Origin: Aphanizomenon flos-aquae FACHB-1287
Lineage (GTDB): Bacteria; Cyanobacteriota; Cyanobacteriia; Cyanobacteriales; Nostocaceae
Reading direction: 5' to 3'
Assembly (NCBI RefSeq): GCF_014698755.1
Contig: NZ_JACJTO010000014.1
Location: 1 to 64,000, forward strand
Length of the DNA: 64,000 nucleotides
The stretch's first letter is position 1. Every line of letters begins with the position of its first letter. This document shows, piece after piece, positions 1 through 64,000 of this stretch. The notes under the pieces are model-generated. The model worked only from the letters and a program-made list of their open reading frames with translations, was not told the DNA's origin and searched no databases. Both the position numbers and the translations under genes were made by a program.

Positions 1-120
1 ATAAATAAAGTCGGGATAGGGCATTGCCACGACTCTAAACGGGCGCAGAGACAGAGTAAGACTAGCTCGGTAGCATCAGTCGGTGAAGCGTCAAGAATCA
101 CCTCGCCTTCAGGCAGGTGA
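1..120 (+). CDS. tnpB: TnpB (IS200/IS605-type OrfB) C-terminal tail, partial at window edge
   Basis: The first 39 codons form an open frame entering from outside the window and ending at TGA 118-120. The peptide ends SRITSPSGR. The same kind of tail (IGHW...SRITAPSGR) is found in the relic at 48443-48562, so this is the end of a transposon-encoded TnpB, an RNA-guided nuclease of IS200/IS605 and IS607 elements. The catalytic RuvC region would lie upstream and cannot be checked. The last 12 nt overlap the 3' end of rqcH on the other strand. Inference: a possibly intact element lies just left of this window. Confidence 0.7.
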   Translation: MNKVGIGHCHDSKRAQRQSKTSSVASVGEASRITSPSGR

Positions 121-129
121 GTATGTCAA
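1..129 (+). mobile_element. Right end of an IS200/IS605-type element, probable omega-RNA 3' region
   Basis: An imperfect hairpin at 99-119 (CACCT, bulged C, GCCT, loop TC, AGGC AGGTG) lies just inside a TCAA at 126-129, which resembles the TCAA right cleavage site known for IS608. The relic at 48443-48571 has the same layout, the same bulged C and the same flank GAGTATGTCA but a different stem sequence. In this family the right end also gives the scaffold of the TnpB guide RNA, so flanking DNA from about 130 onward would be the guide. The left end is outside the window. Confidence 0.65.
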
Positions 130-1842
130 CAATTGTGGTTTTCCCCAAATAATTGTTTCTTGCCTATAAACTACAAGTCCTGGTTTCGCGCCTTTAGGTT
201 TATAGACGTGCTTGAGTTGGGTATAAACAACTGGTACTTGATCACTTTGACGGGCGCGACTGAAATAAGCGGCTAAGTTAGCAGTAAATTGTAAATCAGT
301 TTCTTCCGCCACTGTACCCGGTTCTAGACGCAAAAGCACATGACTCCCCGGAATTTCTTGGGCGTGAAACCATAAATCATAGTCTCCAGCGACACGGAAT
401 GTCAATTGGTCATTTTGAACATTATTCCGGCCAATAAGGACTTCAAAGCCACCAGGACTGCGGTAACGATGAAAATTAGTACCGGGGGTTTCGTTGCTGC
501 TACGGCTGCGGTATTCAAGGTCTTCTAAGTATTTTTGCCCGATTAGTTCGTCACGGATTTCTTCTAAGGCCTGTAAATCTTCTAGGTTTTGGTAGTTATC
601 TATTTGACAAATTGCCGCTTCTACTTGTTCAAGATAATTAAGTTCTGCTTGGACTGCAAATAATAGCGGTTCAACAGCCCCACGGGCACGTTTTAACTTT
701 TGATTCTGTTTGTAAAGCTTTTGGGCATTTTGAACAGCGTTTTTATCCGGTAAGAGAGCAATTAATATAGGCTTTTCTGTTTCAAAATCTGGTAATATTA
801 TATTCTGCATTCCCGGTTGCCATTGATGCAGATTTGCCATTAATAAATCGGCTTTTTGCCGATATTCTTCCGCTTGGTCTGATTGTTGCAAGCGATCGCT
901 AAATGTTTTTGCTTTAATACGTAATTTAGCCAAAATATTCGCTAATTTCTGATTTAACTGATGACGTAATTGTACAAATAATTGTTGATTTAGATGATCA
1001 GAATAATAATGGTAAAGTAACTCTTGAATACTGTTTGTGGATTTGACAGAACCCCAACCCATAACTGTATACCCGGTTTTTGTCCAAGCAGGTTTAAATT
1101 TATTTAAATCTAAAGCTTGTAACCATTCTTGCCAACATTCAAATAAATTTTGCCAATCTTTAGGGGTTAATACGTCCGTGTGAGTATCGGGTAAAATCTT
1201 AGCAGTTAGTAACATTGTATCTAACAAAGCCGAACTTAAACCACTGTAACTTTTGAGTAATTGGCGCTTAATTTCCCCTGGTACTAAACTTACTCGTTCT
1301 TGCCAACGTTCTAAAGATTCGGTTAAATTGGGGGTTTTTCCCGTCAATTTCGGCGGTTTTTCATAATTTTGTCCCGTTTGAATGGGACGCACACTAGATT
1401 GTTGTTGACTAACCTGATGGGCAGCAGTGATAATTTCATTACTAGCATCAGTTAAAATTACATTGCTATATTTACCCATAATTTCAGCATATATGTGATA
1501 AAGCGCACTTTCTCCTGGACGAGGGGCAAATTGTAAATCAATTACCCGTTCCCACGGAGAAATAGCCTCAATTCCTACCAAGGCCAACCCACCTAATTGA
1601 TGTCTTAACTGTTGACTAAATGTAAAAGTATCTGGGGATCGTGGTGGTGGTTCACTTATACAAATATGAGCGGCTTGAGGATGCCAAGAAATATCTAACC
1701 AACCCCGTTGTTTTAAGGTTCGTAAAGCGATCGCAATGGTAAAGCGATCGCGCTGATATACTTGTTCTATGCGTGCAGGTAGCCAGTTAGTGCGAATTTC
1801 GCTACAAGCAGCGGTTAAAGCTGTAAAATCAAGGGGTTGCAA
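109..1842 (-). CDS. rqcH: NFACT/Rqc2-family protein RqcH (fibronectin-binding-like)
   Basis: A 577-residue protein with the NFACT-N domain at the N-terminus (about 1-200), a helical coiled-coil middle (about 280-440) and a C-terminal NFACT-R domain (about 455-570) with the conserved stretches FHRYRSPGGFEVLIGRN and DLWFHAQEIPGSHVLLR. Bacterial RqcH binds obstructed 50S subunits and recruits tRNA-Ala to add C-terminal alanine tails in ribosome quality control. The start is a TTG at 1842 because family members begin MQPxDFT at exactly this point and an AAGAGA lies upstream. The natural C-terminus has been replaced: the last codons (TYSPA) and the stop come from the transposon right end. Confidence 0.88.
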   Translation of the reverse strand: MQPLDFTALTAACSEIRTNWLPARIEQVYQRDRFTIAIALRTLKQRGWLDISWHPQAAHICISEPPPRSPDTFTFSQQLRHQLGGLALVGIEAISPWERVIDLQFAPRPGESALYHIYAEIMGKYSNVILTDASNEIITAAHQVSQQQSSVRPIQTGQNYEKPPKLTGKTPNLTESLERWQERVSLVPGEIKRQLLKSYSGLSSALLDTMLLTAKILPDTHTDVLTPKDWQNLFECWQEWLQALDLNKFKPAWTKTGYTVMGWGSVKSTNSIQELLYHYYSDHLNQQLFVQLRHQLNQKLANILAKLRIKAKTFSDRLQQSDQAEEYRQKADLLMANLHQWQPGMQNIILPDFETEKPILIALLPDKNAVQNAQKLYKQNQKLKRARGAVEPLLFAVQAELNYLEQVEAAICQIDNYQNLEDLQALEEIRDELIGQKYLEDLEYRSRSSNETPGTNFHRYRSPGGFEVLIGRNNVQNDQLTFRVAGDYDLWFHAQEIPGSHVLLRLEPGTVAEETDLQFTANLAAYFSRARQSDQVPVVYTQLKHVYKPKGAKPGLVVYRQETIIWGKPQLLTYSPA

Positions 1843-2081
1843 AACAATTAATCTCTTTTATAATTCAGGTTTGTTAATTTTAAGAGCTAATCACACCAAT
1901 TATATAAATCATTTTTATCTAGTTCTCTATGAATATTCATAACATAATTATACAACCCCCAAATTATAAATATTCTAGGGATGTTTGTCAAGACTAGCCA
2001 TAAATGGCCATTTTCTTTTAAAACATCCTTTAACAAACATCAGTTATCCTAGTATCAGCAGTTATGTATCCATAAAAGCGT

Positions 2082-2357
2082 TTATTGCCATGGTGAAGGG
2101 ATAGGTATAATAGAAATCACCTTTTCTGCCATCAGTCTGACGGCAGTTTTCCCACAATTAGGGCATTCTAACTCTAAATATTGTGAAGTTGATACATCTA
2201 CTTGGGATAATATTCCTTGCTTGCAGTGCCAACATTCACAAATTACCCTGCATACTGGTTCGTTGCAGTCAAGAATCTTAACGTGCTGAAAACTTTGAGA
2301 TTCGCTGTCTGGTTTCCTGGGTTTAGGGAATTTTTTGATTTCTTGAACTTCCATCAT
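2082..2357 (-). CDS. Small zinc-ribbon-like protein, function unknown
   Basis: About 91 residues from an ATG at 2357 (a TTG six codons further upstream is also possible). The sequence contains two cysteine knuckles, CECWHC around residues 40-45 and CPNC around 65-68, spaced as in a treble-clef or zinc-ribbon fold. The N-terminus is basic and proline-rich (KKFPKPRKPD). I do not recognise a named family. It is transcribed alone, about 240 bp upstream of rqcH on the same strand. A role in nucleic-acid binding or as an adaptor is conceivable but nothing shows it. Confidence 0.6.
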   Translation of the reverse strand: MMEVQEIKKFPKPRKPDSESQSFQHVKILDCNEPVCRVICECWHCKQGILSQVDVSTSQYLELECPNCGKTAVRLMAEKVISIIPIPSPWQ

Positions 2358-2438
2358 TTTACCGTCTAACTGCAACTATCTTTAGAGCTTACTTGATGCT
2401 TTCCTATCTTACAACTATGCACGAATAGTCAGTTCTTC

Positions 2439-2470
2439 GTTGTCCGTTGTCCGTTGTCTGCTGTCTGTTG
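2439..2470. repeat. Heptanucleotide short tandem repeat (STRR type)
   Basis: Four degenerate 7-mers, GTTGTCC GTTGTCC GTTGTCT GCTGTCT, then GTTG, just downstream of the GT4 gene. Short tandemly repeated heptamers are a known feature of heterocystous cyanobacterial intergenic DNA. Confidence 0.7.
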
Positions 2471-2487
2471 AAAATTCTCCTTGCTTC

Positions 2488-3756
2488 CTATTTACTAATT
2501 AATGCGGGTTCTCTGACAGAGGGTTGCAACAGTTGGGTATATAGCTCGTCTAGCTGACTAGCTACACCATACCAGCTAAATTTATTAATAACACGGCTTT
2601 TTCCTGCCTTCCCCAATTCTTGCTGCCATACAGGATTACTAAGAATCAGATCAATAGCGTGATTAAAAGCCGGGACATTTTGCGGTGGTACTAATAAACC
2701 AGTTTCTTCATTGACAACAGTAAATTGCAGTCCTCCCACATCACTAGCCACTACAGGTGTACCACAGGCCATGGATTCGATAGCTACTAACCCAAAAGGT
2801 TCATAATGGCTGGGAACAACACAAACATCAGCAGCAGCAAAATAAGCCGGCAATATCTCCCGACTTAGACAACCAGGAAAGAACGTGCATTCACTCATCC
2901 CTAACTCGTTCACAATGTCCACAAGGCGATCGCGTTCTTTCTCATCACTATTTCCAGGTGTATAACCACCACCAATGATGAACTGCAATTGTTTTGATTT
3001 ATAAAACTTCGATTTCCCCACTGCGCGAATTAAGGTTTCTATGCCTTTACGGAGGTCGAATCTCCCTACATATAACACAACTTTAGCTTCTGGATCAATT
3101 CCTAAAGTCTCTCTGGCTGCTGGTTTTTCCACTGAACCAAACTGTTGAATATCTGTACCGCAGGGAATAATATCAATTTTACCTTTTTGGGAAACAAGCG
3201 ATCGCATATGTTCCCGTTCTTGAGGACTGGTAGCAACAATTCTTTCTGCTGTTTCCAAGATTTGTTTTTCTACTATTAAACGTTGATTAGCCACTAAAGG
3301 AATATTTTCTATAGTCTTGTATTTGATCACTCCCAGAGAATGATAGGTATGAACCTGCTTAGTTCCTTGTCTTTTCTTTAATTCCATACCTACCCAACCG
3401 GATAACCAATAATTAGTATGAACTAAATCATAATTAATCCCCGTTTCTTTTTCAAATTCTAGTAACTGCTCTACAAATTCTGGCAAATACTGAAAACCCT
3501 GATCTCGTGGCACAAATTCCACAGGACCTGCTATTAACCGAATCGTCCGACAATTAGGGTGATGTTGTACTATTTTTTGTTGATCAGCACTGACTTTTCG
3601 GCTAAACATATCCACATTCCATCCTAGCTGTGCTAGGGTTTTACCCACTTGACGAACATAAACATTTTGTCCTCCTGCCTCTTCTCTGCCGATTTCAATT
3701 GCTGGATCACCGTGGACTGAAATTAAAGCAATATATTTTTTAGTGGTAGCTTTCAT
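2488..3756 (-). CDS. GT4-family (group 1) glycosyltransferase, sucrose-phosphate-synthase-like
   Basis: About 422 residues with a GT-B fold. The N-terminal domain carries SVHGDPAIEIGREEAGGQN, the glycine-rich acceptor loop typical of the sucrose-phosphate synthase/MshA branch. The C-terminal domain carries VLYVGRFDLRKGIETL and the EPFGLVAIESMACGTPVVAS motif, whose E-x7-E glutamates bind the sugar nucleotide. The ATG at 3756 is preferred over the one at 3813 because family similarity begins at KYIALISVHGD; the extra 19 residues look like 5' leader. The length fits the short cyanobacterial SPS-type enzymes (glucosyltransferase domain only), but an MshA-like or exopolysaccharide enzyme cannot be excluded, so no symbol is given. 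Confidence 0.8.
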   Translation of the reverse strand: MKATTKKYIALISVHGDPAIEIGREEAGGQNVYVRQVGKTLAQLGWNVDMFSRKVSADQQKIVQHHPNCRTIRLIAGPVEFVPRDQGFQYLPEFVEQLLEFEKETGINYDLVHTNYWLSGWVGMELKKRQGTKQVHTYHSLGVIKYKTIENIPLVANQRLIVEKQILETAERIVATSPQEREHMRSLVSQKGKIDIIPCGTDIQQFGSVEKPAARETLGIDPEAKVVLYVGRFDLRKGIETLIRAVGKSKFYKSKQLQFIIGGGYTPGNSDEKERDRLVDIVNELGMSECTFFPGCLSREILPAYFAAADVCVVPSHYEPFGLVAIESMACGTPVVASDVGGLQFTVVNEETGLLVPPQNVPAFNHAIDLILSNPVWQQELGKAGKSRVINKFSWYGVASQLDELYTQLLQPSVREPALISK

Positions 3757-4020
3757 AGATTTATTTTGATAGAAATCTTTCTCTATCTTTTTGTATGAAA
3801 AAGTGAATATCATCTATCATCATAGATTGATTAATTTATAATAAAACCTACCTAAAGTAGCACCGCCACATCTATAAGTTAGATATTTATATTTCATGAT
3901 TTACAAAGTTTAAGCAATCAAAATAATTCCTATTAAAGTACATACATGAAAATTAAATTTCCGAAAATATCACGTTCACAAATTTTGTCTAATTTTGTCT
4001 AATCACACCGTCAAACCTGA

Positions 4021-4127
4021 AAAATTGCGGCTCTTGAGTACATACTGAGATACAAAATTGAATCATAAAACTCTTGTGGTGCGGGCATTTTGTCTGCTAG
4101 ATATGTACCTCATAACACAGTTCCCCA
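4021..4127. repeat. 107-bp-class MITE, degenerate copy
   Basis: Contains the family core CTCTTGTGGTGCGGGCATTT followed by a decayed arm (TGTCTGC instead of TGCCCGC), AGATATGTACCTCATAAC and TTCCCC. The left arm (GAGATACAAA) is diverged. It lies in the 530-bp gap between the GT4 gene and the RRM gene. The rest of that gap, 3757-4020 and 4128-4287, holds nothing I recognise. Confidence 0.65.
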
Positions 4128-4287
4128 CCAATAATTTAATTTAGCACAAAAAATAGCCAACACAAATAGTACAGATAACCTGGCATTGCCACCTGCACTA
4201 CTTGACGAAATAAGTTTTTACGCACCAAAACTAATATCAAAACAGCTTTAAGAATTACTCTCAAAGCAGATTGATTGCAAAAGAAAC

Positions 4288-4800
4288 CTAGTTGGTAGTT
4301 TGTGCAGCCAACATTTGTTTTAACTTTTCTAGATCCGCTGCCCAACGAGGATCTGGACGAAAAGCTTCATTATCAACACTGGCAGCAGTTTCACGCGCAC
4401 CACCGCCGCCACCACCACGACGAGATTTCTTATTTTTATCCCGACGACCACCGCCTTCTTTGTTAGCGCTAGGAACAGGGGCACTACTACCCTGAATAAC
4501 TGGTTTGGGAATTTGTTGTTGTGGCTGTTCTTCGCTTTCCTCAGCTTTAGTCCGTGGTAAAGCTTTTTCTAACTTAATTGGTGTATCCTTGAACATATGA
4601 CCATTATATTTTTCAATAATTTGATCTGCTTGTTCGTCATTATTCACCGTTAAAAACCCAAAACCACGGCATTTACCTGTTTTTCGGTCTTTTATTAGTT
4701 TAGTGGTGACAGCGTCGCCTTCTTCTGCAAACACAGCTTGCAAATCTTGACGATCTATTTCTTCTTTCGGCAAATTTCCTATATATAGGCGAATCGACAT
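4288..4800 (-). CDS. RRM-type RNA-binding protein with glycine-rich linker
   Basis: 170 residues from an ATG at 4800, chosen because GGAGG lies 8 nt upstream and MSIRLYIGNLP is the classical start of cyanobacterial Rbp proteins; an upstream TTG is rejected. One RRM occupies residues 1-80 with RNP2 (LYIGNL) and RNP1 (CRGFGFLTV). It is followed by a low-complexity linker with GGGGGG and RRD/KNKKSRR patches, and an unusual C-terminal conserved helix (RWAADLEKLKQML). Cyanobacterial Rbp proteins bind mRNA, several are cold-induced, and some localise transcripts near membranes. The extra C-terminal helix separates it from the short cold-shock Rbp proteins. Confidence 0.88.
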   Translation of the reverse strand: MSIRLYIGNLPKEEIDRQDLQAVFAEEGDAVTTKLIKDRKTGKCRGFGFLTVNNDEQADQIIEKYNGHMFKDTPIKLEKALPRTKAEESEEQPQQQIPKPVIQGSSAPVPSANKEGGGRRDKNKKSRRGGGGGGARETAASVDNEAFRPDPRWAADLEKLKQMLAAQTTN

Positions 4801-5284
4801 GGAATATACCTCCAAATTGGGATTAAATAGGGCAGACAAAAACGACTAATTGGCTTTGGCTTTTGAATAGATACTATAGCTAAAACTGCCACAAACCAAT
4901 TTCTGTAATCCAATAGCATAGCGTGTCCTCAGTCATGCTATCAACTTATAGAATACAGTTTTTTTAGGATCAAGCTTATGCGGAACAAAAGCTCTTATGC
5001 AATCGTCCGCTAATATGACCTTAATTTTAGGAATTGTTAATTTAATAGCCAACTATCCACCACAGTAAATTCATTCTTCTTAATTCTTGCCTGCAGAATA
5101 ACATACCATTCCTTAACATTATCATGGTATTTTCCGCGTAGCCAGTTCAGCAGAAACTTTTCCGCCAATAGCCAATAGTGTTATCTCATCGTAACATAAA
5201 AGACATTTTTAAAGCAATAGGCAAAACAGGCAGGCAGCAAGGGGAATATTTCTTCCCAATGACAACGAACAACTGACTATATAT
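4801..5284. other. 484-bp intergenic region upstream of the RRM gene
   Basis: No open frame of note. A short inverted repeat, ATAGCAT (4913-4919) with ATGCTAT (4935-4941), lies in what would be the 5' leader or promoter region of the leftward RRM gene. Nothing else was recognised. Confidence 0.4.
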
Positions 5285-7411
5285 CTAAGAACCTGTGAGC
5301 ATAATATAAGCGCCCCAAATTTGGGCAACAAGTGCGATGACAGTAGACCAAATAACATGAGGACTATTAATTTTTTTGCCACCTTGAGTTTCTAGACTTT
5401 GGATATCAATCCAAGCAGTTGCTCCACGTCGTAACCAACCTGTAACAGTAATCTGTTTGCCAATCAAGTCTTGATGATTGAATGACTTTCCTAACCAGGG
5501 AATATGATTTAATTTGATTAAACCAAGGCTAGATTGCAGGATTAGGTCTTGTGCCAAACAATTGCCAATACCAGGGCGGCCTAACAGTTTACCAGTAAAT
5601 CGGACTTTAATACTATCAATTGGTAAAATGGCGGGATTTGCTAATAAGCTGGTGAAGTTTTCATCTTTTTGAATATTGACAGGTGTAATGTCGGGAAATA
5701 AAGCATTTATTCGGATCACCGTGCCAATGCTAAAGCCAATCAACATAAAACCTGAGACAAAAGACCAGTTATCATAAATCCATTTCAAGTCTAACAAATG
5801 TATAGTGTATGCTGTTTGCCAAATTAACCAAGTCAGACCGGCGAACACAATACCAAGGGGAATTCCCAACCAAGGGGCAATTTGTAAACAAAAGGCTTGG
5901 GGCTGAATGAGAATGGGCTGTGATGGCTTTGTTTGATATAATTCGGTGTCTAAATGCCAATGGCGGGCTATTTGACAAAGGCGTTCGATACGATCACCCA
6001 TGGCAGGATGACAACTATTAATTGTAAACCATTGGCGGTAGGGTTGAAAATTTTCCCACTTGAAAAATGATTCAAAGGGTAGATGACCGGCGGTACTACC
6101 TAAACTTATGCTGTGTTGATATGCAACAGGTGAAAGAATATTCAGACTTTCTAACTGCCAACAGGTTTGTTCTTTGAGGCTAATGTCATGGGCTACACCA
6201 ATGGATATTTTCAGCAAAGCACGAATTAGTCCATTGGGATTACCAGTAATTTCTGCTGCTGTCGCGTCGCTATGGTAAAGCCGCAACCGGGAATTTAGCA
6301 AGGCTGTTCCTGTAAACAGACACCAAATTATATAGTTAACGGCAGCAAAAATTGTCCCTGGCCAACGCCAGATTTTACCTTGATGCTGATTTCCCCAAAC
6401 TGATACTTGCTGGTATAGTCTATAAAATGGTAAGGTTACTAACAGAACTAGGGACATTACCCCAAAATCCCAACGCCCAACTTGTCCTAAAGATAAAGCA
6501 TAGATGGCGGATATTTCATCATCTGCCAGTTGTTCTAATAAACCTTGACTAACGGTTATTCTCGCTGTGCGGGGTAGGTTGCCATAACTGATGATTATCG
6601 GGGCAGAAATTGGTAAGATTCTCAGTTGGGGGGTTGGCCAGTGCCGTTGTTGACAAGCGCGTTGTAATACCCTGGGTGTTTCCCGGCTGTAGGAGTTTAA
6701 TTTCTCTTTGGACAACTCTTCTTGAGCAGAAAATCTTGTTAGTAGCCAGTCGAGTAACCAAGGGGACAATACCATTAAGATTACAAATAATCCTAAAATC
6801 AAGTAACTAGGATCACGATATAAAATTTGGATGGGTTCTAAGTATGGCAGTTGATATAGAATTTGATTAATTAAACCAAATGACAATTTCAGCATTTCTC
6901 GGCACGTCAAAAACAGTGCTATGAATGTGAAGAGGGCAAGTAGTCGGGAAGGGATAATATTAGGTTTGCTTAGGGGTTGCCAGACTTTAGCGCGTCTAGC
7001 ATTTCGCCAATAAATACTAACGGGTTTGATTATTGTGTTACCATCAGCACCAACATAGGCAGTTTGTGGCTGTTGTTGGGCAGGATTTGAACTGGTAAGC
7101 AACCGAGTATTTGATTTACGGGGTTTTTTCTGCTGGTTTTTGTATTTATGCAGGTGTTCAAGAGCAAGGGTTGCCCACTCTTGAACTTGGGGATTACTAT
7201 TAGCAATCAGATTTTGACACAAGGTAATTGCTTTCGAGATTTCACCAATGCGGGCATAAGACATCACTAACCCAACTTGTGCCTGTAAACAAATTTTATC
7301 TTGATTTTGATTTTTGGCCAATGGTTCAAGGTTAGCGATCGCTGTGTAGTAATTCCCCTGCTTGAGGGCAGCTAAACCAGCCTCTAAACATGATTGAGCG
7401 TGAGAAAGCAT
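5285..7411 (-). CDS. TPR plus M48-like membrane protein lacking the HExxH metal site
   Basis: About 708 residues. The N-terminal 100 residues are TPR-like (LEAGLAALKQGNYYTAIANLEPLA). Then come a linker, hydrophobic segments (LLALFTFIALFL; LILGLFVILMVLSPWLL) and a region laid out like the M48 (HtpX/Ste24) peptidase domain. Where family members carry HExxH this protein reads DDEISAIYALSLGQVGRWD (about residues 297-315), so both histidines and the glutamate are gone. The later EADxxA helix reads SDATAAEITGNP. The motif SCHPAMGDRIERL, typical of M48, is retained. Two more membrane segments and a C-terminal domain follow. ATG 7411 is chosen over a TTG at 7447. Inference: a catalytically dead pseudoprotease, perhaps a scaffold. 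Confidence 0.72.
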   Translation of the reverse strand: MLSHAQSCLEAGLAALKQGNYYTAIANLEPLAKNQNQDKICLQAQVGLVMSYARIGEISKAITLCQNLIANSNPQVQEWATLALEHLHKYKNQQKKPRKSNTRLLTSSNPAQQQPQTAYVGADGNTIIKPVSIYWRNARRAKVWQPLSKPNIIPSRLLALFTFIALFLTCREMLKLSFGLINQILYQLPYLEPIQILYRDPSYLILGLFVILMVLSPWLLDWLLTRFSAQEELSKEKLNSYSRETPRVLQRACQQRHWPTPQLRILPISAPIIISYGNLPRTARITVSQGLLEQLADDEISAIYALSLGQVGRWDFGVMSLVLLVTLPFYRLYQQVSVWGNQHQGKIWRWPGTIFAAVNYIIWCLFTGTALLNSRLRLYHSDATAAEITGNPNGLIRALLKISIGVAHDISLKEQTCWQLESLNILSPVAYQHSISLGSTAGHLPFESFFKWENFQPYRQWFTINSCHPAMGDRIERLCQIARHWHLDTELYQTKPSQPILIQPQAFCLQIAPWLGIPLGIVFAGLTWLIWQTAYTIHLLDLKWIYDNWSFVSGFMLIGFSIGTVIRINALFPDITPVNIQKDENFTSLLANPAILPIDSIKVRFTGKLLGRPGIGNCLAQDLILQSSLGLIKLNHIPWLGKSFNHQDLIGKQITVTGWLRRGATAWIDIQSLETQGGKKINSPHVIWSTVIALVAQIWGAYIMLTGS

Positions 7412-7479
7412 ACAAACTTTGGTACTCCAATCTGTTATAAGTGACAAATAGCACGCTTATTGAGATACCCTGATAATTT

Positions 7480-7531
7480 GTTAGTGGTCAGTGGTCGGTT
7501 GTTAGTGGTCAGTGGTCAGTGGTCGGTTGTT
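7480..7531. repeat. GTTAGTGGTCAGTGGTC short tandem repeats
   Basis: Seven-base-periodic tract (TTAGTGGTCAGTGGTCGGTTG, repeated once with an extra AGTGGTC) in the short gap between prfC and the M48-like gene. It is of the same STRR class as 2439-2470. Confidence 0.7.
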
Positions 7532-7574
7532 ATGAATAGGTACAGATTATTAATCTTACCCCCCTGCCTCCTGC

Positions 7575-9203
7575 TTAACTTTCTACTGATTGTTGATGGG
7601 AAAATACAGGCGCAATGGCACTTAACTTCAACTCTGGATGATCACCCTCTAACTGTTGACAATTCCAGTCGTTGCGGAATAACAACACTGGTCTTCCCAT
7701 ACTATCCTTAACAGTAGTAGTATTAAATAAACGACCTACCCGCTTTAAAGCTTCCCAGCCGCCGTCAACCCAACGGGCAACACTATAAGGTAATAAATCA
7801 AGAATTGTTTCTACACCATACTCATTTTCTAAGCGGAACTGAACCACCTCAAACTGCAATTGACCAACCGCTGCTAAAATTGGTTCGCGCTTGGCTTCAT
7901 CAGTTGAATACATAATTTGTACAGCACCTTCTTCTCGCAATTCAGAAACGCCTTTTTGAAATTGTTTAAATTTGGAGGGGTTGGGATTTCTCAGTGTCGC
8001 AAACAGTTCTGGTGAAAAATAAGGTATTCCCTCATATTCTAGTTTTTGTCCTGTATAAATTGTATCACCAATCGCAAAAACACCCGGATTATTTAAACCA
8101 ATTACGTCTCCTGGATAAGCGGTATCAATAGATTCTCTTTCTTGGGCAAATAGTTTTTGCGGACGAGATAGACGGACAACTTTGCCAGTTCGAGCATGAT
8201 TTACTGTCATATCTTTTTCAAACTTACCTGTGCAGACCCGGACGAAAGCCACTCTATCTCGGTGTTTCGGGTCCATGTTGGCTTGCAGTTTGAAAATAAA
8301 TCCGGTAAATTCTGGATAGGTAGGGGGAATATCGCCAACACTGCTACTATGTATACCTGGTTTGAGGGCAAAGTCCAGGAAATTTTTGAGGAATAATTCC
8401 ACCCCAAAGTTAGTCATGGCACTACCAAAAAATACTGGGGTCATTTTGCCGGCGTGTACCAAGTCTAAATCTAGTTCTGGACAAACTCCTTCTAATAGTT
8501 CTAATTCGTCTTTAAGTTGATGATAAAGTTCTTTTTCTAGTAGTTCCTCAAGTCGAGCATCGCCTATATCGAGCACAGTCTCCTTTGCTTCCTTGCTACC
8601 ATGAGAACTCCGTTCAAATAAATGAATTTGCTGTTGTTGTCGGTCAAATACGCCTTTAAAGCGATCGCCCATACCAATAGGCCAATTCACTGCATAGGTC
8701 TGTAATTTCAACTCTTTTTCAATCTCATCCAATAAATCTATCGGTTCTCGGCCTGGACGGTCGAGTTTATTCACAAAGGTAAAAATCGGGATTCCCCGCA
8801 TTTTACAGACTTCAAACAGTTTCCGGGTTTGGGGTTCTAAACCTTTAGCCGCATCAATGAGCATTACTGCATTATCTGCTGCTGCTAAAGTCCTATAAGT
8901 ATCTTCACTAAAATCTTGGTGTCCAGGGGTATCAAGTAAATTAATTTGAAAGTTGCGATAGGCAAATTGTAACACTGTTGAAGTCACGGAAATTCCCCGT
9001 TGTTGTTCCATGGCCATCCAGTCAGAAGTCACTTTCCTCTGGTCTCTGCGGGCTTTTACCGCTCCAGCTTCGTGAATAGCACCCCCGTATAATAATAGTT
9101 TTTCTGTTAGAGTAGTTTTACCAGCATCAGGGTGAGAAATAATCGCAAAATTGCGACGTTGTTCTACCGCTTGACCTAGTTCTGCTTGCAATTCAATGGA
9201 CAT
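7575..9203 (-). CDS. prfC: Peptide chain release factor 3 (RF3)
   Basis: 542 residues, the normal length for RF3. The GTPase motifs are clear: G1 [13 protein letters not shown] (about 24-36), switch region [13 protein letters not shown]3 [13 protein letters not shown]4 NKLDRPGR. The region after the G domain continues through the usual RF3 domains II and III. RF3 recycles RF1/RF2 from the ribosome after peptide release. Start ATG 9203. It lies next to, and points the same way as, the M48-like gene, but they are separated by about 160 bp of repeat DNA. Confidence 0.96.
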
Positions 9204-9548
9204 ATTTGTAATTTCTTTGTAACTTCACTAAATGTAATCTTTTTCAGGACAGGGAAACAAATTTGTAAATTCTATTAATTCTTGTTCTGAATGGCTTATA
9301 CCACAAGATCAGAAATTTCCAGTTGGGTAGTTGACAAATTTCAGACTTTCTGCTATTATAACACTATAATGGAAATCCGCGCGCCCATATATAGGGTTTT
9401 TCCAAAAGTATTCAGTCTAAATCTAAGAAAATAAGCGAAAACACTCACTTTTTTAATATCAAAGATTACATTTCTCAAATGTTGAAAAATAACCATTTCA
9501 AGCAACATTGATCTAAAATAGAGTATAGATCTATTCTACAACAATTTT
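9204..9548. other. 345-bp divergent intergenic region (prfC / DUF1361)
   Basis: AT-rich region that must hold the divergent promoters of prfC and the DUF1361 gene. A GCGCGC at about 9379 stands out against the AT-rich background. No gene, repeat family or clear operator was recognised. Confidence 0.4.
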
Positions 9549-10205
9549 ATGAAAGCAGAAGTGATTAAATTAATAACAACGGTCTTCCAGATCTTAGAAG
9601 TTAATATGCGGTGGATGACTTGGAATTTATTTTTGGCTTTTATCCCTTTGGTTTTAAGTGTTTGGTTGTTTCGCAGTAAACGGGGAGGTTCATGGTTTTG
9701 GTGGTTAGGATTTCTGAGTTTTTATGCTTTTTTACCAAACGCACCTTATTTATTAACTGATATTATTCATTTCATAAATGATATCCGACGAATTCATTCA
9801 GTATGGATGATTACTTTAGTCTTAATTCCTGTTTATTTTGTTGTCATTTTCGGTGGATTTGAAGCTTATGTGATATCTTTAATAAATTTAGGTCACTATT
9901 TACATCGAATTGGTAAAAGCAAATGGATTTTTACTGTTGAGTTAATCACTCATGCTCTTTGTGCTGTAGGTATTTATTGGGGAAGATTTTTACGGTTTAA
10001 CAGTTGGGATCTTATTACTCAACCAGATGCTATAATTACGAAGGGTATAGAGGAAATTCTTGGTAAAGAACCTTTGATAATTATTGCACTTACTTTTATA
10101 ATTCTTTGGGGTTTATATTGGTTCATGAAACGAGTTACTTTAGGTTTTGTGAATAAGGGTGTTAATTCACAAGAAAATGATCATCATATTCACAATATTA
10201 ACTAA
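9549..10205 (+). CDS. DUF1361 family membrane protein
   Basis: 218 residues with six or so hydrophobic segments. The family signature is present: MTWNLFLAFIPLVLSVWLF near residues 23-41 and FLPNAPYLLTDIIHF near 60-74. DUF1361 proteins are polytopic inner-membrane proteins of unknown function, common in cyanobacteria and Firmicutes. The charged C-terminal tail (NSQENDHHIHNIN) follows the last membrane helix. It is a single gene, with no operon partner within 200 bp. Confidence 0.85.
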   Translation: MKAEVIKLITTVFQILEVNMRWMTWNLFLAFIPLVLSVWLFRSKRGGSWFWWLGFLSFYAFLPNAPYLLTDIIHFINDIRRIHSVWMITLVLIPVYFVVIFGGFEAYVISLINLGHYLHRIGKSKWIFTVELITHALCAVGIYWGRFLRFNSWDLITQPDAIITKGIEEILGKEPLIIIALTFIILWGLYWFMKRVTLGFVNKGVNSQENDHHIHNIN

Positions 10206-10350
10206 TGATATTAAGTTAATATCAACAAATCAAATATTTCCGACTTGTTTCAAAAATCGGGTTTCTTGTTGTTAAGAAATTATTTAGGATTTAGAATAGA
10301 AAAACAAGTATAAGCAGTTATAGGACTCTTATTTGAGTTATGAACTAGTT

Positions 10351-10394
10351 TTTTTAACGAACCACAGAGACGCAGAGGACGCAGAGGGAGGAAA
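10351..10394. repeat. Dispersed ACCACAGAGACGCAGAGGACGC repeat
   Basis: Purine-rich interspersed motif TTTTTTAACGAACCACAGAG...GCAGAGGGAGG. A close copy lies at 38851-38893, and related CACGCAGAGACGC stretches lie near 53932 and in the stem-loop at 13570-13608. It is frequent in Nostocales intergenic DNA. Confidence 0.6.
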
Positions 10395-10436
10395 ATAAGA
10401 GATGTTCACATTTCATTTAGGATTGCTATATAAAAA

Positions 10437-11261
10437 ATGAAGTTAATTAAGCAGCGATTAGATACATTATTAGTAGATTTGGGATTATGTCCCTCTCGTC
10501 AACAGGCACAAAGGTTAATTCAAGCTGGAGAAGTGACTGTAAATCAAGAGAAGATTGATAAAGTTGGGACTGAAGTTGATATTACTGCTCAAATTCAAAT
10601 TAAAGAACGTCCTCCTTTTGTTTCTCGCGGTGGGGAAAAGTTGGCTAAAGCTTTAGAATTTTTTGCGATTTCTGTAGCTGATAGGATTTGTTTAGACGGG
10701 GGAATTTCTACTGGTGGGTTTACTGATTGTTTATTACAATCTGGCGCAAAACAAGTTTATGGTGTAGATGTTGGTTATGGACAAGTTGATTGGAAAATCA
10801 GAAATGATCAACGGGTAATTTTAAAAGAACGCACGAATTTACGTCAATTACAACCAGAGGAATTATATCCTGAAAATGCCATATTTGCTGATTTGGTAGT
10901 TGTGGATGTTTCCTTTATTTCTTTGACTAAAATTTTGCCGGCGGTATGGCGATTAACACAAGCCCCTAGAGAGGCTGTATTGCTGGTAAAACCACAATTT
11001 GAGGTCGGTAAGTCTCGCGTCGGGAAAAAGGGTGTTGTCCGCGATTTTAATGACCAAGGTGATGCGATTTTTAATGTTATGAAGGGGGCGTTAGAGTTAG
11101 GATGGAAATATCAGGGTTTAACTTGGTCTCCCATAACCGGACCTGCGGGAAATATTGAATATCTTTTATGGTTAGGAATGGAAAGGGAAATTATCCCTCC
11201 AACTTTAGCAGCAATTCAAGAAATTACTAAACAAGTTATGCAGGAGTTTGGGAAAAAATGA
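10437..11261 (+). CDS. tlyA: TlyA-family rRNA 2'-O-methyltransferase
   Basis: 274 residues. It has an N-terminal S4 RNA-binding domain (RLDTLLVDLGLCPSRQQAQRLIQAGEV, residues 7-33), then a Rossmann methyltransferase domain of the FtsJ type with FVSRGGEKL, CLDGGISTGGFTDCLL (SAM loop), and VVDVSFISL. TlyA enzymes methylate ribose 2'-OH groups in 16S/23S rRNA and were formerly annotated as hemolysins. The length and order of domains are normal. The stop lies 91 bp before the start of the kinase gene, so co-transcription is possible. Confidence 0.93.
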   Translation: MKLIKQRLDTLLVDLGLCPSRQQAQRLIQAGEVTVNQEKIDKVGTEVDITAQIQIKERPPFVSRGGEKLAKALEFFAISVADRICLDGGISTGGFTDCLLQSGAKQVYGVDVGYGQVDWKIRNDQRVILKERTNLRQLQPEELYPENAIFADLVVVDVSFISLTKILPAVWRLTQAPREAVLLVKPQFEVGKSRVGKKGVVRDFNDQGDAIFNVMKGALELGWKYQGLTWSPITGPAGNIEYLLWLGMEREIIPPTLAAIQEITKQVMQEFGKK

Positions 11262-11352
11262 TCAGTGGATTAATAAATATATGCAAAAACATCCTAGTTT
11301 ACATGGAACAGTTATAATTTATGAGTATCAAAAATATATCCTACAGCAGTCA

Positions 11353-12810
11353 ATGAGTTACTGTATCAATCCTAACTGTCCACAACCGCAAAACAGCGGA
11401 CAACCTTTATTTTGTCAAGCCTGTGGTTCTGAGTTACTTTTAGAGGGGTGTTATCGAGTCCTTCGTCCCTTAGGAGGTGGTGGTTTCGGTAAAACTTATG
11501 AGGTAGATGACGCTGGTACAAAGAAAGTTTTAAAGGTTCTTTTTAATACAGTTCCTAAAGCTGTTGAATTGTTTCAGCAAGAAGCGGAAGTTTTAAAACG
11601 ACTTAACCATCCTGGTATTCCTAAAGTTGAGTCAGATGGTTATTTTATTTATTTTCCTAGAGATGCTAAAGAACCCCTGCATTGTTTAGTAATGGAAAAA
11701 ATTGAGGGGATGAATTTAGAAGAATATATAACTCAACGTAACAATCAAGCTATTAGTGACCGTGCGGCTATACGGTGGTTAAAACAGATAACTGAAATTT
11801 TACATCAAGTCCATCAAAAAAATTATTTTCATCGAGATATTAAGCCACCTAATATTATGATAAGACCTAATGGGCAATTAGTATTAATTGATTTTGGCAC
11901 AGCACGGGAAGTTACACAAACTTTGATGCAAAAAGTCGCAGGACAGCAAGTTACAGGGATTATTTCCGCAGGTTATACGCCACCTGAACAAATGAATGGT
12001 AAGGCTGTTCCGCAATCAGATTTTTTTGCTTTAGGGCGAACTTTTGTTTATTTATTAACTGGTAAATATCCTCAAAATTTTGCGGAAGATTCTCGCACAG
12101 GGGCGTTAATTTGGCGAGATAATGCTGCTGGTATTTCTCAAAAATTGTTAGATTTGGTTGATTATTTAATGTCTCCATTCCCGGGGAATAGACCGAAAGA
12201 TACTCAAGAGATTTTATATAGATTAGCTAAATTTGAAACTTCCTCACCAGAATTTAAAACCTCTAATTCTTATAATCAATCTTCTAATTATGGTCCTTAT
12301 GCTAAAACGGTAGTATCCACATCTGGAAAAGTTAATCAAGTAGTAAGTTCTCCTAAATACGCATCACCTTGGATACGTTTTTTAGCGTACTTTATTGATT
12401 TAATAATATGTTGTATTTTTATGCCATTATCTATAGCTTTCTTAGGAAGTATCATCATCATAGTAATGATACCAGATCAAAATTGTGGAACAAATGGTAT
12501 CTGCAGTGATTTATGGTATAGTATATCCTTAGTTTTATCTGTAATCTTTACTTGGCTTCATTTTGCAGTAGCTGAAAGTTCCGTTAAACAATCAACTTAT
12601 GGACAAGGTATCTGCAAAATAGTTGTGATTAATATGAATGGTAAGAGAATTTCTTTGTGGCGTGCTACTTGGAGATTTATAGTTAAAATATTGTTGACTT
12701 TCTTGACTTTTGGTTTAGGTGATATCATATTTATGCTATTTAATGAAAAAAATCGTTCTTTACACGATATCTTAGCTGGTACTGTGGTTATTAAAAAACC
12801 ATCTCCATAA
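11353..12810 (+). CDS. Ser/Thr protein kinase with zinc-ribbon N-terminus and C-terminal RDD membrane domain
   Basis: 485 residues from the ATG at 11353. It begins MSYCINPNCPQPQNSG with a CxxxxC...CQACG knuckle, the usual start of cyanobacterial Hanks-type kinases; in-frame starts upstream (11248, 11281) only add leader. The kinase domain (about 35-295) has the glycine loop RPLGGGGFGKTY, catalytic HRDIKPPNIM, DFGTA and GYTPPEQ. After a Ser-rich linker the C-terminus (about 330-480) is an RDD domain with three hydrophobic segments (IRFLAYFIDLIICCIF) ending SLHDILAGTVVI. Kinase plus RDD places the catalytic domain on the cytosolic face of a membrane. Substrate unknown. Confidence 0.9.
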   Translation: MSYCINPNCPQPQNSGQPLFCQACGSELLLEGCYRVLRPLGGGGFGKTYEVDDAGTKKVLKVLFNTVPKAVELFQQEAEVLKRLNHPGIPKVESDGYFIYFPRDAKEPLHCLVMEKIEGMNLEEYITQRNNQAISDRAAIRWLKQITEILHQVHQKNYFHRDIKPPNIMIRPNGQLVLIDFGTAREVTQTLMQKVAGQQVTGIISAGYTPPEQMNGKAVPQSDFFALGRTFVYLLTGKYPQNFAEDSRTGALIWRDNAAGISQKLLDLVDYLMSPFPGNRPKDTQEILYRLAKFETSSPEFKTSNSYNQSSNYGPYAKTVVSTSGKVNQVVSSPKYASPWIRFLAYFIDLIICCIFMPLSIAFLGSIIIIVMIPDQNCGTNGICSDLWYSISLVLSVIFTWLHFAVAESSVKQSTYGQGICKIVVINMNGKRISLWRATWRFIVKILLTFLTFGLGDIIFMLFNEKNRSLHDILAGTVVIKKPSP

Positions 12811-12854
12811 TTACAAAGCATTCCAGAGGCTTTTGGTGCGTTACGCTGTCGCTT

Positions 12855-13370
12855 TTAAAGTTCGTAACTCATGATATAATCATCCAATATAAAGCCATTA
12901 CCAAAATCTTTGATGTGACTATCAATAATTCTAAAACCAAATCGAGAATAAGCTTTAATGGCTTTTTCATTCTTTTTATTGACATTGAGAATTATTTGTT
13001 TTAAGTTCATAATTCGCGCTTTTTGGTATACATGAAATAACATTTTTTGACCATAACCGAAACCATGTAATGATGGTAATAAATAACATTTATGTAGTTT
13101 TAAATAACTAATATTATCCCTGGTTTCTGAACCATAAGATAAATAACCGACTAATTTGGAATTATGTAATACCTGATCATAAAATATTCCTTGATTATAA
13201 ATTTCATTTTCAATTACTTCTCTGGCATACATTTTAGATAACATATACTCAATTTGTCCATAGCTGAGAATTGAAGAATAGTGACTATACCAAATTTCTT
13301 GACTAATTTTCCTCAATTCTTCCAAATCTGGATCTAATAACTTAGTAATGGTAATTGATAAATCATTCAT
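12855..13370 (-). CDS. GNAT-family N-acetyltransferase
   Basis: 171 residues with a GNAT fold. The acetyl-CoA P-loop is LPSLHGFGYGQKML (about 97-110), followed by the helix MNLKQIILNVNKKNEKAIKAYSRFGF, which is motif B of ribosomal-alanine/PhnO-like acetyltransferases. The acyl acceptor cannot be told from sequence. It is convergent with the kinase gene (45 bp gap) and followed on its own side by repeat-rich DNA. Start ATG 13370. Confidence 0.88.
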   Translation of the reverse strand: MNDLSITITKLLDPDLEELRKISQEIWYSHYSSILSYGQIEYMLSKMYAREVIENEIYNQGIFYDQVLHNSKLVGYLSYGSETRDNISYLKLHKCYLLPSLHGFGYGQKMLFHVYQKARIMNLKQIILNVNKKNEKAIKAYSRFGFRIIDSHIKDFGNGFILDDYIMSYEL

Positions 13371-13530
13371 GGTGAATATTATATTTTAATTAAATTACAA
13401 CACAGTTCGCTTTTTGAAATATCCATAATATGCTACTATCTAGAAAATAATACAAAAAAGTAGTTAATGTATTTGCAACCGCAAATCAATCCTTATCTAT
13501 CCCAAAAGTCAACATTTTGACCATGTTTGC

Positions 13531-13558
13531 TGCGGGCCTCTTGCCCGCTAGATATGTC
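13531..13558. repeat. Core of the 107-bp MITE family (solo)
   Basis: TGCGGGCCTCTTGCCCGCTAGATATGT matches the palindromic centre of the family at 29720-29826, but the terminal arms are not recognisable here. It lies in the 332-bp gap between the GNAT gene and pyk. Confidence 0.65.
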
Positions 13559-13569
13559 GTAAAACCAAG

Positions 13570-13608
13570 ACGCAGAAAACGCCTTTCGCGCCTTTTGCGT
13601 CTCTGCGT
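13570..13608 (-). terminator. Stem-loop downstream of pyk, possible terminator
   Basis: On the minus strand ACGCAGA pairs with TCTGCGT, with inner ACGC/GCGT pairing, and the stem is followed by CTTGGTTTT. It lies about 95 bp after the pyk stop. The T-run is weak and the sequence belongs to the dispersed CGCAGAGACGC repeat, so termination is only a possibility. Confidence 0.4.
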
Positions 13609-13702
13609 GAAAAAACCCCTTTACACAATCTCAGAAGTCTGCACCCTGTTTTCAAAACCTAAAAATTAAAAATCCAAAATTATTTTTTTGAATTTTAAGC
13701 GA

Positions 13703-15472
13703 TTAAGTTCCCACAGTGCCGGAGTAAATCAAACCCCTCTGCATATCCAAAGTCAAAATAGCACCATCCTTAATTATCTGTGTTGCTGAATTTACACCCA
13801 AAATTACAGGTACTCCAAGACGTAAACCAATAACTGCGGCGTGACTTGTGAGACTTTCATCCTCAGTAATAATCCCTGATGCTTTGCGAATTGCTTCTAC
13901 AAAATCCACACCAGTCCGGGATGCTACCAGAATATCACCAGAATTAAAATTACTGGCATCCATAGCATTATGAACTACCCTAGCACGTCCAGTGATTGAA
14001 CCTTGTCCCAGTCCAATTCCCTGGCCAAGTACAGCAGTCACCACTTCCACCTTAATCAAGTCCGTTGACCCAGAAACTCCCTGAAGTGTACCCGCAGTCA
14101 TTACCACCAAATCACCTTCACTTAACAGGTTTTTTTCCTGGGCAACATTAATAGCTGCTTGGAACGTCTGACCCGTAGAAGGTAGTTCTAGCACCAATAG
14201 CGGTCTCACCCCCCAGACCATCTGTAACTGTCTTGCTACGTTGACATGGGGTGTAATGGCTAAAATTGGCGTTTTGGGGCGGAACTTAGAAACATTGCGG
14301 GCTGTAGCCCCGGATTGTGTCAAAGTCATAATTGCCGCTGCACCCAAATTCTCAGCAATTTGACCAACAGCTTGACTAATGGCATTGGGAATAGAACGCC
14401 GGTTATCTCGTGACAGACGGGAGTTAGTGTTAAGGGTTTCCTCCTGTTCAATTCGTTCGGCTATCCTGGCCATAGTAGCTACCGCTTCCACCGGAAAACT
14501 ACCAACAGCGGTTTCATTGGAAAGCATAACCGCGTCCGTACCATCTAAAATTGCGTTAGCGACATCAGATACTTCTGCACGGGTAGGACGGGGGTTACTG
14601 ACCATACTATCTAACATCTGGGTAGCAGTAATGATGGGAATCCCCAAGCGGTTAGCCGTAGCAATTAACCGTTTTTGCAGTACAGGTACATCCTCCGCTG
14701 GTAATTCTACCCCTAAGTCACCTCTGGCAACCATAACACCATCACACAAAGATAAAACGGCTTCCATTTGTTCAATGGCTTCGTGTTTTTCGATTTTGGC
14801 GACTACAGGGACACTTTTACCAGCGCTGGAAATTAGTTCTTTAATTTCGATGATATCCTGGGGATTACGGACAAAGGAAAGCGCTACCCAATCAACACCC
14901 TGGTCTAGACCAAACATCAGATCCTCTCGGTCTTTGTCGGTCATGGCCTTAATAGATAAATAAACTCCCGGAAAGTTAACACCCTTGTTATTGGAAAGTT
15001 TACCTGGGACTGTAACCCGACAATGTAAATCACCTTTTTCGCGGTTGATTTCCTCTACCACCATTTCCACCTTACCATCATCTAGGAGGATGTTGGCACC
15101 AACAGGGACTTCCTCTGCTAAGTAATTGTAGGTGACACAACTTATTTCCTGTGTTCCTTCTACGGGGCGATTTGTTAATATGAAGCGATCGCCTTTTGCT
15201 AAAATTATTGAACCATTTTCAAACCGCCCCAAGCGAATTTTTGGACCCTGTAAGTCTTGCAGAATTGCGACTGGTCTATTTAGTTCAAAAGCAGTTTGCC
15301 GAATTAACCGAATACTACGCTGATGGTCAGCATGAGTTCCGTGGGAAAAATTGAGCCGTAGTGTTGTTGCACCCGCTTCAATAATAGCTTTCAGCATTTC
15401 TGGACTACTGGTAGCAGGTCCAATAGTAGCAACAATTTTAGTTCGGCGTTGAGAATCTCTTAATTTCGTCAT
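13703..15472 (-). CDS. pyk: Pyruvate kinase with C-terminal PEP-utiliser domain
   Basis: 589 residues. The catalytic barrel shows RRTKIVATIGPATSS, LRLNFSHGTH, DLQGPKIRLG, VAKIEKHEAIEQM, MVARGDLGVELP and ITATQMLDSM, the metal/PEP signature. The C-terminal ~90 residues form a phosphohistidine-like swivelling domain (GSITGRARVVH...GIITEDESLTSHAAVIGLRLGVP). The conserved TSHAA histidine, phosphorylated in PPDK-type enzymes, is present. This long form is common in cyanobacteria and bacilli. It converts PEP and ADP to pyruvate and ATP in lower glycolysis. Start ATG 15472. Confidence 0.96.
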   Translation of the reverse strand: MTKLRDSQRRTKIVATIGPATSSPEMLKAIIEAGATTLRLNFSHGTHADHQRSIRLIRQTAFELNRPVAILQDLQGPKIRLGRFENGSIILAKGDRFILTNRPVEGTQEISCVTYNYLAEEVPVGANILLDDGKVEMVVEEINREKGDLHCRVTVPGKLSNNKGVNFPGVYLSIKAMTDKDREDLMFGLDQGVDWVALSFVRNPQDIIEIKELISSAGKSVPVVAKIEKHEAIEQMEAVLSLCDGVMVARGDLGVELPAEDVPVLQKRLIATANRLGIPIITATQMLDSMVSNPRPTRAEVSDVANAILDGTDAVMLSNETAVGSFPVEAVATMARIAERIEQEETLNTNSRLSRDNRRSIPNAISQAVGQIAENLGAAAIMTLTQSGATARNVSKFRPKTPILAITPHVNVARQLQMVWGVRPLLVLELPSTGQTFQAAINVAQEKNLLSEGDLVVMTAGTLQGVSGSTDLIKVEVVTAVLGQGIGLGQGSITGRARVVHNAMDASNFNSGDILVASRTGVDFVEAIRKASGIITEDESLTSHAAVIGLRLGVPVILGVNSATQIIKDGAILTLDMQRGLIYSGTVGT

Positions 15473-15884
15473 GGGCTGGGTTTAAGATGTTTGGAGTCTA
15501 CCGGGGAATTTATCATCATCTTTGCTTATACCATTTGAGATCTAAGATCTTGGATAATAAAAGACTGACTATACAGCAAATCATTTTTCCATTGATTGCC
15601 ATCATTTGACAAATTGGTATAAATTAAACACACTATCTGTTTTAATCACTGCTATCAGCCATTAGAAAAGGAACTTTGGTATAAATTTAGGCTCGTATAC
15701 AAATCTAATGGGTAAAAGTCCTCTAGGAGAGGTTTTTTGTTGAAAGTGCTGGTTTCGCAAAGAATCATAACCTCAATTATTGATTTTTCTCCATGAATTG
15801 AGATCAATATTGCTTCACATAACTTTACTCCTAACTAACATTAATAGTATGATCCGTAAAGATTAATAATTAAAGGAGTTAAGA
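15473..15884. other. 412-bp divergent region between pyk and crtR
   Basis: Holds the promoters of both genes. Two TTGGTATAAATT segments (about 15615 and 15677) look like extended -10 elements reading rightwards, and an intrinsic terminator-like hairpin follows at 15720-15738, well before crtR. No protein-coding frame was recognised. Confidence 0.4.
15720..15738 (+). terminator. Intrinsic terminator-like hairpin upstream of crtR
   Basis: CCTCT-AGG-AGAGG followed immediately by TTTTTT on the plus strand. No annotated gene precedes it on that strand (pyk points the other way), so it would end either a short RNA started in the pyk-crtR gap or an attenuated crtR leader. The stem is only five base pairs. 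Confidence 0.5.
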
Positions 15885-16766
15885 ATGCTCACGTCGGAGG
15901 CACAAAAGCCACTGACAATTCCCCCCAAAGAACTTTTATCACCTCCTGGTGATTTTAATCCCACTTTACTCATGTTTTTAGTGGTGGTGATGATGTTAGT
16001 ATTATCTAACTTTGGGTACTGGCTTTGGGAATGGCCCCATTGGTTGTGTTTTAGTGTCAATACTCTAGCACTACATTGTTCAGGAACAGTGATTCATGAT
16101 GCTTGTCACCAGTCAGCCCATCGTAATCGCATTATTAATGCTATGTTAGGGCATTGTAGCGCCTTGATTCTAGCTTTTGCTTTTCCAGTATTTACACGAG
16201 TACATCTACAGCATCATGGTAATGTTAATCACCCCAAGGATGACCCAGATCATTATGTTTCCACTGGTGGTCCACTGTGGTTGATTGCGGTGAGGTTTTT
16301 GTACCATGAAGTATTTTTCTTTCAAAGACGGTTATGGCGTAATTATGAACTACTAGAATGGTTTATTAGTCGCCTAATTATCATTACTATCGTTTATATT
16401 TCTGTCCAATATCATTTTTTGGGCTATATACTGAACTTTTGGTTTATTCCCGCTTTTTTAGTGGGGATAGCATTGGGGTTATTTTTTGATTACTTACCCC
16501 ACCGTCCTTTTACAGACCGAAATCGCTGGAAAAATGCCCGCGTTTATCCCGGTAAGGTTCTCAATATCCTGATTTTAGGGCAGAATTATCATTTAATTCA
16601 TCATCTATGGCCTTCGATTCCTTGGTATAATTACCAACCAGCTTATGATTTGATGAAGCCGTTATTAGACGAAAAGGGTAGTCCCCAAACTTCTGGGTTA
16701 TTGCAGAAAAAGGACTTTTTGGAATTTCTCTATGATATTTTCATAGGTATTCATTTTCATCACTAG
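15885..16766 (+). CDS. crtR: Beta-carotene 3-hydroxylase CrtR
   Basis: 293 residues, membrane di-iron desaturase/hydroxylase fold. Histidine boxes are visible: HDACHQSAH (about 72-80), HLQHHGNVNH (about 107-116) and YHLIHHLWPSIPWY (about 242-255), with a fourth at DYLPHRPF. Several hydrophobic segments separate them. CrtR hydroxylates beta-carotene and related rings to zeaxanthin-type xanthophylls in cyanobacteria. AAAGGAG lies 6-7 nt before the ATG at 15885. The gene is transcribed alone from the divergent region shared with pyk. Confidence 0.92.
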   Translation: MLTSEAQKPLTIPPKELLSPPGDFNPTLLMFLVVVMMLVLSNFGYWLWEWPHWLCFSVNTLALHCSGTVIHDACHQSAHRNRIINAMLGHCSALILAFAFPVFTRVHLQHHGNVNHPKDDPDHYVSTGGPLWLIAVRFLYHEVFFFQRRLWRNYELLEWFISRLIIITIVYISVQYHFLGYILNFWFIPAFLVGIALGLFFDYLPHRPFTDRNRWKNARVYPGKVLNILILGQNYHLIHHLWPSIPWYNYQPAYDLMKPLLDEKGSPQTSGLLQKKDFLEFLYDIFIGIHFHH

Positions 16767-16897
16767 TTTCCTAGATCTGAAATTATAATTTGGGTGGGTA
16801 AAATGCTCACCCCTCCCCAATATTTATAAATAACAAATAGTCGCTTAAAACCCACTTTAACTATCAGACAGGAAATTGATTCCCCACATTTTAGAAC

Positions 16898-16985
16898 TAC
16901 AGCGGTTTCTGCTTCTATGAGGTACAAATTTAAATAATCAAACTCTTGTGGTGCGGGCATCTTGCCCGCTAGATATGTACCTCGA
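16898..16985. repeat. 107-bp-class MITE, right end decayed
   Basis: The left arm TACAGCGGTTTCTGCTTC...ATGAGGTACA and the core GTGCGGGCATCTTGCCCGC are intact. The right arm begins TGTACCTC and then decays into the 3' end of the leftward pilin gene. It may supply the transcript end of that operon. Confidence 0.75.
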
Positions 16986-16995
16986 AATCGTTTAA

Positions 16996-17700
16996 TTATT
17001 TAGCTCTAATCACAGCAGTAGAACTAACTTCCAGCGTTGTTGAATCTGTTTCTGTTAATTTACCATATAAAGATAAAAAAACTTGGCGGTTATTGGAAAT
17101 ACAACCATAGAAACCACTTGTACCTACAGATATATTAGAACAAGAAGGAATACTAGTAGGTGCTTTCAAACCATCAACAACCATCATACTATCACCTGCT
17201 GGTATGGTAGAACCACTAGCATAACTACCCTGAGCACGAAAAACAGCAAATGGACATTGCCATAAACTAGTTGTTGTATTACAGGTACTTCCCTTGTCAC
17301 TAGGAGCTAAAAAATAGACGCTTTTTGTATTATCAGGAAATGTCAGTACAAGACCATAGGTATTTGAGGGTATATTAAAACCACTAGGTAATGTTAAATT
17401 ATCACCACTACTAGCACTAGTCTTGATACTGTTCGCACTTCTGACTTCATTGGTAATATAATCTAAAGCTCTATTTAAATTAGCACGTCTATCACTTTCT
17501 GATTCCGCTTTCCTGTTTTCTTTTAGCATAGTCCCAAGACCAACACCAACTATACTCACAACTATAGTCATAATCGCTACTGATACTAATAACTCTATCA
17601 ATGTAAATCCTTCATTGTCATGAAAAAAAGATTGACGAGTTTTATAATTTTGAAGATAAAATTCGATATTTTTTTTAATATCAAAAGTATTATTTAACAT
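16996..17700 (-). CDS. Minor pseudopilin, PilW/GspJ-like
   Basis: 234 residues from an ATG at 17700. A type III signal is present: a charged leader ending DNEG, then FTLIELLVSVAIMTIVVSIVGVG with Glu at +5. The following amphipathic helix (ENRKAESESDRRANLNRALDYITNEVRSA) matches PilW/GspJ-type minor pilins. The C-terminal domain is Ser/Thr-rich with cysteines (CNTTTSLWQC; CSNISVGTSGFYGC) that may form disulfides. It starts 4 bp after the stop of the FimT-like gene, so the two are almost certainly in one operon. A longer TTG start inside the upstream gene is rejected. Confidence 0.85.
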   Translation of the reverse strand: MLNNTFDIKKNIEFYLQNYKTRQSFFHDNEGFTLIELLVSVAIMTIVVSIVGVGLGTMLKENRKAESESDRRANLNRALDYITNEVRSANSIKTSASSGDNLTLPSGFNIPSNTYGLVLTFPDNTKSVYFLAPSDKGSTCNTTTSLWQCPFAVFRAQGSYASGSTIPAGDSMMVVDGLKAPTSIPSCSNISVGTSGFYGCISNNRQVFLSLYGKLTETDSTTLEVSSTAVIRAK

Positions 17701-17704
17701 ATTT

Positions 17705-18268
17705 TTAAGGAGTACAATTAGATGAATAAGTAGCACTACTACCAGTATATTTGTTCGTGGCAATTAATCCCAATGGTTGAGAGATAACTAAACACTTTTT
17801 AACTGCAAAATTGCCTTGAGATTGCAATACAATTGTTGTAATTGCAGTTGTATTATTACCAAGATAATCAAATGTTAAAGTAGGGTGAGAAATTGCTCCT
17901 GATGTTCCATCTTGATATACAGTCATAGAAACATTATTGAATATTCTCTGAGTTAAATTAGAACTATTTACACTATCACCAGATAAACAGTTACCACTAT
18001 GACTATCAGCAATACTAATTGTTGCTGGTACTACACCAGGAGCAGAGAAAGAAAGCGTACAGTCTTGACCTCTACGCATAGCCCCTCTTCGCGCTTCTAA
18101 TAAGGCATTTTTAGCACTGGAGAGATTATGATTAACTTTATTAATTTGATTTAAGCCTATGAAGCTAGGAGCAGAAATAGCCGCTAAAATGCCAGCAAAA
18201 AGCATTACCACGATTAATTCTAGTAAAGTAAATCCATTTTCATTGTGATGGGCATTGTAATGACGCAT
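17705..18268 (-). CDS. Minor pseudopilin, FimT/GspH-like
   Basis: 187 residues. The prepilin motif is HHNENG-FTLLELIVVMLFAGILAAISAP, with Glu5 present, followed by the FimT/GspH hallmark helix (NKVNHNLSSAKNALLEARRGAMRRGQ). Two cysteines near the C-terminus (CLVISQ...CTP) could form a disulfide loop. The start overlaps the end of the upstream pilin gene by 29 bp, showing tight operon packing. Minor pilins of this class prime pilus assembly. Confidence 0.87.
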   Translation of the reverse strand: MRHYNAHHNENGFTLLELIVVMLFAGILAAISAPSFIGLNQINKVNHNLSSAKNALLEARRGAMRRGQDCTLSFSAPGVVPATISIADSHSGNCLSGDSVNSSNLTQRIFNNVSMTVYQDGTSGAISHPTLTFDYLGNNTTAITTIVLQSQGNFAVKKCLVISQPLGLIATNKYTGSSATYSSNCTP

Positions 18269-18995
18269 AAGGTATTATCTCAGTATAAGCCGTTCCTAAG
18301 GTCTTTGCTGTAATAGTCGGAGCAGTGCTAGTACCTGGTTGAACTACGTATTTTAGCTGTAAAACATTGTAAGGGGCATTACTAGAAACAGTTTGATTCC
18401 TCAGCAACCAATAATATATACTTTTACTATTTACCTGCGTGGGAGTACCTGTAACAGCATAATAAGTATTTCCGTCGATTAAGTAAGATGTACTACCTAT
18501 ATTTGTGGCGGTAGTTGATAGAGAATTCATAAAACCAGTTGCTATGCTGGCACTTGCAGTATCAGTAGAAGCAAGGTTACATGATGTACTGTTAACAGCA
18601 GAAGTTGCAGTAGGAACTGCTATTTTTAATCCAGAGCTAAGATAAATACTGTTACCACTAATACTAGATATTGTGTAAGTATGAGAATCATTGGAGAACA
18701 CAACTATATTACCGGCAGTTAACCCATTAGTAGAGTCTAGGGTTAAAGTAGTTGCGCCAACTAACGCAGCAGCAGTCTTAGGAAATGAATATTGTTCAGC
18801 AGCACTCTTGATTTTTTCCATATCTTGCTGAAGCAAACTAGTGGCATTTGTATATTGAACAGCTTTCTTTTTAAAAATGCTAGAAAGTACAAACATTTCT
18901 AGAGCGCAGGTAGTAAAGAAAAATATCATCAGTAGAGAAACTACTACTTCTATTAGGCTAAATCCCTCATCAGGATTATATTTAAGGCTTTTCAT
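18240..18995 (-). CDS. Minor pseudopilin, PilV/GspI-like
   Basis: 251 residues. The prepilin signal is PDEG-FSLIEVVVSLLMIFFFTTCALEMF with Glu5, followed by LLQQDMEKIKSAAEQYSF, as in PilV/HpsB-type proteins. The remainder is Ser/Thr/Ala-rich, consistent with a surface beta domain. It is the second gene of the leftward four-gene pilin operon, 91 bp after the PilX-like gene. Confidence 0.83.
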   Translation of the reverse strand: MKSLKYNPDEGFSLIEVVVSLLMIFFFTTCALEMFVLSSIFKKKAVQYTNATSLLQQDMEKIKSAAEQYSFPKTAAALVGATTLTLDSTNGLTAGNIVVFSNDSHTYTISSISGNSIYLSSGLKIAVPTATSAVNSTSCNLASTDTASASIATGFMNSLSTTATNIGSTSYLIDGNTYYAVTGTPTQVNSKSIYYWLLRNQTVSSNAPYNVLQLKYVVQPGTSTAPTITAKTLGTAYTEIIPYASLQCPSQ

Positions 18996-19086
18996 GTCTA
19001 CATAAAATCGGGTTTATTTTGATAAAGTTTGTATAAAGAATGTAAATTTGTGTATTTTTAAGATCGTTTAAAATACGCAAATTTGG

Positions 19087-20427
19087 TTATTGAACTGCTT
19101 GCTTTTTCCAGCCACTAAAAGCATCAATATATGGAGGCAAATTTTGAGGTACTAAACCGATACTTGACCAAGTTGCTGTTTGTTGAACCACAGTATTTGA
19201 GGTATTAGAACCAGTACCACCACCATTACCCCAGTCCTTTGCCCAAATAGCACCCCTAAAACCACCTGTACCACCTGCACCACCATTAACACCTATTTCA
19301 TAATTAGGTGCTAATATAAATCCATCAACCAAATTACCACCGTTAACATCCATTGTTGAACCTGCAGCCCCTGTTCCAAAAATCTGGAAATCTGTGGGAA
19401 TACAAGCAGGAGTGCCAGTATAACCAGTACAGTTGTGATTTATACTCGTTTGTTTGTCTAAATTACCAGACAGGAATATCACTACCTTTTGTCCAAGGGT
19501 GATATTAATCGTTGCTTTACTTATATTTGAGACCTCATAGACATATACTCCCGAATTTCCATTGAAAGTTGTTGCTATATCCGTAGGTGTTCCGGTTCTA
19601 GGAAGTGTAACTGTAGTGTTACTTAAAGCTCCCAAATTAATTGATCCACTAGGCACTGATGGTATATTAGGAAGTGATAAGGTAATATAATTAGCGGCAT
19701 AGGAATTACCGCCAGAATTGTCAATATTAATACTCCCAAGATTAGTAGTACAATCATTGACGAAAACATTCCCCGCAATGCCATTACCCCCTGTCCCACC
19801 ATTAGATACCCATACCCCTGGGACTGGAATTGTATTAGGATCAGTTTGTTTAACCGGAATTTTTACCTGTAGTTGGGCTGTAGATGTACTACTAGTATTA
19901 GTAGCACTGTTACCACTACCAGCAATATTCACTCGACCTTGAACAGTTAATGTACCTGTTCCTAATAGTGTTCCTGCAGGTGGATTAATACCTGCCCCCG
20001 CATCCGCATAAGTATATGATACAAGCTTAAATTGGGTTTTGCTATCTATATTCTGCCAGTCTGTAGTTGCATAAGTACCAATAATAGTATTATTAGGAAT
20101 ATTACCCCGACTTGAGCAGGATGAATAGCTAGGAATTGCTGTTGGATTAGACCAACTAGCATTAGGACTTGTCGCTGTATTTGGATATTGTGCTAGTACC
20201 CTTACACTATTAAGTAAATACTGATAACGGGAAATTCCTACTTCAGCGGCTGATAATGCTTTTGATGTAGTTCCTTGGGTTGAACTAAGTGCAACATCAT
20301 TTCGTGACCTTATTGCCATAGTTAATCCAATTAACATCATTACCAAGCCAATACCTATCGCAAGAACAGAAGCAAAACCTTTTTCTCCTCTGTGCTGAAT
20401 TAAAGCGAGTTTTAATCTGGAATACAT
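19087..20427 (-). CDS. PilX-like pilus protein, first gene of the leftward pilin operon
   Basis: 446 residues. The N-terminus reads RGEKGFASVLAIGIGLVMMLIGLTMAIRSRNDVALSS, a prepilin-like G-F cleavage context without Glu at +5, as in PilX/GspK-type subunits. An amphipathic segment (TTSKALSAAEVGISRYQYLLN) follows. The large C-terminal domain is rich in Gly, Asn, Ser and Thr (WVSNGGTGGNGIAG; GGAGGTGGFRG), suggesting a beta-solenoid or adhesin-like surface domain. GAGGTGA lies just upstream of the ATG at 20427. PilX-type subunits lacking Glu5 are thought to sit at pilus tips. Confidence 0.78.
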   Translation of the reverse strand: MYSRLKLALIQHRGEKGFASVLAIGIGLVMMLIGLTMAIRSRNDVALSSTQGTTSKALSAAEVGISRYQYLLNSVRVLAQYPNTATSPNASWSNPTAIPSYSSCSSRGNIPNNTIIGTYATTDWQNIDSKTQFKLVSYTYADAGAGINPPAGTLLGTGTLTVQGRVNIAGSGNSATNTSSTSTAQLQVKIPVKQTDPNTIPVPGVWVSNGGTGGNGIAGNVFVNDCTTNLGSINIDNSGGNSYAANYITLSLPNIPSVPSGSINLGALSNTTVTLPRTGTPTDIATTFNGNSGVYVYEVSNISKATINITLGQKVVIFLSGNLDKQTSINHNCTGYTGTPACIPTDFQIFGTGAAGSTMDVNGGNLVDGFILAPNYEIGVNGGAGGTGGFRGAIWAKDWGNGGGTGSNTSNTVVQQTATWSSIGLVPQNLPPYIDAFSGWKKQAVQ

Positions 20428-21161
20428 ACTTCACCTCACCACTGAATCACTATACAATCGGAAAAGTAGAACTTGATCATATCTGGGATTAATACTGAGT
20501 ATCTCAAAAAGAGAGTCCGCATATTTTAGCCATTCACCTAGAGCCACAGTAAACTAAGTATTATTACTAATACATTAAGTTATTTACCAGCATCTTGCTA
20601 GATTAATTACTGAGGGTGGCTTAAAGGTGAGATTAAATAATAACTAAACCCTTAGAAAATTATAATTACAATAATAAATCATATTTATTGGTAGTGATAC
20701 TGATGAAATTACTGAATTTAAGAAAAATGGATTTTCTCAAGACTGGAAAGGAATGTACGGTTACTGAGTGCAGTTAAATTACTGAAATTCAGGATTTTTT
20801 GGTATTGTTTATTATGACAATTTAAATATCAGTATTATACATTTCCGACTTCTAAAACAGATATATTTTTTTATTTGATAGCTGGTAATTTTAGAGACAT
20901 TTAGCTAATTTTGATGTAATTTGTGGTTTCTCGTCTACTCAAGCAATTACCCTTAGTAAAGTTTTTAAAATTACTTTATTGGCACTTAAACTAACAAAAT
21001 TCTTTTCTTTTAAGGTTGCAAGTTAAATTATTTTGGTGTATAATATACTTATAAAGGAAAAGGAGTCTAAACTTGCAGTTGCAGAGATGGTTTCTGCATA
21101 TACATTTCCGCAATTTTTGACACCTTTTTTCTTTTTTGTGGGCAATCCGGGGGGAGCAGTC
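20428..21161. promoter_or_regulatory. 734-bp divergent control region between the two pilin operons
   Basis: The two operons start facing away from each other across this AT-rich region, so promoters for both must lie here. In Nostoc, hps genes are induced during hormogonium development through SigJ and its J-box. GGGATTAATACTG near 20486 loosely recalls that box but is not an exact match. The rightward hpsA start has GGGGGGAG immediately upstream. No other gene was recognised. Confidence 0.5.
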
Positions 21162-24100
21162 ATGTCTAAAAAAGGTCAGGCATTAAATAAAAATATTAGT
21201 ATTGTCAGAAGATTTATCCAGCAGTTTTTAGCAACCATAAAAAGGCAAATTATTTCGTTATTACGAACTGTTTTTGTTACTCGGAAACACCAGCAAGCCG
21301 GAAACGCAGGTTTCGTTTTGCCAACGGTGACAATGGTATCTGTAGTAGTCGTTTTATTAACCACTGCTATCATGTTCCGCTCCTTTGATAGAGCGAAAAA
21401 TGCTAGTAATGTCCGCGTTAATCAAATGGTCATGAATTCTGCTGCTCCTGCTATTGACCGAGCCAAAGCAAAATTAAATAAACTATTTAAAGATCAAAGA
21501 CTATCACGAGCAACACCTACAGAGACAGAAATAGATAATGTTTTAGTTACATATAAAGATGAATATACCTTTGGGGATGAAAAGAATCTGATAGTTAACT
21601 GCTATGATCCTTCCTCAGGTCTAAATCAGGGAATTTGTAGTAGTGATAAGGAATTAAAAACAGCATGGGAATTTCCAATTGATACTGACAATAATGGTAG
21701 GTTTGATAGCTATACTTTATATGGTATTTATTATAAAAATCCAGCTTTGAGTGGCACTTCTTTTGTCAAAAGAAATCCTGTACAAGCTAGGGCTATACCT
21801 ATGACGATTACTAGTGCAGGTGGAAATTGTCCTAGCACAGCTATCAGTGCTAGTTTGGCTGGTGTTAATGGTTGGTTTAAGGATAATAAATCATTAAATT
21901 TGGTTAAGGGATTTTTCGTCTATACGGTTACAGTTCCCATTACTTCCACAGGCAATCTTCCTAATAACTCTACTTATGAAAAAGCCAGTAACAGTAAAGG
22001 TTTTTCAGCCCTGGAGTATGAACAAGATAAAATTAAAAGATCTCTACTTAATAATGCTGTAATTTATCAAGATGACCTATACCTGACTGCTGAAGACGAT
22101 GACTTTAAGTTAAATGGGGGGATTTTTACTAATGGTAACTTACTGGCAGGTTCGACTTCAGGCAAATCAATTAAGATATATCAGGTTAGTAGTAAAGATT
22201 CCTGTTTTTACGAGGCTGACAATGCCAAAATTACAGTAGGCGGTAATATAGCTACAGTGGGGGCAAGTGGGTCTACCAAATTCGATTTATTCCCAGGTAA
22301 AGGAGTTACTCCTACTCAAGCACAAGCAATCTCTCTGAGTGGTAATGAATCAGTTACAGATGCAACAACTGATGTAGCTTACAATAATTTAGCTTATGTC
22401 CAGCGTGTGAATAGCTTGGTTGCGGCTCAAAAGGCAAATTCTGCTGATAGTGATCCATCTGAAGTTAAAAAAGGTATTGAGCGAATAAAGGCGGCCATTG
22501 GTTTATCTAGTTACACAAGTGATCAAATAGATAAAATACGTTCAGAACAATTAACACTGTACTTTCAAAAACGGACTCGCCGTGTCCCTGTCAAAGATAC
22601 TGCCGGTAGTACCCTTCCATTAGAAGGTACTGGTGATTCACTCCGTCCCAAAGATGCTTGGATTTATCCCACAGACCCCACTGATGGTAAGACAGGTACA
22701 GGATATACAGGACTAACATTAAAAACTGCCGGTAGTACCCTTTTACCCGCTGCTACTGAGCCATCATTGCTTTTGAAAAACGGTAAGGAGCAACTTTTAG
22801 GAGACAGGATTCGGGTTGGTAATAATTTACCTCAATTATGGTGGAAGACTTCTCAATTTGTGGGACCTGATCCTGGGGATATTCAAAATATTACTGATAT
22901 CAAGTGGGGGGATAGTAATAACCCTAGTACCCAAGATCGCTATCGTTTCTCTCGTATTCAGAATCTAGCAGACGCGGGTTCTACGGATAGAGATAGAGAC
23001 TGGGAACTAGCGGCTGCAAAAGTACCAGATAATCCTCAAGATCCTGTAGGTGGTTTGCGAGTTATCACAGGTGCGGGGATTTATTTGCGTACAAGTGATA
23101 CCGCAGCAACTACAGATTTTACTACCCCAATTCCTGGCTTTACCGTTCCCGCATCTACAACTATATATGATGGTGCTTTACCTGAACCACCTAATAGCAC
23201 CAGTCCACCAGATGCAAACACTCCATATCTGAAAATGCGGGCAAGTGCGGTTTATCACTACAAACAAGCTGGCACAGCACCTAAACCTATCGCCTGTGTT
23301 AGTAGTTTTTATTATGATGACTCCAAAAGCACTACAAAAAACAAGAAAAACCAATCTGGTTTACCTCCCTGGACTCTTCCTCTTCCAGTCGGTTTTGATG
23401 GAGGTGATACTGATCCTAATGGTTTATCCAATAATGGGATAGTTTATGGACCGCCGACAAAAATTGTTAGTGATTACCAGGCAGTTTTAAAGTATCAATC
23501 AACACTAAAATATAACAATGGGCGCTCCATAGACGATGGACTTTTAGCTGGAGCTTTAGCCGCAACAGCAGCTAACCGGACTCTTTCACAGCAATCTACC
23601 ATTGATGCGGCTATTTGCGCTCTGCAAATTTTTGATGGTAGTATCTCACCTACCAATACTGTGATTCCTCATGGGGCAATTTTTGAAGCAAAAGAAAAGG
23701 CACCTCTGGAATTTTCTTCCACTGTATTAGACTTGGGTAAATTGAAAGGAAAAACGATTGGTAGCGCAACACCATCACAAGAATACTTAATTCCCAATAG
23801 TGGTATTATTTACGCTACCCGCGATGATGCGTTAGCAGATAAAACTTCAATAAACACCTACTTCACTCCTCGTCTTAATGCCATTATCCTAACAAATGGG
23901 TCAGATATCTCGCGGGAATTAAATTATCGAGATGCGGAAAAAGGTTTGATTGTCGCCACCAATTTACCTTTATACATTAAAGGTGACTTTAATCTCCATA
24001 CCCAAGAGGAATTTAACACTCCACTAAATAGTACATGGAGTAATTTTTATACAAGGAGCGATGGCAATCCTAATTTTGCTTGTCGTCCTAATGATCCAAA

Positions 24101-24617
24101 ATTGAAGATTAATGGTGTTGATTCATGTCCTACTGGTGATAAATGGCGCTCTGCGGCTGTGATATCAGATAGTATAACCTTACTATCTAATAATTATGAT
24201 GCTACTAATACGGGTACTACAGCCGAAAATACTACTTACAATGCCATTCTTGTCTCAGGTAATACACAGAATTGTAGTTTGGAGGATTATGTCCGTTTTC
24301 CAGAGAACTGGGCAGGGAAAACAGCAAAGATCAGTGGTATTTTCATGCAACAGAAAAAAAGCATCTATAATACATCTTGTCCTCCAAATTCAACTCCTCC
24401 AATCAGAAACTGGAGTTATGATGTCGGGATACTTAGACAGTCACCGGACTTGTTAGCGCAAAAATTAATCGCAGATACAAGTGATCCACCTAATGAATAC
24501 TTCCGGGAGGTAGATAGAGATGATCCTTGGATACAGAATTTGTTGTGTGCTAAGGACAATACTAACACCTCATACATAATTGACAAAAATCAACGTCCGA
24601 GTATGTGTCAATCTTAA
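21162..24617 (+). CDS. hpsA: Hormogonium polysaccharide biosynthesis protein HpsA
   Basis: 1151 residues from the ATG at 21162, chosen for the GGGGGGAG ribosome-binding site and the family start MSKK. A basic leader of about 50 residues (FVTRKHQQAGNAG) precedes FVLPTVTMVSVVVVLLTTAIMF, then FRSFDRAKNASNVRVNQ, the signature of HpsA. The rest is a long extracytoplasmic domain rich in Asn, Asp, Ser and Thr with scattered Cys. HpsA is required for hormogonium motility polysaccharide in Nostoc punctiforme. The G-FVLPT context without Glu5 resembles PilX/GspK-type pilins, so HpsA may be a giant tip pseudopilin. It heads the hpsA-hpsB-hpsC operon. Confidence 0.88.
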   Translation: MSKKGQALNKNISIVRRFIQQFLATIKRQIISLLRTVFVTRKHQQAGNAGFVLPTVTMVSVVVVLLTTAIMFRSFDRAKNASNVRVNQMVMNSAAPAIDRAKAKLNKLFKDQRLSRATPTETEIDNVLVTYKDEYTFGDEKNLIVNCYDPSSGLNQGICSSDKELKTAWEFPIDTDNNGRFDSYTLYGIYYKNPALSGTSFVKRNPVQARAIPMTITSAGGNCPSTAISASLAGVNGWFKDNKSLNLVKGFFVYTVTVPITSTGNLPNNSTYEKASNSKGFSALEYEQDKIKRSLLNNAVIYQDDLYLTAEDDDFKLNGGIFTNGNLLAGSTSGKSIKIYQVSSKDSCFYEADNAKITVGGNIATVGASGSTKFDLFPGKGVTPTQAQAISLSGNESVTDATTDVAYNNLAYVQRVNSLVAAQKANSADSDPSEVKKGIERIKAAIGLSSYTSDQIDKIRSEQLTLYFQKRTRRVPVKDTAGSTLPLEGTGDSLRPKDAWIYPTDPTDGKTGTGYTGLTLKTAGSTLLPAATEPSLLLKNGKEQLLGDRIRVGNNLPQLWWKTSQFVGPDPGDIQNITDIKWGDSNNPSTQDRYRFSRIQNLADAGSTDRDRDWELAAAKVPDNPQDPVGGLRVITGAGIYLRTSDTAATTDFTTPIPGFTVPASTTIYDGALPEPPNSTSPPDANTPYLKMRASAVYHYKQAGTAPKPIACVSSFYYDDSKSTTKNKKNQSGLPPWTLPLPVGFDGGDTDPNGLSNNGIVYGPPTKIVSDYQAVLKYQSTLKYNNGRSIDDGLLAGALAATAANRTLSQQSTIDAAICALQIFDGSISPTNTVIPHGAIFEAKEKAPLEFSSTVLDLGKLKGKTIGSATPSQEYLIPNSGIIYATRDDALADKTSINTYFTPRLNAIILTNGSDISRELNYRDAEKGLIVATNLPLYIKGDFNLHTQEEFNTPLNSTWSNFYTRSDGNPNFACRPNDPKLKINGVDSCPTGDKWRSAAVISDSITLLSNNYDATNTGTTAENTTYNAILVSGNTQNCSLEDYVRFPENWAGKTAKISGIFMQQKKSIYNTSCPPNSTPPIRNWSYDVGILRQSPDLLAQKLIADTSDPPNEYFREVDRDDPWIQNLLCAKDNTNTSYIIDKNQRPSMCQS

Positions 24618-24715
24618 TCGGAATAGTAGAGACGTTTTTTATAATGTCTCCACAGTCATAATTCTTACTAACTTAAAAAAATTGCAATCTATAAACAAGG
24701 ATTTGGTGATTAACA

Positions 24716-25411
24716 ATGATGCAACTTCCACAGAAACATAATATTAATAAAGATGCTGGTTTTACGATTATGGAATCTTTAATTGCCATGGTCGTAGTTT
24801 CGAGCTTAATGTTAGCTATATCACCAGTTTTGATCCTATCTGCATCAACCCGTGTTCAGTCTCGCAGAGTAGAATTAAGTGCTCAAATTGCAAGGTCATT
24901 TATTGATGGGGTCAGGTCTGGAAGGATAAAAGCAGAAGATATAACTACAGTAAATATTAACATTAATCAAAATGCACTTTCATCTAGAAATATTACAAAT
25001 AGCACTGATGGGTATTTGATCAGTAGTGCGAGCATGGCCGCTCCTACATCAGAAACAAAAAAATATCTATATTGTGTTCAAAGTGATGGAACTATTCTGC
25101 CACCTGATTGTTCTAGTAATCAAAATAATTTGTTTTACATTCAAGCGGGTCGAACGAGCATAAACAATTCTGGTACTAATGATGGTTATCGTTTAGCGGT
25201 GAGAGTGTATCGAAAAGATATTGATTTTGATAAAACTGTTTTAGCCAATACAAATAACACCAAGAATACACAAGCAGTGGTCGGTTCAGGAAATAAACAA
25301 GCTCCACTGGTAGAAATAATTGCGGATATAGCTAATAATAACACAAGTTTTACTGACTTATGTAACCGCTTGGGGTTTAGAGCGGGTTCTGCAACTATAC
25401 CTTGTAGTTAA
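24716..25411 (+). CDS. hpsB: Hormogonium polysaccharide secretion pseudopilin HpsB
   Basis: 231 residues starting ATGATG. The prepilin motif is KDAG-FTIMESLIAMVVVSSLMLAISP with Glu5, then the helix STRVQSRRVELSAQIARSFIDGVRSGRIKAEDI. The position directly after hpsA and the PilV/GspI-like character match HpsB. The C-terminal part contains Cys pairs (CVQSDGTILPPDC; CNRLGFRAGSATIPC). The protein is expected in the envelope-spanning pseudopilus linked to polysaccharide export and gliding. Confidence 0.82.
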   Translation: MMQLPQKHNINKDAGFTIMESLIAMVVVSSLMLAISPVLILSASTRVQSRRVELSAQIARSFIDGVRSGRIKAEDITTVNININQNALSSRNITNSTDGYLISSASMAAPTSETKKYLYCVQSDGTILPPDCSSNQNNLFYIQAGRTSINNSGTNDGYRLAVRVYRKDIDFDKTVLANTNNTKNTQAVVGSGNKQAPLVEIIADIANNNTSFTDLCNRLGFRAGSATIPCS

Positions 25412-25554
25412 AAATTGGCAAAGTTAAGTTTTATGGCAGTTAATTTTTTAGGATTTATGCTCTGGAAAAACCTGACATGAGCAGAAGAAACGCCTAAATT
25501 AACTATTTTAATTAAACTGGGATGATCAAATTTACTATCATTTTGAACTAGAAT

Positions 25555-26562
25555 ATGCTAAAAACAACTAATTTTTTACTTCAAGGATGGATGAAATTTT
25601 CTACTAGGAAAAACCGAGATCATGGTTTTACCCTCGTAGAATTGTTAATAGGTTTGGTAATGGCATTTTTAGTCTTGACACCGTTATTTGGATTGATGAT
25701 TAGTATCATGAATACAGATGAAAAGGAGCAAGCTAAAACAACTTCTGAGCAAGAATTACAAACAGCAATAGATTTCATTACTCGTGATTTACAAAAAGCT
25801 GTTTATATCTATGATTCCCAAGGTGTTACTAATAATTACAACACCATAGCCGCAAATAGTGGGATTAAGGATTCTTTACCCACTGTCACAGGTGGAGTAC
25901 CTATACTAGTTTTCTGGAAGCAGGAATTAGTATCAAATGTTATTCCTACGACAGGGTCAAAGAAGGATGATGCTTCTGTTTATTCCTTGGTTGCTTACTA
26001 TTTGATTAATAGTCCTAGTACAATTTGGTCTAATACGGCTCGAATTGCTAGATGGCAAATTAAGGATGGTGTCCGTAGCCCAAGTGATACTAGTGGTGTA
26101 ACTTGTAATTCTTCTTATAATACAAGCATTAAATTTGTTGATGCTGATAACTGTCCGAGTCCTGGGTTCAAGCCATTTGACCTAGATATGAATCAGTGGC
26201 AACGTTCTGGTTCATTTACGAATGATCCCCAGGTGCTAGTTGACTTTATTGATCAAACCCCCAGAGATCAAACAAATGTTCCAAATATAACACCATCATG
26301 CGCTCAAGATGATAATCAACAAGGTGTGACTATAACACCAATATCAAGTACGACAATGACTAGTTTTTATGCCTGTGTAAGTAATTATGCAGATCCTACA
26401 AATCAAGGACAAGTAATTTCTACAGCACAGATTTTTATCCGGGGTAATGCTTTAGCTCGCATCCAAACTAGTAATATAGATTACAAAGATAAGAGCCAGC
26501 AAACCTATTTTCCCACGGTTAGTGCTATTATTCAAGCCCGTGGTTCTTCGTATGCTCAATAA
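25555..26562 (+). CDS. hpsC: Hormogonium polysaccharide secretion pseudopilin HpsC
   Basis: 335 residues. The prepilin signal is RDHG-FTLVELLIGLVMAFLVLTPLFGLM with Glu5, followed by NTDEKEQAKTTSEQELQTAIDFITRDLQKAVYIYD, the PilW/GspJ-type helix seen in HpsC. The C-terminal part has paired cysteines (CNSSYN...NCPSPG; CAQDD...YACVSN). It lies 143 bp after hpsB on the same strand, in the usual hpsA-B-C order. Confidence 0.82.
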   Translation: MLKTTNFLLQGWMKFSTRKNRDHGFTLVELLIGLVMAFLVLTPLFGLMISIMNTDEKEQAKTTSEQELQTAIDFITRDLQKAVYIYDSQGVTNNYNTIAANSGIKDSLPTVTGGVPILVFWKQELVSNVIPTTGSKKDDASVYSLVAYYLINSPSTIWSNTARIARWQIKDGVRSPSDTSGVTCNSSYNTSIKFVDADNCPSPGFKPFDLDMNQWQRSGSFTNDPQVLVDFIDQTPRDQTNVPNITPSCAQDDNQQGVTITPISSTTMTSFYACVSNYADPTNQGQVISTAQIFIRGNALARIQTSNIDYKDKSQQTYFPTVSAIIQARGSSYAQ

Positions 26563-26591
26563 ATAGAATCTCTCAATTATAGGATTAAATC

Positions 26592-27269
26592 ATGGCCAAT
26601 AATTATAGAATTAAGAGTTTAATTGTCAATTCATTACAGCATCAGCGTCAGGAATATGGTGATCAGAATGCTGGTTTTACAATGGCAGAAATGATTGTAG
26701 TGTTATTCATGATTGGTATTCTATCAGTAATCGCTGCTCCTGGTTGGTCAGCATTTATCAACAGACAACGCTTAAATCAAGCCAATGGTGCAGTTGCATC
26801 TGTTATCCAAGAAACACGGTTACAAGCTAAAAGCACAAAAGGTACTTATAGTATCAGGTTTCGAGTTGAAGATAATATCCCTGAATACATAATTTATCCG
26901 GGTACTAATCTACCTGCTGATCCGGTTTGGATAGCTTTAGGTGATACCATGACGCTAAGATCTAGAGAAGTTTTTTTATACACTAATCTTAACTCTCCGA
27001 CAGCCTATAATACAACAACTACTGATAAGCAGATAGTTCAAACCACCCTAGGAACAGGGACAATTACTTTTGACAGTCAAGGCGTATTAGCAAAGAAAAG
27101 TAGTGGTGCTGTCAGTGATACACCTTTAGCTATCATGGTTGCTGCACCTGTATCAACAACAGATAATAAAGCTAGTAGTGTAGACCGATGTGTGATTATT
27201 CAAACCTTAATTGGGGGGATACGAATAGCAAAAGATGAAAGGTGTCGGACTATTCCTACTAATGAATAA
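26592..27269 (+). CDS. FimT/GspH-like pseudopilin (HpsD-like position)
   Basis: 225 residues. After a 32-residue leader (YRIKSLIVNSLQHQRQEYGDQNAG) the signal FTMAEMIVVLFMIGILSVIAAPGW has Glu5. It is followed by the GspH helix (NRQRLNQANGAVASVIQETRLQAKSTKG). The remainder is a beta-rich domain ending in a Cys pair (CVIIQTLIGG...ERCRT). It starts 29 bp after hpsC. Its place fits the third pseudopilin, HpsD, of Nostoc punctiforme, but I cannot confirm orthology, so no symbol is given. Confidence 0.82.
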   Translation: MANNYRIKSLIVNSLQHQRQEYGDQNAGFTMAEMIVVLFMIGILSVIAAPGWSAFINRQRLNQANGAVASVIQETRLQAKSTKGTYSIRFRVEDNIPEYIIYPGTNLPADPVWIALGDTMTLRSREVFLYTNLNSPTAYNTTTTDKQIVQTTLGTGTITFDSQGVLAKKSSGAVSDTPLAIMVAAPVSTTDNKASSVDRCVIIQTLIGGIRIAKDERCRTIPTNE

Positions 27270-27285
27270 ATTAATAATTTAATGA

Positions 27286-27368
27286 TACAGGATATAGCTG
27301 AACAGAAGTACGGTATTAGCGGGTAAAATGCCCGCACCACAAGGGCTTTAAGATTAATAACTGTTGTA
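27286..27368. repeat. 107-bp-class MITE copy, inverted and partly decayed
   Basis: The core appears in the opposite orientation as TTAGCGGGTAAAATGCCCGC followed by ACCACAAGGG, with a TACAG arm at 27286 and CTGTTGTA near 27361-27368. It is inserted between the two last pseudopilin genes and separates 27464-27991 from the rest of the operon. Confidence 0.6.
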
Positions 27369-27463
27369 TATATAAAAAATCAAAAATCCGTAAAAAACCG
27401 CATATCAAAAATCATCCTATATGGAAGAATATTTGTGTTTGTTGTGCTTGCAAATGATAAGCG

Positions 27464-27991
27464 ATGAATTATTTACGGAATAATCAAGACGAGAGTGGTT
27501 TTACGCTGATAGAAATGATTACGTCACTATTAATTATCGGTATAATATCAGCAATAGCAGTACCAGCTGGAGCAACTTTGATGAAATCTCGCCATTTAAA
27601 TGTTGCTCAAAATCAAGTTTACCGAGCTATGCGTGAAGCCCAAAGTCAAGCCAAAAAGGAAAAATTGACTTACCACGCTAGTTTCCGGGAACAAAATAAT
27701 ATTGTCCAATGGGCAGTTCATCCGGCTACAATTAATCCATCTAATGCTCAATGGAATGATTTACATACTAGTGTGAAGTTAGATAAAGAATCAACATTAC
27801 AATTATCTAATGGTGTGAGACGAGTCCCATTTGATAATCTGGGAACTGTAAAACCTCCATTGGGCCGAATCACCCTGTCTAGTAAATCTGGTGGTAAAGC
27901 AAAGCGTTGTGTTTTTGTTTCTACCATATTAGGCGCGATGCGAACCGCTAAGGAAAATCCTCGTCCCGATGATGGTAAGTATTGTTATTGA
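27464..27991 (+). CDS. FimT/GspH-like pseudopilin
   Basis: 175 residues. The short leader MNYLRNNQDESG is followed by FTLIEMITSLLIIGIISAIAVPAG with Glu5 and the GspH helix (SRHLNVAQNQVYRAMREAQSQAKKEKLTYH). The remainder ends in a Cys pair (KRCVFVSTILGAM...DGKYCY), closely resembling the end of the preceding pseudopilin, so the two probably arose by duplication. A MITE lies between them and the gene has no clear Shine-Dalgarno sequence. Confidence 0.82.
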   Translation: MNYLRNNQDESGFTLIEMITSLLIIGIISAIAVPAGATLMKSRHLNVAQNQVYRAMREAQSQAKKEKLTYHASFREQNNIVQWAVHPATINPSNAQWNDLHTSVKLDKESTLQLSNGVRRVPFDNLGTVKPPLGRITLSSKSGGKAKRCVFVSTILGAMRTAKENPRPDDGKYCY

Positions 27992-28083
27992 TTACCCAGA
28001 TGGAAGTTAAGTTCCGGGCTAGTAGCCAAAATCTAGTATAGTGAACTATAGCCTTTCCCTTTCTGGTGAAATACAAAATCAAT

Positions 28084-28106
28084 CCTCCCCTAGGTCTTGG
28101 GGAGGG
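28084..28106. terminator. Strong GC stem-loop after the pseudopilin operon
   Basis: CCTCCCC (28084-28090) pairs with GGGGAGG (28099-28105) around an 8-nt loop, about 90 bp after the last pseudopilin stop. There is no T-run, so it may be a processing or repeat hairpin rather than a classical terminator. The 231-bp gap 27992-28222 holds nothing else I recognise. Confidence 0.45.
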
Positions 28107-28222
28107 TGCGTGATAGCGCGGGTAGAGTGTGTTTCTCAAGCTTGGGAATTGCTATACTAGCAAAACATATTTAGCCAGAGATTTTTTTAATTGTATTTTA
28201 TCTAAAATCAACTATTAATTAT

Positions 28223-29326
28223 ATGCTAGATCAAGTTATTGCAGCTTTTGAACAAAAAGATTATCGAACAGCAGCTAAATTACTTCGACCACTACTGATA
28301 GAATCGCCGGAAAATCATTGGTTACAACTGTATTATGGCAAGTTAAAAGAAGTTTCTAATCAACTAGAAGAATCTGAAAAGATATATCTTCAATTATTAC
28401 AATTAGCAACTCATAATAAAATTATTTCCCAAGCTCGTAAAGGTTTACAAAGATTAGAAGAAGTTAAACAAGAACTAAAACAAAAAGCTCTAGCTAAAGC
28501 AACAGCCACACCTGATAACAATGAACTGGGAATGTTAATTTTAGAACCCATTGATAATGAGTTAAAAGCCATTGCAGCCAGAAATTTTGCCCAAATTATG
28601 CAAGTAGACGCTTATACAGCGAGGGTGACACTACCAAGTCAAAATTGGCGAGTTTACCGCATTGGTAAAGTGGGAGAATTAGCATTTTATGGAACACAAT
28701 TACAACAGGTGGGTATTCCATGTTTCTGGATCAAAATTCTGCAAATTCAAGAAATTCAGGTATTTCAAGTTAAATATTTATCAATAGATAAGTCCCAAAT
28801 CAAAGTAACTTATCAAAATGAAGAGAATCAAACTAGTGCTATGATCCTTGATTTATCAGAAATTAATACTAGAGTTTTGGGACTTTTACCAATTTTTGAA
28901 GAAGTCGTAGATATTGATGTTAGGGGTAAATTAGAACGGAAAACCAAAACTCAAGATTATGCTCAATTTTGTGATTTACATTTATCAAAAGGGGGAATTA
29001 TTTTGAGAATTTATGATCAAACTTATGAATTTCAACAAGGTTTAGAAAATAGTCCTCAAGCTAACCACAATACAATTAGAATTAATTGGAATAATTTGAT
29101 GAGTTGGATTGATAAAAAATTACCTGAAGTTAAGGTATGGTCAGATTTTAAACCCTTTGCACAAACTGTTATTGACCAAACAGAAACCCTAAATCAAATT
29201 CCGTCTTATATTAATATCTTTCGCAAAGAAAAAAGTGATTGGGATGCGGCTTTTCATTTATATAGTGGGATTATCTTAACTAAAAATGCTGCTTTGGAAA
29301 CACCTCAAGCAGATAATCCCAATTAA
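28223..29326 (+). CDS. TPR-containing cyanobacterial protein of unknown function
   Basis: 367 residues. The first 90 form two to three TPR-like hairpins (AFEQKDYRTAAKLLRPLLIESPENHWLQLYYGKL; QLEESEKIYLQLLQLA). The remaining 260 residues form a soluble alpha/beta domain without recognisable catalytic motifs, containing GMLILEPI and a VGIPCFWIKILQIQEIQVFQVKYL stretch. It has no signal peptide or membrane segment, so it should be cytosolic. I recall it as a conserved cyanobacterial protein annotated only as TPR; the function is unknown. Confidence 0.75.
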   Translation: MLDQVIAAFEQKDYRTAAKLLRPLLIESPENHWLQLYYGKLKEVSNQLEESEKIYLQLLQLATHNKIISQARKGLQRLEEVKQELKQKALAKATATPDNNELGMLILEPIDNELKAIAARNFAQIMQVDAYTARVTLPSQNWRVYRIGKVGELAFYGTQLQQVGIPCFWIKILQIQEIQVFQVKYLSIDKSQIKVTYQNEENQTSAMILDLSEINTRVLGLLPIFEEVVDIDVRGKLERKTKTQDYAQFCDLHLSKGGIILRIYDQTYEFQQGLENSPQANHNTIRINWNNLMSWIDKKLPEVKVWSDFKPFAQTVIDQTETLNQIPSYINIFRKEKSDWDAAFHLYSGIILTKNAALETPQADNPN

Positions 29327-29328
29327 AT

Positions 29329-29676
29329 TTATCCGGGGGTTTTAGCTTGATTTGCCATATCTAAAAATACACTCATATTTACCCCAGGACGACGACGAGG
29401 AGTATTAGTAGGAATCAAATACTTGGTTGCAAAATTGGTTTCAGTTGGTACTGCTATTTTTACGGCTTCAGTCTTAGTAACTTTTGCTGCTACTGGTGAA
29501 GCTACTGGTAAAGTTTCCGGTGCAGTTTTTGGTACAGTTTGTGATGTTGTGGGTGCTGGTGCTGAAGTAACATTATCTTCTTCTTTGAGTTCCAAGTAGT
29601 AGTTATTGTTGTTTTTACTAAACAATCCGGTAATAAAACGCACAATACCCGCAATTAGATTTTTGATAAAGTCCAT
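29329..29676 (-). CDS. Small conserved cyanobacterial protein with amphipathic N-terminal helix
   Basis: 115 residues. The N-terminus MDFIKNLIAGIVRFITGLF is a strongly hydrophobic amphipathic helix suited to membrane-surface binding. A Pro/Ala/Thr-rich spacer follows (APAPTTSQTVPKTAPETLP), and the C-terminus is a conserved block, FATKYLIPTNTPRRRPG then NMSVFLDMANQ. AGGAGC lies upstream of the ATG. The stop is 2 bp from the convergent TPR gene. The two-block architecture suggests an anchor plus a short interaction motif; no function is known to me. Confidence 0.75.
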   Translation of the reverse strand: MDFIKNLIAGIVRFITGLFSKNNNNYYLELKEEDNVTSAPAPTTSQTVPKTAPETLPVASPVAAKVTKTEAVKIAVPTETNFATKYLIPTNTPRRRPGVNMSVFLDMANQAKTPG

Positions 29677-29719
29677 AAAAAATGCTCCTGATTTGAATAG
29701 TTTAGAACGTGACTGAATT

Positions 29720-29826
29720 TACAGCGGTTTCTGCTCTTATGATGTACAAAGTTGAATCATGAAACTCTTGTGGTGCGGGCATCTTGCCCGCTAGATATGT
29801 ACCTCATAACATCGGTAAATGCTGTA
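29720..29826. repeat. 107-bp MITE, best-preserved copy
   Basis: Terminal inverted repeats of 29 nt: 29720-29748 starts TACAGCGGTTTC and ends ATGATGTACA; 29798-29826 starts TGTACCTCATAAC and ends AATGCTGTA. A central palindrome, GCGGGCATCTTGCCCGC, lies between them. There is no coding capacity. Copies or fragments occur at 4021, 13531, 16898, 27286, 30726 and 52703. The rest of the 436-bp gap (29827-30112) holds nothing recognised. Confidence 0.82.
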
Positions 29827-30112
29827 CTACAATCACGGTGTAATATACATTTGATTGCGTTACCTACTATAGACTTGTTTGCTAATTAAAATTCGACAAT
29901 ACTGGTAAGTATTTTGATATTTTTCTGCCGACAATGATATTCGGTAAATAACGCAAATTAATTAATGATTAAATTTTATGATAACAATAAAATCGTGAAA
30001 ACTTATTTAATAAATCTTAATAATTTAGATTCAGTCTGAAAACTGTCACATATTGTATATTTTTGACTACAATATTGAGTTAAATCACTGACAATATTAA
30101 CTAATTAAGATC

Positions 30113-30712
30113 ATGGTAACAAAACAAAATCCCGTTTTATTAGTGCATGGTATTAACGATACTGGGGCGGTTTTCAATAAAATGGCGTTTTATCTGCGAC
30201 AACAAGGTTTATCCGTGTATACGGTGGATTTAATCCCTAATAATGGTTCTGAGGTTTTGGAGAAATTAGCCCAGCAGGTAGCTAATTATGTAAATGATAC
30301 CTTTGAAGCAGCGCAACTACTGGATATAGTGGGTTTTAGTATGGGAGGAATTGTCAGCCGTTATTATATTCAGCGGTTGGGAGGAATAAATAAAGTCCAG
30401 CGATTTATTACTATTTCTTCACCCCATAAAGGAACTATTATTGCTTATGGTACTTGGTTAGCTGGTGCTGTGCAAATGCGTCCTAATAGTGATTTTATCA
30501 ATGATTTAAATGCTGATTTTAAGATGTTAAAGCAATTGAATTTTACATCTATTTGGACACCTTATGATTTGATGATTTTACCAGCCACAAGTTCACGACT
30601 TGGTATAGGAAAAGAAGTAACTATACCAGTGATATTACATCCTTTAATGTTAACAGATACTAGAACTTTAACAATAGTAGCAGATGCGTTAATAGAACCT
30701 GTAAAATTATGA
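30113..30712 (+). CDS. Alpha/beta hydrolase, lipase-like
   Basis: 199 residues. PVLLVHGINDTG (oxyanion-hole HG) lies near residues 7-18 and the nucleophile elbow GFSMGG near 80-85, followed by SRYYIQRLGG. The pattern matches small triacylglycerol-lipase/esterase-type proteins (EstA/lipase class 2-like). No signal peptide is seen. The C-terminal third is short and contains HPLMLTD, whose histidine could complete the triad. Substrate unknown. Confidence 0.85.
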   Translation: MVTKQNPVLLVHGINDTGAVFNKMAFYLRQQGLSVYTVDLIPNNGSEVLEKLAQQVANYVNDTFEAAQLLDIVGFSMGGIVSRYYIQRLGGINKVQRFITISSPHKGTIIAYGTWLAGAVQMRPNSDFINDLNADFKMLKQLNFTSIWTPYDLMILPATSSRLGIGKEVTIPVILHPLMLTDTRTLTIVADALIEPVKL

Positions 30713-30725
30713 ATTTCTTTTATAA

Positions 30726-30832
30726 TACAGCATATTCCCCTTGACTAAAATACATCATCAGCGGGCAAAAGTCCCGCACTAAAAGAGTTTTATTATTAAT
30801 ATTTGTACTTCATAACACTGGGAACTGCTGTA
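30726..30832. repeat. 107-bp MITE, second full-length copy, inverted
   Basis: Runs from TACAGCATATTCC to GGGAACTGCTGTA, exactly 107 bp like the copy at 29720. The core is GCGGGCAAAAGTCCCGC. It lies between the convergent lipase and VOC genes, where it could act as a bidirectional transcript end. Confidence 0.8.
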
Positions 30833-30844
30833 TTAAACTGTCAC

Positions 30845-31276
30845 TTAATCTCTATCTCCGATTTTGTCATATTCAGTGCTGCCAAAAATCGCCTCTGGGT
30901 AGGGATAATATTTAAATTCAATTAAGTTATAGAAAGGGTCTTCAAGGAAAAAAGTATGGTGTTCTAGAGGAGAATTAGTCAAGCGGTTTTTGGGTTCTTC
31001 TCGAAATTTTAGATCTTTATTTTTTGCCCTTATTAGTAATTGTTGCCAATCTGTTTCTTGAGAAAAAATTAGTCCAAAATGTCGGGGATAAATTGCCTTT
31101 TGAGGTATTAAAATATCCTGGGTAACGTGGGCTACTAATTGATGTCCATAGAGGTTGAGAATCAAAGCGTGGGGGGTTTCACGTCCGGGTATGCAGCCTA
31201 AACCGTCAATATAATAGGCTTTGGTGTCGGGGATATTGGAGACAGGGAAAGCGAGGTGAAATATGGGCTGGTTCAT
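30845..31276 (-). CDS. VOC-family (glyoxalase/dioxygenase-like) protein
   Basis: 143 residues from ATG 31276 (a GTG eight codons upstream is possible). The paired beta-alpha-beta-beta-beta pattern of the vicinal-oxygen-chelate fold is visible: FHLAFPVSNIPDTKAYYIDGLGC, then RHFGLIFSQETDW, HHTFFLEDPFYNLIEFKYY. The His (FHLAFPV) and the Glu (NLIEFK) positions fit metal ligands. Closest in style to small uncharacterised VOC proteins of cyanobacteria. The substrate cannot be inferred. Confidence 0.87.
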   Translation of the reverse strand: MNQPIFHLAFPVSNIPDTKAYYIDGLGCIPGRETPHALILNLYGHQLVAHVTQDILIPQKAIYPRHFGLIFSQETDWQQLLIRAKNKDLKFREEPKNRLTNSPLEHHTFFLEDPFYNLIEFKYYPYPEAIFGSTEYDKIGDRD

Positions 31277-31480
31277 GGTGGAGGTGGGTTGGAGAATCAC
31301 TTGTTATTCTAGCTAAACTGTGAGCTATTTTTATTAAAAAATATGAAAAAATGTATCAAAAAATAACTAAAAGTATTGCAAGTATTGACATATAATACGT
31401 ATTTATTATTAACTATAAATACAATCCCAATTATTTTTAGATAAACTTAAAGTTATGACTGGTAAAAGAGATAGTTAAGA

Positions 31481-31978
31481 CTACATCTGAACTAGGGTTT
31501 TATTTTCGTGAAATAATTTATCAAAATCTTGAGCATTAAAAATGAACCATTCATAGATATTAGTCGCTATTAAATATTTAATTTCTAGATTTTTTTCGGT
31601 TAAACGTTCTCTGAGAAAATATAAAACTAATTCCTGAAATGCTTTAGTATTTAAATTATTAACTTTGAGCATTTGGCTTTTATTTGTTGGCTTTTTAAAT
31701 TCTAAAATTACACCAACACTGGTTTTAGGGTCTTTTCCATTATGAATAACTAGATCATTTCGTCCTTTAGTATTAATAAAGTGATTAGAACTGTAATATG
31801 TATTCTTGAGAAAATCAGCAATCAAATTTTTATGAAATTCTTCTGATTCAGATTCATTGATTTTTTCAATTAGGTTTTTTAGATGTTTTTTAAAGGTTTC
31901 AATATCCTTTCTAAAAGGATTAATTTTCAGAAATGCTTTATTTAATGATTTCCTGGGTTGTAGTTTCTGTGAGTTCAT
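31481..31978 (-). pseudogene. N-terminal fragment of a type IIG-like restriction-modification enzyme (DUF7149-type)
   Basis: 165 residues resembling only the N-terminal nuclease-type domain of very large (about 1000-residue) Eco57I/type IIG-like enzymes: LQPRKSLNKAFLKINPFRKDIE, NDLVIHNGKDPKTSVGVILEFKKP (a D...ExK core) and YEWFIFNAQDFDKLFHENK. The frame ends with TAG soon after the last block, where full-length proteins continue into the methyltransferase part. No continuation is visible in the 200 bp downstream, which is AT-rich. The nuclease core residues survive, so a small free-standing protein is possible, but a truncated relic is more likely. Confidence 0.65.
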
Positions 31979-32101
31979 TTGTTTTCCAGCAAAAAATGTA
32001 ATTTTTATATCCCCAAATTCTCAAAATTAATAATTCATAATTGGTGACGGGTGATGAGTACAATAGTTAATTATTCCCTACACCCTACACCCTATACACT
32101 A

Positions 32102-33301
32102 CTACTTATTACCTTGCGCCCAAATGCGAGTAGGTAACCCCCAAACGTAGATAAAACCTTCCGCAGCTTTGTGATCAAATTGATCTTCTGCGCCATAAGT
32201 CGCTAAATCAGGAGTATATAGAGTATTATCGCTCCAACGCCCGACAATTACAGCATTACCTTTAAATAGCTTTAAACGCACCACACCAGAAACCCTTTCT
32301 TGTGTTTGTTGAATAAAAGCATCTAAAGCAGCTTTGAGAGGACTATACCAAAGTCCATTATATACAAGTTTAGTATAAGTTTCTTCTATACCTCGCTTGT
32401 ATTGAGTGACATCTGCTGTTAAAGTGAGACTTTCTAAGTCACGGTGAGCATTAATTAAAACTACCATTGCTGGTGATTCGTAGATTTCCCGTGATTTAAT
32501 CCCGACTAAGCGGTTCTCAATCATGTCAATGCGACCAATACCATGATTTCCCACAATTTTATTGAGTTGTTCAATTAACTCAACCGGGTTTTTTGCTGTC
32601 CCGTTAATGGTGGTAGGAAGTCCTTTCTGGAAGCCAATTTCTAGATATTCCGGCTCGTTGGGAGTATCAGCTATGGCTTTCGTCATTTCATAGATTTCTT
32701 CCGGTGGTTCGTTTGCTGGGTCCTCTAATGTACCGGCTTCAATACTGCGACCAAGTAGGTTTTTATCTATACTGAAGGGAGAAGATTTTTTTACCGGTGC
32801 GGGAATACCAAACTTCTCACCATAAGCAATAGTTTGCTCTCGACTCATACCCCATTCTCTAGCTGGCGCTAATATCTTTAAGTTAGGGTTGAGGGCTGCA
32901 CAGGAAACATCAAAGCGTACCTGATCATTGCCTTTACCTGTACAACCGTGAGCGATCGCATCCGCATCATATTTCGCAGCCGCTTCTACTAATATCTTAG
33001 CAATCAAAGGCCGAGCCAGGGCTGTACCAAGAGGATAGCGGTTTTCGTAAAGCGCGTTAGCTTGAATAGCGGGAAATGCGTATTCTTTAACAAATATATC
33101 CTTAACATCAGCAACCAAGGACTCACTTGCTCCTGATTTTAGGGCTTTTTCTCGAACTGGTTCTAATTCATCTCCCTGGCCTAAATCTGCTGCTAGGGTA
33201 ATTATCTCTTCTACTCCCCACTCTTGCTTTAAGTAGGGAATACAAACGGAAGTATCAACTCCACCAGAATATGCTAAAACAACCTTTTTGGCGCGACCCA
33301 T
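32102..33301 (-). CDS. argG: Argininosuccinate synthase
   Basis: 399 residues from ATG 33301, preferred because GGAG lies 6 nt upstream and family members begin [18 protein letters not shown]. The PP-loop SGGVDTS binds [16 protein letters not shown] and [17 protein letters not shown] are typical. The enzyme joins citrulline and aspartate in arginine synthesis, and in cyanobacteria the pathway also feeds cyanophycin. It is transcribed singly, divergent from the GT2 gene. Confidence 0.97.
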
Positions 33302-33411
33302 GAATTTCTCCACTCAGGAAAACAAAGAATGAGTCATTATTATATCTGACTTACCTAGCAGATATTTTTTTGTGCAACGGTAACTTTGAGATATTTGTCT
33401 TATTCTAGAAT

Positions 33412-34377
33412 ATGAGCAATAGTATTTTGGGTAAAACTGTGTTTTTTAGTATTGTTATTCCCACTTATAATCGCTTACCAATTTTAGAGAAGTGTCTCCG
33501 CGCTTTGGAGGTTCAGAAGTTCAGCAACGAAAAATACATACAAGATTATGAAATCGTATTAGTAGATGATGGTTCTACTGATGGTACTTTAAATTGGTTA
33601 GCATTACATCAAAATGAATTTCCTCATGTTCGCTGCTTTGAACAAAATCATGCAGGACCCGCTGCGGCGCGAAATTTAGGAGTAGAAAAAGCGCGTGGTG
33701 ACACAATTATTTTTATTGATAGTGATTTGGTAGTTTTACCGAATTTCCTCCAAGCTCATACAAATGCTTTGATACAAGGAAAAGAGAAATTAGGAAACGA
33801 CAGCTTTTTTACCTATGGTGCTGTAATTAATACTTGTAATTTTACCAATCCCACCGCAGAACCTTACAAAATCACAGATTTTTCCGCTGCTTTCTTTGCT
33901 ACGGGTAATGTTGCTATTCCCAAATATTGGTTAGTCAAAGCTGGGTTATTTGATAATAGTTTTCAACTCTATGGTTGGGAAGATTTAGAATTAGGTGTCA
34001 GATTAAAAAAACTAGGTTTACAATTAATTAAATGTCCTGAAGCTGTCGGTTATCATTGGCATCCACCCTTTAGTTTACAACAAATTCCTAAGTTAATTGA
34101 TCAGGAAATTCAACGGGGAAGAATGGGAGTTTTATTTTATCAAAAACATCCCACATGGGAAGTAAAAATGATGATTCAAATGACTTGGTTTCATCGTTTA
34201 TTATGGGGGATTCTTTCTTTAAATGGCCTTTTGAATGAAAGAACCATGTCTCCATTTTTACAATGGTTGATTGATTTGGGTAAACCACAACTAGCTTTAG
34301 AAGTAGCGCGGATTTTCTTAAATTGGTATAATGTCAAGGGTGTTTATGCGGCTTATGCTCAGGTGCGGGATAAATAA
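33412..34377 (+). CDS. GT2-family glycosyltransferase
   Basis: 321 residues with a GT-A fold. FSIVIPTYNRLPILEKCLRAL is the start of the nucleotide-sugar domain, VDDGSTDGTLNWL follows, and IDSDLVV carries the DxD metal motif. A galactosyltransferase-type C-terminal block, LYGWEDLELGVRLKKLG (ED catalytic pair), is present. No membrane anchor is seen. The acceptor is probably a polysaccharide or lipid, not determinable here. It is a single gene and not next to the hps genes, although hps loci elsewhere use GT2/GT4 enzymes. Confidence 0.88.
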   Translation: MSNSILGKTVFFSIVIPTYNRLPILEKCLRALEVQKFSNEKYIQDYEIVLVDDGSTDGTLNWLALHQNEFPHVRCFEQNHAGPAAARNLGVEKARGDTIIFIDSDLVVLPNFLQAHTNALIQGKEKLGNDSFFTYGAVINTCNFTNPTAEPYKITDFSAAFFATGNVAIPKYWLVKAGLFDNSFQLYGWEDLELGVRLKKLGLQLIKCPEAVGYHWHPPFSLQQIPKLIDQEIQRGRMGVLFYQKHPTWEVKMMIQMTWFHRLLWGILSLNGLLNERTMSPFLQWLIDLGKPQLALEVARIFLNWYNVKGVYAAYAQVRDK

Positions 34378-34500
34378 TTATCTTACCTAATCCCCTATTG
34401 TCAGAAAAAAGACGCCAAGAAATGAAAGTGCTATGATTAATGATGTTGAGACTTCCTTTTCTTTGCGATTTCTATTCTCGATTAAATGCTCAAGTTTCTA

Positions 34501-34890
34501 CTATCTGCGGGTTTTAACACTACTAACAGTACCCTGTAAAGGCCGTTTACCTTTTGGAGACAAATACTCACTATCTTCAGAGGTTTCTATTGCTTTCTTG
34601 ATAAGACCAGCTAGTTCTTCTAGTTGGCTAATCGCTTCCGCGCCTTCCAGCTTCATTAGTTCCCGATCATCACGCATTTCTGTCCAAGTAATCCCATAAT
34701 CAGATACTAAAAAGCGAATTAAATGATTGTCGCCTAGGCTAACCATAAAAGACGCGCTATTCAGTTGATCTCCACAAGTATGGCAGGAAGCGGGATAACC
34801 ATGCTGTTCTAGTACAACCGCTAAAGCTTGTAAATTCATTACTAAATCTTTAACAAAGTCTCTATGTTTGCTTGCTAGTCTTAAAAACAC
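34501..34890 (-). CDS. DUF1815 family protein
   Basis: 129 residues beginning at a GTG at 34890 with GGAGG five nt upstream; this start gives MFLRLASKHRDFVKDLVMNLQALA, the usual N-terminus of this cyanobacterium-specific family. CHTCGDQLNSASFMVSLG and FLVSDYGITWTEMRDDRELMKLEGAEAI are the conserved core. The C-terminal 30 residues (SEDSEYLSPKGKRPLQG) extend past the core. The function is unknown; the CxxC could bind metal or form a disulfide. Confidence 0.87.
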   Translation of the reverse strand: MFLRLASKHRDFVKDLVMNLQALAVVLEQHGYPASCHTCGDQLNSASFMVSLGDNHLIRFLVSDYGITWTEMRDDRELMKLEGAEAISQLEELAGLIKKAIETSEDSEYLSPKGKRPLQGTVSSVKTRR

Positions 34891-35499
34891 TTTTCCCTCC
34901 AAACACCAAAATTATGTAAGTTTATTTTATATTTTCTTCACATTTTCTCATGAACTGGCATCATAGAATATCTCTATGGTATCCATTAGAATTGCCAATG
35001 GTTGACGAGTTTACTAACTGGTTAACTCTTTTAGGTTAGTGGACGACAATTCTTTACAAAGTATCAACACATACGATTCCTCAAGTAATTATAGCGGACA
35101 CAGGAACAGAAACTTAAATTTTGACTTCCCCCATCCGTCGGAATTTTACTTGATAAACTTGAGATATTTTCATCCTAACTTAGATCTATGAATAGTCAAG
35201 TTTGTTGAAACTATGTATTGACCTATCACAGATGATTTAGAGCCAGATTAAGGTGATTAATTCGCTCTAACGCCTATTTTCGTTGTTTGTGTTTTTATCT
35301 CCATTTCAAATAAACCTTGGATTGTATAACATAGACTGAGATTAGCGCAATTCGTAAATATACTTAGCTAATGCATTATTTTTAGTATTAATATGAGAGA
35401 AGCTGGTTTTCAGAAAGTATAATATTTTGTCTGATTTATTGATGTAGAATGCTGCAAGAGAGCCAAAAACTTATTAAATAATAAAAAATTACCCAATCC
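34891..35499. other. Intergenic DNA left of the FGE locus, nothing recognised
   Basis: About 610 bp of AT-rich DNA with no frame that looks coding and no known repeat. It leads into the first ~197-bp inverted-repeat element at 35500. Confidence 0.4.
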
Positions 35500-35698
35500 T
35501 TGAATAATCAGGATAACCAGAATTATAGGATTTACAGGATGGTTATTTGATGGTTAATGGCTGTTGTTTATGTATTTATTCTTCTATCTTAACTTGAGGA
35601 GTATTTACTTTTCTCTATACTAATCATCAACAACTAACGAATAATCAAACAATCACATCCTGTACATCCTTAAATCCTTGACATTCTGATTCTGACAA
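35500..35698. repeat. ~197-bp inverted-repeat element (MITE), left copy
   Basis: The left arm AATAATCAGGATAACCAG...ATTTACAGGATGG and the right arm CACATCCTGTACATCC...GACATTCTGATTCTGACAA are near inverse complements. The interior contains TTTCTCTATACTAATCATCAACAAC. It is closely similar along its whole length, and in the same orientation, to 36981-37177, so the FGE-like gene lies between two direct copies. Confidence 0.78.
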
Positions 35699-35783
35699 TA
35701 TTAAAATTATGTAAACAAATAACGAAATGCCCTAAATATGCTATTTTAAATACAGCATACATGAAACCAACCATGAACGAATC

Positions 35784-36911
35784 ATGAATCATCCACAACA
35801 ACCGCGAGAATACGATGCTGTGCTTGGTGGTAATAGTCCATCCCTAGAAGGTGCTGCGGTTTTAGGTGGTATTGAAGGGGTAAAATTACGGTTACAAAAT
35901 CCAGATGCACAGTTAAGAATTGCTGCACTTGAGCAAGCTGTGAATTATGGAGAACAGGGTTTAGATTTGGTGATTGAAGGTTTAAATGATGAATCTTGGG
36001 ATATTCAAAATGCGGCTTATTTAATATTAAATAAAAGGACAGAACCAAGAATTAAGCAAATATTACAAAAGCCTAATCACGAAGGTTTAAAACTAGAACA
36101 AATTGAAGTAGTAACAGTCAATAAATTTGGGGAAATTATTCAACGTCAGCGACGTATAGCTAGATATTTTGTAGAAGATTTAAGTAATGGTGTGATATTG
36201 GAAATGGCGGCAATTCCTGGTGGTAGTTTTATGATGGGTCAATTAGAAGATGAAGGAGGAAGATATAATAATGCAAGTCCCCAGCATCAAGTCACAGTTC
36301 CTAGTTTTTTTATGGGAAAATATCCGGTAACACAGGCACAATATCAAGCTATTATGGGAGCTAACCCTTCTTATTTCAAAGGTAGTAATCGCCCTGTTGA
36401 ATGCGTTAGTTGGAATGATGCGGTGGCTTTCTGTGAAAAGTTAAGCCAAAAAATCGGAAAAACCTACAGACTGCCAAGTGAAGCCGAATGGGAATATGCT
36501 TGTAGAGCAGGAACTACCACACCATTTCACTTTGGAGAGATGATTACAACAGATTTAGCTAACTATGATGGTAACTTCACTTATGGTGATGGGATTAAAG
36601 GAATTTACCGAAAAGAAACAACAGAAGTAGGGAGTTTTGGAGTAGCTAATAATTTTGGATTATACGATATGCACGGCAATGTATGGGAGTTGTGTCAAGA
36701 TAATTGGCATAGTAACTATGAAGGTGCGCCAACAGATGGAAGCGCATCGCTAGGTATCGAAGAAAACACTGGCAAAAGGCCGATGCGCGGTGGTTCGTGG
36801 ATCGGCGATCCTGCGTTTTGCCGTTCTGCTTATCGCTACGACCAATACCTCGTTAGCAACTTCGACTTTATCGGTTTTCGGGTTGTATGTAGTGGTGCGG
36901 CGAGGACTTAG
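35784..36911 (+). CDS. FGE/SUMF1-type (C-type lectin fold) protein with HEAT-like N-terminus, candidate DGR target
   Basis: 375 residues. Residues 25-95 form HEAT-like helical repeats (IEGVKLRLQNPDAQLRIAA; LDLVIEGLNDESWDIQNAAYLILN). Residues about 140-372 are a formylglycine-generating-enzyme/sulfatase-modifying domain: GGSFMMGQLEDE, FFMGKYPVTQAQYQAIMG, CVSWNDAVAFCEKL, YRLPSEAEWEYACRAG, YDMHGNVWELCQDNW, MRGGSW and GFRVVC. This fold is the commonest scaffold for retroelement-diversified proteins. The last 43 residues are GC-richer than the rest and have an unusual run of NNC/NNT codons (see 36783-36911). The enzymatic Cys pair of true FGEs is not evident, so a ligand-binding role is more likely. 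It is flanked by two copies of a ~197-bp element. Confidence 0.85.
   Translation: MNHPQQPREYDAVLGGNSPSLEGAAVLGGIEGVKLRLQNPDAQLRIAALEQAVNYGEQGLDLVIEGLNDESWDIQNAAYLILNKRTEPRIKQILQKPNHEGLKLEQIEVVTVNKFGEIIQRQRRIARYFVEDLSNGVILEMAAIPGGSFMMGQLEDEGGRYNNASPQHQVTVPSFFMGKYPVTQAQYQAIMGANPSYFKGSNRPVECVSWNDAVAFCEKLSQKIGKTYRLPSEAEWEYACRAGTTTPFHFGEMITTDLANYDGNFTYGDGIKGIYRKETTEVGSFGVANNFGLYDMHGNVWELCQDNWHSNYEGAPTDGSASLGIEENTGKRPMRGGSWIGDPAFCRSAYRYDQYLVSNFDFIGFRVVCSGAART
36783..36911 (+). other. Candidate diversity-generating-retroelement variable region (VR)
   Basis: Between the invariant blocks MRGGSW and GFRVVC the codons read ATC GGC GAT CCT GCG TTT, then, after CCGTTCTGCT, TAT CGC TAC GAC CAA, then TAC CTC GTT AGC AAC, then TTC GAC TTT ATC. 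Most end in C or T, as expected if AAC/AAT codons of a template repeat were hit at A positions. The spacing CRSA-x14-GFRVV equals that of DGR targets of the FGE type as I recall them. GC content is visibly higher than in the preceding 300 bp. No reverse transcriptase or template repeat lies in this window, so any DGR would act from elsewhere. Confidence 0.6.
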
Positions 36912-36980
36912 TAGCACTATGCGCTTTTACTCTATTGCTCTTTTCTTGTCTTACCCCCCTTTGCGTAGCAATAAACTTCT

Positions 36981-37177
36981 TGTCTGAATCAGGATATCCA
37001 GGATTAAAGGATTTACAAGATTGTAATTTGATGGTTGATAGATGAGATTCATATATTTATTCTTTTATCTCACTTCATGAATATTCACTTTTCTCCATAC
37101 TAATCATTAACAACCAACCAATAATCAAACAATCACATCCTGTACATCCTAAAATCCTGGACATCCTGATTCAGACA
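36981..37177. repeat. ~197-bp inverted-repeat element (MITE), right copy
   Basis: Starts TGTCTGAATCAGGATATCCA and ends with the near-perfect complement TGGACATCCTGATTCAGACA. The interior TTTCTCCATACTAATCATTAACAACC matches the left copy at 35500-35698. It is non-coding. It lies between the FGE-like gene and ycf46. Confidence 0.82.
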
Positions 37178-37253
37178 AAAAATTTTCTTATTTGCGACTT
37201 TGCGCGAAATAAAAACCCAATAAACTAACAACTAATCCCCCTATTTATACATA

Positions 37254-38843
37254 ATGAATAACCCCCATCAACAACTACTCCAACAAATAGACCTCATGCT
37301 TCGCGCCCGCTATCCCCTACTATATATAGTCGGAGTCGAAGAAGAACCAATAGAACAAGTCCTCCAACAACTCACCCAAATATCCCAGACACCACGACAA
37401 CTATTATTATGGGATATCGTCACCGGTTGGGATGACAACGGAACTGATAAAGGTTCAGTCATGGGTGCATTATCAAGAATTACCAAAACCCCAGAAAATA
37501 CAACCACAATTTTTGTATTGCGAGACATACATTTTATCCTCAAAAACCCCGAAACAGAAAAAAATGCTCCCGTAATTCGTGCTATCAAAAACCTCACCCG
37601 TCAACTCAAACGCACACGCCAAACCCTCATCCTCACCAGTCATACATTAACCATTCCCCCAGAACTACAAGAAGAAGTTACAGTAATTGATTTTCCCTTA
37701 CCCAACATCGAAGAAATAGATTATTTAATTCAGCAATTAATAGTCCCGGAAAAACTTAACTTAAATGGACTAGGAAAAGAACAATTAATTAAAGCCTGTC
37801 AAGGATTAAGTCGGGCCAGAATTAGAAGAGTTTTAGCCGCCGCTTTAGCAGCAAAAGGACAAGTCAACGAAACAGATATTGATAGAGTATTAGAAGAGAA
37901 AAAACAAGCAGTTCGCCAAACCGGAATCTTAGAATTTTACACCGCCAATGAATCATTAAAAAACGTCGGTGGCTTGGAAAATCTTAAACAGTGGGTAAGA
38001 ATGCGTCAAGATGCTTTTACCGAAGAAGCACGACGTTATGGTATACCCAACCCCAAAGGCGTTTTATTAGTAGGAATACAAGGAACAGGAAAATCATTAT
38101 CAGCCAAAACTATCGCCCATGAATGGCGTTTACCATTGTTACGTTTGGACGTGGGCAGATTATTTGGGGGTATAGTGGGAGAAAGTGAAAATCGCATTCG
38201 GCAAATGATACAATTAGCAGAAGCAATATCACCCTGTGTATTATGGATGGATGAAATAGATAAGGCATTTGGTAATATTAATAGTGGGGTTGATGGTGAC
38301 TCTGGAACATCGCGCCGAGTATTTGGTACACTCATTACCTGGATGCAAGAAAAAACCAGTCCCGTGTTTATGGTAGCCACTGCTAATAATGTGCAAATAT
38401 TACCAGCCGAGTTATTAAGAAAAGGGCGATTTGATGAAATATTCTTTTTAAATTTACCTACGGAAAAAGAACGCCATGATATTTTTAAAGTCCACATTCA
38501 AAAAGTTCGCCCTTCCCGACTGCGAGATTTTGATTTACAGAAACTTGCCATAAATACGGAAAATTTTAGCGGTGCTGAAATTCAACAAGTAATTATTGAT
38601 GGAATGCACCGGGCTTTTGGTAGTTTAATAGATGGAAATAGGCGTGATTTTAATACGGAAGATATTTTAGATGCCATATCGGAAACTGTACCTTTGGCGG
38701 CTATTGCTAAGGAACAAATTACCAGTTTAAAACGTTGGGCGGCGGAAGCTGGCGCAAGAACGGCTTCTATTGATACACTGTTAATTGAGGAGTTAAAGGT
38801 TTATTCTCAGCAGCAAGGTTTGGGTCCGTTGGAGGTGGATTAA
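37254..38843 (+). CDS. ycf46: AAA+ ATPase of the Ycf46 family
   Basis: 529 residues. The N-terminal 230 residues (RARYPLLYIVGVEEEPIEQVLQQL) form the Ycf46-specific domain. The AAA+ module follows at about 240-470: NVGGLENLKQWV, Walker A GIQGTGKS, Walker B VLWMDEIDKAF, sensor MVATANN, then LRKGRFDEIFFLNLP and a C-terminal lid. Ycf46 is also encoded in some algal plastids. A cyanobacterial homologue (slr0374) has been linked to regulation of inorganic carbon uptake. It is followed by ycf35 and a DUF2997 gene, the usual cluster. Confidence 0.9.
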   Translation: MNNPHQQLLQQIDLMLRARYPLLYIVGVEEEPIEQVLQQLTQISQTPRQLLLWDIVTGWDDNGTDKGSVMGALSRITKTPENTTTIFVLRDIHFILKNPETEKNAPVIRAIKNLTRQLKRTRQTLILTSHTLTIPPELQEEVTVIDFPLPNIEEIDYLIQQLIVPEKLNLNGLGKEQLIKACQGLSRARIRRVLAAALAAKGQVNETDIDRVLEEKKQAVRQTGILEFYTANESLKNVGGLENLKQWVRMRQDAFTEEARRYGIPNPKGVLLVGIQGTGKSLSAKTIAHEWRLPLLRLDVGRLFGGIVGESENRIRQMIQLAEAISPCVLWMDEIDKAFGNINSGVDGDSGTSRRVFGTLITWMQEKTSPVFMVATANNVQILPAELLRKGRFDEIFFLNLPTEKERHDIFKVHIQKVRPSRLRDFDLQKLAINTENFSGAEIQQVIIDGMHRAFGSLIDGNRRDFNTEDILDAISETVPLAAIAKEQITSLKRWAAEAGARTASIDTLLIEELKVYSQQQGLGPLEVD

Positions 38844-38850
38844 ATTCAAT

Positions 38851-38961
38851 ATTTTTTTAACGAACCACAGAGGCACAGAGGACACAGAGGGAAGAGGTTT
38901 TGGAGTTTAGCTGAGTAAGATAACGTGAATTTCATAAGCCTCTCTCCTCTTAGGGGAGAGG
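38851..38961. repeat. CACAGAGGCACAGAGGACACAGAGG repeat and CCTCTC hairpin between ycf46 and ycf35
   Basis: 38851-38893 is a second copy of the purine-rich repeat at 10351. 38939-38961 is a hairpin with CCTCTC pairing GAGAGG. They lie in the 158-bp gap, so ycf35 may have its own promoter or the hairpin may stabilise a processed mRNA. Confidence 0.55.
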
Positions 38962-39001
38962 TTTGGAGAGGGGTTAAAAATACATAAGGAGTTGATTTTT
39001 T

Positions 39002-39376
39002 ATGTCTCATTTTACAACTATCAAGGTGCAAATTAAACAGGGTGAAGTTTTGCTTCAAGTATTAAAGGAGTTGGGTTATCAGGTTGAACAAAATACTCAG
39101 GTTCGGGGTTATATGGGTGATAAAACTAATGCTGAATATGTGATTAAGCAATCTAATGGTTATGATTTAGGTTTTCGTAAAAATGGAGAAGGTTATGAAT
39201 TAGTGGCTGATTTTTGGGGTGCGAAAATTAATCAGCAGGAGTTTGTTAATAATATCAGTCAAAAATACGCCCATAAAACTTTGATGGAAACAATTCAAAC
39301 TGAGGGTTTTAATGTGGAGGAAGAGGAGGTTTTAGCAGATGGTACGGTGCGGGTTATTGTTGGTAAATGGGTTTAA
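39002..39376 (+). CDS. ycf35: Ycf35 / DUF1257 protein
   Basis: 124 residues, the normal size. MSHFTTIKVQIKQGEVLLQVLKELGY is the family start, followed by RGYMGDKTNAEYVIKQSNGYDLGFRKNGEGYELVADFWG and a C-terminal half (QKYAHKTLMETIQTEGFNVEEEEVLADGTVRVIV). A clear AAGGAG lies upstream of the ATG. Ycf35 is conserved in cyanobacteria and red-lineage plastids; its function is unknown. The adjacency to ycf46 and DUF2997 suggests a shared process. Confidence 0.9.
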   Translation: MSHFTTIKVQIKQGEVLLQVLKELGYQVEQNTQVRGYMGDKTNAEYVIKQSNGYDLGFRKNGEGYELVADFWGAKINQQEFVNNISQKYAHKTLMETIQTEGFNVEEEEVLADGTVRVIVGKWV

Positions 39377-39415
39377 TTTCTGATTTATTAACATTATTAA
39401 AAAGGAAAAATCATC

Positions 39416-39628
39416 ATGGCTGAATATCAAAAAGTTGAATATCGCATTGGGAAGGATGGTAAAATTGTGGAACGGGTTTTAAATGTCACTGGTTCTAGTT
39501 GTGTGGAAACAACAAAAAGTTTAGAAAAATCTTTAGGTGAAATAGAATCTCAGGAATTGTTACCTGAATATTACGAAGGAGAAGAGAATATTAATATCGC
39601 TGAAAATCAATCTTTAAAACAACAATAA
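39416..39628 (+). CDS. DUF2997 small protein
   Basis: 70 residues. EYQKVEYRIGKDGKIVERVLNVTGSSCVETTKSLEKSLGEIESQELLPEYY is the DUF2997 core, containing the invariant GSSC. AAAGGA precedes the ATG. It starts 39 bp after ycf35 and is presumably co-transcribed. The function is unknown. The family regularly accompanies ycf46/ycf35, sometimes with a ferredoxin gene, which is not present here. Confidence 0.87.
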   Translation: MAEYQKVEYRIGKDGKIVERVLNVTGSSCVETTKSLEKSLGEIESQELLPEYYEGEENINIAENQSLKQQ

Positions 39629-39701
39629 TTAATCATTACTCGTTCCTTGTCTCTGACAAGGAATGCAGTATAGAGGCTCTGCCTCTTCTGATAAAATAGA
39701 G

Positions 39702-39851
39702 GTAGAACCTCTAACATTGCATTCCCAGTCTGGAGACTGGGAACGAGGAGAAGTAGAACCTCTAACATTGCATTCCTAGTCTGAAGATTGGGAACGAGGA
39801 GAAGTAGAACCTCTAACATTGCATTCCTAGTCTGAAGATTGGGAACGAGGA
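39702..39851. repeat. 51-bp tandem repeat, three units
   Basis: Units start at 39702, 39753 and 39804 with GTAGAACCTCTAACATTGCA and contain a palindrome, CCCAGTCTGGAGACTGGG in the first unit and partly decayed in the others, then GAACGAGGA. Units two and three are nearly identical. There are no unique spacers, so it is not CRISPR. It separates the ycf cluster from the ATPase/TOPRIM pair. Confidence 0.85.
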
Positions 39852-39955
39852 TTTGTTTATTTATGTTAATTTTTTAGATAAATTGGGTATTTAAACTTAG
39901 AATGGGTATATCCCAAAAAAAATCTTTATTTTTTACTTTTAGGAATGGCTTGATT

Positions 39956-41071
39956 ATGCTTCAAAGACTATATGTAAACAACTTCAGATGTTTAGAAAAC
40001 TTTGAACTAACCATGAAAGAGATGTCATCTGCTCTCTTGATTGGTAAAAATGGTGTGGGTAAATCAACTATTGCTAAAGCCTTAGAGATACTTCAATCTA
40101 TTGCTAGAGGTACAAATAGATTGCGGGATCTTGCGAAAGAACCTCGTCTCATTGGGACGAAAGATTTCGCTCATGGAAAGTCTGACGTTCCTATTCGTTT
40201 AGAAATAGAAGTATTACTTGACAATAAATTACATAAATATGTTCTAGCATTGGATTTGCCAGAAAATTTTAAAGAATTACGAGTTTTTGAAGAACAATTT
40301 TTAGTTGCAGGAAATCCAATTTACTCTCGAAAAGCCGCCCAGGTTACTATTCATAATAATGCCCAAAATAAAGAAGCTCAGTTTTCAGTGGATTGGCATT
40401 TAGTAGCCATGCCAATAATTAGCAATGATAGTGTTGATATTTTTAAGAATTGGCTTTCTCAGATGATTATTTTAGCACCAATTCCCAGTTTGATGACTGG
40501 AAATTCCTACAGTGAAACTTTAGAACCAAAGCGAGATGGTTCAGATATTGGAGAATGGCTTTCTGGGATACTTGGTCGTTATCCTGCGGCCTATAGAGAA
40601 ATTGACAAATATCTCCGAGATATAATGGAAGACTTTCAAGATTTTGTCAATGAAATTATTGGTAAAGATTTAAAAAATCTTGTGGTTAGATTTGAGAAAA
40701 ATAAGGCAACTTTGAATGTTGATTTTCAAGATTTATCCGATGGTGAAAAATGCTTTTTTCTTTGTGCTTTAGTTTTAGCTGCTAATAAATTCTATGGACC
40801 AATTTTCTGCTTTTGGGATGAACCTGATAATTATCTTTCTTTATCAGTAGTAGGTGATTTTATCATGTCTTTACGACGTTCATTTAAAGATAATGGACAA
40901 ATTGTAGTAACTTCTCATAATCCTGAAGCAATTAGAGAATTTTCTTATGAAAATACATTTTTCCTGGATCGAAAGAGTCACTTAGAACCAACTTTAATTA
41001 GATTACTCAGCGATATAGATACTACTGGTGATTTGATAAATGCCTTAATTTGTGGGGACATAGAATTATGA
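39956..41071 (+). CDS. ABC/OLD-type ATPase, partner of a TOPRIM-like protein
   Basis: 371 residues from ATG 39956 (AGGAATGG upstream; similarity starts at MLQRLYVNNFRCLENFEL). Walker A is IGKNGVGKST (29-38). The signature LSDGEKCFF (about 260-268) and the Walker B FWDEPDNYLS (about 284-293) are followed by the switch histidine VTSHNPEAIREF. This layout is that of AAA_21/OLD-like SMC-type ATPases used by many anti-phage modules. Its TGA stop overlaps the next ATG (ATGA), so the two proteins are translationally coupled. I recognise the pair as widespread but cannot name a characterised system. Confidence 0.82.
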   Translation: MLQRLYVNNFRCLENFELTMKEMSSALLIGKNGVGKSTIAKALEILQSIARGTNRLRDLAKEPRLIGTKDFAHGKSDVPIRLEIEVLLDNKLHKYVLALDLPENFKELRVFEEQFLVAGNPIYSRKAAQVTIHNNAQNKEAQFSVDWHLVAMPIISNDSVDIFKNWLSQMIILAPIPSLMTGNSYSETLEPKRDGSDIGEWLSGILGRYPAAYREIDKYLRDIMEDFQDFVNEIIGKDLKNLVVRFEKNKATLNVDFQDLSDGEKCFFLCALVLAANKFYGPIFCFWDEPDNYLSLSVVGDFIMSLRRSFKDNGQIVVTSHNPEAIREFSYENTFFLDRKSHLEPTLIRLLSDIDTTGDLINALICGDIEL

Positions 41072-41571
41072 GTGTAAACAAGTATAATTCACACCTTATT
41101 ATATTACCTGAAGATGATCATAATCTCCAAATTGCTAAGGGTTTCCGTCGATATTTAAACCTTAAAGATGTTATTCAAGTCCTTCCAGTAGCTCGTGGTT
41201 GGAAAAAAGTTATGGAAGAATTTGAAAATAATCATATTATTAATATACGACAATTTCCAAAAAGAAATATATTATTACTGATTGATTTTGATGATCAAGA
41301 AGATAGATTTAGTTATGCAGAAGGTTATATTCCAGAGAATCTAAGAAATAGAGTATTTATCCTTGGAGTAAAAATTGAACCAAGAGATTTGAAAAAAGAT
41401 GTTCTTAGAAACTTTAATCATATTAAAAGTTTTGAGGATATTGGAGAAGCACTTGCTAAAGAATGCGCTGAAAACAACAATGAATTATGGGGACATCATC
41501 TTTTAATACACAATAAACCTGAATTAGAACGAATGATTTTATCTGTTAGACGATTTCTGTTTCCAAATTAG
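41068..41571 (+). CDS. Small TOPRIM-like protein coupled to the ATPase
   Basis: 167 residues from the ATG in the ATGA overlap. HLIILPEDDHNLQIAKGF holds an acidic residue (E15) at the end of the first strand, and NILLLIDFDDQEDR holds D73-x-D75, the three acidic positions of a TOPRIM metal site. Then RNRVFILGVKIEPRDLKKDV, ELWGHHLLIHNKPELERM and a short end. It is far smaller than OLD or PARIS AriB nucleases. Inference: a minimal metal-dependent nuclease or toxin controlled by the ATPase. The metal-site reading is by eye only. Confidence 0.7.
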   Translation: MSVNKYNSHLIILPEDDHNLQIAKGFRRYLNLKDVIQVLPVARGWKKVMEEFENNHIINIRQFPKRNILLLIDFDDQEDRFSYAEGYIPENLRNRVFILGVKIEPRDLKKDVLRNFNHIKSFEDIGEALAKECAENNNELWGHHLLIHNKPELERMILSVRRFLFPN

Positions 41572-41585
41572 ACTAAAAAAACAAT

Positions 41586-42137
41586 ATGCTAGAACAAATT
41601 AATCAAGTCGCTTTTGCTGTAATTCTCGTAATCATTGTTTATATCATTCTGCGGTTTTTATTCCCAGCAAATAATCAAGATATACCTATTAATAATCAAT
41701 CTGTAACTTCTCCCGACACAGAACAAAAAATCAGAGATTTAGAAATTCAATGTCAACGACTCAGGGAGGAATTAAAACAACAATCTCAACAATTACAAAC
41801 TGATTTTCAACAGGAAACTTTTCCCCAATTACAACCTTTACTCAGTAATTATCCCACAGTTAAAAGAATGGCTTTAGCTAAACCCGAATTACCCGCTAAA
41901 AACCTAATTTCCCTATTTACATCTTTAGATAATTTAATTACCAATTGGGGTTATACTGTCATTGGGGAAACTTGGGAACAAGTTAATTATAATCCCCAAT
42001 TACATCAAGCTGATAGTGATGATATTCAAGAAGGGGAATTAGTATATATTCGTTTTATTGGTTATCAAAATGGTGATACAATCCTCTATCCTGCAAAAGT
42101 TAGTCGCACTCTTCCACCAGGATTCAATAATACTTAA
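41586..42137 (+). CDS. Membrane-anchored GrpE-like protein
   Basis: 183 residues. One N-terminal membrane helix (INQVAFAVILVIIVYIILRFLF, 5-26), a coiled coil (EQKIRDLEIQCQRLREELKQQSQQLQTDF, about 48-76) and a C-terminal domain, WGYTVIGETWEQVNYNPQLHQ then GELVYIRFIGYQNGDTILYPAKV. The last block resembles the beta head of the nucleotide-exchange factor GrpE (FDPxxHEAV...GYKLGDRVLRPAxV). It starts 14 bp after the TOPRIM-like gene and precedes an Hsp70-type gene, supporting a co-chaperone role. A second protein with the same head lies at 63771-64000. Confidence 0.68.
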   Translation: MLEQINQVAFAVILVIIVYIILRFLFPANNQDIPINNQSVTSPDTEQKIRDLEIQCQRLREELKQQSQQLQTDFQQETFPQLQPLLSNYPTVKRMALAKPELPAKNLISLFTSLDNLITNWGYTVIGETWEQVNYNPQLHQADSDDIQEGELVYIRFIGYQNGDTILYPAKVSRTLPPGFNNT

Positions 42138-42149
42138 ACTCATAAATTT

Positions 42150-42289
42150 GTAGGTTGGGTTGAGGAACGAAACCCAACATTTACTGCTTACAATTTTTTA
42201 GATCATACATTTATTCTGTCTTAACCCAACATCAAGATATCAATTATCTATCATTTTTGTTGGGTTGCGCTTCGCTTAACCCAACCTAC
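42150..42289. repeat. 140-bp GTAGGTTGGGTT inverted-repeat element
   Basis: The left arm GTAGGTTGGGTTGAGGAACG, then AAACCCAACA, is the near inverse complement of the right arm TGTTGGGTTGCGCTTCGC, then TTAACCCAACCTAC. It is a common small cyanobacterial repeat. It fills the gap between the GrpE-like and Hsp70-like genes; a half-copy lies at 57559-57590. Confidence 0.8.
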
Positions 42290-42296
42290 TTGAATT

Positions 42297-43883
42297 ATGA
42301 CAACTATTGCAATTGATTTTGGTACAAGTAATACTGTAATTAGTATTTTAGAAGCTGATACTCAATTACCTAAAAGCTTACGTTTTCCTAATTTATCCCG
42401 TGTATTTGTCGGTGTAACTCCTCAAGGTGAAAGATTAGAATATCCCGTTATTCCTAGTTTAATGTTTATTAAATCAGGTAATAATATTATATTAGGTGAA
42501 GGTGTGAGAAATCAACGTTTAGGACTTTCTCAAAGTTATCCTCCTGAAAGATTATTTAAAAAGTTTAAACGCGATTTAGCTGGAGATTATCAACCACCAG
42601 CAATCCAAATTGATGGTATAAATTATAATGCTATTTGTGTTTCTGAGTTATTTATCCAAACTATTTGGACAGAAATAAAAAGGCAAAATATCCAACCTAG
42701 TCATTTAATTTTTACTGTTCCTGTTGGTGCTTTTGAACGTTATTTAGATTGGTTTCGAGATTTAGGGACAAAATTAAATGTTCCTCAAGTATCAGTTATA
42801 GATGAATCTACAGCAGCAGCTTTAGGATATGCTGTAAAACGCCCTGGTAAGTTAATTTTGGTAGTAGATTTTGGTGGGGGAACTCTCGATTTGAGTTTGG
42901 TTAAAACTATGACTAATTCTCATGAAAATAACAGTTTACGCGCTGAGGTTTTAGCTAAGTCGGAAGCCTATGTAGGTGGGGAAGATATTGATGTTTGGAT
43001 AGTTGATGATTATTTGCATTCTCAAAATTTAACCCCGGAACAAGTTGGAAAAATTGGTTATCAAAATTTATTAGAAATTGCGGAAAGATTAAAAATTCAA
43101 TTATCAAAAAATCAATCTGTAGCTGAAAGTTGGTTTGATGATGAATCTTTTATGTCTTATGAATTAAAAATTAATCGTGAAAAATTAGAGGAGATTTTAG
43201 AATATAGACAATTTTTACAACAGTTACGAGATACCTTAGATGAAGTTTTAGCTTCTGCTTTAAGAAAGGGTATTAGTAAAAATGATATTGAACAGGTTTT
43301 GTTAGTAGGAGGAAGTTGTTTAATTCCCGCAGTTCAACAATTAATTATTTCCTATTTTGGTAAAAATAAAGTAAAATTAGATAAACCTTTTGATGCTGTG
43401 TGTCATGGTGCATTAGCAATAACGCAGATTACCGAAATAGATGATTTTCTCCGTCATAGTTACGCGATTCGTTTATGGGAAAATTATAGCAAAAGTTATA
43501 TTTATCATCGCTTATTTACCAAAGGTGAAAAATATCCTTGTCAACGTCAAGAATGGTTAAATCTGCAAGTTGCAAATAATGGACAAAAAGAGATTCGTTT
43601 AGATATTGGTGAATTAGGTGATATGTCACAAACAGAAATTGCGTTTGATGCTTCGGGAAGAATGACTTCCAGTACTCTCCAACATCAAGAAAGTTACCGT
43701 TCCCTAGATAATCAAAATCAACAGGTTTGTGTGGCAAAACTTAACCCACTAGGTGAAGCAGGAATGGATAGAATATCGGTGTTATTTGAGGTAGATTCTC
43801 GACGGATTTTATTAGCAACTGTGAAGGATTTATTGACGGGAAAAGTTCTAATTAATAGGGGAGAAATTTATAAGTTGACATAA
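42297..43883 (+). CDS. Hsp70-family protein with short C-terminus
   Basis: 528 residues, shorter than DnaK. ATPase motifs: phosphate 1 AIDFGTSNT (5-13), phosphate 2 LVVDFGGGTLDLS (about 188-200) and the adenosine loop VLLVGGSCLIPAVQQ (about 334-348). After the ATPase domain comes a beta-type substrate domain ending LFEVDSRRILLATVKDLLTGK, but no long alpha-helical lid follows. Such lidless Hsp70s occur alongside canonical DnaK in cyanobacteria. The upstream GrpE-like gene may supply the exchange factor. Client unknown. Confidence 0.88.
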   Translation: MTTIAIDFGTSNTVISILEADTQLPKSLRFPNLSRVFVGVTPQGERLEYPVIPSLMFIKSGNNIILGEGVRNQRLGLSQSYPPERLFKKFKRDLAGDYQPPAIQIDGINYNAICVSELFIQTIWTEIKRQNIQPSHLIFTVPVGAFERYLDWFRDLGTKLNVPQVSVIDESTAAALGYAVKRPGKLILVVDFGGGTLDLSLVKTMTNSHENNSLRAEVLAKSEAYVGGEDIDVWIVDDYLHSQNLTPEQVGKIGYQNLLEIAERLKIQLSKNQSVAESWFDDESFMSYELKINREKLEEILEYRQFLQQLRDTLDEVLASALRKGISKNDIEQVLLVGGSCLIPAVQQLIISYFGKNKVKLDKPFDAVCHGALAITQITEIDDFLRHSYAIRLWENYSKSYIYHRLFTKGEKYPCQRQEWLNLQVANNGQKEIRLDIGELGDMSQTEIAFDASGRMTSSTLQHQESYRSLDNQNQQVCVAKLNPLGEAGMDRISVLFEVDSRRILLATVKDLLTGKVLINRGEIYKLT

Positions 43884-44090
43884 ATAAAATAATACAAGTG
43901 TTCCTATGATAAAAAATGCAATGCTTCTATAATTTTAATCATATCTATAATAATATAATTATATTGTTACTTAACTTTTTTGACAAGATCAATTACTATT
44001 GATGGTTGCGTAGTCCAAAACAAATCAATTTTATAAAACTTGCATTTGTGAGACAATTTCTCTGTTGAATTAAAAATAATTGTTAAATCT

Positions 44091-44927
44091 ATGAGCAATC
44101 AAGGTTCTATTCCCGTTATCATTAACGGTGCTGCTGGTAAAATGGGACGCGAGGTAATTAAAGCAGTAGCCCAAGCATCTGATTTGATTTTAATGGGTGC
44201 AATTGACACAACTCCCGAACATCAAGGTAAAGACGCTGGGGAACTAGCGGGTTTAAGTGAACCCCTGGAAGTACCAATTACCAATCAATTAGAGCCAATG
44301 TTAGGGTATGTGGCCGGAGAAAGACAGATGCAACCGGGGGTATTAGTTGATTTTACCCATCCTGATGCAGTTTATAATAATATTCGCAGTGCGATCGCCT
44401 ATGGAATTCGTCCAGTGGTGGGAACTACAGGTTTAAGTCCCGCACAACTGGAAGAATTAGCCGATTTTGCGGAAAAAGCCAGTACCGGTTGTTTAGTTAT
44501 TCCTAACTTTTCCATTGGTATGGTACTACTCCAAGAAGCCGCTGTGAGAGCTTCCCAGTATTTTGATCATGTAGAAATTATCGAACTCCATCATAACCAA
44601 AAAGCAGATGCTCCCAGCGGTACAGCCATTCAAACAGCCCAATTATTAGGCGAATTGGGTAAAACCTTTAACACTGCTATTGTGGAAGAAACGGAGAAAA
44701 TAGCCGGAGCTAGAGGCAGTTTAGCAGACGAAGGGATTAGAATTCATAGTATCCGCTTACCAGGGCTCATTGCCCACCAAGAAGTGATTTTCGGCGCAGC
44801 AGGGCAAATTTACACCTTACGTCATGATACCAGCGATCGCGCCTGTTATATGCCAGGAGTATTATTAGCCATCCGCAAAGTTAATCAGCTAAAGTCATTA
44901 GTATATGGATTAGAAAAAATACTTTAA
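44091..44927 (+). CDS. dapB: 4-hydroxy-tetrahydrodipicolinate reductase
   Basis: 278 residues. The dinucleotide-binding loop [13 protein letters not shown] (about 10-22), the GTTGL segment ([11 protein letters not shown]) and the catalytic/substrate block [15 protein letters not shown] (about 163-177) are all present. The enzyme carries out the NAD(P)H-dependent step of the diaminopimelate route to lysine and peptidoglycan. The downstream membrane-protein gene starts 32 bp after the stop and may be co-transcribed. Confidence 0.97.
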
Positions 44928-44959
44928 AATTGCGATTTTTCCATCTCAAAGCCAAAAAT

Positions 44960-45637
44960 ATGATCGTTCCCCTAACTCGCCAAAAATTTGAACAAATCAT
45001 TCCCCTGGTTGCCTCTGGACCACAATATAAATACTATTGGGGAAAGTTAAGCAATTTTGTGCAGCGGATACTAATTTCTGTAGTTACCCTAGCTGTGCTA
45101 TTGCTCATGCAATTCTTGTTTAGATTGGAATTTGGGTTAATCTTCTTTTTTGGAGTATTTGGTGCTTTCTTTTGGCTTTGGTATCCCGTATTTCAAGCAA
45201 GTATCCGCAATGGAAAATGCCGCCGTTATAAATACAGTGGCTTTTTCCGGGGACGAGTGCTAGACTGGTGGATCACAGATCGGTTAATGGGCAAACAGGA
45301 AACCGTTAACGGCAAAGGTGAGTTAGTCATCATCGAAAACCGCGAAAAGCGGATTAACTTAGAAATAGGTGACGAAACGGGATTTAGTGTTGAGTTTGAA
45401 GCCCCATTACGCAACGCCCACAAAGTCATTTCTCGTGGTCAAATAGCTGAAATGGTGGTCATGTCAAATAGCCCTGATTTAAGCACCATTGAAGAATTTA
45501 GCGACATATATATTCCTAGTCGTGATCTATGGGTAAGTGATTATCCTTATGTACGTAAGGACTTTTTTAATGAAGTTAGTGTCCGCTTGCGTGCAAACCA
45601 GGAAAGAAAACCCCGCCGCCGTTCACCGAAGACATAG
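44960..45637 (+). CDS. Cyanobacterial membrane protein of unknown function
   Basis: 225 residues from ATG 44960 (a TTG at 44930 is possible). Two adjacent hydrophobic segments (RILISVVTLAVLLLMQFLF; LIFFFGVFGAFFWLWYPVF) lie at about 40-80, followed by a soluble basic domain with GKCRRYKYSGFFRGRVLDWW and RKPRRRSP at the end. I recall relatives loosely annotated as phosphate ABC transporter permease, but nothing in the sequence supports a transporter. It is followed by a good intrinsic terminator. Confidence 0.72.
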   Translation: MIVPLTRQKFEQIIPLVASGPQYKYYWGKLSNFVQRILISVVTLAVLLLMQFLFRLEFGLIFFFGVFGAFFWLWYPVFQASIRNGKCRRYKYSGFFRGRVLDWWITDRLMGKQETVNGKGELVIIENREKRINLEIGDETGFSVEFEAPLRNAHKVISRGQIAEMVVMSNSPDLSTIEEFSDIYIPSRDLWVSDYPYVRKDFFNEVSVRLRANQERKPRRRSPKT

Positions 45638-45681
45638 GGATAGGGAATAGAGTTTAATCTCAGGGGATAAGCACAAGTTGG

Positions 45682-45731
45682 AAAAGTCAGATAAGTTCAC
45701 CGGGGAACTTCTGACTTTTCTGGCTTTTTTT
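45682..45731 (+). terminator. Rho-independent terminator
   Basis: AAAAGTCAG-ATA-AGTTC, loop ACCGGG, GAACT-T-CTGACTTTT, followed by CTGGCTTTTTTT. A long stem with a T-run, 45 bp after the membrane-protein stop; it closes the dapB unit. Confidence 0.85.
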
Positions 45732-45772
45732 ATGCTATATAATTAACTAATTCTCCAAAATATACTTAAATT

Positions 45773-48094
45773 ATGAGTGATTTACAAAGTCAAAATCCAC
45801 TGAATGCTAACGCTAATCTCGTCGGTATTGGCATGGATAATCAACTATGGACAAGAAAAAATTACTTAACCAGTAATTGGGAACATATACCCAATAGTGG
45901 CTTGGTTTTGGCGATTACCTTTATGCCTGATGGTACTCTGGTGGGTACTGGCATGGATCATCAATTATGGACAAGAAAAAATTACTTAACCAGTAATTGG
46001 GAACATATACCTAATAGTGGGGCAGTTTTGGCGATTACTGCTATGCCTGACGGTACTCTGGTGGGTATTGGCATGGATCATCAACTATGGACAAGAAAAA
46101 ATTACTTAACCAGTAATTGGGAACATATACCCAATAGTGGGGCAGTTTTGGCGATTACTGCTATGCCTGACGGTACTCTGGTAGGTATTGGCATGGATCA
46201 TCAATTATGGACAAGAAAAACCTTAACCAGTAATTGGCAACATATACCCAATAGTGGGGCAGTTTTGGCGATTACCTTTATGCCTGACGGTACTCTGGTA
46301 GGTATTGGCATGGATCATCAATTATGGACAAGAAAAACCTTAACCAGCAATTGGCAACATATACCCAATAGTGGGGCAGTTTTGGGTATTGCATATTACC
46401 CAGCCGTGCGCCAACCAGTGCTAAAACCTTTAAATGGGCAAATTGTTGTTAATGCAGATGAATGGACACTAAGCAATCAAGGTTTCCAAAAAGCCCCTGA
46501 TACAGCCACATTTGTGACTAATATTGCCCAATACTTTGTTGGTGACGAAAAAAGTAAATTTCATGTACTTTCCAATAATTTCGGTTTAACTCAATCTTCT
46601 TTAGAGCAAACAATGACCAAAGCAGGTCATACTTGGACTAAAGGAATGAATATCCCCATTGATTTAGCAACCCTTTCTCAATATGATGCTGTTTTTGTCG
46701 GTGGCGATCCTGTTAATAATCAAGTCTTAATTGATTATGTGAAGAATGGTGGCAAAGTTTATCTCTGCGCTGGTACAGGTCAAGGAGGCTCACAAACTGA
46801 AGCCAACAATTGGAATACTTTTCTCGCTGCATTTGGTCTAAAATATGGGGGTTCATATAATGGAATTAGCGGAAATTGTCCCGTTAATCAAAATCACCCT
46901 CTATTTGCAGGAGTAAAAACCATTTATCAAGATAATGGTAACTCTATTGTTGATTTACAACCGGATTCGCCACTTAATCAAGTTATCCTTACTCATAGTA
47001 GTGGACAAGGGCTAATCGCTACGGCTAAATTTATTAAAACCCCTGCACCTGTACCAACTCCCGCGCCTGTGTCACCAGTTGATGTAACTCCTGTACCAAC
47101 TCCTGCACCTCAACCAACTCCCGCGCCTGTGTCACCAGTTGATGTAACTCCTGTACCAACTCCTGCACCTGTACCGACTCCCGCGCCTGTATCACCAGTT
47201 GATGTAACTCCTGTACCAACTCCTGCACCTGTACCAACTCCCGCGCCTGTGTCACCAGTTGATGTAACTCCTGTACCAACTCCTGCACCTGTACCAACTC
47301 CCGCGCCTGTACCAACTCCCGAAACTTTAGTAACTGACTCGGAAGAATTTACCATCACTGCCACGACAAATGTAACTATTTCCAAATTAGTTTATAAAGG
47401 TGCAGTTAAACGCACTCAAGCCGATGAATATATAGAGATTAGCAACTTAGGTAATAGTCCTGCTAATATCTCTGGGTGGAAAATAACTTCTGCGGCTAGT
47501 TCTAAGCAATTTTTAACCTTCCCACCAGGAACTATCTTAGAAGGTGGTAAGAGTTTCCGCATTTACACGAATGAAGTACATCCTGAAACAGGTGGTTTCT
47601 CCTTTGGTAGTAAAACTGCTATTTGGAATGATGCAGGGGATGAAGCTAAACTTTTTGATACCGCAGGAAGCAATGTTTCCACTTTAGCTTATGGGAAAAA
47701 TACCGTTGCTGGCATCAAACAAAAGTTAAAAGTTCCTCAATTAAAGTTTGTGGCTACTCATACTTTAATTAACAAACAAATGGCTTTAGGCGGAAAAGTC
47801 ACATTTACCGAAGCTTTATCTTCAGCAATTCAGAGTTTTCTTGAAGATGATAGTAATGCTAAAAATCCTTTGGCATTAATTCTTAAAGATCCCACAGCTT
47901 TTGGTTTAGCTGCTGGTGCTACTAAAGCAATGGCTACTGAAAAGTTGCGTTCTTATCTGAACGAGGGCGGAACATTGAGTTTACTTCCTAATGCTAAAAG
48001 TAGCACAGAAGTGGATAAAAATTGGATTTTTGAGCTATCACTGGCAGCATTTGCAGGGAAAACCTTCTGTGCAGTTGTTACCGAAAAATTTTAG
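45773..48094 (+). CDS. Multidomain surface-type protein: propeller-like repeats, flavodoxin-like domain, proline repeats, lamin-tail domain
   Basis: 773 residues. Residues 17-210 are five tandem repeats of 40 or 39 residues (VGIGMDHQLWTRK...W.HIPNSGAVLAI), resembling tectonin/tachylectin-2-type lectin propellers, where five blades close a ring. Residues about 225-420 form an alpha/beta domain (YDAVFVGGDPVNNQVLIDYVKNGGKVYLCAG) like ThuA/GATase-type folds. About 423-520 is a Pro/Thr/Val repeat spacer (TPAPVSPVDVTPVP, four 20-residue units). About 530-645 is a lamin-tail domain (YKGAVKRTQADEYIEISNLG...SGWKI). The end is an unrecognised helical region. No N-terminal signal peptide is seen, so export is unproven. 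Confidence 0.78.
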   Translation: MSDLQSQNPLNANANLVGIGMDNQLWTRKNYLTSNWEHIPNSGLVLAITFMPDGTLVGTGMDHQLWTRKNYLTSNWEHIPNSGAVLAITAMPDGTLVGIGMDHQLWTRKNYLTSNWEHIPNSGAVLAITAMPDGTLVGIGMDHQLWTRKTLTSNWQHIPNSGAVLAITFMPDGTLVGIGMDHQLWTRKTLTSNWQHIPNSGAVLGIAYYPAVRQPVLKPLNGQIVVNADEWTLSNQGFQKAPDTATFVTNIAQYFVGDEKSKFHVLSNNFGLTQSSLEQTMTKAGHTWTKGMNIPIDLATLSQYDAVFVGGDPVNNQVLIDYVKNGGKVYLCAGTGQGGSQTEANNWNTFLAAFGLKYGGSYNGISGNCPVNQNHPLFAGVKTIYQDNGNSIVDLQPDSPLNQVILTHSSGQGLIATAKFIKTPAPVPTPAPVSPVDVTPVPTPAPQPTPAPVSPVDVTPVPTPAPVPTPAPVSPVDVTPVPTPAPVPTPAPVSPVDVTPVPTPAPVPTPAPVPTPETLVTDSEEFTITATTNVTISKLVYKGAVKRTQADEYIEISNLGNSPANISGWKITSAASSKQFLTFPPGTILEGGKSFRIYTNEVHPETGGFSFGSKTAIWNDAGDEAKLFDTAGSNVSTLAYGKNTVAGIKQKLKVPQLKFVATHTLINKQMALGGKVTFTEALSSAIQSFLEDDSNAKNPLALILKDPTAFGLAAGATKAMATEKLRSYLNEGGTLSLLPNAKSSTEVDKNWIFELSLAAFAGKTFCAVVTEKF
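45821..46394. repeat. Five near-identical 120/117-bp coding tandem repeats
   Basis: Units start at 45821, 45941, 46061, 46181 and 46298. The first three are 120 bp and nearly identical; the fourth and fifth have lost one codon (KNYLTSNWEH to KTLTSNWQH). Such DNA-level identity points to recent expansion or gene conversion. Confidence 0.88.
47041..47280. repeat. Four 60-bp tandem repeats coding for a Pro-rich linker
   Basis: Exact 60-bp period (units at 47041, 47101, 47161, 47221) encoding TPAPVPTPAPVSPVDVTPVP with one or two substitutions per unit. Confidence 0.88.
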
Positions 48095-48442
48095 ATTTTG
48101 GATTTTAGATTTTGGACCCTAGAATTTTCGGTACAGGTTCCCCGCCTCTTCAGGGCGGAATTAATCCAAAATACTCGCTGCGCTGCTTACGCTTCGCTAA
48201 CGCCAATCTAAAATTCTTAAACTCCACACTTGAGGGTGGAGTCAATCCAAAATCCAAAATCGCAAATCCAAAATTGGCTGACCTGTTAGGCTGTATCGTT
48301 CCAGTGTAGGGGATAGCGAAGCGCGACCTAGGAATCGCAGTAAGTTGGATAGAACACAATCAAACACTATTGACTGTGATCCCTAGGTCTGACCGAAAAG
48401 ACGGGACACAAGCCCCGTCCTTCTAGGACGGCTTTATGTTAA
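48095..48442. other. Hairpin-rich debris of IS200/IS605-type elements
   Basis: No coding frame is credible here. Hairpins include CCGCCTCTTCAGGGCGG (about 48150), CTCCACACTTGAGGGTGGAG (about 48223) and GCCCCGTCCTTCTAGGACGGC (about 48412), the types found at ends of IS200/IS605-related elements and their palindrome-bearing derivatives. TCCAAAATCCAAAAT runs are also present. Confidence 0.5.
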
Positions 48443-48562
48443 AATTTGGTCATAGTCGCCATAGGGCATTGGGAGACTTTAAACGGACATGGAGGGACGA
48501 TAAGACCACTTGTGGCGTGTTTCATTGAAGTGTCAAGAATCACCGCACCTTCAGGTCGGTGA
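48443..48562 (+). pseudogene. tnpB: TnpB C-terminal relic
   Basis: After a TAA at 48440 the frame reads NLVIVAIGHWETLNGHGG then TIRP...EVSRITAPSGR to TGA 48560-48562. It aligns with the tnpB tail at 1-120 (IGH near the start, SRIT-PSGR at the end). No upstream tnpB sequence remains, so this is an internal-deletion derivative. Confidence 0.65.
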
Positions 48563-48571
48563 GTATGTCAA
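48541..48571 (+). mobile_element. IS200/IS605-type right-end hairpin with TCAA
   Basis: CACCG-C-ACCT, loop TC, AGGTCGGTG at 48541-48561, then AGTATGTCAA. Same geometry and bulged C as at 99-119, but a different paired sequence. It sits 19 bp from the cobH stop. Confidence 0.7.
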
Positions 48572-48589
48572 AAGAAGACTGTTTCTCCG

Positions 48590-49219
48590 TTATCTCCCTC
48601 CAGTTCTATCCTGTCCATAGGCTTGCCAAGCCAAATCTACCAAGCCGTGAACAATGGCAGCGGCGACAACGGCGTTACCCTTGCGACCTTCAATAGTGAT
48701 ACAAGGGACTAAGGACTCTTGTAATCGTTCTTTTGCAGTTTGTGAATTAATAAAACCTGCTGGGGTGGCAACTATTAAAGCCGGTCTGATTTCTTCGGCT
48801 GCAATTAATTCAACCAGCGAGGTTAATGCTGTTTGTGCTTGACCAATTACAAATATTCCCTCTGGATAACGCCTAGCTAGGGTTTCAATGCCCCAAGCCG
48901 AACGAGTTTTTTCCTTTTGGGGTCGTGTTAGTGCTTCCATGCTGCAATATACTGGATTAGCAAATGTATTTTGAATATCATAGGCTATACTTACTTGCAC
49001 CATTGGTACATCTACGACAATGGTAGTCCGTGCAGCTAGGGACGCTGCTCCCACTTGCAAGGCCTGTTCAGAAAACCGGATTAAGGATTGATACTCAAAG
49101 TCAGATGTAGCATAAATTACGCGCCTAACGATTTCATACTCTGCTGGTGAAAAAATATGATCACCAATTTCACTATCAATAATTGCCAAACTTTGAGCAT
49201 CAGTTATGTGCCATTCCAT
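48590..49219 (-). CDS. cobH: Precorrin-8X methylmutase
   Basis: 209 residues, the usual length for CobH/CbiC. FSPAEYEIVRRVIYATSDFEY has the conserved H/ATsDF region, VVDVPMVQVSI follows, and PALIVATPAGFINSQTAKERL with PCITIEGRKGNAVVAAAIVHGL are signature stretches. The enzyme moves a methyl group from C-11 to C-12 to form hydrogenobyrinate (or the cobalt equivalent) in cobalamin synthesis. It is a single gene here. The transposon end has stopped just short of its stop codon. Confidence 0.95.
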   Translation of the reverse strand: MEWHITDAQSLAIIDSEIGDHIFSPAEYEIVRRVIYATSDFEYQSLIRFSEQALQVGAASLAARTTIVVDVPMVQVSIAYDIQNTFANPVYCSMEALTRPQKEKTRSAWGIETLARRYPEGIFVIGQAQTALTSLVELIAAEEIRPALIVATPAGFINSQTAKERLQESLVPCITIEGRKGNAVVAAAIVHGLVDLAWQAYGQDRTGGR

Positions 49220-49377
49220 TGTTATTTAACTTCTTGTATAGTAGTTTTCAGCTTATCATCAGTTTCAACCAGTGTTAATAATATCAGTATATTTAAAGAT
49301 TTATCTCAACCTCCCCTAGCAGACCGAGCGTGAGGGTTTTTGCTGTTTCAGCTAAACCCTTTTTTTTAAATTAGCAC

Positions 49378-50187
49378 CTAAGATTCAAAACCAGAGGAAG
49401 ACCGACTAAACATGGGGGATAAATAAGCTACTAGAGCACCAATAGCAAAGGCAGAAATATTGCGGACGAGGGGCAACCAATCGCTTGTACGGGTAATAAC
49501 TGGAGCAATACCGAAGGCAATAAACAACATTCCCCATAAGGGTGAAAAAATTAACGCCCATTGCCAAGCAACTATTTTTTTGTCGCTTCGAGGTTGAGCC
49601 GCAAAACCACAAATAATCCCACCGACTGCGGAGGTAACAAGGGTGAGTATCCATTGTTCTTTAGGAAGTCCAGGAACTACGTTACAACCACCTTTGATTA
49701 AGCAACCTTTGACTGAATCTAGAGCCTGGAGAATGGCTTGATCTTCTCCTTGTTCTCGGACAAAGTATAAGTTACCAAAGCGGGTTTGTAGTTCAATCCA
49801 GAAGGTGCGGGGTAAAAATTCATAAACTGCATCACCGACGCTAAAGCTGAGGATGTTACCACCACGAGCATCTGCTACTAAGAGGATGCTTTTATCATCT
49901 AAACCCCAATATTTAATTACTGCTCTCCCTGGGGTGCGGTCATATTGGGTTAAAACGCGCAATTTCCAACCAGTATCAGTTTCAAACTGTTCTAATTCTT
50001 TAACTAGTTTTTCTTGTTGGGGGTCAGGGAGAGTTTTTGCTAAATCTACTACTGGTGTTACAAAACTAGGCAGTAAATCAGGATTTTCATAAGCTAGGGC
50101 TGATGGGGAATCAATTGCCCATACGGAGCTAATAACGCAAAATACGGCAATTGATACTAAAATTCGTCGCCAAAAACACAGGTGCAT
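49378..50187 (-). CDS. TPM-domain (Psb32-like) membrane protein
   Basis: 269 residues from ATG 50187. A hydrophobic signal-like segment (WRRILVSIAVFCVISSVWAIDSPSALA) is followed by a lumenal/periplasmic TPM domain (about 45-175: VVDLAKTLPDPQQEKLVKELEQFETDTGWKLRVLTQY, SVGDAVYEFLPRTFW). Three hydrophobic segments come after (WILTLVTSAVGGIICGFA; WALIFSPLWGMLFIAFGIA; FAIGALVAYLSPMF). TPM proteins include Psb32/TLP18.3, involved in photosystem II repair, but here extra C-terminal membrane helices are present, so the specific role is open. Confidence 0.85.
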   Translation of the reverse strand: MHLCFWRRILVSIAVFCVISSVWAIDSPSALAYENPDLLPSFVTPVVDLAKTLPDPQQEKLVKELEQFETDTGWKLRVLTQYDRTPGRAVIKYWGLDDKSILLVADARGGNILSFSVGDAVYEFLPRTFWIELQTRFGNLYFVREQGEDQAILQALDSVKGCLIKGGCNVVPGLPKEQWILTLVTSAVGGIICGFAAQPRSDKKIVAWQWALIFSPLWGMLFIAFGIAPVITRTSDWLPLVRNISAFAIGALVAYLSPMFSRSSSGFES

Positions 50188-50364
50188 GAACGTTTTTATA
50201 CTATTATCAACAAGGGGATGTAACAAGTGCTTTTCAAAGATTAATGTAAAAGTGATATTTCTTTACACTTCTTTACTTTACTCTAATATTGAGATATCTC
50301 AGCAAAACCTGATGGGAAAATTGGGGATTGGTAAATATTTGTTGTTTATCAATTTTGGCAGTCT

Positions 50365-50802
50365 CTAATCCCGTTTTCTTAATTGCATTGATGGGTTCTC
50401 ATGGACTGGTAAGCGTTTTTGTATTTCCCCGGATTTTTCTTTGCGGGTAAAACTTGTCCAAGCTGCTCTAAAACCAATTAAGACGCTACGGGTGTTAATT
50501 TGAATATGTTCTGCTTGTTTTTTGGCACTATCTAGGCTTTGATCAAATTGTTTGACAACTTGACCGGCACTTTTAACACCTTCACTAATATCATCGGTTA
50601 AGTCTGTGATTTCTAAGCTGGTGTTGCGGATAGCCTTGAGAGTAGGTGGCAACTCCCGTGAAAGGGTGTCAAAGAATTTTTCGGCACTGCGAGCAGCATG
50701 GGCTAATTCCTGTAAAGCGGGTATGGCTGCCACTAAAACGGCTGTTAGGCTGGCAGCAACTAGGAGGATAGATAGTCCCAGCCAAAATAAAGGGTCAATC
50801 AC
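50365..50802 (-). CDS. DUF948-type membrane protein
   Basis: 145 residues from a GTG at 50802, the only start that keeps the N-terminal helix (LFWLGLSILLVAASLTAVLVAAIPA). Then a long amphipathic coiled-coil region (LAHAARSAEKFFDTLSRELPPTLKAIRN; DDISEGVKSAGQVVKQFDQSL), typical of DUF948. It begins 11 bp after the stop of the YtxH gene, so the two form an operon. Both are small, membrane-anchored and helical, and they often occur together. Function unknown. Confidence 0.8.
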   Translation of the reverse strand: MIDPLFWLGLSILLVAASLTAVLVAAIPALQELAHAARSAEKFFDTLSRELPPTLKAIRNTSLEITDLTDDISEGVKSAGQVVKQFDQSLDSAKKQAEHIQINTRSVLIGFRAAWTSFTRKEKSGEIQKRLPVHENPSMQLRKRD

Positions 50803-50813
50803 GGTTATGCCAT

Positions 50814-51182
50814 TTATAAACGTTCTATTTTTTCGGTGAGAGGATTGATGCTGTCTGTGGTGCTACTAACATCAACAGTATTTTTCTTGTTTAAACTTTG
50901 GCTTTCGCGCTGGGTAGCATCTATACCAATAGCGATCGCTTCCCGCAGTCTGTCTACGGTTTCATCCCAGTTTTGCAGGGTACTGGTGGAAAGACGGTTA
51001 GCCTGAATTTGCACGCTGCTAGAGATATCTTCTGCCAATTCGGGGATAGCATTGGCCGATTTTTTCACTAGTTTACGGGTTTCTCGTCCTGTGCGGGGAG
51101 CAACTAATAATCCGGCTAAAGTGCCGATAGCTGCTCCTAATATCAAACCACCTATAAAGATTCCAGAACGGTTTTTAGACAT
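50814..51182 (-). CDS. YtxH-domain protein
   Basis: 122 residues. SGIFIGGLILGAAIGTLAGLLVAPRTGRETRKLVKKSA is the YtxH signature: a glycine-zipper membrane segment followed by APxxGxExR. A helical tail (ISSSVQIQANRLSTSTLQNWDETVDRLREAIAIG) follows. First gene of the pair with the DUF948 gene. YtxH proteins are associated with general stress in bacilli; the cyanobacterial role is unknown. Confidence 0.87.
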   Translation of the reverse strand: MSKNRSGIFIGGLILGAAIGTLAGLLVAPRTGRETRKLVKKSANAIPELAEDISSSVQIQANRLSTSTLQNWDETVDRLREAIAIGIDATQRESQSLNKKNTVDVSSTTDSINPLTEKIERL

Positions 51183-51311
51183 TTTTTGATTTTTCTACTC
51201 CATAAAACTTAATTTTATATGGGAATCTGGTTTGATCTGAAGTATGCACTTAAGACTCCTTGACTCCTGAATGGTTACTGAGCTTACTGTTGTCCCGACT
51301 CTTGCCATATT

Positions 51312-52286
51312 TTAACTATAAGTTGCCACTTTCTTAGCTACAAGCCAAAGATTCGATACAGTATATTTCAAGCATATTGTCTCTTGTAAAGCATGACAGG
51401 AAACTTTAACTGGTTGTGTTTTTACCTCGTCTTTTATAAGTTTTGCTTGGTATGTATAAAGTGCCCCTGAAGGTTGTTCAAAATTTAACTCACCAAGAAT
51501 TGTATGATTATCCAGGCTTTTTTCTAATATTTTACCTGTTGCTTTATATTTAAACCAATCCCAACCTAAACGCAACATCAGTTCTTTTTCCAAAATTTGC
51601 AGGGGATTGGGTAAGATTCCCCAGCCACGATAAATTTTATGTAAGTATTGTATATTGCCAGTATACGTTAAAATTGATTTAAAAGTATCCTGATCAAGAA
51701 GTCCATAATATCTACCTTCGGGAAAATCTATAATTGTGGGAGCAAATCTATGTCCTCCAAAGTGACTTGATCTCCAAATTCTGAGATGATTTAATTGTAG
51801 GTTTGAGATGGTATTTTGAGCATGAAAGTAAAAAGGATTACCATATCTAGCACAACATTGATCATGACTACCATGGGTACATACTAATATATCTCGGCTC
51901 ATGGTGGATTCTATTTCATAATCATTGCTAACACCAGCTAACCATTTATTAACAACCCCTGCAACTTTTTCAATATTTGGTAGTTTAAATTCTTGTTTCC
52001 GGTATCCGTTACTTAATCCTTCTTGCTGTTGATAAATTAATAAGGTTGTTTGTTCTATTTTGTGTGATTGATCATTGGCAATTAAGAGAAACCGAATTGG
52101 TAGTTGAGCGCGGTTTACATCTTCTACTAAGTTGCGTAAGTTATCTGGAACCCATTTAGAATTAAAGGCTTCATAAACCCAAGGGGTAGGACATTCTACT
52201 AAAATATAGGTTTGGTAATTGGTGGCACTACCAATGATATCTTCTTGTATTACCCGTGAATTATCCGCACAGAAAAATTTGTTCAT
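51312..52286 (-). CDS. Sucrase/ferredoxin-like (thioredoxin-fold [2Fe-2S]) protein
   Basis: 324 residues. The C-terminal half carries ILVCTHGSHDQCCARYGNPFY (about 131-151) and RIWRSSHFGGHRFAPTIIDFPEG (about 168-190), the Cys and His motifs of the sucrase/ferredoxin-like family (Apd1/Aim32 relatives with bis-His, bis-Cys [2Fe-2S] clusters). The N-terminal half contains TYILVECPTPWVYEAF. Inference: a redox protein; despite the family name no sucrose hydrolysis is implied. Confidence 0.87.
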   Translation of the reverse strand: MNKFFCADNSRVIQEDIIGSATNYQTYILVECPTPWVYEAFNSKWVPDNLRNLVEDVNRAQLPIRFLLIANDQSHKIEQTTLLIYQQQEGLSNGYRKQEFKLPNIEKVAGVVNKWLAGVSNDYEIESTMSRDILVCTHGSHDQCCARYGNPFYFHAQNTISNLQLNHLRIWRSSHFGGHRFAPTIIDFPEGRYYGLLDQDTFKSILTYTGNIQYLHKIYRGWGILPNPLQILEKELMLRLGWDWFKYKATGKILEKSLDNHTILGELNFEQPSGALYTYQAKLIKDEVKTQPVKVSCHALQETICLKYTVSNLWLVAKKVATYS

Positions 52287-52702
52287 TTACACTTACTCAA
52301 CTAGAGATTTGATGGACAATGGTTAGGAACAAGCCTGGTAAGCATTTCCTAAAGTTCTAATTTTAAAAAAGGCTGCTGCTTCAATAAATACTATTCAGAA
52401 ACCTATTCAAAAAACTATTCGAGAAGATACAATAATGTAAAATACAGTATCATTTTATAGAAACCATTTCTAGAATATGTGGCTATTTTCTGATTGGTTT
52501 GATCACTATTATTAATCCTCACTTTTAATTACTAAATTCCCAGATTTAAATAATCTAAATAGAAGACTATATTTTCTGTTCACTAGTTAGTAGATTATAT
52601 CTTAAATTTATCAATATTGCAAAATATTCTCAATTACCTGCAAAAATATAAAATGGCATAGATTCAGGTTATGTATGATACAAGCATGATAAATGTAGAA
52701 TA
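52287..52702. other. Intergenic DNA right of the sucrase/ferredoxin-like gene, nothing recognised
   Basis: AT-rich, no coding frame. It leads into a decayed MITE and then the ROK gene. Confidence 0.4.
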
Positions 52703-52812
52703 TAGCAGTTCCCATACTCGTGAGGTACAAAGTTTTTTAGTTTTAGGGAACAGAGAAGAGGGAATCCTGTAACTGTGAATAAATTGGTGTGTACTTCATG
52801 AAATTGGGAAAG
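52703..52812. repeat. Decayed relative of the 107-bp MITE
   Basis: The arms TAGCAGTTCCCATACTCG then TGAGGTACA (52703-52729) and TGTACTTCATGAAATTGGGA (from 52790) match the family ends, but the GCGGGC palindrome is replaced by unrelated DNA (GGGAACAGAGAAGAGGGAATCC). Confidence 0.5.
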
Positions 52813-52952
52813 GATATAAAGATAGAAATAGAATATAGAAATATTTTATATGCCAATGGTAAAGACGGTTTCATCATGAACTATAAGAAAATCATGATTA
52901 AGTAATAATGGTGAATTGATAGTTGTTTCGTAAATTCCCTATTTTTAATTAT

Positions 52953-53921
52953 ATGACATTAATTTTAGCTTTAGACTTTGGCGGGACAAAATTGGCAGCA
53001 GCAACGGTTAAGGCTGGTGCTAAAGAGTGGTTAGACCATGAATCACGGTTTTCTCCAACCAATGGAGATGCTTTGACTGATTTAGAAATTATGCGATCGC
53101 TCATTGATTCTGTGCTAAAAGGAAAGAAACCGGATGCTATTGGTGTCAGTTTTGGAGGTCCTGTAGATGCAACAACTGGCTTAGTCCGTTTATCTCATCA
53201 CGTTTCTGGCTGGGAAAATGTTCCCCTTAAACAAATACTGGAAGAAGATTATCATGCACCTACCATTATAGATAATGATGCTAACGTTGCGGCTGTTGGT
53301 GAACATCGTTTTGGGGCTGGACAAGGATATGATAGCTTATTTTATATTACCATTAGTACAGGTGTCGGTGGAGGCTGGATACTAGATGGTAAACTTTGGC
53401 GAGGTGCATTAGGTATGGCGGGAGAAATTGGTCATATGGTCGTAGACCCTAGAGGTCCCTTATGCTTATGCGGAAAAAGAGGATGTGTAGAAAGGTTAGC
53501 TTCTGGTCCATACATGGCACAAAATGCGCGGGAAATGTTGGAGAAAGAACCACCCAATGCTAAAGGTAAAAACAGGGGGGAGATACTCAGGTATTTGACA
53601 GGTAATAATCTTAACTTACTAACAGGTAAAGTGGTCAGCGCTGCCGCAGCTAACGGAGATGAAATAGCACAAGAGGTATTATTCAGAAGTGCTTGGGCTT
53701 TGGGGGTAGGTATTGGGAATGTAGCTAACCTCATGAATCCCCAACGGTTTGTTTTAGGTGGTGGTGTTACCAAATCTGGGGATAATTTCTGGACTGTGGT
53801 GCGGAAAGTAGCTAGGGAAACCGCACTACCGGAGGTAAATTTTGAGATTGTGCGGGCATTGTTGGGTGATGATGCACCTCTATGGGGGGCGGTTGCTTTA
53901 GGTTTGGATATCTTGGATTAA
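52953..53921 (+). CDS. ROK-family sugar kinase (glucokinase-like)
   Basis: 322 residues from ATG 52953 (a TTG at 52923 is rejected). LILALDFGGTKLAAA is the phosphate loop, GVSFGGPVDATTG and IDNDANVAAVGEHRFGAG are family signatures, and CLCGKRGCVERLASGP gives the ROK zinc site (CxCGxxGCxE). It phosphorylates glucose or a related hexose using ATP or polyphosphate. It is a single gene, convergent with the ABC exporter. Confidence 0.92.
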   Translation: MTLILALDFGGTKLAAATVKAGAKEWLDHESRFSPTNGDALTDLEIMRSLIDSVLKGKKPDAIGVSFGGPVDATTGLVRLSHHVSGWENVPLKQILEEDYHAPTIIDNDANVAAVGEHRFGAGQGYDSLFYITISTGVGGGWILDGKLWRGALGMAGEIGHMVVDPRGPLCLCGKRGCVERLASGPYMAQNAREMLEKEPPNAKGKNRGEILRYLTGNNLNLLTGKVVSAAAANGDEIAQEVLFRSAWALGVGIGNVANLMNPQRFVLGGGVTKSGDNFWTVVRKVARETALPEVNFEIVRALLGDDAPLWGAVALGLDILD

Positions 53922-53965
53922 ATTCTTTTTCTCACGCAGAGACGCGGAGGCACGGAGAGTTTAAT

Positions 53966-56548
53966 TTAAATATTTGTTTGTTGTCTTTGATAAAGTGACC
54001 AGTACAAACCTTTTTGTTTTAAGAGTTCTAAATGTGTTCCTCTTTCGGCTATTACTCCTTTTTCCATGACTAATATTAAATCGGCTCGTTTGAGGGGGGC
54101 AAAACGGTGGGCAATTAAGAATACTGTGCGGTTAGAGGAAACATTTTTGAGGTTTTGTAATACTTGTTGTTCGGTTTCACTATCTAAGGCGCTGGTGGCT
54201 TCATCTAATATGAGAATTGGTGCAGATGCTAGAAATAATCTGGCTAATGCTATTCGTTGTCTTTGTCCTCCAGATAATGCTGTTCCTCTTTCTCCTACGT
54301 TGTTTTCATAACCATAAGGTAGTTGACTAATGAAGTCATGGGCTACTGCTAATCTGGCGGCTTCTACAACTTGTTCGGAGGTGATATCTGGATTTCCTAA
54401 TGTGATGTTTTCCAAGATTGAACCATTAAATAAAAAGTCTTCTTGGAGAACTACACTAATTTGTTGTCTTAAGGATGATAAGTCTGTACTTTTGATGTCA
54501 AATCCATCAATTAGAATTTGTCCTGATTCAATTTGATAAAGTCGTTGTAAAAGTTTGGAAAGGGTACTTTTTCCTGAACCACTACGTCCGACAATACCTA
54601 CAAATTGCCCTGGTTCAATATTAAAAGAAATTCCTTTTAATACTGGTTCTGTGTTGACATTATAGCGAAAGAAAACTTGATCAAAATTAACTTCACCTTT
54701 GAGGGGTGGTAATACTAAACCTGTTCCTGCTTCTGTTTCTGGTGCTGCATTGAGAATATCACCAATTCTATCTACTGATAATAGCACTTGTTGGAGATTT
54801 TGCCATAACTGTACTAGTCTTAATAGAGGGCTGGTAACTCTTCCTGATAACATTTGAAAGGCGATTAATTGACCAATAGTAAGTTGATGATCAATTACTA
54901 ATTTTGCCCCAAACCAAAGGATGATTAAGGTGGAAAAGTTAGTGAGAAAATTACCAATATTACTACTAATATTAGATGTGGTGGAAGCTTTAAAACTGGT
55001 ACGAATAAACCGAGCAAATAAACCTTCCCACCGTTCTCTGGCTATTGGTTCTGCTGCATGAGCTTTGACTGAATGAATGCCGGTAATTGTCTCAACTAAA
55101 AATGATTGACTGTCAGCACTGCGGTTAAAGGTTTCGTTTAGCCAATTTCGCAAAATCGGTGTGGCAATAATCGTTAAAGTCGCAAATAATGGTAATACAG
55201 CTAAGGCTACAAAGGTCAGGGGAATGTTATAATAAAACATTAATCCCAGGTATACTACAGCAAAAATACTATCAAGAATTACCGTTAAAGCTGTACCTGT
55301 AAGAAATTGGCGAATTTGTTCTAATTCCTGGACTCTAGCAACTGTATCTCCCACTCTCCGCGACTCAAAATAAGCCAAGGGTAAACGCATTAAATGGCGA
55401 AAAAGTTGGGCTGATAAACTCAAATCTAAACGTCGGGCTGTGTGGGTAAATATGAATAGCCGCAGTATACCCAGGATAGATTCAAATATAGCAACTAATA
55501 AGAGAGCGATCGCCATTACATCTAATGTGGCTAAACTCTCCTGTACCATGACTTTATCAATGATAACTTGAGTAATTAATGGTGAAGCTAAACCCAATAG
55601 TTGTAAGGTAAAAGAAGCTAATAAAACCTCACCTAATAAGCCTCGATATTTCCAAACTGCGGGGGTAAACCAAGCTAAATTAAATTTTTCTTGTTGGGAA
55701 GTTAGCTCAACTTGCCATAATGTACCATCCCAACAATTTTCTACCACAGATTGAGGTAATTGTTCACAAATATAATCAGGATTTTGGGGATTAGCAATAA
55801 TTAAATAATTACCTTTGATTCCATAAGCTACAACCCAATTTAATTGAGAATTTTCCCCTTCCTGATTGCTTTGATTCCACAACAATAAAGCGGGAAAAGA
55901 TAATTGGCGTAATTCACTCCAATTAATTTGTAATTTCCGCAATAATAACCCTAATTTCTCCCCAGTTTCTATCAGATTTTTAGGTTTTTGTCCGCGTAAT
56001 TGACGTTGTACCCATGCTAACTGTACAGGATTTTGTAAGTATTGTGCTACCATTGTTAAACAAGCAGCACCTCTATTTTCACTTCCCACAAAGGGATAAT
56101 TAGAAATTGTTGGTTGTTCGGATTTAGCAGGAGGTGAAACCAAAGGAGAATTAGGAACTGATAACACGGCTTCTAGCTCTTTTACTTCTATTGAACTGTT
56201 CCAAAATCCATCAACTTGAGGATTTAAAAACTTTTTCCATAGGGACGAATTCCAACACACAACTATGACTTCCTTGCTAGTAGCTACGGCTTTACAATCA
56301 GTAAATAATTGTTGACAATTACCAAACCAATCTCCTGTTTGCAAGGTAGCTACGGTTTTGTTTTCTTTTTCCTCTCTTAATCGGACTTTACCAGCGACAA
56401 TAAAAAATTGATTACCAGCTAATTTTTGTGACCAAATTTTTTCGCCAAGCTTGTAGTAATGTATTTCGGCTTGCTGTTTTAATTCGCTTTGTTCTTCAGC
56501 ATTTAGCCAGGATAGTGGCGGTTCATTCCATGGTAAATTGTTTAACAC
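53966..56548 (-). CDS. ABC exporter with CNB-like and degenerate C39-like N-terminal domains
   Basis: 860 residues. Residues 1-125 resemble a cyclic-nucleotide-binding beta barrel (GEKIWSQKLAGNQFFIVAGKVRL). About 150-290 form a C39-like domain in which the catalytic DCG is replaced (SENRGAACLTMVAQYL) and the His/Asp strand reads LNWVVAYGIKGNYLIIANP, so it is inactive. The ABC transmembrane domain (about 305-590) and the nucleotide-binding domain follow, with Walker A GIVGRSGSGKST (about 650), LSGGQRQRIALAR (about 757) and LILDEATSALDSE. It resembles HlyB/LktB-type exporters for type I secretion. The start is GTG. The PPIase gene lies 32 bp upstream on the same strand. Confidence 0.9.
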   Translation of the reverse strand: MLNNLPWNEPPLSWLNAEEQSELKQQAEIHYYKLGEKIWSQKLAGNQFFIVAGKVRLREEKENKTVATLQTGDWFGNCQQLFTDCKAVATSKEVIVVCWNSSLWKKFLNPQVDGFWNSSIEVKELEAVLSVPNSPLVSPPAKSEQPTISNYPFVGSENRGAACLTMVAQYLQNPVQLAWVQRQLRGQKPKNLIETGEKLGLLLRKLQINWSELRQLSFPALLLWNQSNQEGENSQLNWVVAYGIKGNYLIIANPQNPDYICEQLPQSVVENCWDGTLWQVELTSQQEKFNLAWFTPAVWKYRGLLGEVLLASFTLQLLGLASPLITQVIIDKVMVQESLATLDVMAIALLLVAIFESILGILRLFIFTHTARRLDLSLSAQLFRHLMRLPLAYFESRRVGDTVARVQELEQIRQFLTGTALTVILDSIFAVVYLGLMFYYNIPLTFVALAVLPLFATLTIIATPILRNWLNETFNRSADSQSFLVETITGIHSVKAHAAEPIARERWEGLFARFIRTSFKASTTSNISSNIGNFLTNFSTLIILWFGAKLVIDHQLTIGQLIAFQMLSGRVTSPLLRLVQLWQNLQQVLLSVDRIGDILNAAPETEAGTGLVLPPLKGEVNFDQVFFRYNVNTEPVLKGISFNIEPGQFVGIVGRSGSGKSTLSKLLQRLYQIESGQILIDGFDIKSTDLSSLRQQISVVLQEDFLFNGSILENITLGNPDITSEQVVEAARLAVAHDFISQLPYGYENNVGERGTALSGGQRQRIALARLFLASAPILILDEATSALDSETEQQVLQNLKNVSSNRTVFLIAHRFAPLKRADLILVMEKGVIAERGTHLELLKQKGLYWSLYQRQQTNI

Positions 56549-56580
56549 ATTTATTCGTTAAAATTGACTGTTTAAAAGTT

Positions 56581-57339
56581 TTAATTCAATTGAATTTTGA
56601 CTGTGAGATTTTGAATCTTATCTCCTAGCCATTTCTCAAATAATTCATTTTTTAGAGATTGTTGTAATTGAGGATCTTCTAAAGAGGCCGGAAGAATTTG
56701 TTCTAATCTAAATAAAGCAAAACGTCCTTCTATTTCTATGGGTTTGATCAATTTTCCAGGGGTGGTTGAGTCTACGGCCGCACGTAATATATCTGGTATA
56801 GTTCCCCGACTAATTGGTCCCATCATACCATTAAATACTCTTTCGTCGGCTAATGAATACTCTTTTGCTAGTTGTTCAAAACTACTTCCTTCTTCAATTT
56901 GAGTTTGTAGTTCTTCTGCTAATTCTCGACTGTCAACTAGAATCCGTGAAAGTACAACTCTATCTAAGTAAATCTTTCTTTCAATAAAGTATTCTGGTAA
57001 TTTTGATTCTGTGATTAATGCTTTGAGTTTCTCTAACTGAAAGCTAAAGGTAATAGATGTATGAAAAGTTGTATAATCTGTACCATTACTTGTTAGCCAT
57101 TCTTGAAATTTTTGGGCGTCAGTTAGTTGATTTTTTAGGCGAAAATCAATAATTGTCTGTTCAATTAATGCAGAACTAATCTCTATATCTGTTCTAGCAC
57201 TAATTTCTTGTTCAATGATGTGCTGACGCAGTACGTCACTAATAAAATTTCCCAGTCTCCCAGATATTTGTAGATATTTGACTACTTCAGTTAGGGCAAT
57301 TTCTTGACCGTTTACAGTTAAAAAAGATGAAGATTCCAT
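56581..57339 (-). CDS. SurA/PrsA-like peptidylprolyl isomerase (parvulin)
   Basis: 252 residues without a signal peptide. The N-terminal helical chaperone part (VVKYLQISGRLGNFISDVLRQHIIEQE; FQEWLTSNGTDYTTFHTSITFSFQLEKLK) is followed by a parvulin-type domain (about 120-225: LSRILVDSRELAEELQTQIEEGSSFEQLAKEYSLAD; MMGPISRGTIPDIL; GRFALFRLEQI). In cyanobacteria such genes sit beside HlyB-like exporters, as here. It may hold the exported protein unfolded. The HlyD-type adaptor expected in such clusters is not in this window. Confidence 0.88.
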   Translation of the reverse strand: MESSSFLTVNGQEIALTEVVKYLQISGRLGNFISDVLRQHIIEQEISARTDIEISSALIEQTIIDFRLKNQLTDAQKFQEWLTSNGTDYTTFHTSITFSFQLEKLKALITESKLPEYFIERKIYLDRVVLSRILVDSRELAEELQTQIEEGSSFEQLAKEYSLADERVFNGMMGPISRGTIPDILRAAVDSTTPGKLIKPIEIEGRFALFRLEQILPASLEDPQLQQSLKNELFEKWLGDKIQNLTVKIQLN

Positions 57340-57558
57340 GAAGTAATTCTCAGAATAATACTAAAACATCTATAAGACTTTCCATTAAATAATGGGGAAA
57401 ACAGTAGAAAATTATATTTAGTAATTATAAAGATTCGATAAATTAAATATGTAATTAAATCTGGTAATAAAATATCATAATTTTTTATTAAAAGTAAACT
57501 AAATGATTTTAGACGATAACTATTTTTCAATCTGTAAGCAATATGACAAAAATGATGA

Positions 57559-57590
57559 TGTTGGGTTTCCTGGTGTCAACCCAACCTACG
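57559..57590. repeat. Half-copy of the GTAGGTTGGGTT repeat
   Basis: TGTTGGGTTTCCTGGTGTC then AACCCAACCTACG, a single arm pair of the element at 42150-42289. Confidence 0.65.
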
Positions 57591-57613
57591 GAGATTTTGA
57601 TTTTAGTCAATAT

Positions 57614-58372
57614 TTAAAGAAAGATACTTTGGTAAATTAATGCTAATGTTATCGCCGCAATTGCACCAATTAGGGTATTAAAAATATTGACAACTTCATT
57701 GGTAAGCCAAATATATTTGGATTGCAAAGTTGCACCAATGACACTTTCTAAATTAGTGGCGATAAATGCGGCTATTACACACCAAAGAATACCCAGAGGA
57801 TTAATTAAATTTACTCCCCAACTAATCAGAGCGATCGCTATTGATGCTACTATACCAGCTAAAGTTCCTTCTAAACTGACTGCCCCTTCTGTCCCTCTCG
57901 GAACTGGCTGCAATGTGGTAATTAAAAAGGTGTTTTTACCATAAGCTTTCCCCACTTCACTCGCAGTTGTATCTGATAGTTTGGTACTAAAACTGGCAAC
58001 ATAACCCAAACATAACAAATATTTAAAACCAGGTAAAAACAATACTCCCAACGCACATAAAGCCGCTATTAATGCTGAACCCCAAACGTTTTCTGGACCT
58101 CTTGCACCACCACGTTTTTCTGCAATTCCTGCGGCTTCTTTTTCCGCTATACCAATGCGCGTTACCCCAGAACCGACAATAAAATAAAATACTACTACTA
58201 GATATCCTTGCCAACCTAGTGTTCCCCAAATGATAATTCCTAATAACCCAGCATTAAGTATACCTGCCGGGGTAAGCAATTTTTTGGGAATAATGGCTAC
58301 TATTCCTAGTAAAATCGTATTTAAGGCTAATCCCATTAACCAGGGATTGATAGAGTCTATTAAAGATAACAT
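57614..58372 (-). CDS. DUF92/TIGR00297 protein, phytyl-phosphate kinase VTE6-like
   Basis: 252 residues, polytopic. LTPAGILNAGLLGIIIWGTLGWQGYLVV, KRGGARGPENVWGSALIAALCAL, YVASFSTKLSDTTASEVGKAYGK, and VPRGTEGAVSLEGTLAGIVAS are the conserved blocks of the family. The plant (VTE6) and Synechocystis members phosphorylate phytyl phosphate for tocopherol and phylloquinone synthesis and chlorophyll phytol recycling. It is encoded alone. Confidence 0.88.
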   Translation of the reverse strand: MLSLIDSINPWLMGLALNTILLGIVAIIPKKLLTPAGILNAGLLGIIIWGTLGWQGYLVVVFYFIVGSGVTRIGIAEKEAAGIAEKRGGARGPENVWGSALIAALCALGVLFLPGFKYLLCLGYVASFSTKLSDTTASEVGKAYGKNTFLITTLQPVPRGTEGAVSLEGTLAGIVASIAIALISWGVNLINPLGILWCVIAAFIATNLESVIGATLQSKYIWLTNEVVNIFNTLIGAIAAITLALIYQSIFL

Positions 58373-58445
58373 CTGTGATAAATTATGGGTATTTTCAGAT
58401 TTTTAATGTGATAAAATTATTTTATCCTCTTTTATTACATTAATA

Positions 58446-58827
58446 TTAAGATTCTTTTCTACCTTGCTTTTCTATTGCTTGTCGTACTACTTCAATTCTC
58501 TTTTAGTATATTTAAATTCGCTTGTATTAGGATTAATTAATTGATAAAAAATATTTACAAGGGACTCCTTATTCTTTTTATTCTCTTTATTTTTCTTCCA
58601 GGCAATGTTAAAGATTTTATTTTCTAATAAGACTATTTTGCATATTTCAGCTTGACATCTTAATATACCTAAGTCTGTAATGTGCATATCTAGAATATCA
58701 TATATTGAATCTTTTTTTCTCCAACTGCTTCATATCTACTACCATCACAACTAAAAATGTCATAAAAAATCCAAAATTCACCAAATAATACCCCTGAGTC
58801 ATTGCTTTTATCCTTTATACATTTCAA
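58446..58827 (-). pseudogene. Frameshifted ORF of unknown function
   Basis: Three frame segments join into one plausible protein. NSLKCIKDKSNDSGVLFG then EFWIFYDIF...YEAVGEKK breaks at an A7 run near 58716. DSIYDILDMHITDLGILRCQ then AEICKIV...TKRELK breaks at a TAG (58487-58489). VRQAIEKQGRKES ends at TAA 58446. There is no ATG; TTG 58825 would be the start. One A-indel and one further shift suggest a decayed gene or sequencing errors in homopolymers. I recognise no family. Confidence 0.5.
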
Positions 58828-58909
58828 TGAATTTTATTAGAATTTATCATGGGATAGCATTTCATGAAAACAAAAATGTACACTCAATATTAATGGGGGT
58901 ATCAATTCC

Positions 58910-59158
58910 TTATTTACCCAATGATTCGAGTCTTAATAACCATGAATTAAAGTGAGGGCATTTATTCCGAATTACTTCTAATCCAATGGATTCAGCTAAT
59001 AGTGAGCCCACAGTAGATTTTGCTCTTTCATAATCAGGAAATTGGGCAATAATACGTTTACTAGGGGCTGTTTCCCTGCTATCATTAATCAACTCAGGGG
59101 TTTCATAGCTATCAGCAATAGTCTTGAGAATTAATGTATATAAAAATGTGGTTTCTGA
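58910..59158 (-). CDS. Unrecognised ORF without a clear start
   Basis: About 80 codons that look coding: [73 protein letters not shown]. There is no ATG; TTG 59092 gives a 60-residue form, and the frame is closed upstream by an in-frame TGA near 59160. It could be the 3' end of a broken gene or a short protein. It is divergent from hisF. Confidence 0.4.
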
Positions 59159-59345
59159 TCCTCAATCACCCAAAGCCAGAGATTCTCGATTAATTGGGAT
59201 AACATCTGTTAAAGATGATGCAACGGAGGTGATCTTTCACGATTTAATTCCGGTTACAGAAATTGAGGAAATTCTCTTGTCAAATATTCCCCAATTACCT
59301 TTACAATTTAAATTCCTAGCAGTTACCGAAAATATAAAAGTCATT

Positions 59346-60119
59346 ATGTTGTCTAAAAGAATCTTACCTTGTCTAGATGTCAAGGCGGGCAGAGTTGTCA
59401 AGGGAATTAACTTTGTTAATCTTAAGGATGCTGGTGATCCTGTAGAACTGGCCAAGGTTTATAATGAAGCCGGTGCAGATGAGTTAGTGTTTCTAGATAT
59501 TACTGCTACTCATGAAGATAGGGCCACGATTATTGATGTCGTTTACCGGACTGCTGAACAGGTATTCATTCCCCTCACTGTCGGTGGTGGGATTCAAACC
59601 TTAGAAAATGTTAAAGATTTATTACGAGCTGGGGCTGATAAGGTTAGTATTAATTCTGCGGCCGTCAAAAATCCAGATTTAATCACCCAAGCAAGCGATC
59701 GCTTTGGTAATCAGTGTATTGTTGTAGCTATTGATGCTAGACGTAGACTTGATCCTGAGAATCCCGGTTGGGATGTATATGTTCGCGGTGGTAGGGAAAA
59801 TACTGGCATTGATGCCCTCTGGTGGGCTGAACAAGTCACAAAACGCGGAGCTGGAGAATTATTAGTCACAAGTATGGACGCTGATGGAACTCAAGCTGGT
59901 TATGATTTGGACTTGACAAAAGCGATCGCTAATGCTGTGGAAATTCCCGTAATTGCTTCTGGTGGTGCGGGAAATTGTGAACACATTCACACTGCTTTAA
60001 CTCAAGGTAAAGCCGAAGCCGCACTTTTAGCCTCTTTGTTACATTTTGGGCAACTCAGTGTAGCACAAATTAAAAATTATTTGCAAGAACGCAATGTTCC
60101 TGTCCGTCTCTCTCATTGA
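59346..60119 (+). CDS. hisF: Imidazole glycerol phosphate synthase cyclase subunit HisF
   Basis: 257 residues from ATG 59346, where the family start [20 protein letters not shown] lies. The (beta/alpha)8 barrel markers are present: catalytic Asp in [58 protein letters not shown] (second catalytic Asp) and VIASGGAGN. It uses ammonia from HisH to make IGP and AICAR in histidine synthesis. The same frame stays open for about 220 bp upstream (from 59124) without an ATG; this leader is discussed in the findings. Confidence 0.96.
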
Positions 60120-60217
60120 TATCAAATACAGCGACCAACTCATCTATGGAATGTAGAACACAGTTTTCCAAAACAGTGTTACGATAAGGGTACTTCTATG
60201 AAGAAATATTAAGAAAT

Positions 60218-60409
60218 ATGTTGATTCCTATTTTAATCTTTGATGTGGCACTTGTAGCATGGTCGCTACACCTGATGGAAAAGGCCTATGAGCATAAAGA
60301 ATTTTCTCTCGTGTTGGCTGGTATACTAGTAGCCTTAGCAGCAGCAGCCATGCTGGTAGTTTATTTTCTAATGGGAAACTGTATGACTTATTTGTTACAA
60401 GTTGCCTAG
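60218..60409 (+). CDS. Small two-helix membrane protein
   Basis: 63 residues: helix one MLIPILIFDVALVAWSLHLM, a charged turn EKAYEHKEF, helix two LVLAGILVALAAAAMLVVYF. Size and pattern are those of small cyanobacterial membrane proteins of unknown function. It lies 98 bp after hisF. Confidence 0.65.
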   Translation: MLIPILIFDVALVAWSLHLMEKAYEHKEFSLVLAGILVALAAAAMLVVYFLMGNCMTYLLQVA

Positions 60410-60518
60410 AGAATATTCAAGTAAGAGGTAAGAGTAAAGAAGTTTTCAGTAATTTTAAGTTTCTTTACACAGTTTTATTTTATTGTGTTGACCTACTTAT
60501 GTTAAGGATTTAGCAACT

Positions 60519-61211
60519 GTGCGAGATGATTTACAGGGTTTGGATATTAGTCATGATCAACTTAAAAATGCGACTAACTTACCTGTTAATAATAAATTAA
60601 TAATTATTACTAATATTATTCAGCAGTTTATTAGAAAATCGCTAAAAAAAGCTCAACAAACAGAAAAACCGACTGTAATTTTTGCGGGACTGACTATTTT
60701 CGTTTGTACCTACCTATTTTTAGTAAAAATACCATTTTGGATATCAATCATATTTGTTTTATGGGTATGTGGAACAACACAAACTCTATTATATTTACTA
60801 TGGAAAGGAAAAAATAAGTTTCTCAACAGGAATATGACAAATTCTTTGCGGATTCTACTAAATGATGTAGAAAGATATAATTCCGTTATTAAAGCTATAG
60901 ATATTAATGACCAAATCGAAGATGTTGGTAACTTAGGAGTAGGTATACAAGAAAGAGAAAAAGTATTAGAAGCACTCGAATTAACTAGAAATGATTTAAT
61001 ACGGGCTTTAAAAACAGAGAGAATTTTGCGAGAGAATAAACATTTTATTATCACCAATTCTAATTTATTTACCAATAATTTAGCCACTTTGGCATCAATG
61101 CAAGTGAGTGAAGAAGCCACCGAACATGGTAGAATATTAAATGAAGCGTTACAAATTTCCTTAGATGTGCAGGAAGAAATGAAAAGACTGCAAAGCAAAA
61201 ATGAGCATTAA
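60519..61211 (+). CDS. Membrane protein with C-terminal coiled coil, unknown
   Basis: 230 residues from a GTG with AAGGA upstream. Two hydrophobic segments (TVIFAGLTIFVCTYLFLVKIP; WISIIFVLWVCGTTQTLLYLLW) at about 50-90 are followed by a soluble helical domain (MTNSLRILLNDVERYNSVIKAIDI; EREKVLEALELTRNDLIRALKTERILREN). The C-terminus ends in coiled coil (EEATEHGRILNEALQISLDVQEEMKRLQ). I do not recognise a named family. Confidence 0.7.
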   Translation: MRDDLQGLDISHDQLKNATNLPVNNKLIIITNIIQQFIRKSLKKAQQTEKPTVIFAGLTIFVCTYLFLVKIPFWISIIFVLWVCGTTQTLLYLLWKGKNKFLNRNMTNSLRILLNDVERYNSVIKAIDINDQIEDVGNLGVGIQEREKVLEALELTRNDLIRALKTERILRENKHFIITNSNLFTNNLATLASMQVSEEATEHGRILNEALQISLDVQEEMKRLQSKNEH

Positions 61212-61329
61212 TACATAATATGTGTTTAGATATAAAATATAGCTAGAGAAAATACTTTCACTTTTCTCTCTTCTTCTAACTCCTCCCTGAACGTAAATTC
61301 TGCTAAATCCTATTTTACAAATTTTGAAA

Positions 61330-62094
61330 ATGAACTGGCAAGAAATTAGAGGCACCTGGGTACTTGTTCCGTCTAATCCTATCGGGATTATTCATTTTTT
61401 AGGTGGTGCATTCGTAGCTACATTACCACATTTAACCTATCGTTGGTTACTCGAACATCTAGCAGATAAAGGATATCTAATTATTGCTACACCTTTTGTG
61501 AATACATTAGATCATATAGCGATCGCTAAATCTGTACTTCTCAAATTTGAATATACTCTAGAAAGGTTACAAGACTCTGGAGAAATCCGCAAACTTTACC
61601 TGCCAATTTATGGAATAGGACATAGTATGGGTTGTAAACTCCATTTACTCATTGGTAGTATGTTTTCAGTTCAACGTGCCGGCAATATTTTAATATCTTT
61701 TAATAACTTTGCTGCTAATGAAGCTATACCTTTAGTAGAACAATTAAATTCTCAATTAGATATTGAATTTACACCTACACCTACACAAACTCACCGAATA
61801 ATTCAAGAAAGCTATCAGATTCGGCGAAATTTATTAATAAAATTCAATAAAGATACCTTGGATCAATCAGCAACCTTAACCACAATTTTACAACAACTTT
61901 TTTCTGATATGGTGACAACACAAACTTTATCAGGAACTCATACCACACCCTTAGGACAAGATATTAAATGGCAACCAGGAAGTTCTTTCAGTCCTTTTGA
62001 TGCTTTAGGACAATGGTTAAAACAAGAAGTCTATCGAGATTTAAACCAATTAAAACAAGTTATATTGTTTTGGCTAAATCCCCTTTCCTATTGA
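61330..62094 (+). CDS. DUF1350 family protein (alpha/beta-hydrolase-like)
   Basis: 254 residues from ATG 61330. MNWQEIRGTWVLVPSNPIGIIHFLGGAFV is the family start, PHLTYRWLLEHLADKGYLIIATPF follows, and YGIGHSMGCKLHLLIG is the nucleophile elbow (GHSMG). DUF1350 proteins occur in cyanobacteria and plastids. The fold suggests a hydrolase, with no known substrate. The stop is 4 bp before the response-regulator gene. Confidence 0.9.
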   Translation: MNWQEIRGTWVLVPSNPIGIIHFLGGAFVATLPHLTYRWLLEHLADKGYLIIATPFVNTLDHIAIAKSVLLKFEYTLERLQDSGEIRKLYLPIYGIGHSMGCKLHLLIGSMFSVQRAGNILISFNNFAANEAIPLVEQLNSQLDIEFTPTPTQTHRIIQESYQIRRNLLIKFNKDTLDQSATLTTILQQLFSDMVTTQTLSGTHTTPLGQDIKWQPGSSFSPFDALGQWLKQEVYRDLNQLKQVILFWLNPLSY

Positions 62095-62098
62095 TCCC

Positions 62099-63235
62099 AT
62101 GTTTGAAATCTTAATCATTGATGATGACCAATCTATCCAAATATTCCTCAAAAGAATATTAGAAAAACAAGGTTATAAAGTTATTACTGCAAGTACGGGA
62201 GAGGAAGGAATTTTCAGAACCATGGATTCACCTCCAGCCCTAATTATATGTGATTGGATTATGCCCGGATTAAGTGGTATAGAAGTATGCGATATCATTA
62301 AAAAAGATCCCAAATTATCCACCACATTTTTTATCCTATTAACATCTTTAGATTCAGTTGCTAATCGAGTTAAAGGATTAGATGCTGGTGCGGATGATTT
62401 TATCACTAAACCCATTGAACAAAATGAACTACAAGCCAGGGTAAGAGCCGGTTTACGTCTACATCAATTAAGTCAGGATTTACATACCCAAAAGCTACTT
62501 TTAGAAACAGAATTAGCCGAAGCTACAGAATATGTAAAATCCCTTTTACCCCTACCCATAAATCAACCCTTGAGTATCAAGTTTACGTTTTTACCATCAC
62601 GGCAATTAGGTGGCGATTGTTTTGATTATAATTGGCTTGATACTGATTCTTTAGCTATTTACCTACTAGACGCTGCTGGACATGGACTTAAAGCCACCCT
62701 ACCGGCCATTTCTGTCTTAAATCTCTTACGTTCCCGCGCTCTCAAAGATTTAAATTACTATCAGCCCAGTGAGGTATTAGCAGCTTTAAACACTACCTTT
62801 CAAATGAATTATCAAAATGATAAATATTTTACGATTTGGTATGGAGTTTATAATCGAGTTAGCCGTCAATTAACATATTCTAGTGCTGGACATCCACCTG
62901 CAATTATTCTTTCTGGAAATTCTCCTATTAATACAGAGGTAAAAAGATTAAAAACTCCAGGAGTACCTGTGGGGATGTTTCCTGAAGCTAAATATGTTAA
63001 TGCTTGTTGTCATATTGAAAAATCTAGTACCCTTTATATTTTTAGTGACGGTGCTTACGAAATTACTCAATCAAATGGTACTCTTTGGAGTTTAGAAGGT
63101 TTCATTCAGATTTTAATTAGCTTACAGTATTCTGTTGATAACCAACTTGATTATATACTGGATTATCTAATTAATTTAAACTCCAAAGATACATTTGAGG
63201 ATGATTTATCTATTCTCCAAGTGAAATTTGATTAA
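62099..63235 (+). CDS. Response regulator with PP2C/SpoIIE-type phosphatase output (RsbU-like)
   Basis: 378 residues. The receiver domain (1-120) has acidic DDDQ near residues 7-10, the phosphoacceptor ICDWIMPGLSG (D about 53), and FITKP (Lys near 103). A short coiled coil (LRLHQLSQDLHTQKLLLETELAEA) leads to a PP2C/SpoIIE phosphatase (about 165-378) with LGGDCFDYNWL, YLLDAAGHGLKATLPA and FSDGAYEITQ metal aspartates. Such proteins dephosphorylate STAS anti-anti-sigma factors. A STAS gene lies immediately next door, convergent. It begins 4 bp after the DUF1350 gene. Confidence 0.93.
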   Translation: MFEILIIDDDQSIQIFLKRILEKQGYKVITASTGEEGIFRTMDSPPALIICDWIMPGLSGIEVCDIIKKDPKLSTTFFILLTSLDSVANRVKGLDAGADDFITKPIEQNELQARVRAGLRLHQLSQDLHTQKLLLETELAEATEYVKSLLPLPINQPLSIKFTFLPSRQLGGDCFDYNWLDTDSLAIYLLDAAGHGLKATLPAISVLNLLRSRALKDLNYYQPSEVLAALNTTFQMNYQNDKYFTIWYGVYNRVSRQLTYSSAGHPPAIILSGNSPINTEVKRLKTPGVPVGMFPEAKYVNACCHIEKSSTLYIFSDGAYEITQSNGTLWSLEGFIQILISLQYSVDNQLDYILDYLINLNSKDTFEDDLSILQVKFD

Positions 63236-63565
63236 TTAACTGGCAGAAACTAAAAGATTATTAAATGCGTCTTTATTAGGAACAATCGTAAATATACTAT
63301 CTATGCCAGTTAATTCAAATAATATCCTAACTTGCTCATTAATTGAACATATAACCATCTTGATACCAGATTCTTGTAAGGTTTTAAATGTTAAAACCAA
63401 CGCACCTAGTCCAGAACTATCCATAAAGATGACACTTTGGCAATCAATTAATACAATTTTGATGCCACTGGTAATCACTTCTTTAATAGTTTCCTGAAAA
63501 CCGTGAGAGGTAGTAGCATTAAAGTTTTGACTAAGTGCAATCACTTTCACTTGCGGATTGATCAT
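63236..63565 (-). CDS. STAS-domain anti-sigma factor antagonist
   Basis: 109 residues, single STAS domain: VKVIALSQNFNATTSHGF, VLIDCQSVIFMDSSGLGALVLTFK (the DSSGLGAL phosphoserine loop), GIKMVICSINEQVRILFELTGI and FTIVPNKDAFNNLL. The serine is the usual switch phosphorylated by an RsbW-type kinase and dephosphorylated by an RsbU-type phosphatase such as the neighbour. The two stop codons abut at 63235/63236. Confidence 0.92.
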   Translation of the reverse strand: MINPQVKVIALSQNFNATTSHGFQETIKEVITSGIKIVLIDCQSVIFMDSSGLGALVLTFKTLQESGIKMVICSINEQVRILFELTGIDSIFTIVPNKDAFNNLLVSAS

Positions 63566-63770
63566 ATTCTCATCTTAATTTATTTAAGAATTTTTGATTT
63601 TATTAGTATATAGTAACATGAGATTATAAACAGGCATTTTGTACACAAAAATATTCACAAAGCTTTAATTAAAAATTCACGAAAGTTCCTGAAAAACAAA
63701 ATAGGAAATTTACAGATTTTTTTTAGAAATTTATTAGCAAACAATCATTAGATTCAAAAGAATATAAACT

Positions 63771-64000
63771 TTATATAGGACTTACTCTGGCTCGGTATAG
63801 AAGTTGCTCATAATGCATATAACCAGGATAACGCACCTTCACAATTTCTCCTGGTTGTGCTGTTCCCTCTAGTAATTGATGAAATTGGGGATTATAGGGA
63901 ATTTGATCACCTACGGAAGCGATCGTTTTCACATCCCAAGCTTGCAATAATGTCTCCAGGGGTTTATCCACCAAAGGTAATATTTTTACTGCTGCTAATT
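63771..64000 (-). CDS. GrpE-like protein, C-terminal part, cut by the window end
   Basis: The frame is open to the last base (LAAVKILPLVDKPLETLLQA, then WDVKTIASVGDQIPYNPQFHQL, GTAQPGEIVKVRYPGYMHYEQLLYRARVSP). The block YNPQFHQ...GEIVKVRYPGY parallels YNPQLHQ...GELVYIRFIGY of the protein at 41586-42137 and the GrpE beta head. The start lies outside the window; a TTG at 63974 is only an internal codon. Such genes often sit next to an Hsp70-like gene in cyanobacteria, which cannot be checked here. Confidence 0.7.
   Translation of the reverse strand, partial: LAAVKILPLVDKPLETLLQAWDVKTIASVGDQIPYNPQFHQLLEGTAQPGEIVKVRYPGYMHYEQLLYRARVSPI

Follow-up and report, generated by a model that had tools for sequence, protein, structure and literature searches.

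The 3′ end of an FGE-type gene in the cyanobacterial genome studied here (G000; 4.35 Mb in 85 contigs, 99.75% complete) is almost certainly a variable region made by a diversity-generating retroelement (DGR). Its template was found in a same-genus relative and on a plasmid of Anabaena sp. 90, and neither a template nor a DGR-type reverse transcriptase (RT) was found in G000 itself. Taken as a whole, a DGR-made variable region whose generator is missing from this assembly is the best explanation of our results, and we regard it as probable. All positions given without a contig refer to the window, the 64,000-nucleotide stretch of DNA that was analyzed (G000 contig C6:1-64000).

The target gene and its protein

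The target gene is an open reading frame of 375 aa (35784..36911, + strand) with a HEAT-like N-terminus and an FGE/C-type-lectin domain. The Pfam search placed an FGE-sulfatase domain at aa 140-368 (E 8.5e-55); HEAT_2 also matched, at aa 36-95 (E 7e-5), though under the Pfam cut-off. When the protein was compared with PDB entries, the Treponema denticola variable protein 2y3c (E 3e-21) ranked second of 27 sequences, with PvdO first. By these two sequence matches, to FGE-sulfatase and to 2y3c, the variable region sits at the 3′ end of the gene for a C-type-lectin/FGE domain. The AlphaFold model of the protein, with a mean pLDDT of 51.8 and residues 250-375 below 50, was too poor for use.

The gene is syntenic with its orthologues in G007 and G009, where it adjoins the same AAA+ ATPase gene (37254..38843, + strand; Pfam AAA), and the DNA 3′ of the target (37058-38407) is 95.5-95.7% identical in these two genomes, G009 being at 95.7%. 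A direct repeat of ∼193 bp brackets the target gene, its upstream copy (35506..35698, + strand) being 85% identical to its downstream copy (36987..37178, + strand). Whole or partial copies of this repeat recur in the orthologous loci of G002, G003, G007, G008, and G009, and the G007 and G002 loci carry extra genes with the same HEAT-like N-terminus and different ends. In layout, the target locus looks like a repeat-bounded gene-cassette array.

A preliminary description of this DNA had inferred a DGR target from codon texture, and the features it named are all present. GC content is 0.527 in 36783-36911 versus 0.386 over the remaining gene, the bounding motifs MRGGSW and GFRVVC are both found, and of the 24 codons spanning 36801-36872, 22 have C or T as their last base, compared with 47% in the gene body.

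Comparison of the variable region with the template TR-I

The inference from texture is supported by alignment of the variable region (36784..36904, + strand; 121 columns) to the template TR-I of G002. There are 23 mismatches in the 121 columns, and 19 of them lie among the 33 columns where the template has A (hypergeometric P=5.9e-10); the four non-A mismatches all occur at codon position 3. Against the template of pANA02, a 56-kb plasmid of Anabaena sp. 90, differences occur at 19 of the 33 A, two of the 26 C, none of the 28 G, and two of the 30 T (P=1.3e-9). As a control, the body of the same gene was compared with four orthologues, and no A excess was observed. Because the window region has four non-A differences from each known template allele, it is not a fresh copy of either.

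Within the core of 24 codons (36801..36872, + strand), the encoded amino acid departs from that of the pANA02 template at 14 codons, mostly AAC/AAT in the template, and one further codon differs silently. The core is followed by an invariant 3′ end (36873..36904, + strand; beginning GFRVVCSGAA), of which 36873-36902 is identical to the pANA02 template. This segment is IMH-like and may act as a homing anchor. An IMH-like end is often followed by a hairpin; a hairpin search of 36860-36990 gave a nonsignificant z=0.73, and the 3′ end equals the template up to 36902.

The variable region is also less conserved than the gene that carries it. Relative to the G007 and G009 orthologues, the FGE body is 77-85% identical and codon positions 1+2 of the variable region are 52-54% identical; for G009 the figures are 85% (DNA) and 52%. 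Equal conservation, which the preliminary description had said would speak against a DGR target, is not what we observe.

A DNA search of the same genome returned a second gene, on contig C78, that is 86% identical to the window gene over 133 bases of the 3′ end. The two proteins are 60% identical over the FGE domain. Over as many as 200 codons upstream, the two genes show 58% protein and 64% DNA identity; at template non-A sites, identity is 95%. In the C78 region, 15 of 15 mismatches to the pANA02 template fall at A (P=2.6e-10).

The other variable regions of this genome were compared with five template sequences (nine genes, 45 comparisons). By uncorrected P values, C48 resembles TR-I (8e-6 and 4e-6 for two alleles), C38 is weakly TR-I-like (1e-3 and 3e-4), C12 resembles TR-III (2e-5), and C6:89545 is weakly TR-III-like (2.5e-3); for C10 and C52, none of the five templates gave P <0.05. 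In the FGE paralogue at G000:C10:37454-38266, whose N-terminus looks kinase-like by eye, an in-frame TAA falls a few codons short of the usual end.

Search for a generator in the genome

The earlier statement that the window holds no RT, template repeat, or Avd gene was confirmed. The tblastn searches of the 64-kb window for DGR RT and Avd gave best E values of 0.31 and 0.95, respectively, and TR-I matched only 36784-36904 itself, besides two chance matches of 12-15 bases. Across the whole of G000, 0 matches were obtained with either the RVT_1 profile or the genus DGR RT, and no template was found by BLAST, by pattern, or with the template DNA. What the template searches did return were the 3′ ends of FGE genes, short matches attributable to chance, and a tract on C23. 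The C23 tract (G000:C23:59300-59800), with three weak template matches, was rejected on reading as a CAA/CAG repeat that mimics the A-rich core. BLAST of G000 with the variable region yielded five short matches at E 1 to 6.5, one of which overlaps the C10 paralogue.

Of a complete DGR, G000 retains only an N-terminal Avd stump with a stop, on contig C8, beside the target there; RT and template were not found. The stump is a weak match (E 0.0015) just downstream of a TIR-FGE target gene, the decayed DGR being at L132 5641-5824, and when the bases of the stretch were simply shuffled 2000 times, no shuffle scored as high. The alignment of C8 with the intact G004 DGR runs through the target 3′ end and the intergenic stretch into Avd, where it covers the first ∼24 codons; there the match stops, and the rest of the DGR is gone up to the next gene. 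The two loci have their upstream neighbor in common. This relic shows that a DGR was once present in the lineage and has since been lost. It is not the source of the window region, since it resembles TR-III rather than TR-I: the C8 target is closer to the G005 template TR-III, at an uncorrected P of only 1.6e-3.

From these searches we conclude that this genome very probably contains no generator. A small RT-bearing plasmid could be missing from the 85-contig draft; among the 18 of 66 first-look candidates that were scored, none gave a plasmid backbone match in G000. Since neither template nor RT is left in the assembled genome, the variable region is most likely fixed now, as judged from one assembly of one strain. 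The preliminary description had counted the lack of any template or RT in the genome against its own reading, and as far as our searches reach that lack is literally the case. The DGR origin holds despite it because the template was found elsewhere, all differences between it and the C78 gene are at A, and the genome contains a DGR relic.

Template, RT, and plasmids

The A-rich template next to an RT that had been predicted does exist, although not in the strain's own assembly. On contig C66 of G002, a template copy with AAC/AAT at the variable codons lies outside any target gene, ∼25 bases after the RT gene. In the numbering of locus L053, TR starts at 7041, the RT occupies 5958-7016 and Avd 5520-5873, and two FGE targets come before them. 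The corresponding RT and TR of pANA02, which also has an annotated avd, are 95.7% and 98.5% identical to those of G002. With the template in G002:C66 and pANA02 and no generator found in the G000 assembly, the earlier proposal of a target either orphaned or served in trans gains support.

Contig C66 is plasmid-like. Its integrase region is 88% identical to that of pANA02, further blocks are common to both, and one of its ORFs reads by eye as ParA. A separate 200.8-kb contig of G011, C2, is 91-92% identical to C66 immediately on either side of the DGR segment and 86-97% further along, and has 3.4 kb of other DNA in place of the 11.5-kb DGR segment. The three type-I regions of G011 are all on its 5.84-Mb contig C1. 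By eye, the 3.4-kb replacement consists mainly of one large repetitive, adhesin-like ORF. Elements of ∼30-36 nt with 92-100% identity recur many times across pANA02 and C66, and some ORFs of the two contain IAKRSEGIA-like peptides, possibly the same short element.

An exact 36-mer search for TR-I in viral contigs found none, and every one of 166 phage records of DGR RT was <60% identical. Template position 107, tried as a marker of copying from plasmid to chromosome in G002, was discarded since it also occurs in G005, G012, and G013. On balance we lean slightly toward a plasmid-borne supplier of the TR-I DGR, and a plasmid supplier with chromosomal targets would be the most economical reading.

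Distribution across the genus and tempo of rewriting

Forty-nine variable regions were aligned to TR-I, and the 39 with at most six non-A differences were called type I, a cap that flatters the uniformity of the set; the other 10 were left out. Sequence was retrieved for part of the list of places matching the variable region or template. By this definition, TR-I-type regions occur in 13 of 16 genus genomes; RT-bearing genomes account for 13 of the regions and RT-less genomes for 26. The TR-I template occurs in one of the 16, G002, and the next best template match, at 90%, is a variable region. No DGR RT match at E 1e-40 was obtained in nine of the 13 genomes (G000, G003, G006, G007, G008, G009, G011, G013, and G015), where RT-less means without a DGR-type RT, other RVT_1 proteins being present in G009, G011, and G013 (4, 30, and 6 matches). 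Three of these nine, G007, G009, and G011, are assemblies of 1-2 contigs.

Several genomes hold other templates or RT remnants. In G005, which has a DGR RT, the sole template noticed beside it is TR-III. G006 contig C37 (L134 8352-9591) carries a ∼37-codon RT stump next to ORFs read by eye as a transposase, in a locus 93-95% identical to that of G010, where the RT is whole; G014 has an RT fragment with a stop. Among 60 related genomes, our own included, 31 match the variable region, 14 with and 17 without a DGR RT at E 1e-40, and outside the genus an FGE 3′-end match is by itself no proof of DGR action.

To compare rates, four-fold sites were scored in 403 between-genome pairs from 30 type-I genes with ungapped regions; the pairs are nonindependent, include paralogues, and come from the set capped at six non-A differences. 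Identity at these sites is 54.6% in the gene bodies and 97.9% at non-A sites of the variable regions, and within RT-less genomes the values are 53.6% and 96.7%. A gap of this kind is expected when regions are copied from a common template. In the same capped set, type-I non-A differences from the template amount to 2.9% in RT-less and 1.6% in RT-bearing genomes. Exposure therefore looks recent, as the RT-less regions are nearly as template-like at non-A sites as the RT-bearing ones. Such regions can also stay fixed: in the window-gene orthologues of a close pair, G001, without a DGR RT, and G010, with one, 96% of the variable-region residues are in common.

Origin of the variable region

In the mechanism that we propose, a DGR would copy its TR-I-type template into mutated cDNA, which would replace the 3′ end of the window gene. 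Mainly asparagine (AAY) template codons would be changed and so, probably, would the surface by which a C-type-lectin/FGE sensor domain binds its ligand, where the rewritten residues would set the choice of ligand. A plasmid may have carried the TR-I DGR into the lineage, where the DGR would have acted on chromosomal genes in trans before it and the plasmid were lost together. The FGE domain may bind a ligand for a conflict or signaling module; FGE/CLec domains joined to TIR, kinase, and caspase-like N-termini would fit sensors of such modules, in keeping with the available portions of PMC7159879, PMC10907252, and PMC7517822. In our set, TIR was joined to FGE/CLec by domain match, and the kinase and caspase-like N-termini were read by eye.

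Three other accounts were weighed against this one. The first, with no DGR involved, is that a lectin-like loop has simply evolved fast under diversifying selection; it could appeal to an FGE body (85% to G009) that already changes more quickly than its flank (95.7%). However, selection cannot confine changes to the A positions of a template on another replicon, and this account is contradicted both by the A-bias of the window and C78 regions and by the near identity of non-A four-fold sites in variable regions whose gene bodies have diverged; we give it almost no credence. A second account keeps the DGR and places it on a plasmid that is absent from the assembly but present in the strain or its population, from which it would still rewrite the variable region in trans. 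The plasmid-borne template and RT of Anabaena sp. 90 fit this account, as does the recent look of exposure in RT-less genomes, yet a DGR RT is absent also from the region-carrying assemblies of 1-2 contigs (G007, G009, and G011), and the G001/G010 orthologues indicate that a region of this kind can stay fixed. We consider continued rewriting unlikely.

The third account, which also seems improbable, is that horizontal transfer or gene conversion brought in the gene, or just its 3′ end, in an already diversified state, with no rewriting at any time in this lineage. Synteny with the G007 and G009 loci, where the same AAA+ gene lies alongside, argues against arrival of the whole gene, and less so against arrival of the 3′ end alone, and the degraded C8 DGR indicates that the lineage did host DGRs. 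Points in favor of such an arrival are that the alleles at template positions 68, 74, and 107 occur in several combinations, both in the genus and in this genome, and that the ∼193-bp direct repeats could help cassettes move.

Rewriting by a TR-I DGR that was later lost can be extended to the genus as a whole, and here our confidence is tentative, somewhat short of an even chance. DGRs of one template type may ride plasmids through the genus, rewrite shared chromosomal sensor genes in trans, and then disappear, so that each host is left with a frozen repertoire of its own. The template on the plasmid would be a common code kept intact across species, and the chromosomes would keep the diversified copies. 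If the plasmid model is true, hosts obtain protein diversification on loan, by a horizontal route, and RT-based surveys overlook orphaned targets, as in the 17 of 31 variable-region-matching genomes without a DGR RT at E 1e-40.

Comparison with known systems

Orphan targets left after DGR loss are already known from T. denticola, and component removal has already been suggested for cyanobacteria. According to PMC4891356, T. denticola strains without core DGRs, and thereby without RT or template, keep targets whose variable regions deviate mainly at A from the template of a sister strain; these are read there as leftovers of DGR loss. The window gene presents the same combination: an A-biased region, a genome without RT and template, and a relative that has both. 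The T. denticola orphans lie within one species, whereas ours extend across a genus, with a plasmid template and a visible relic of another DGR. At the protein level, T. denticola TvpA (PDB 2y3c), whose DGR status is covered in the accessible part of PMC7159879, is similar by its FGE-type sequence match and differs in that the window protein has a HEAT-like N-terminus. Thiohalocapsa PB-PSB1, as far as the excerpted text of PMC10907252 describes it, likewise has incomplete loci, candidate remote targets that are diversified, and CLec sensors with TIR or peptidase effectors, but its DGR RTs lie within the same genome. Nostoc punctiforme also retains a DGR, and A-specific variation is reported for it (PMC12691664).

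In the literature searched, which left out most subscription papers and preprints, we found no report of a plasmid-borne template with diversified targets persisting in RT-less species of a genus, none of genus-wide orphaning, and no paper naming both DGRs and Dolichospermum; the available portions of PMC3610870 and PMC8144416 added nothing on orphaning.

The closest parallels are the cyanobacterial DGR proteins in the available text of PMC7517822 (Vallota-Eastman 2020), which have a C-terminal CLec/FGE module, a 3′ variable region, kinase, TIR, or caspase N-termini, and remote targets. That text describes plasmid DGRs in Anabaena sp. 90 and Fischerella, and all3226, where a remnant of TR-VR homology persists with no RT nearby. 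Its set comprises 52 genomes with complete cassettes, so that RT-less genomes fall outside it, whereas in our case RT and template were not found in the assembled genome. The same source suggests that DGR components are possibly removed once a good variant has been selected. With targets in 13 of 16 genomes, the template in one of 16, and visible relics of generator loss, the genus offers a natural test set for that proposal.
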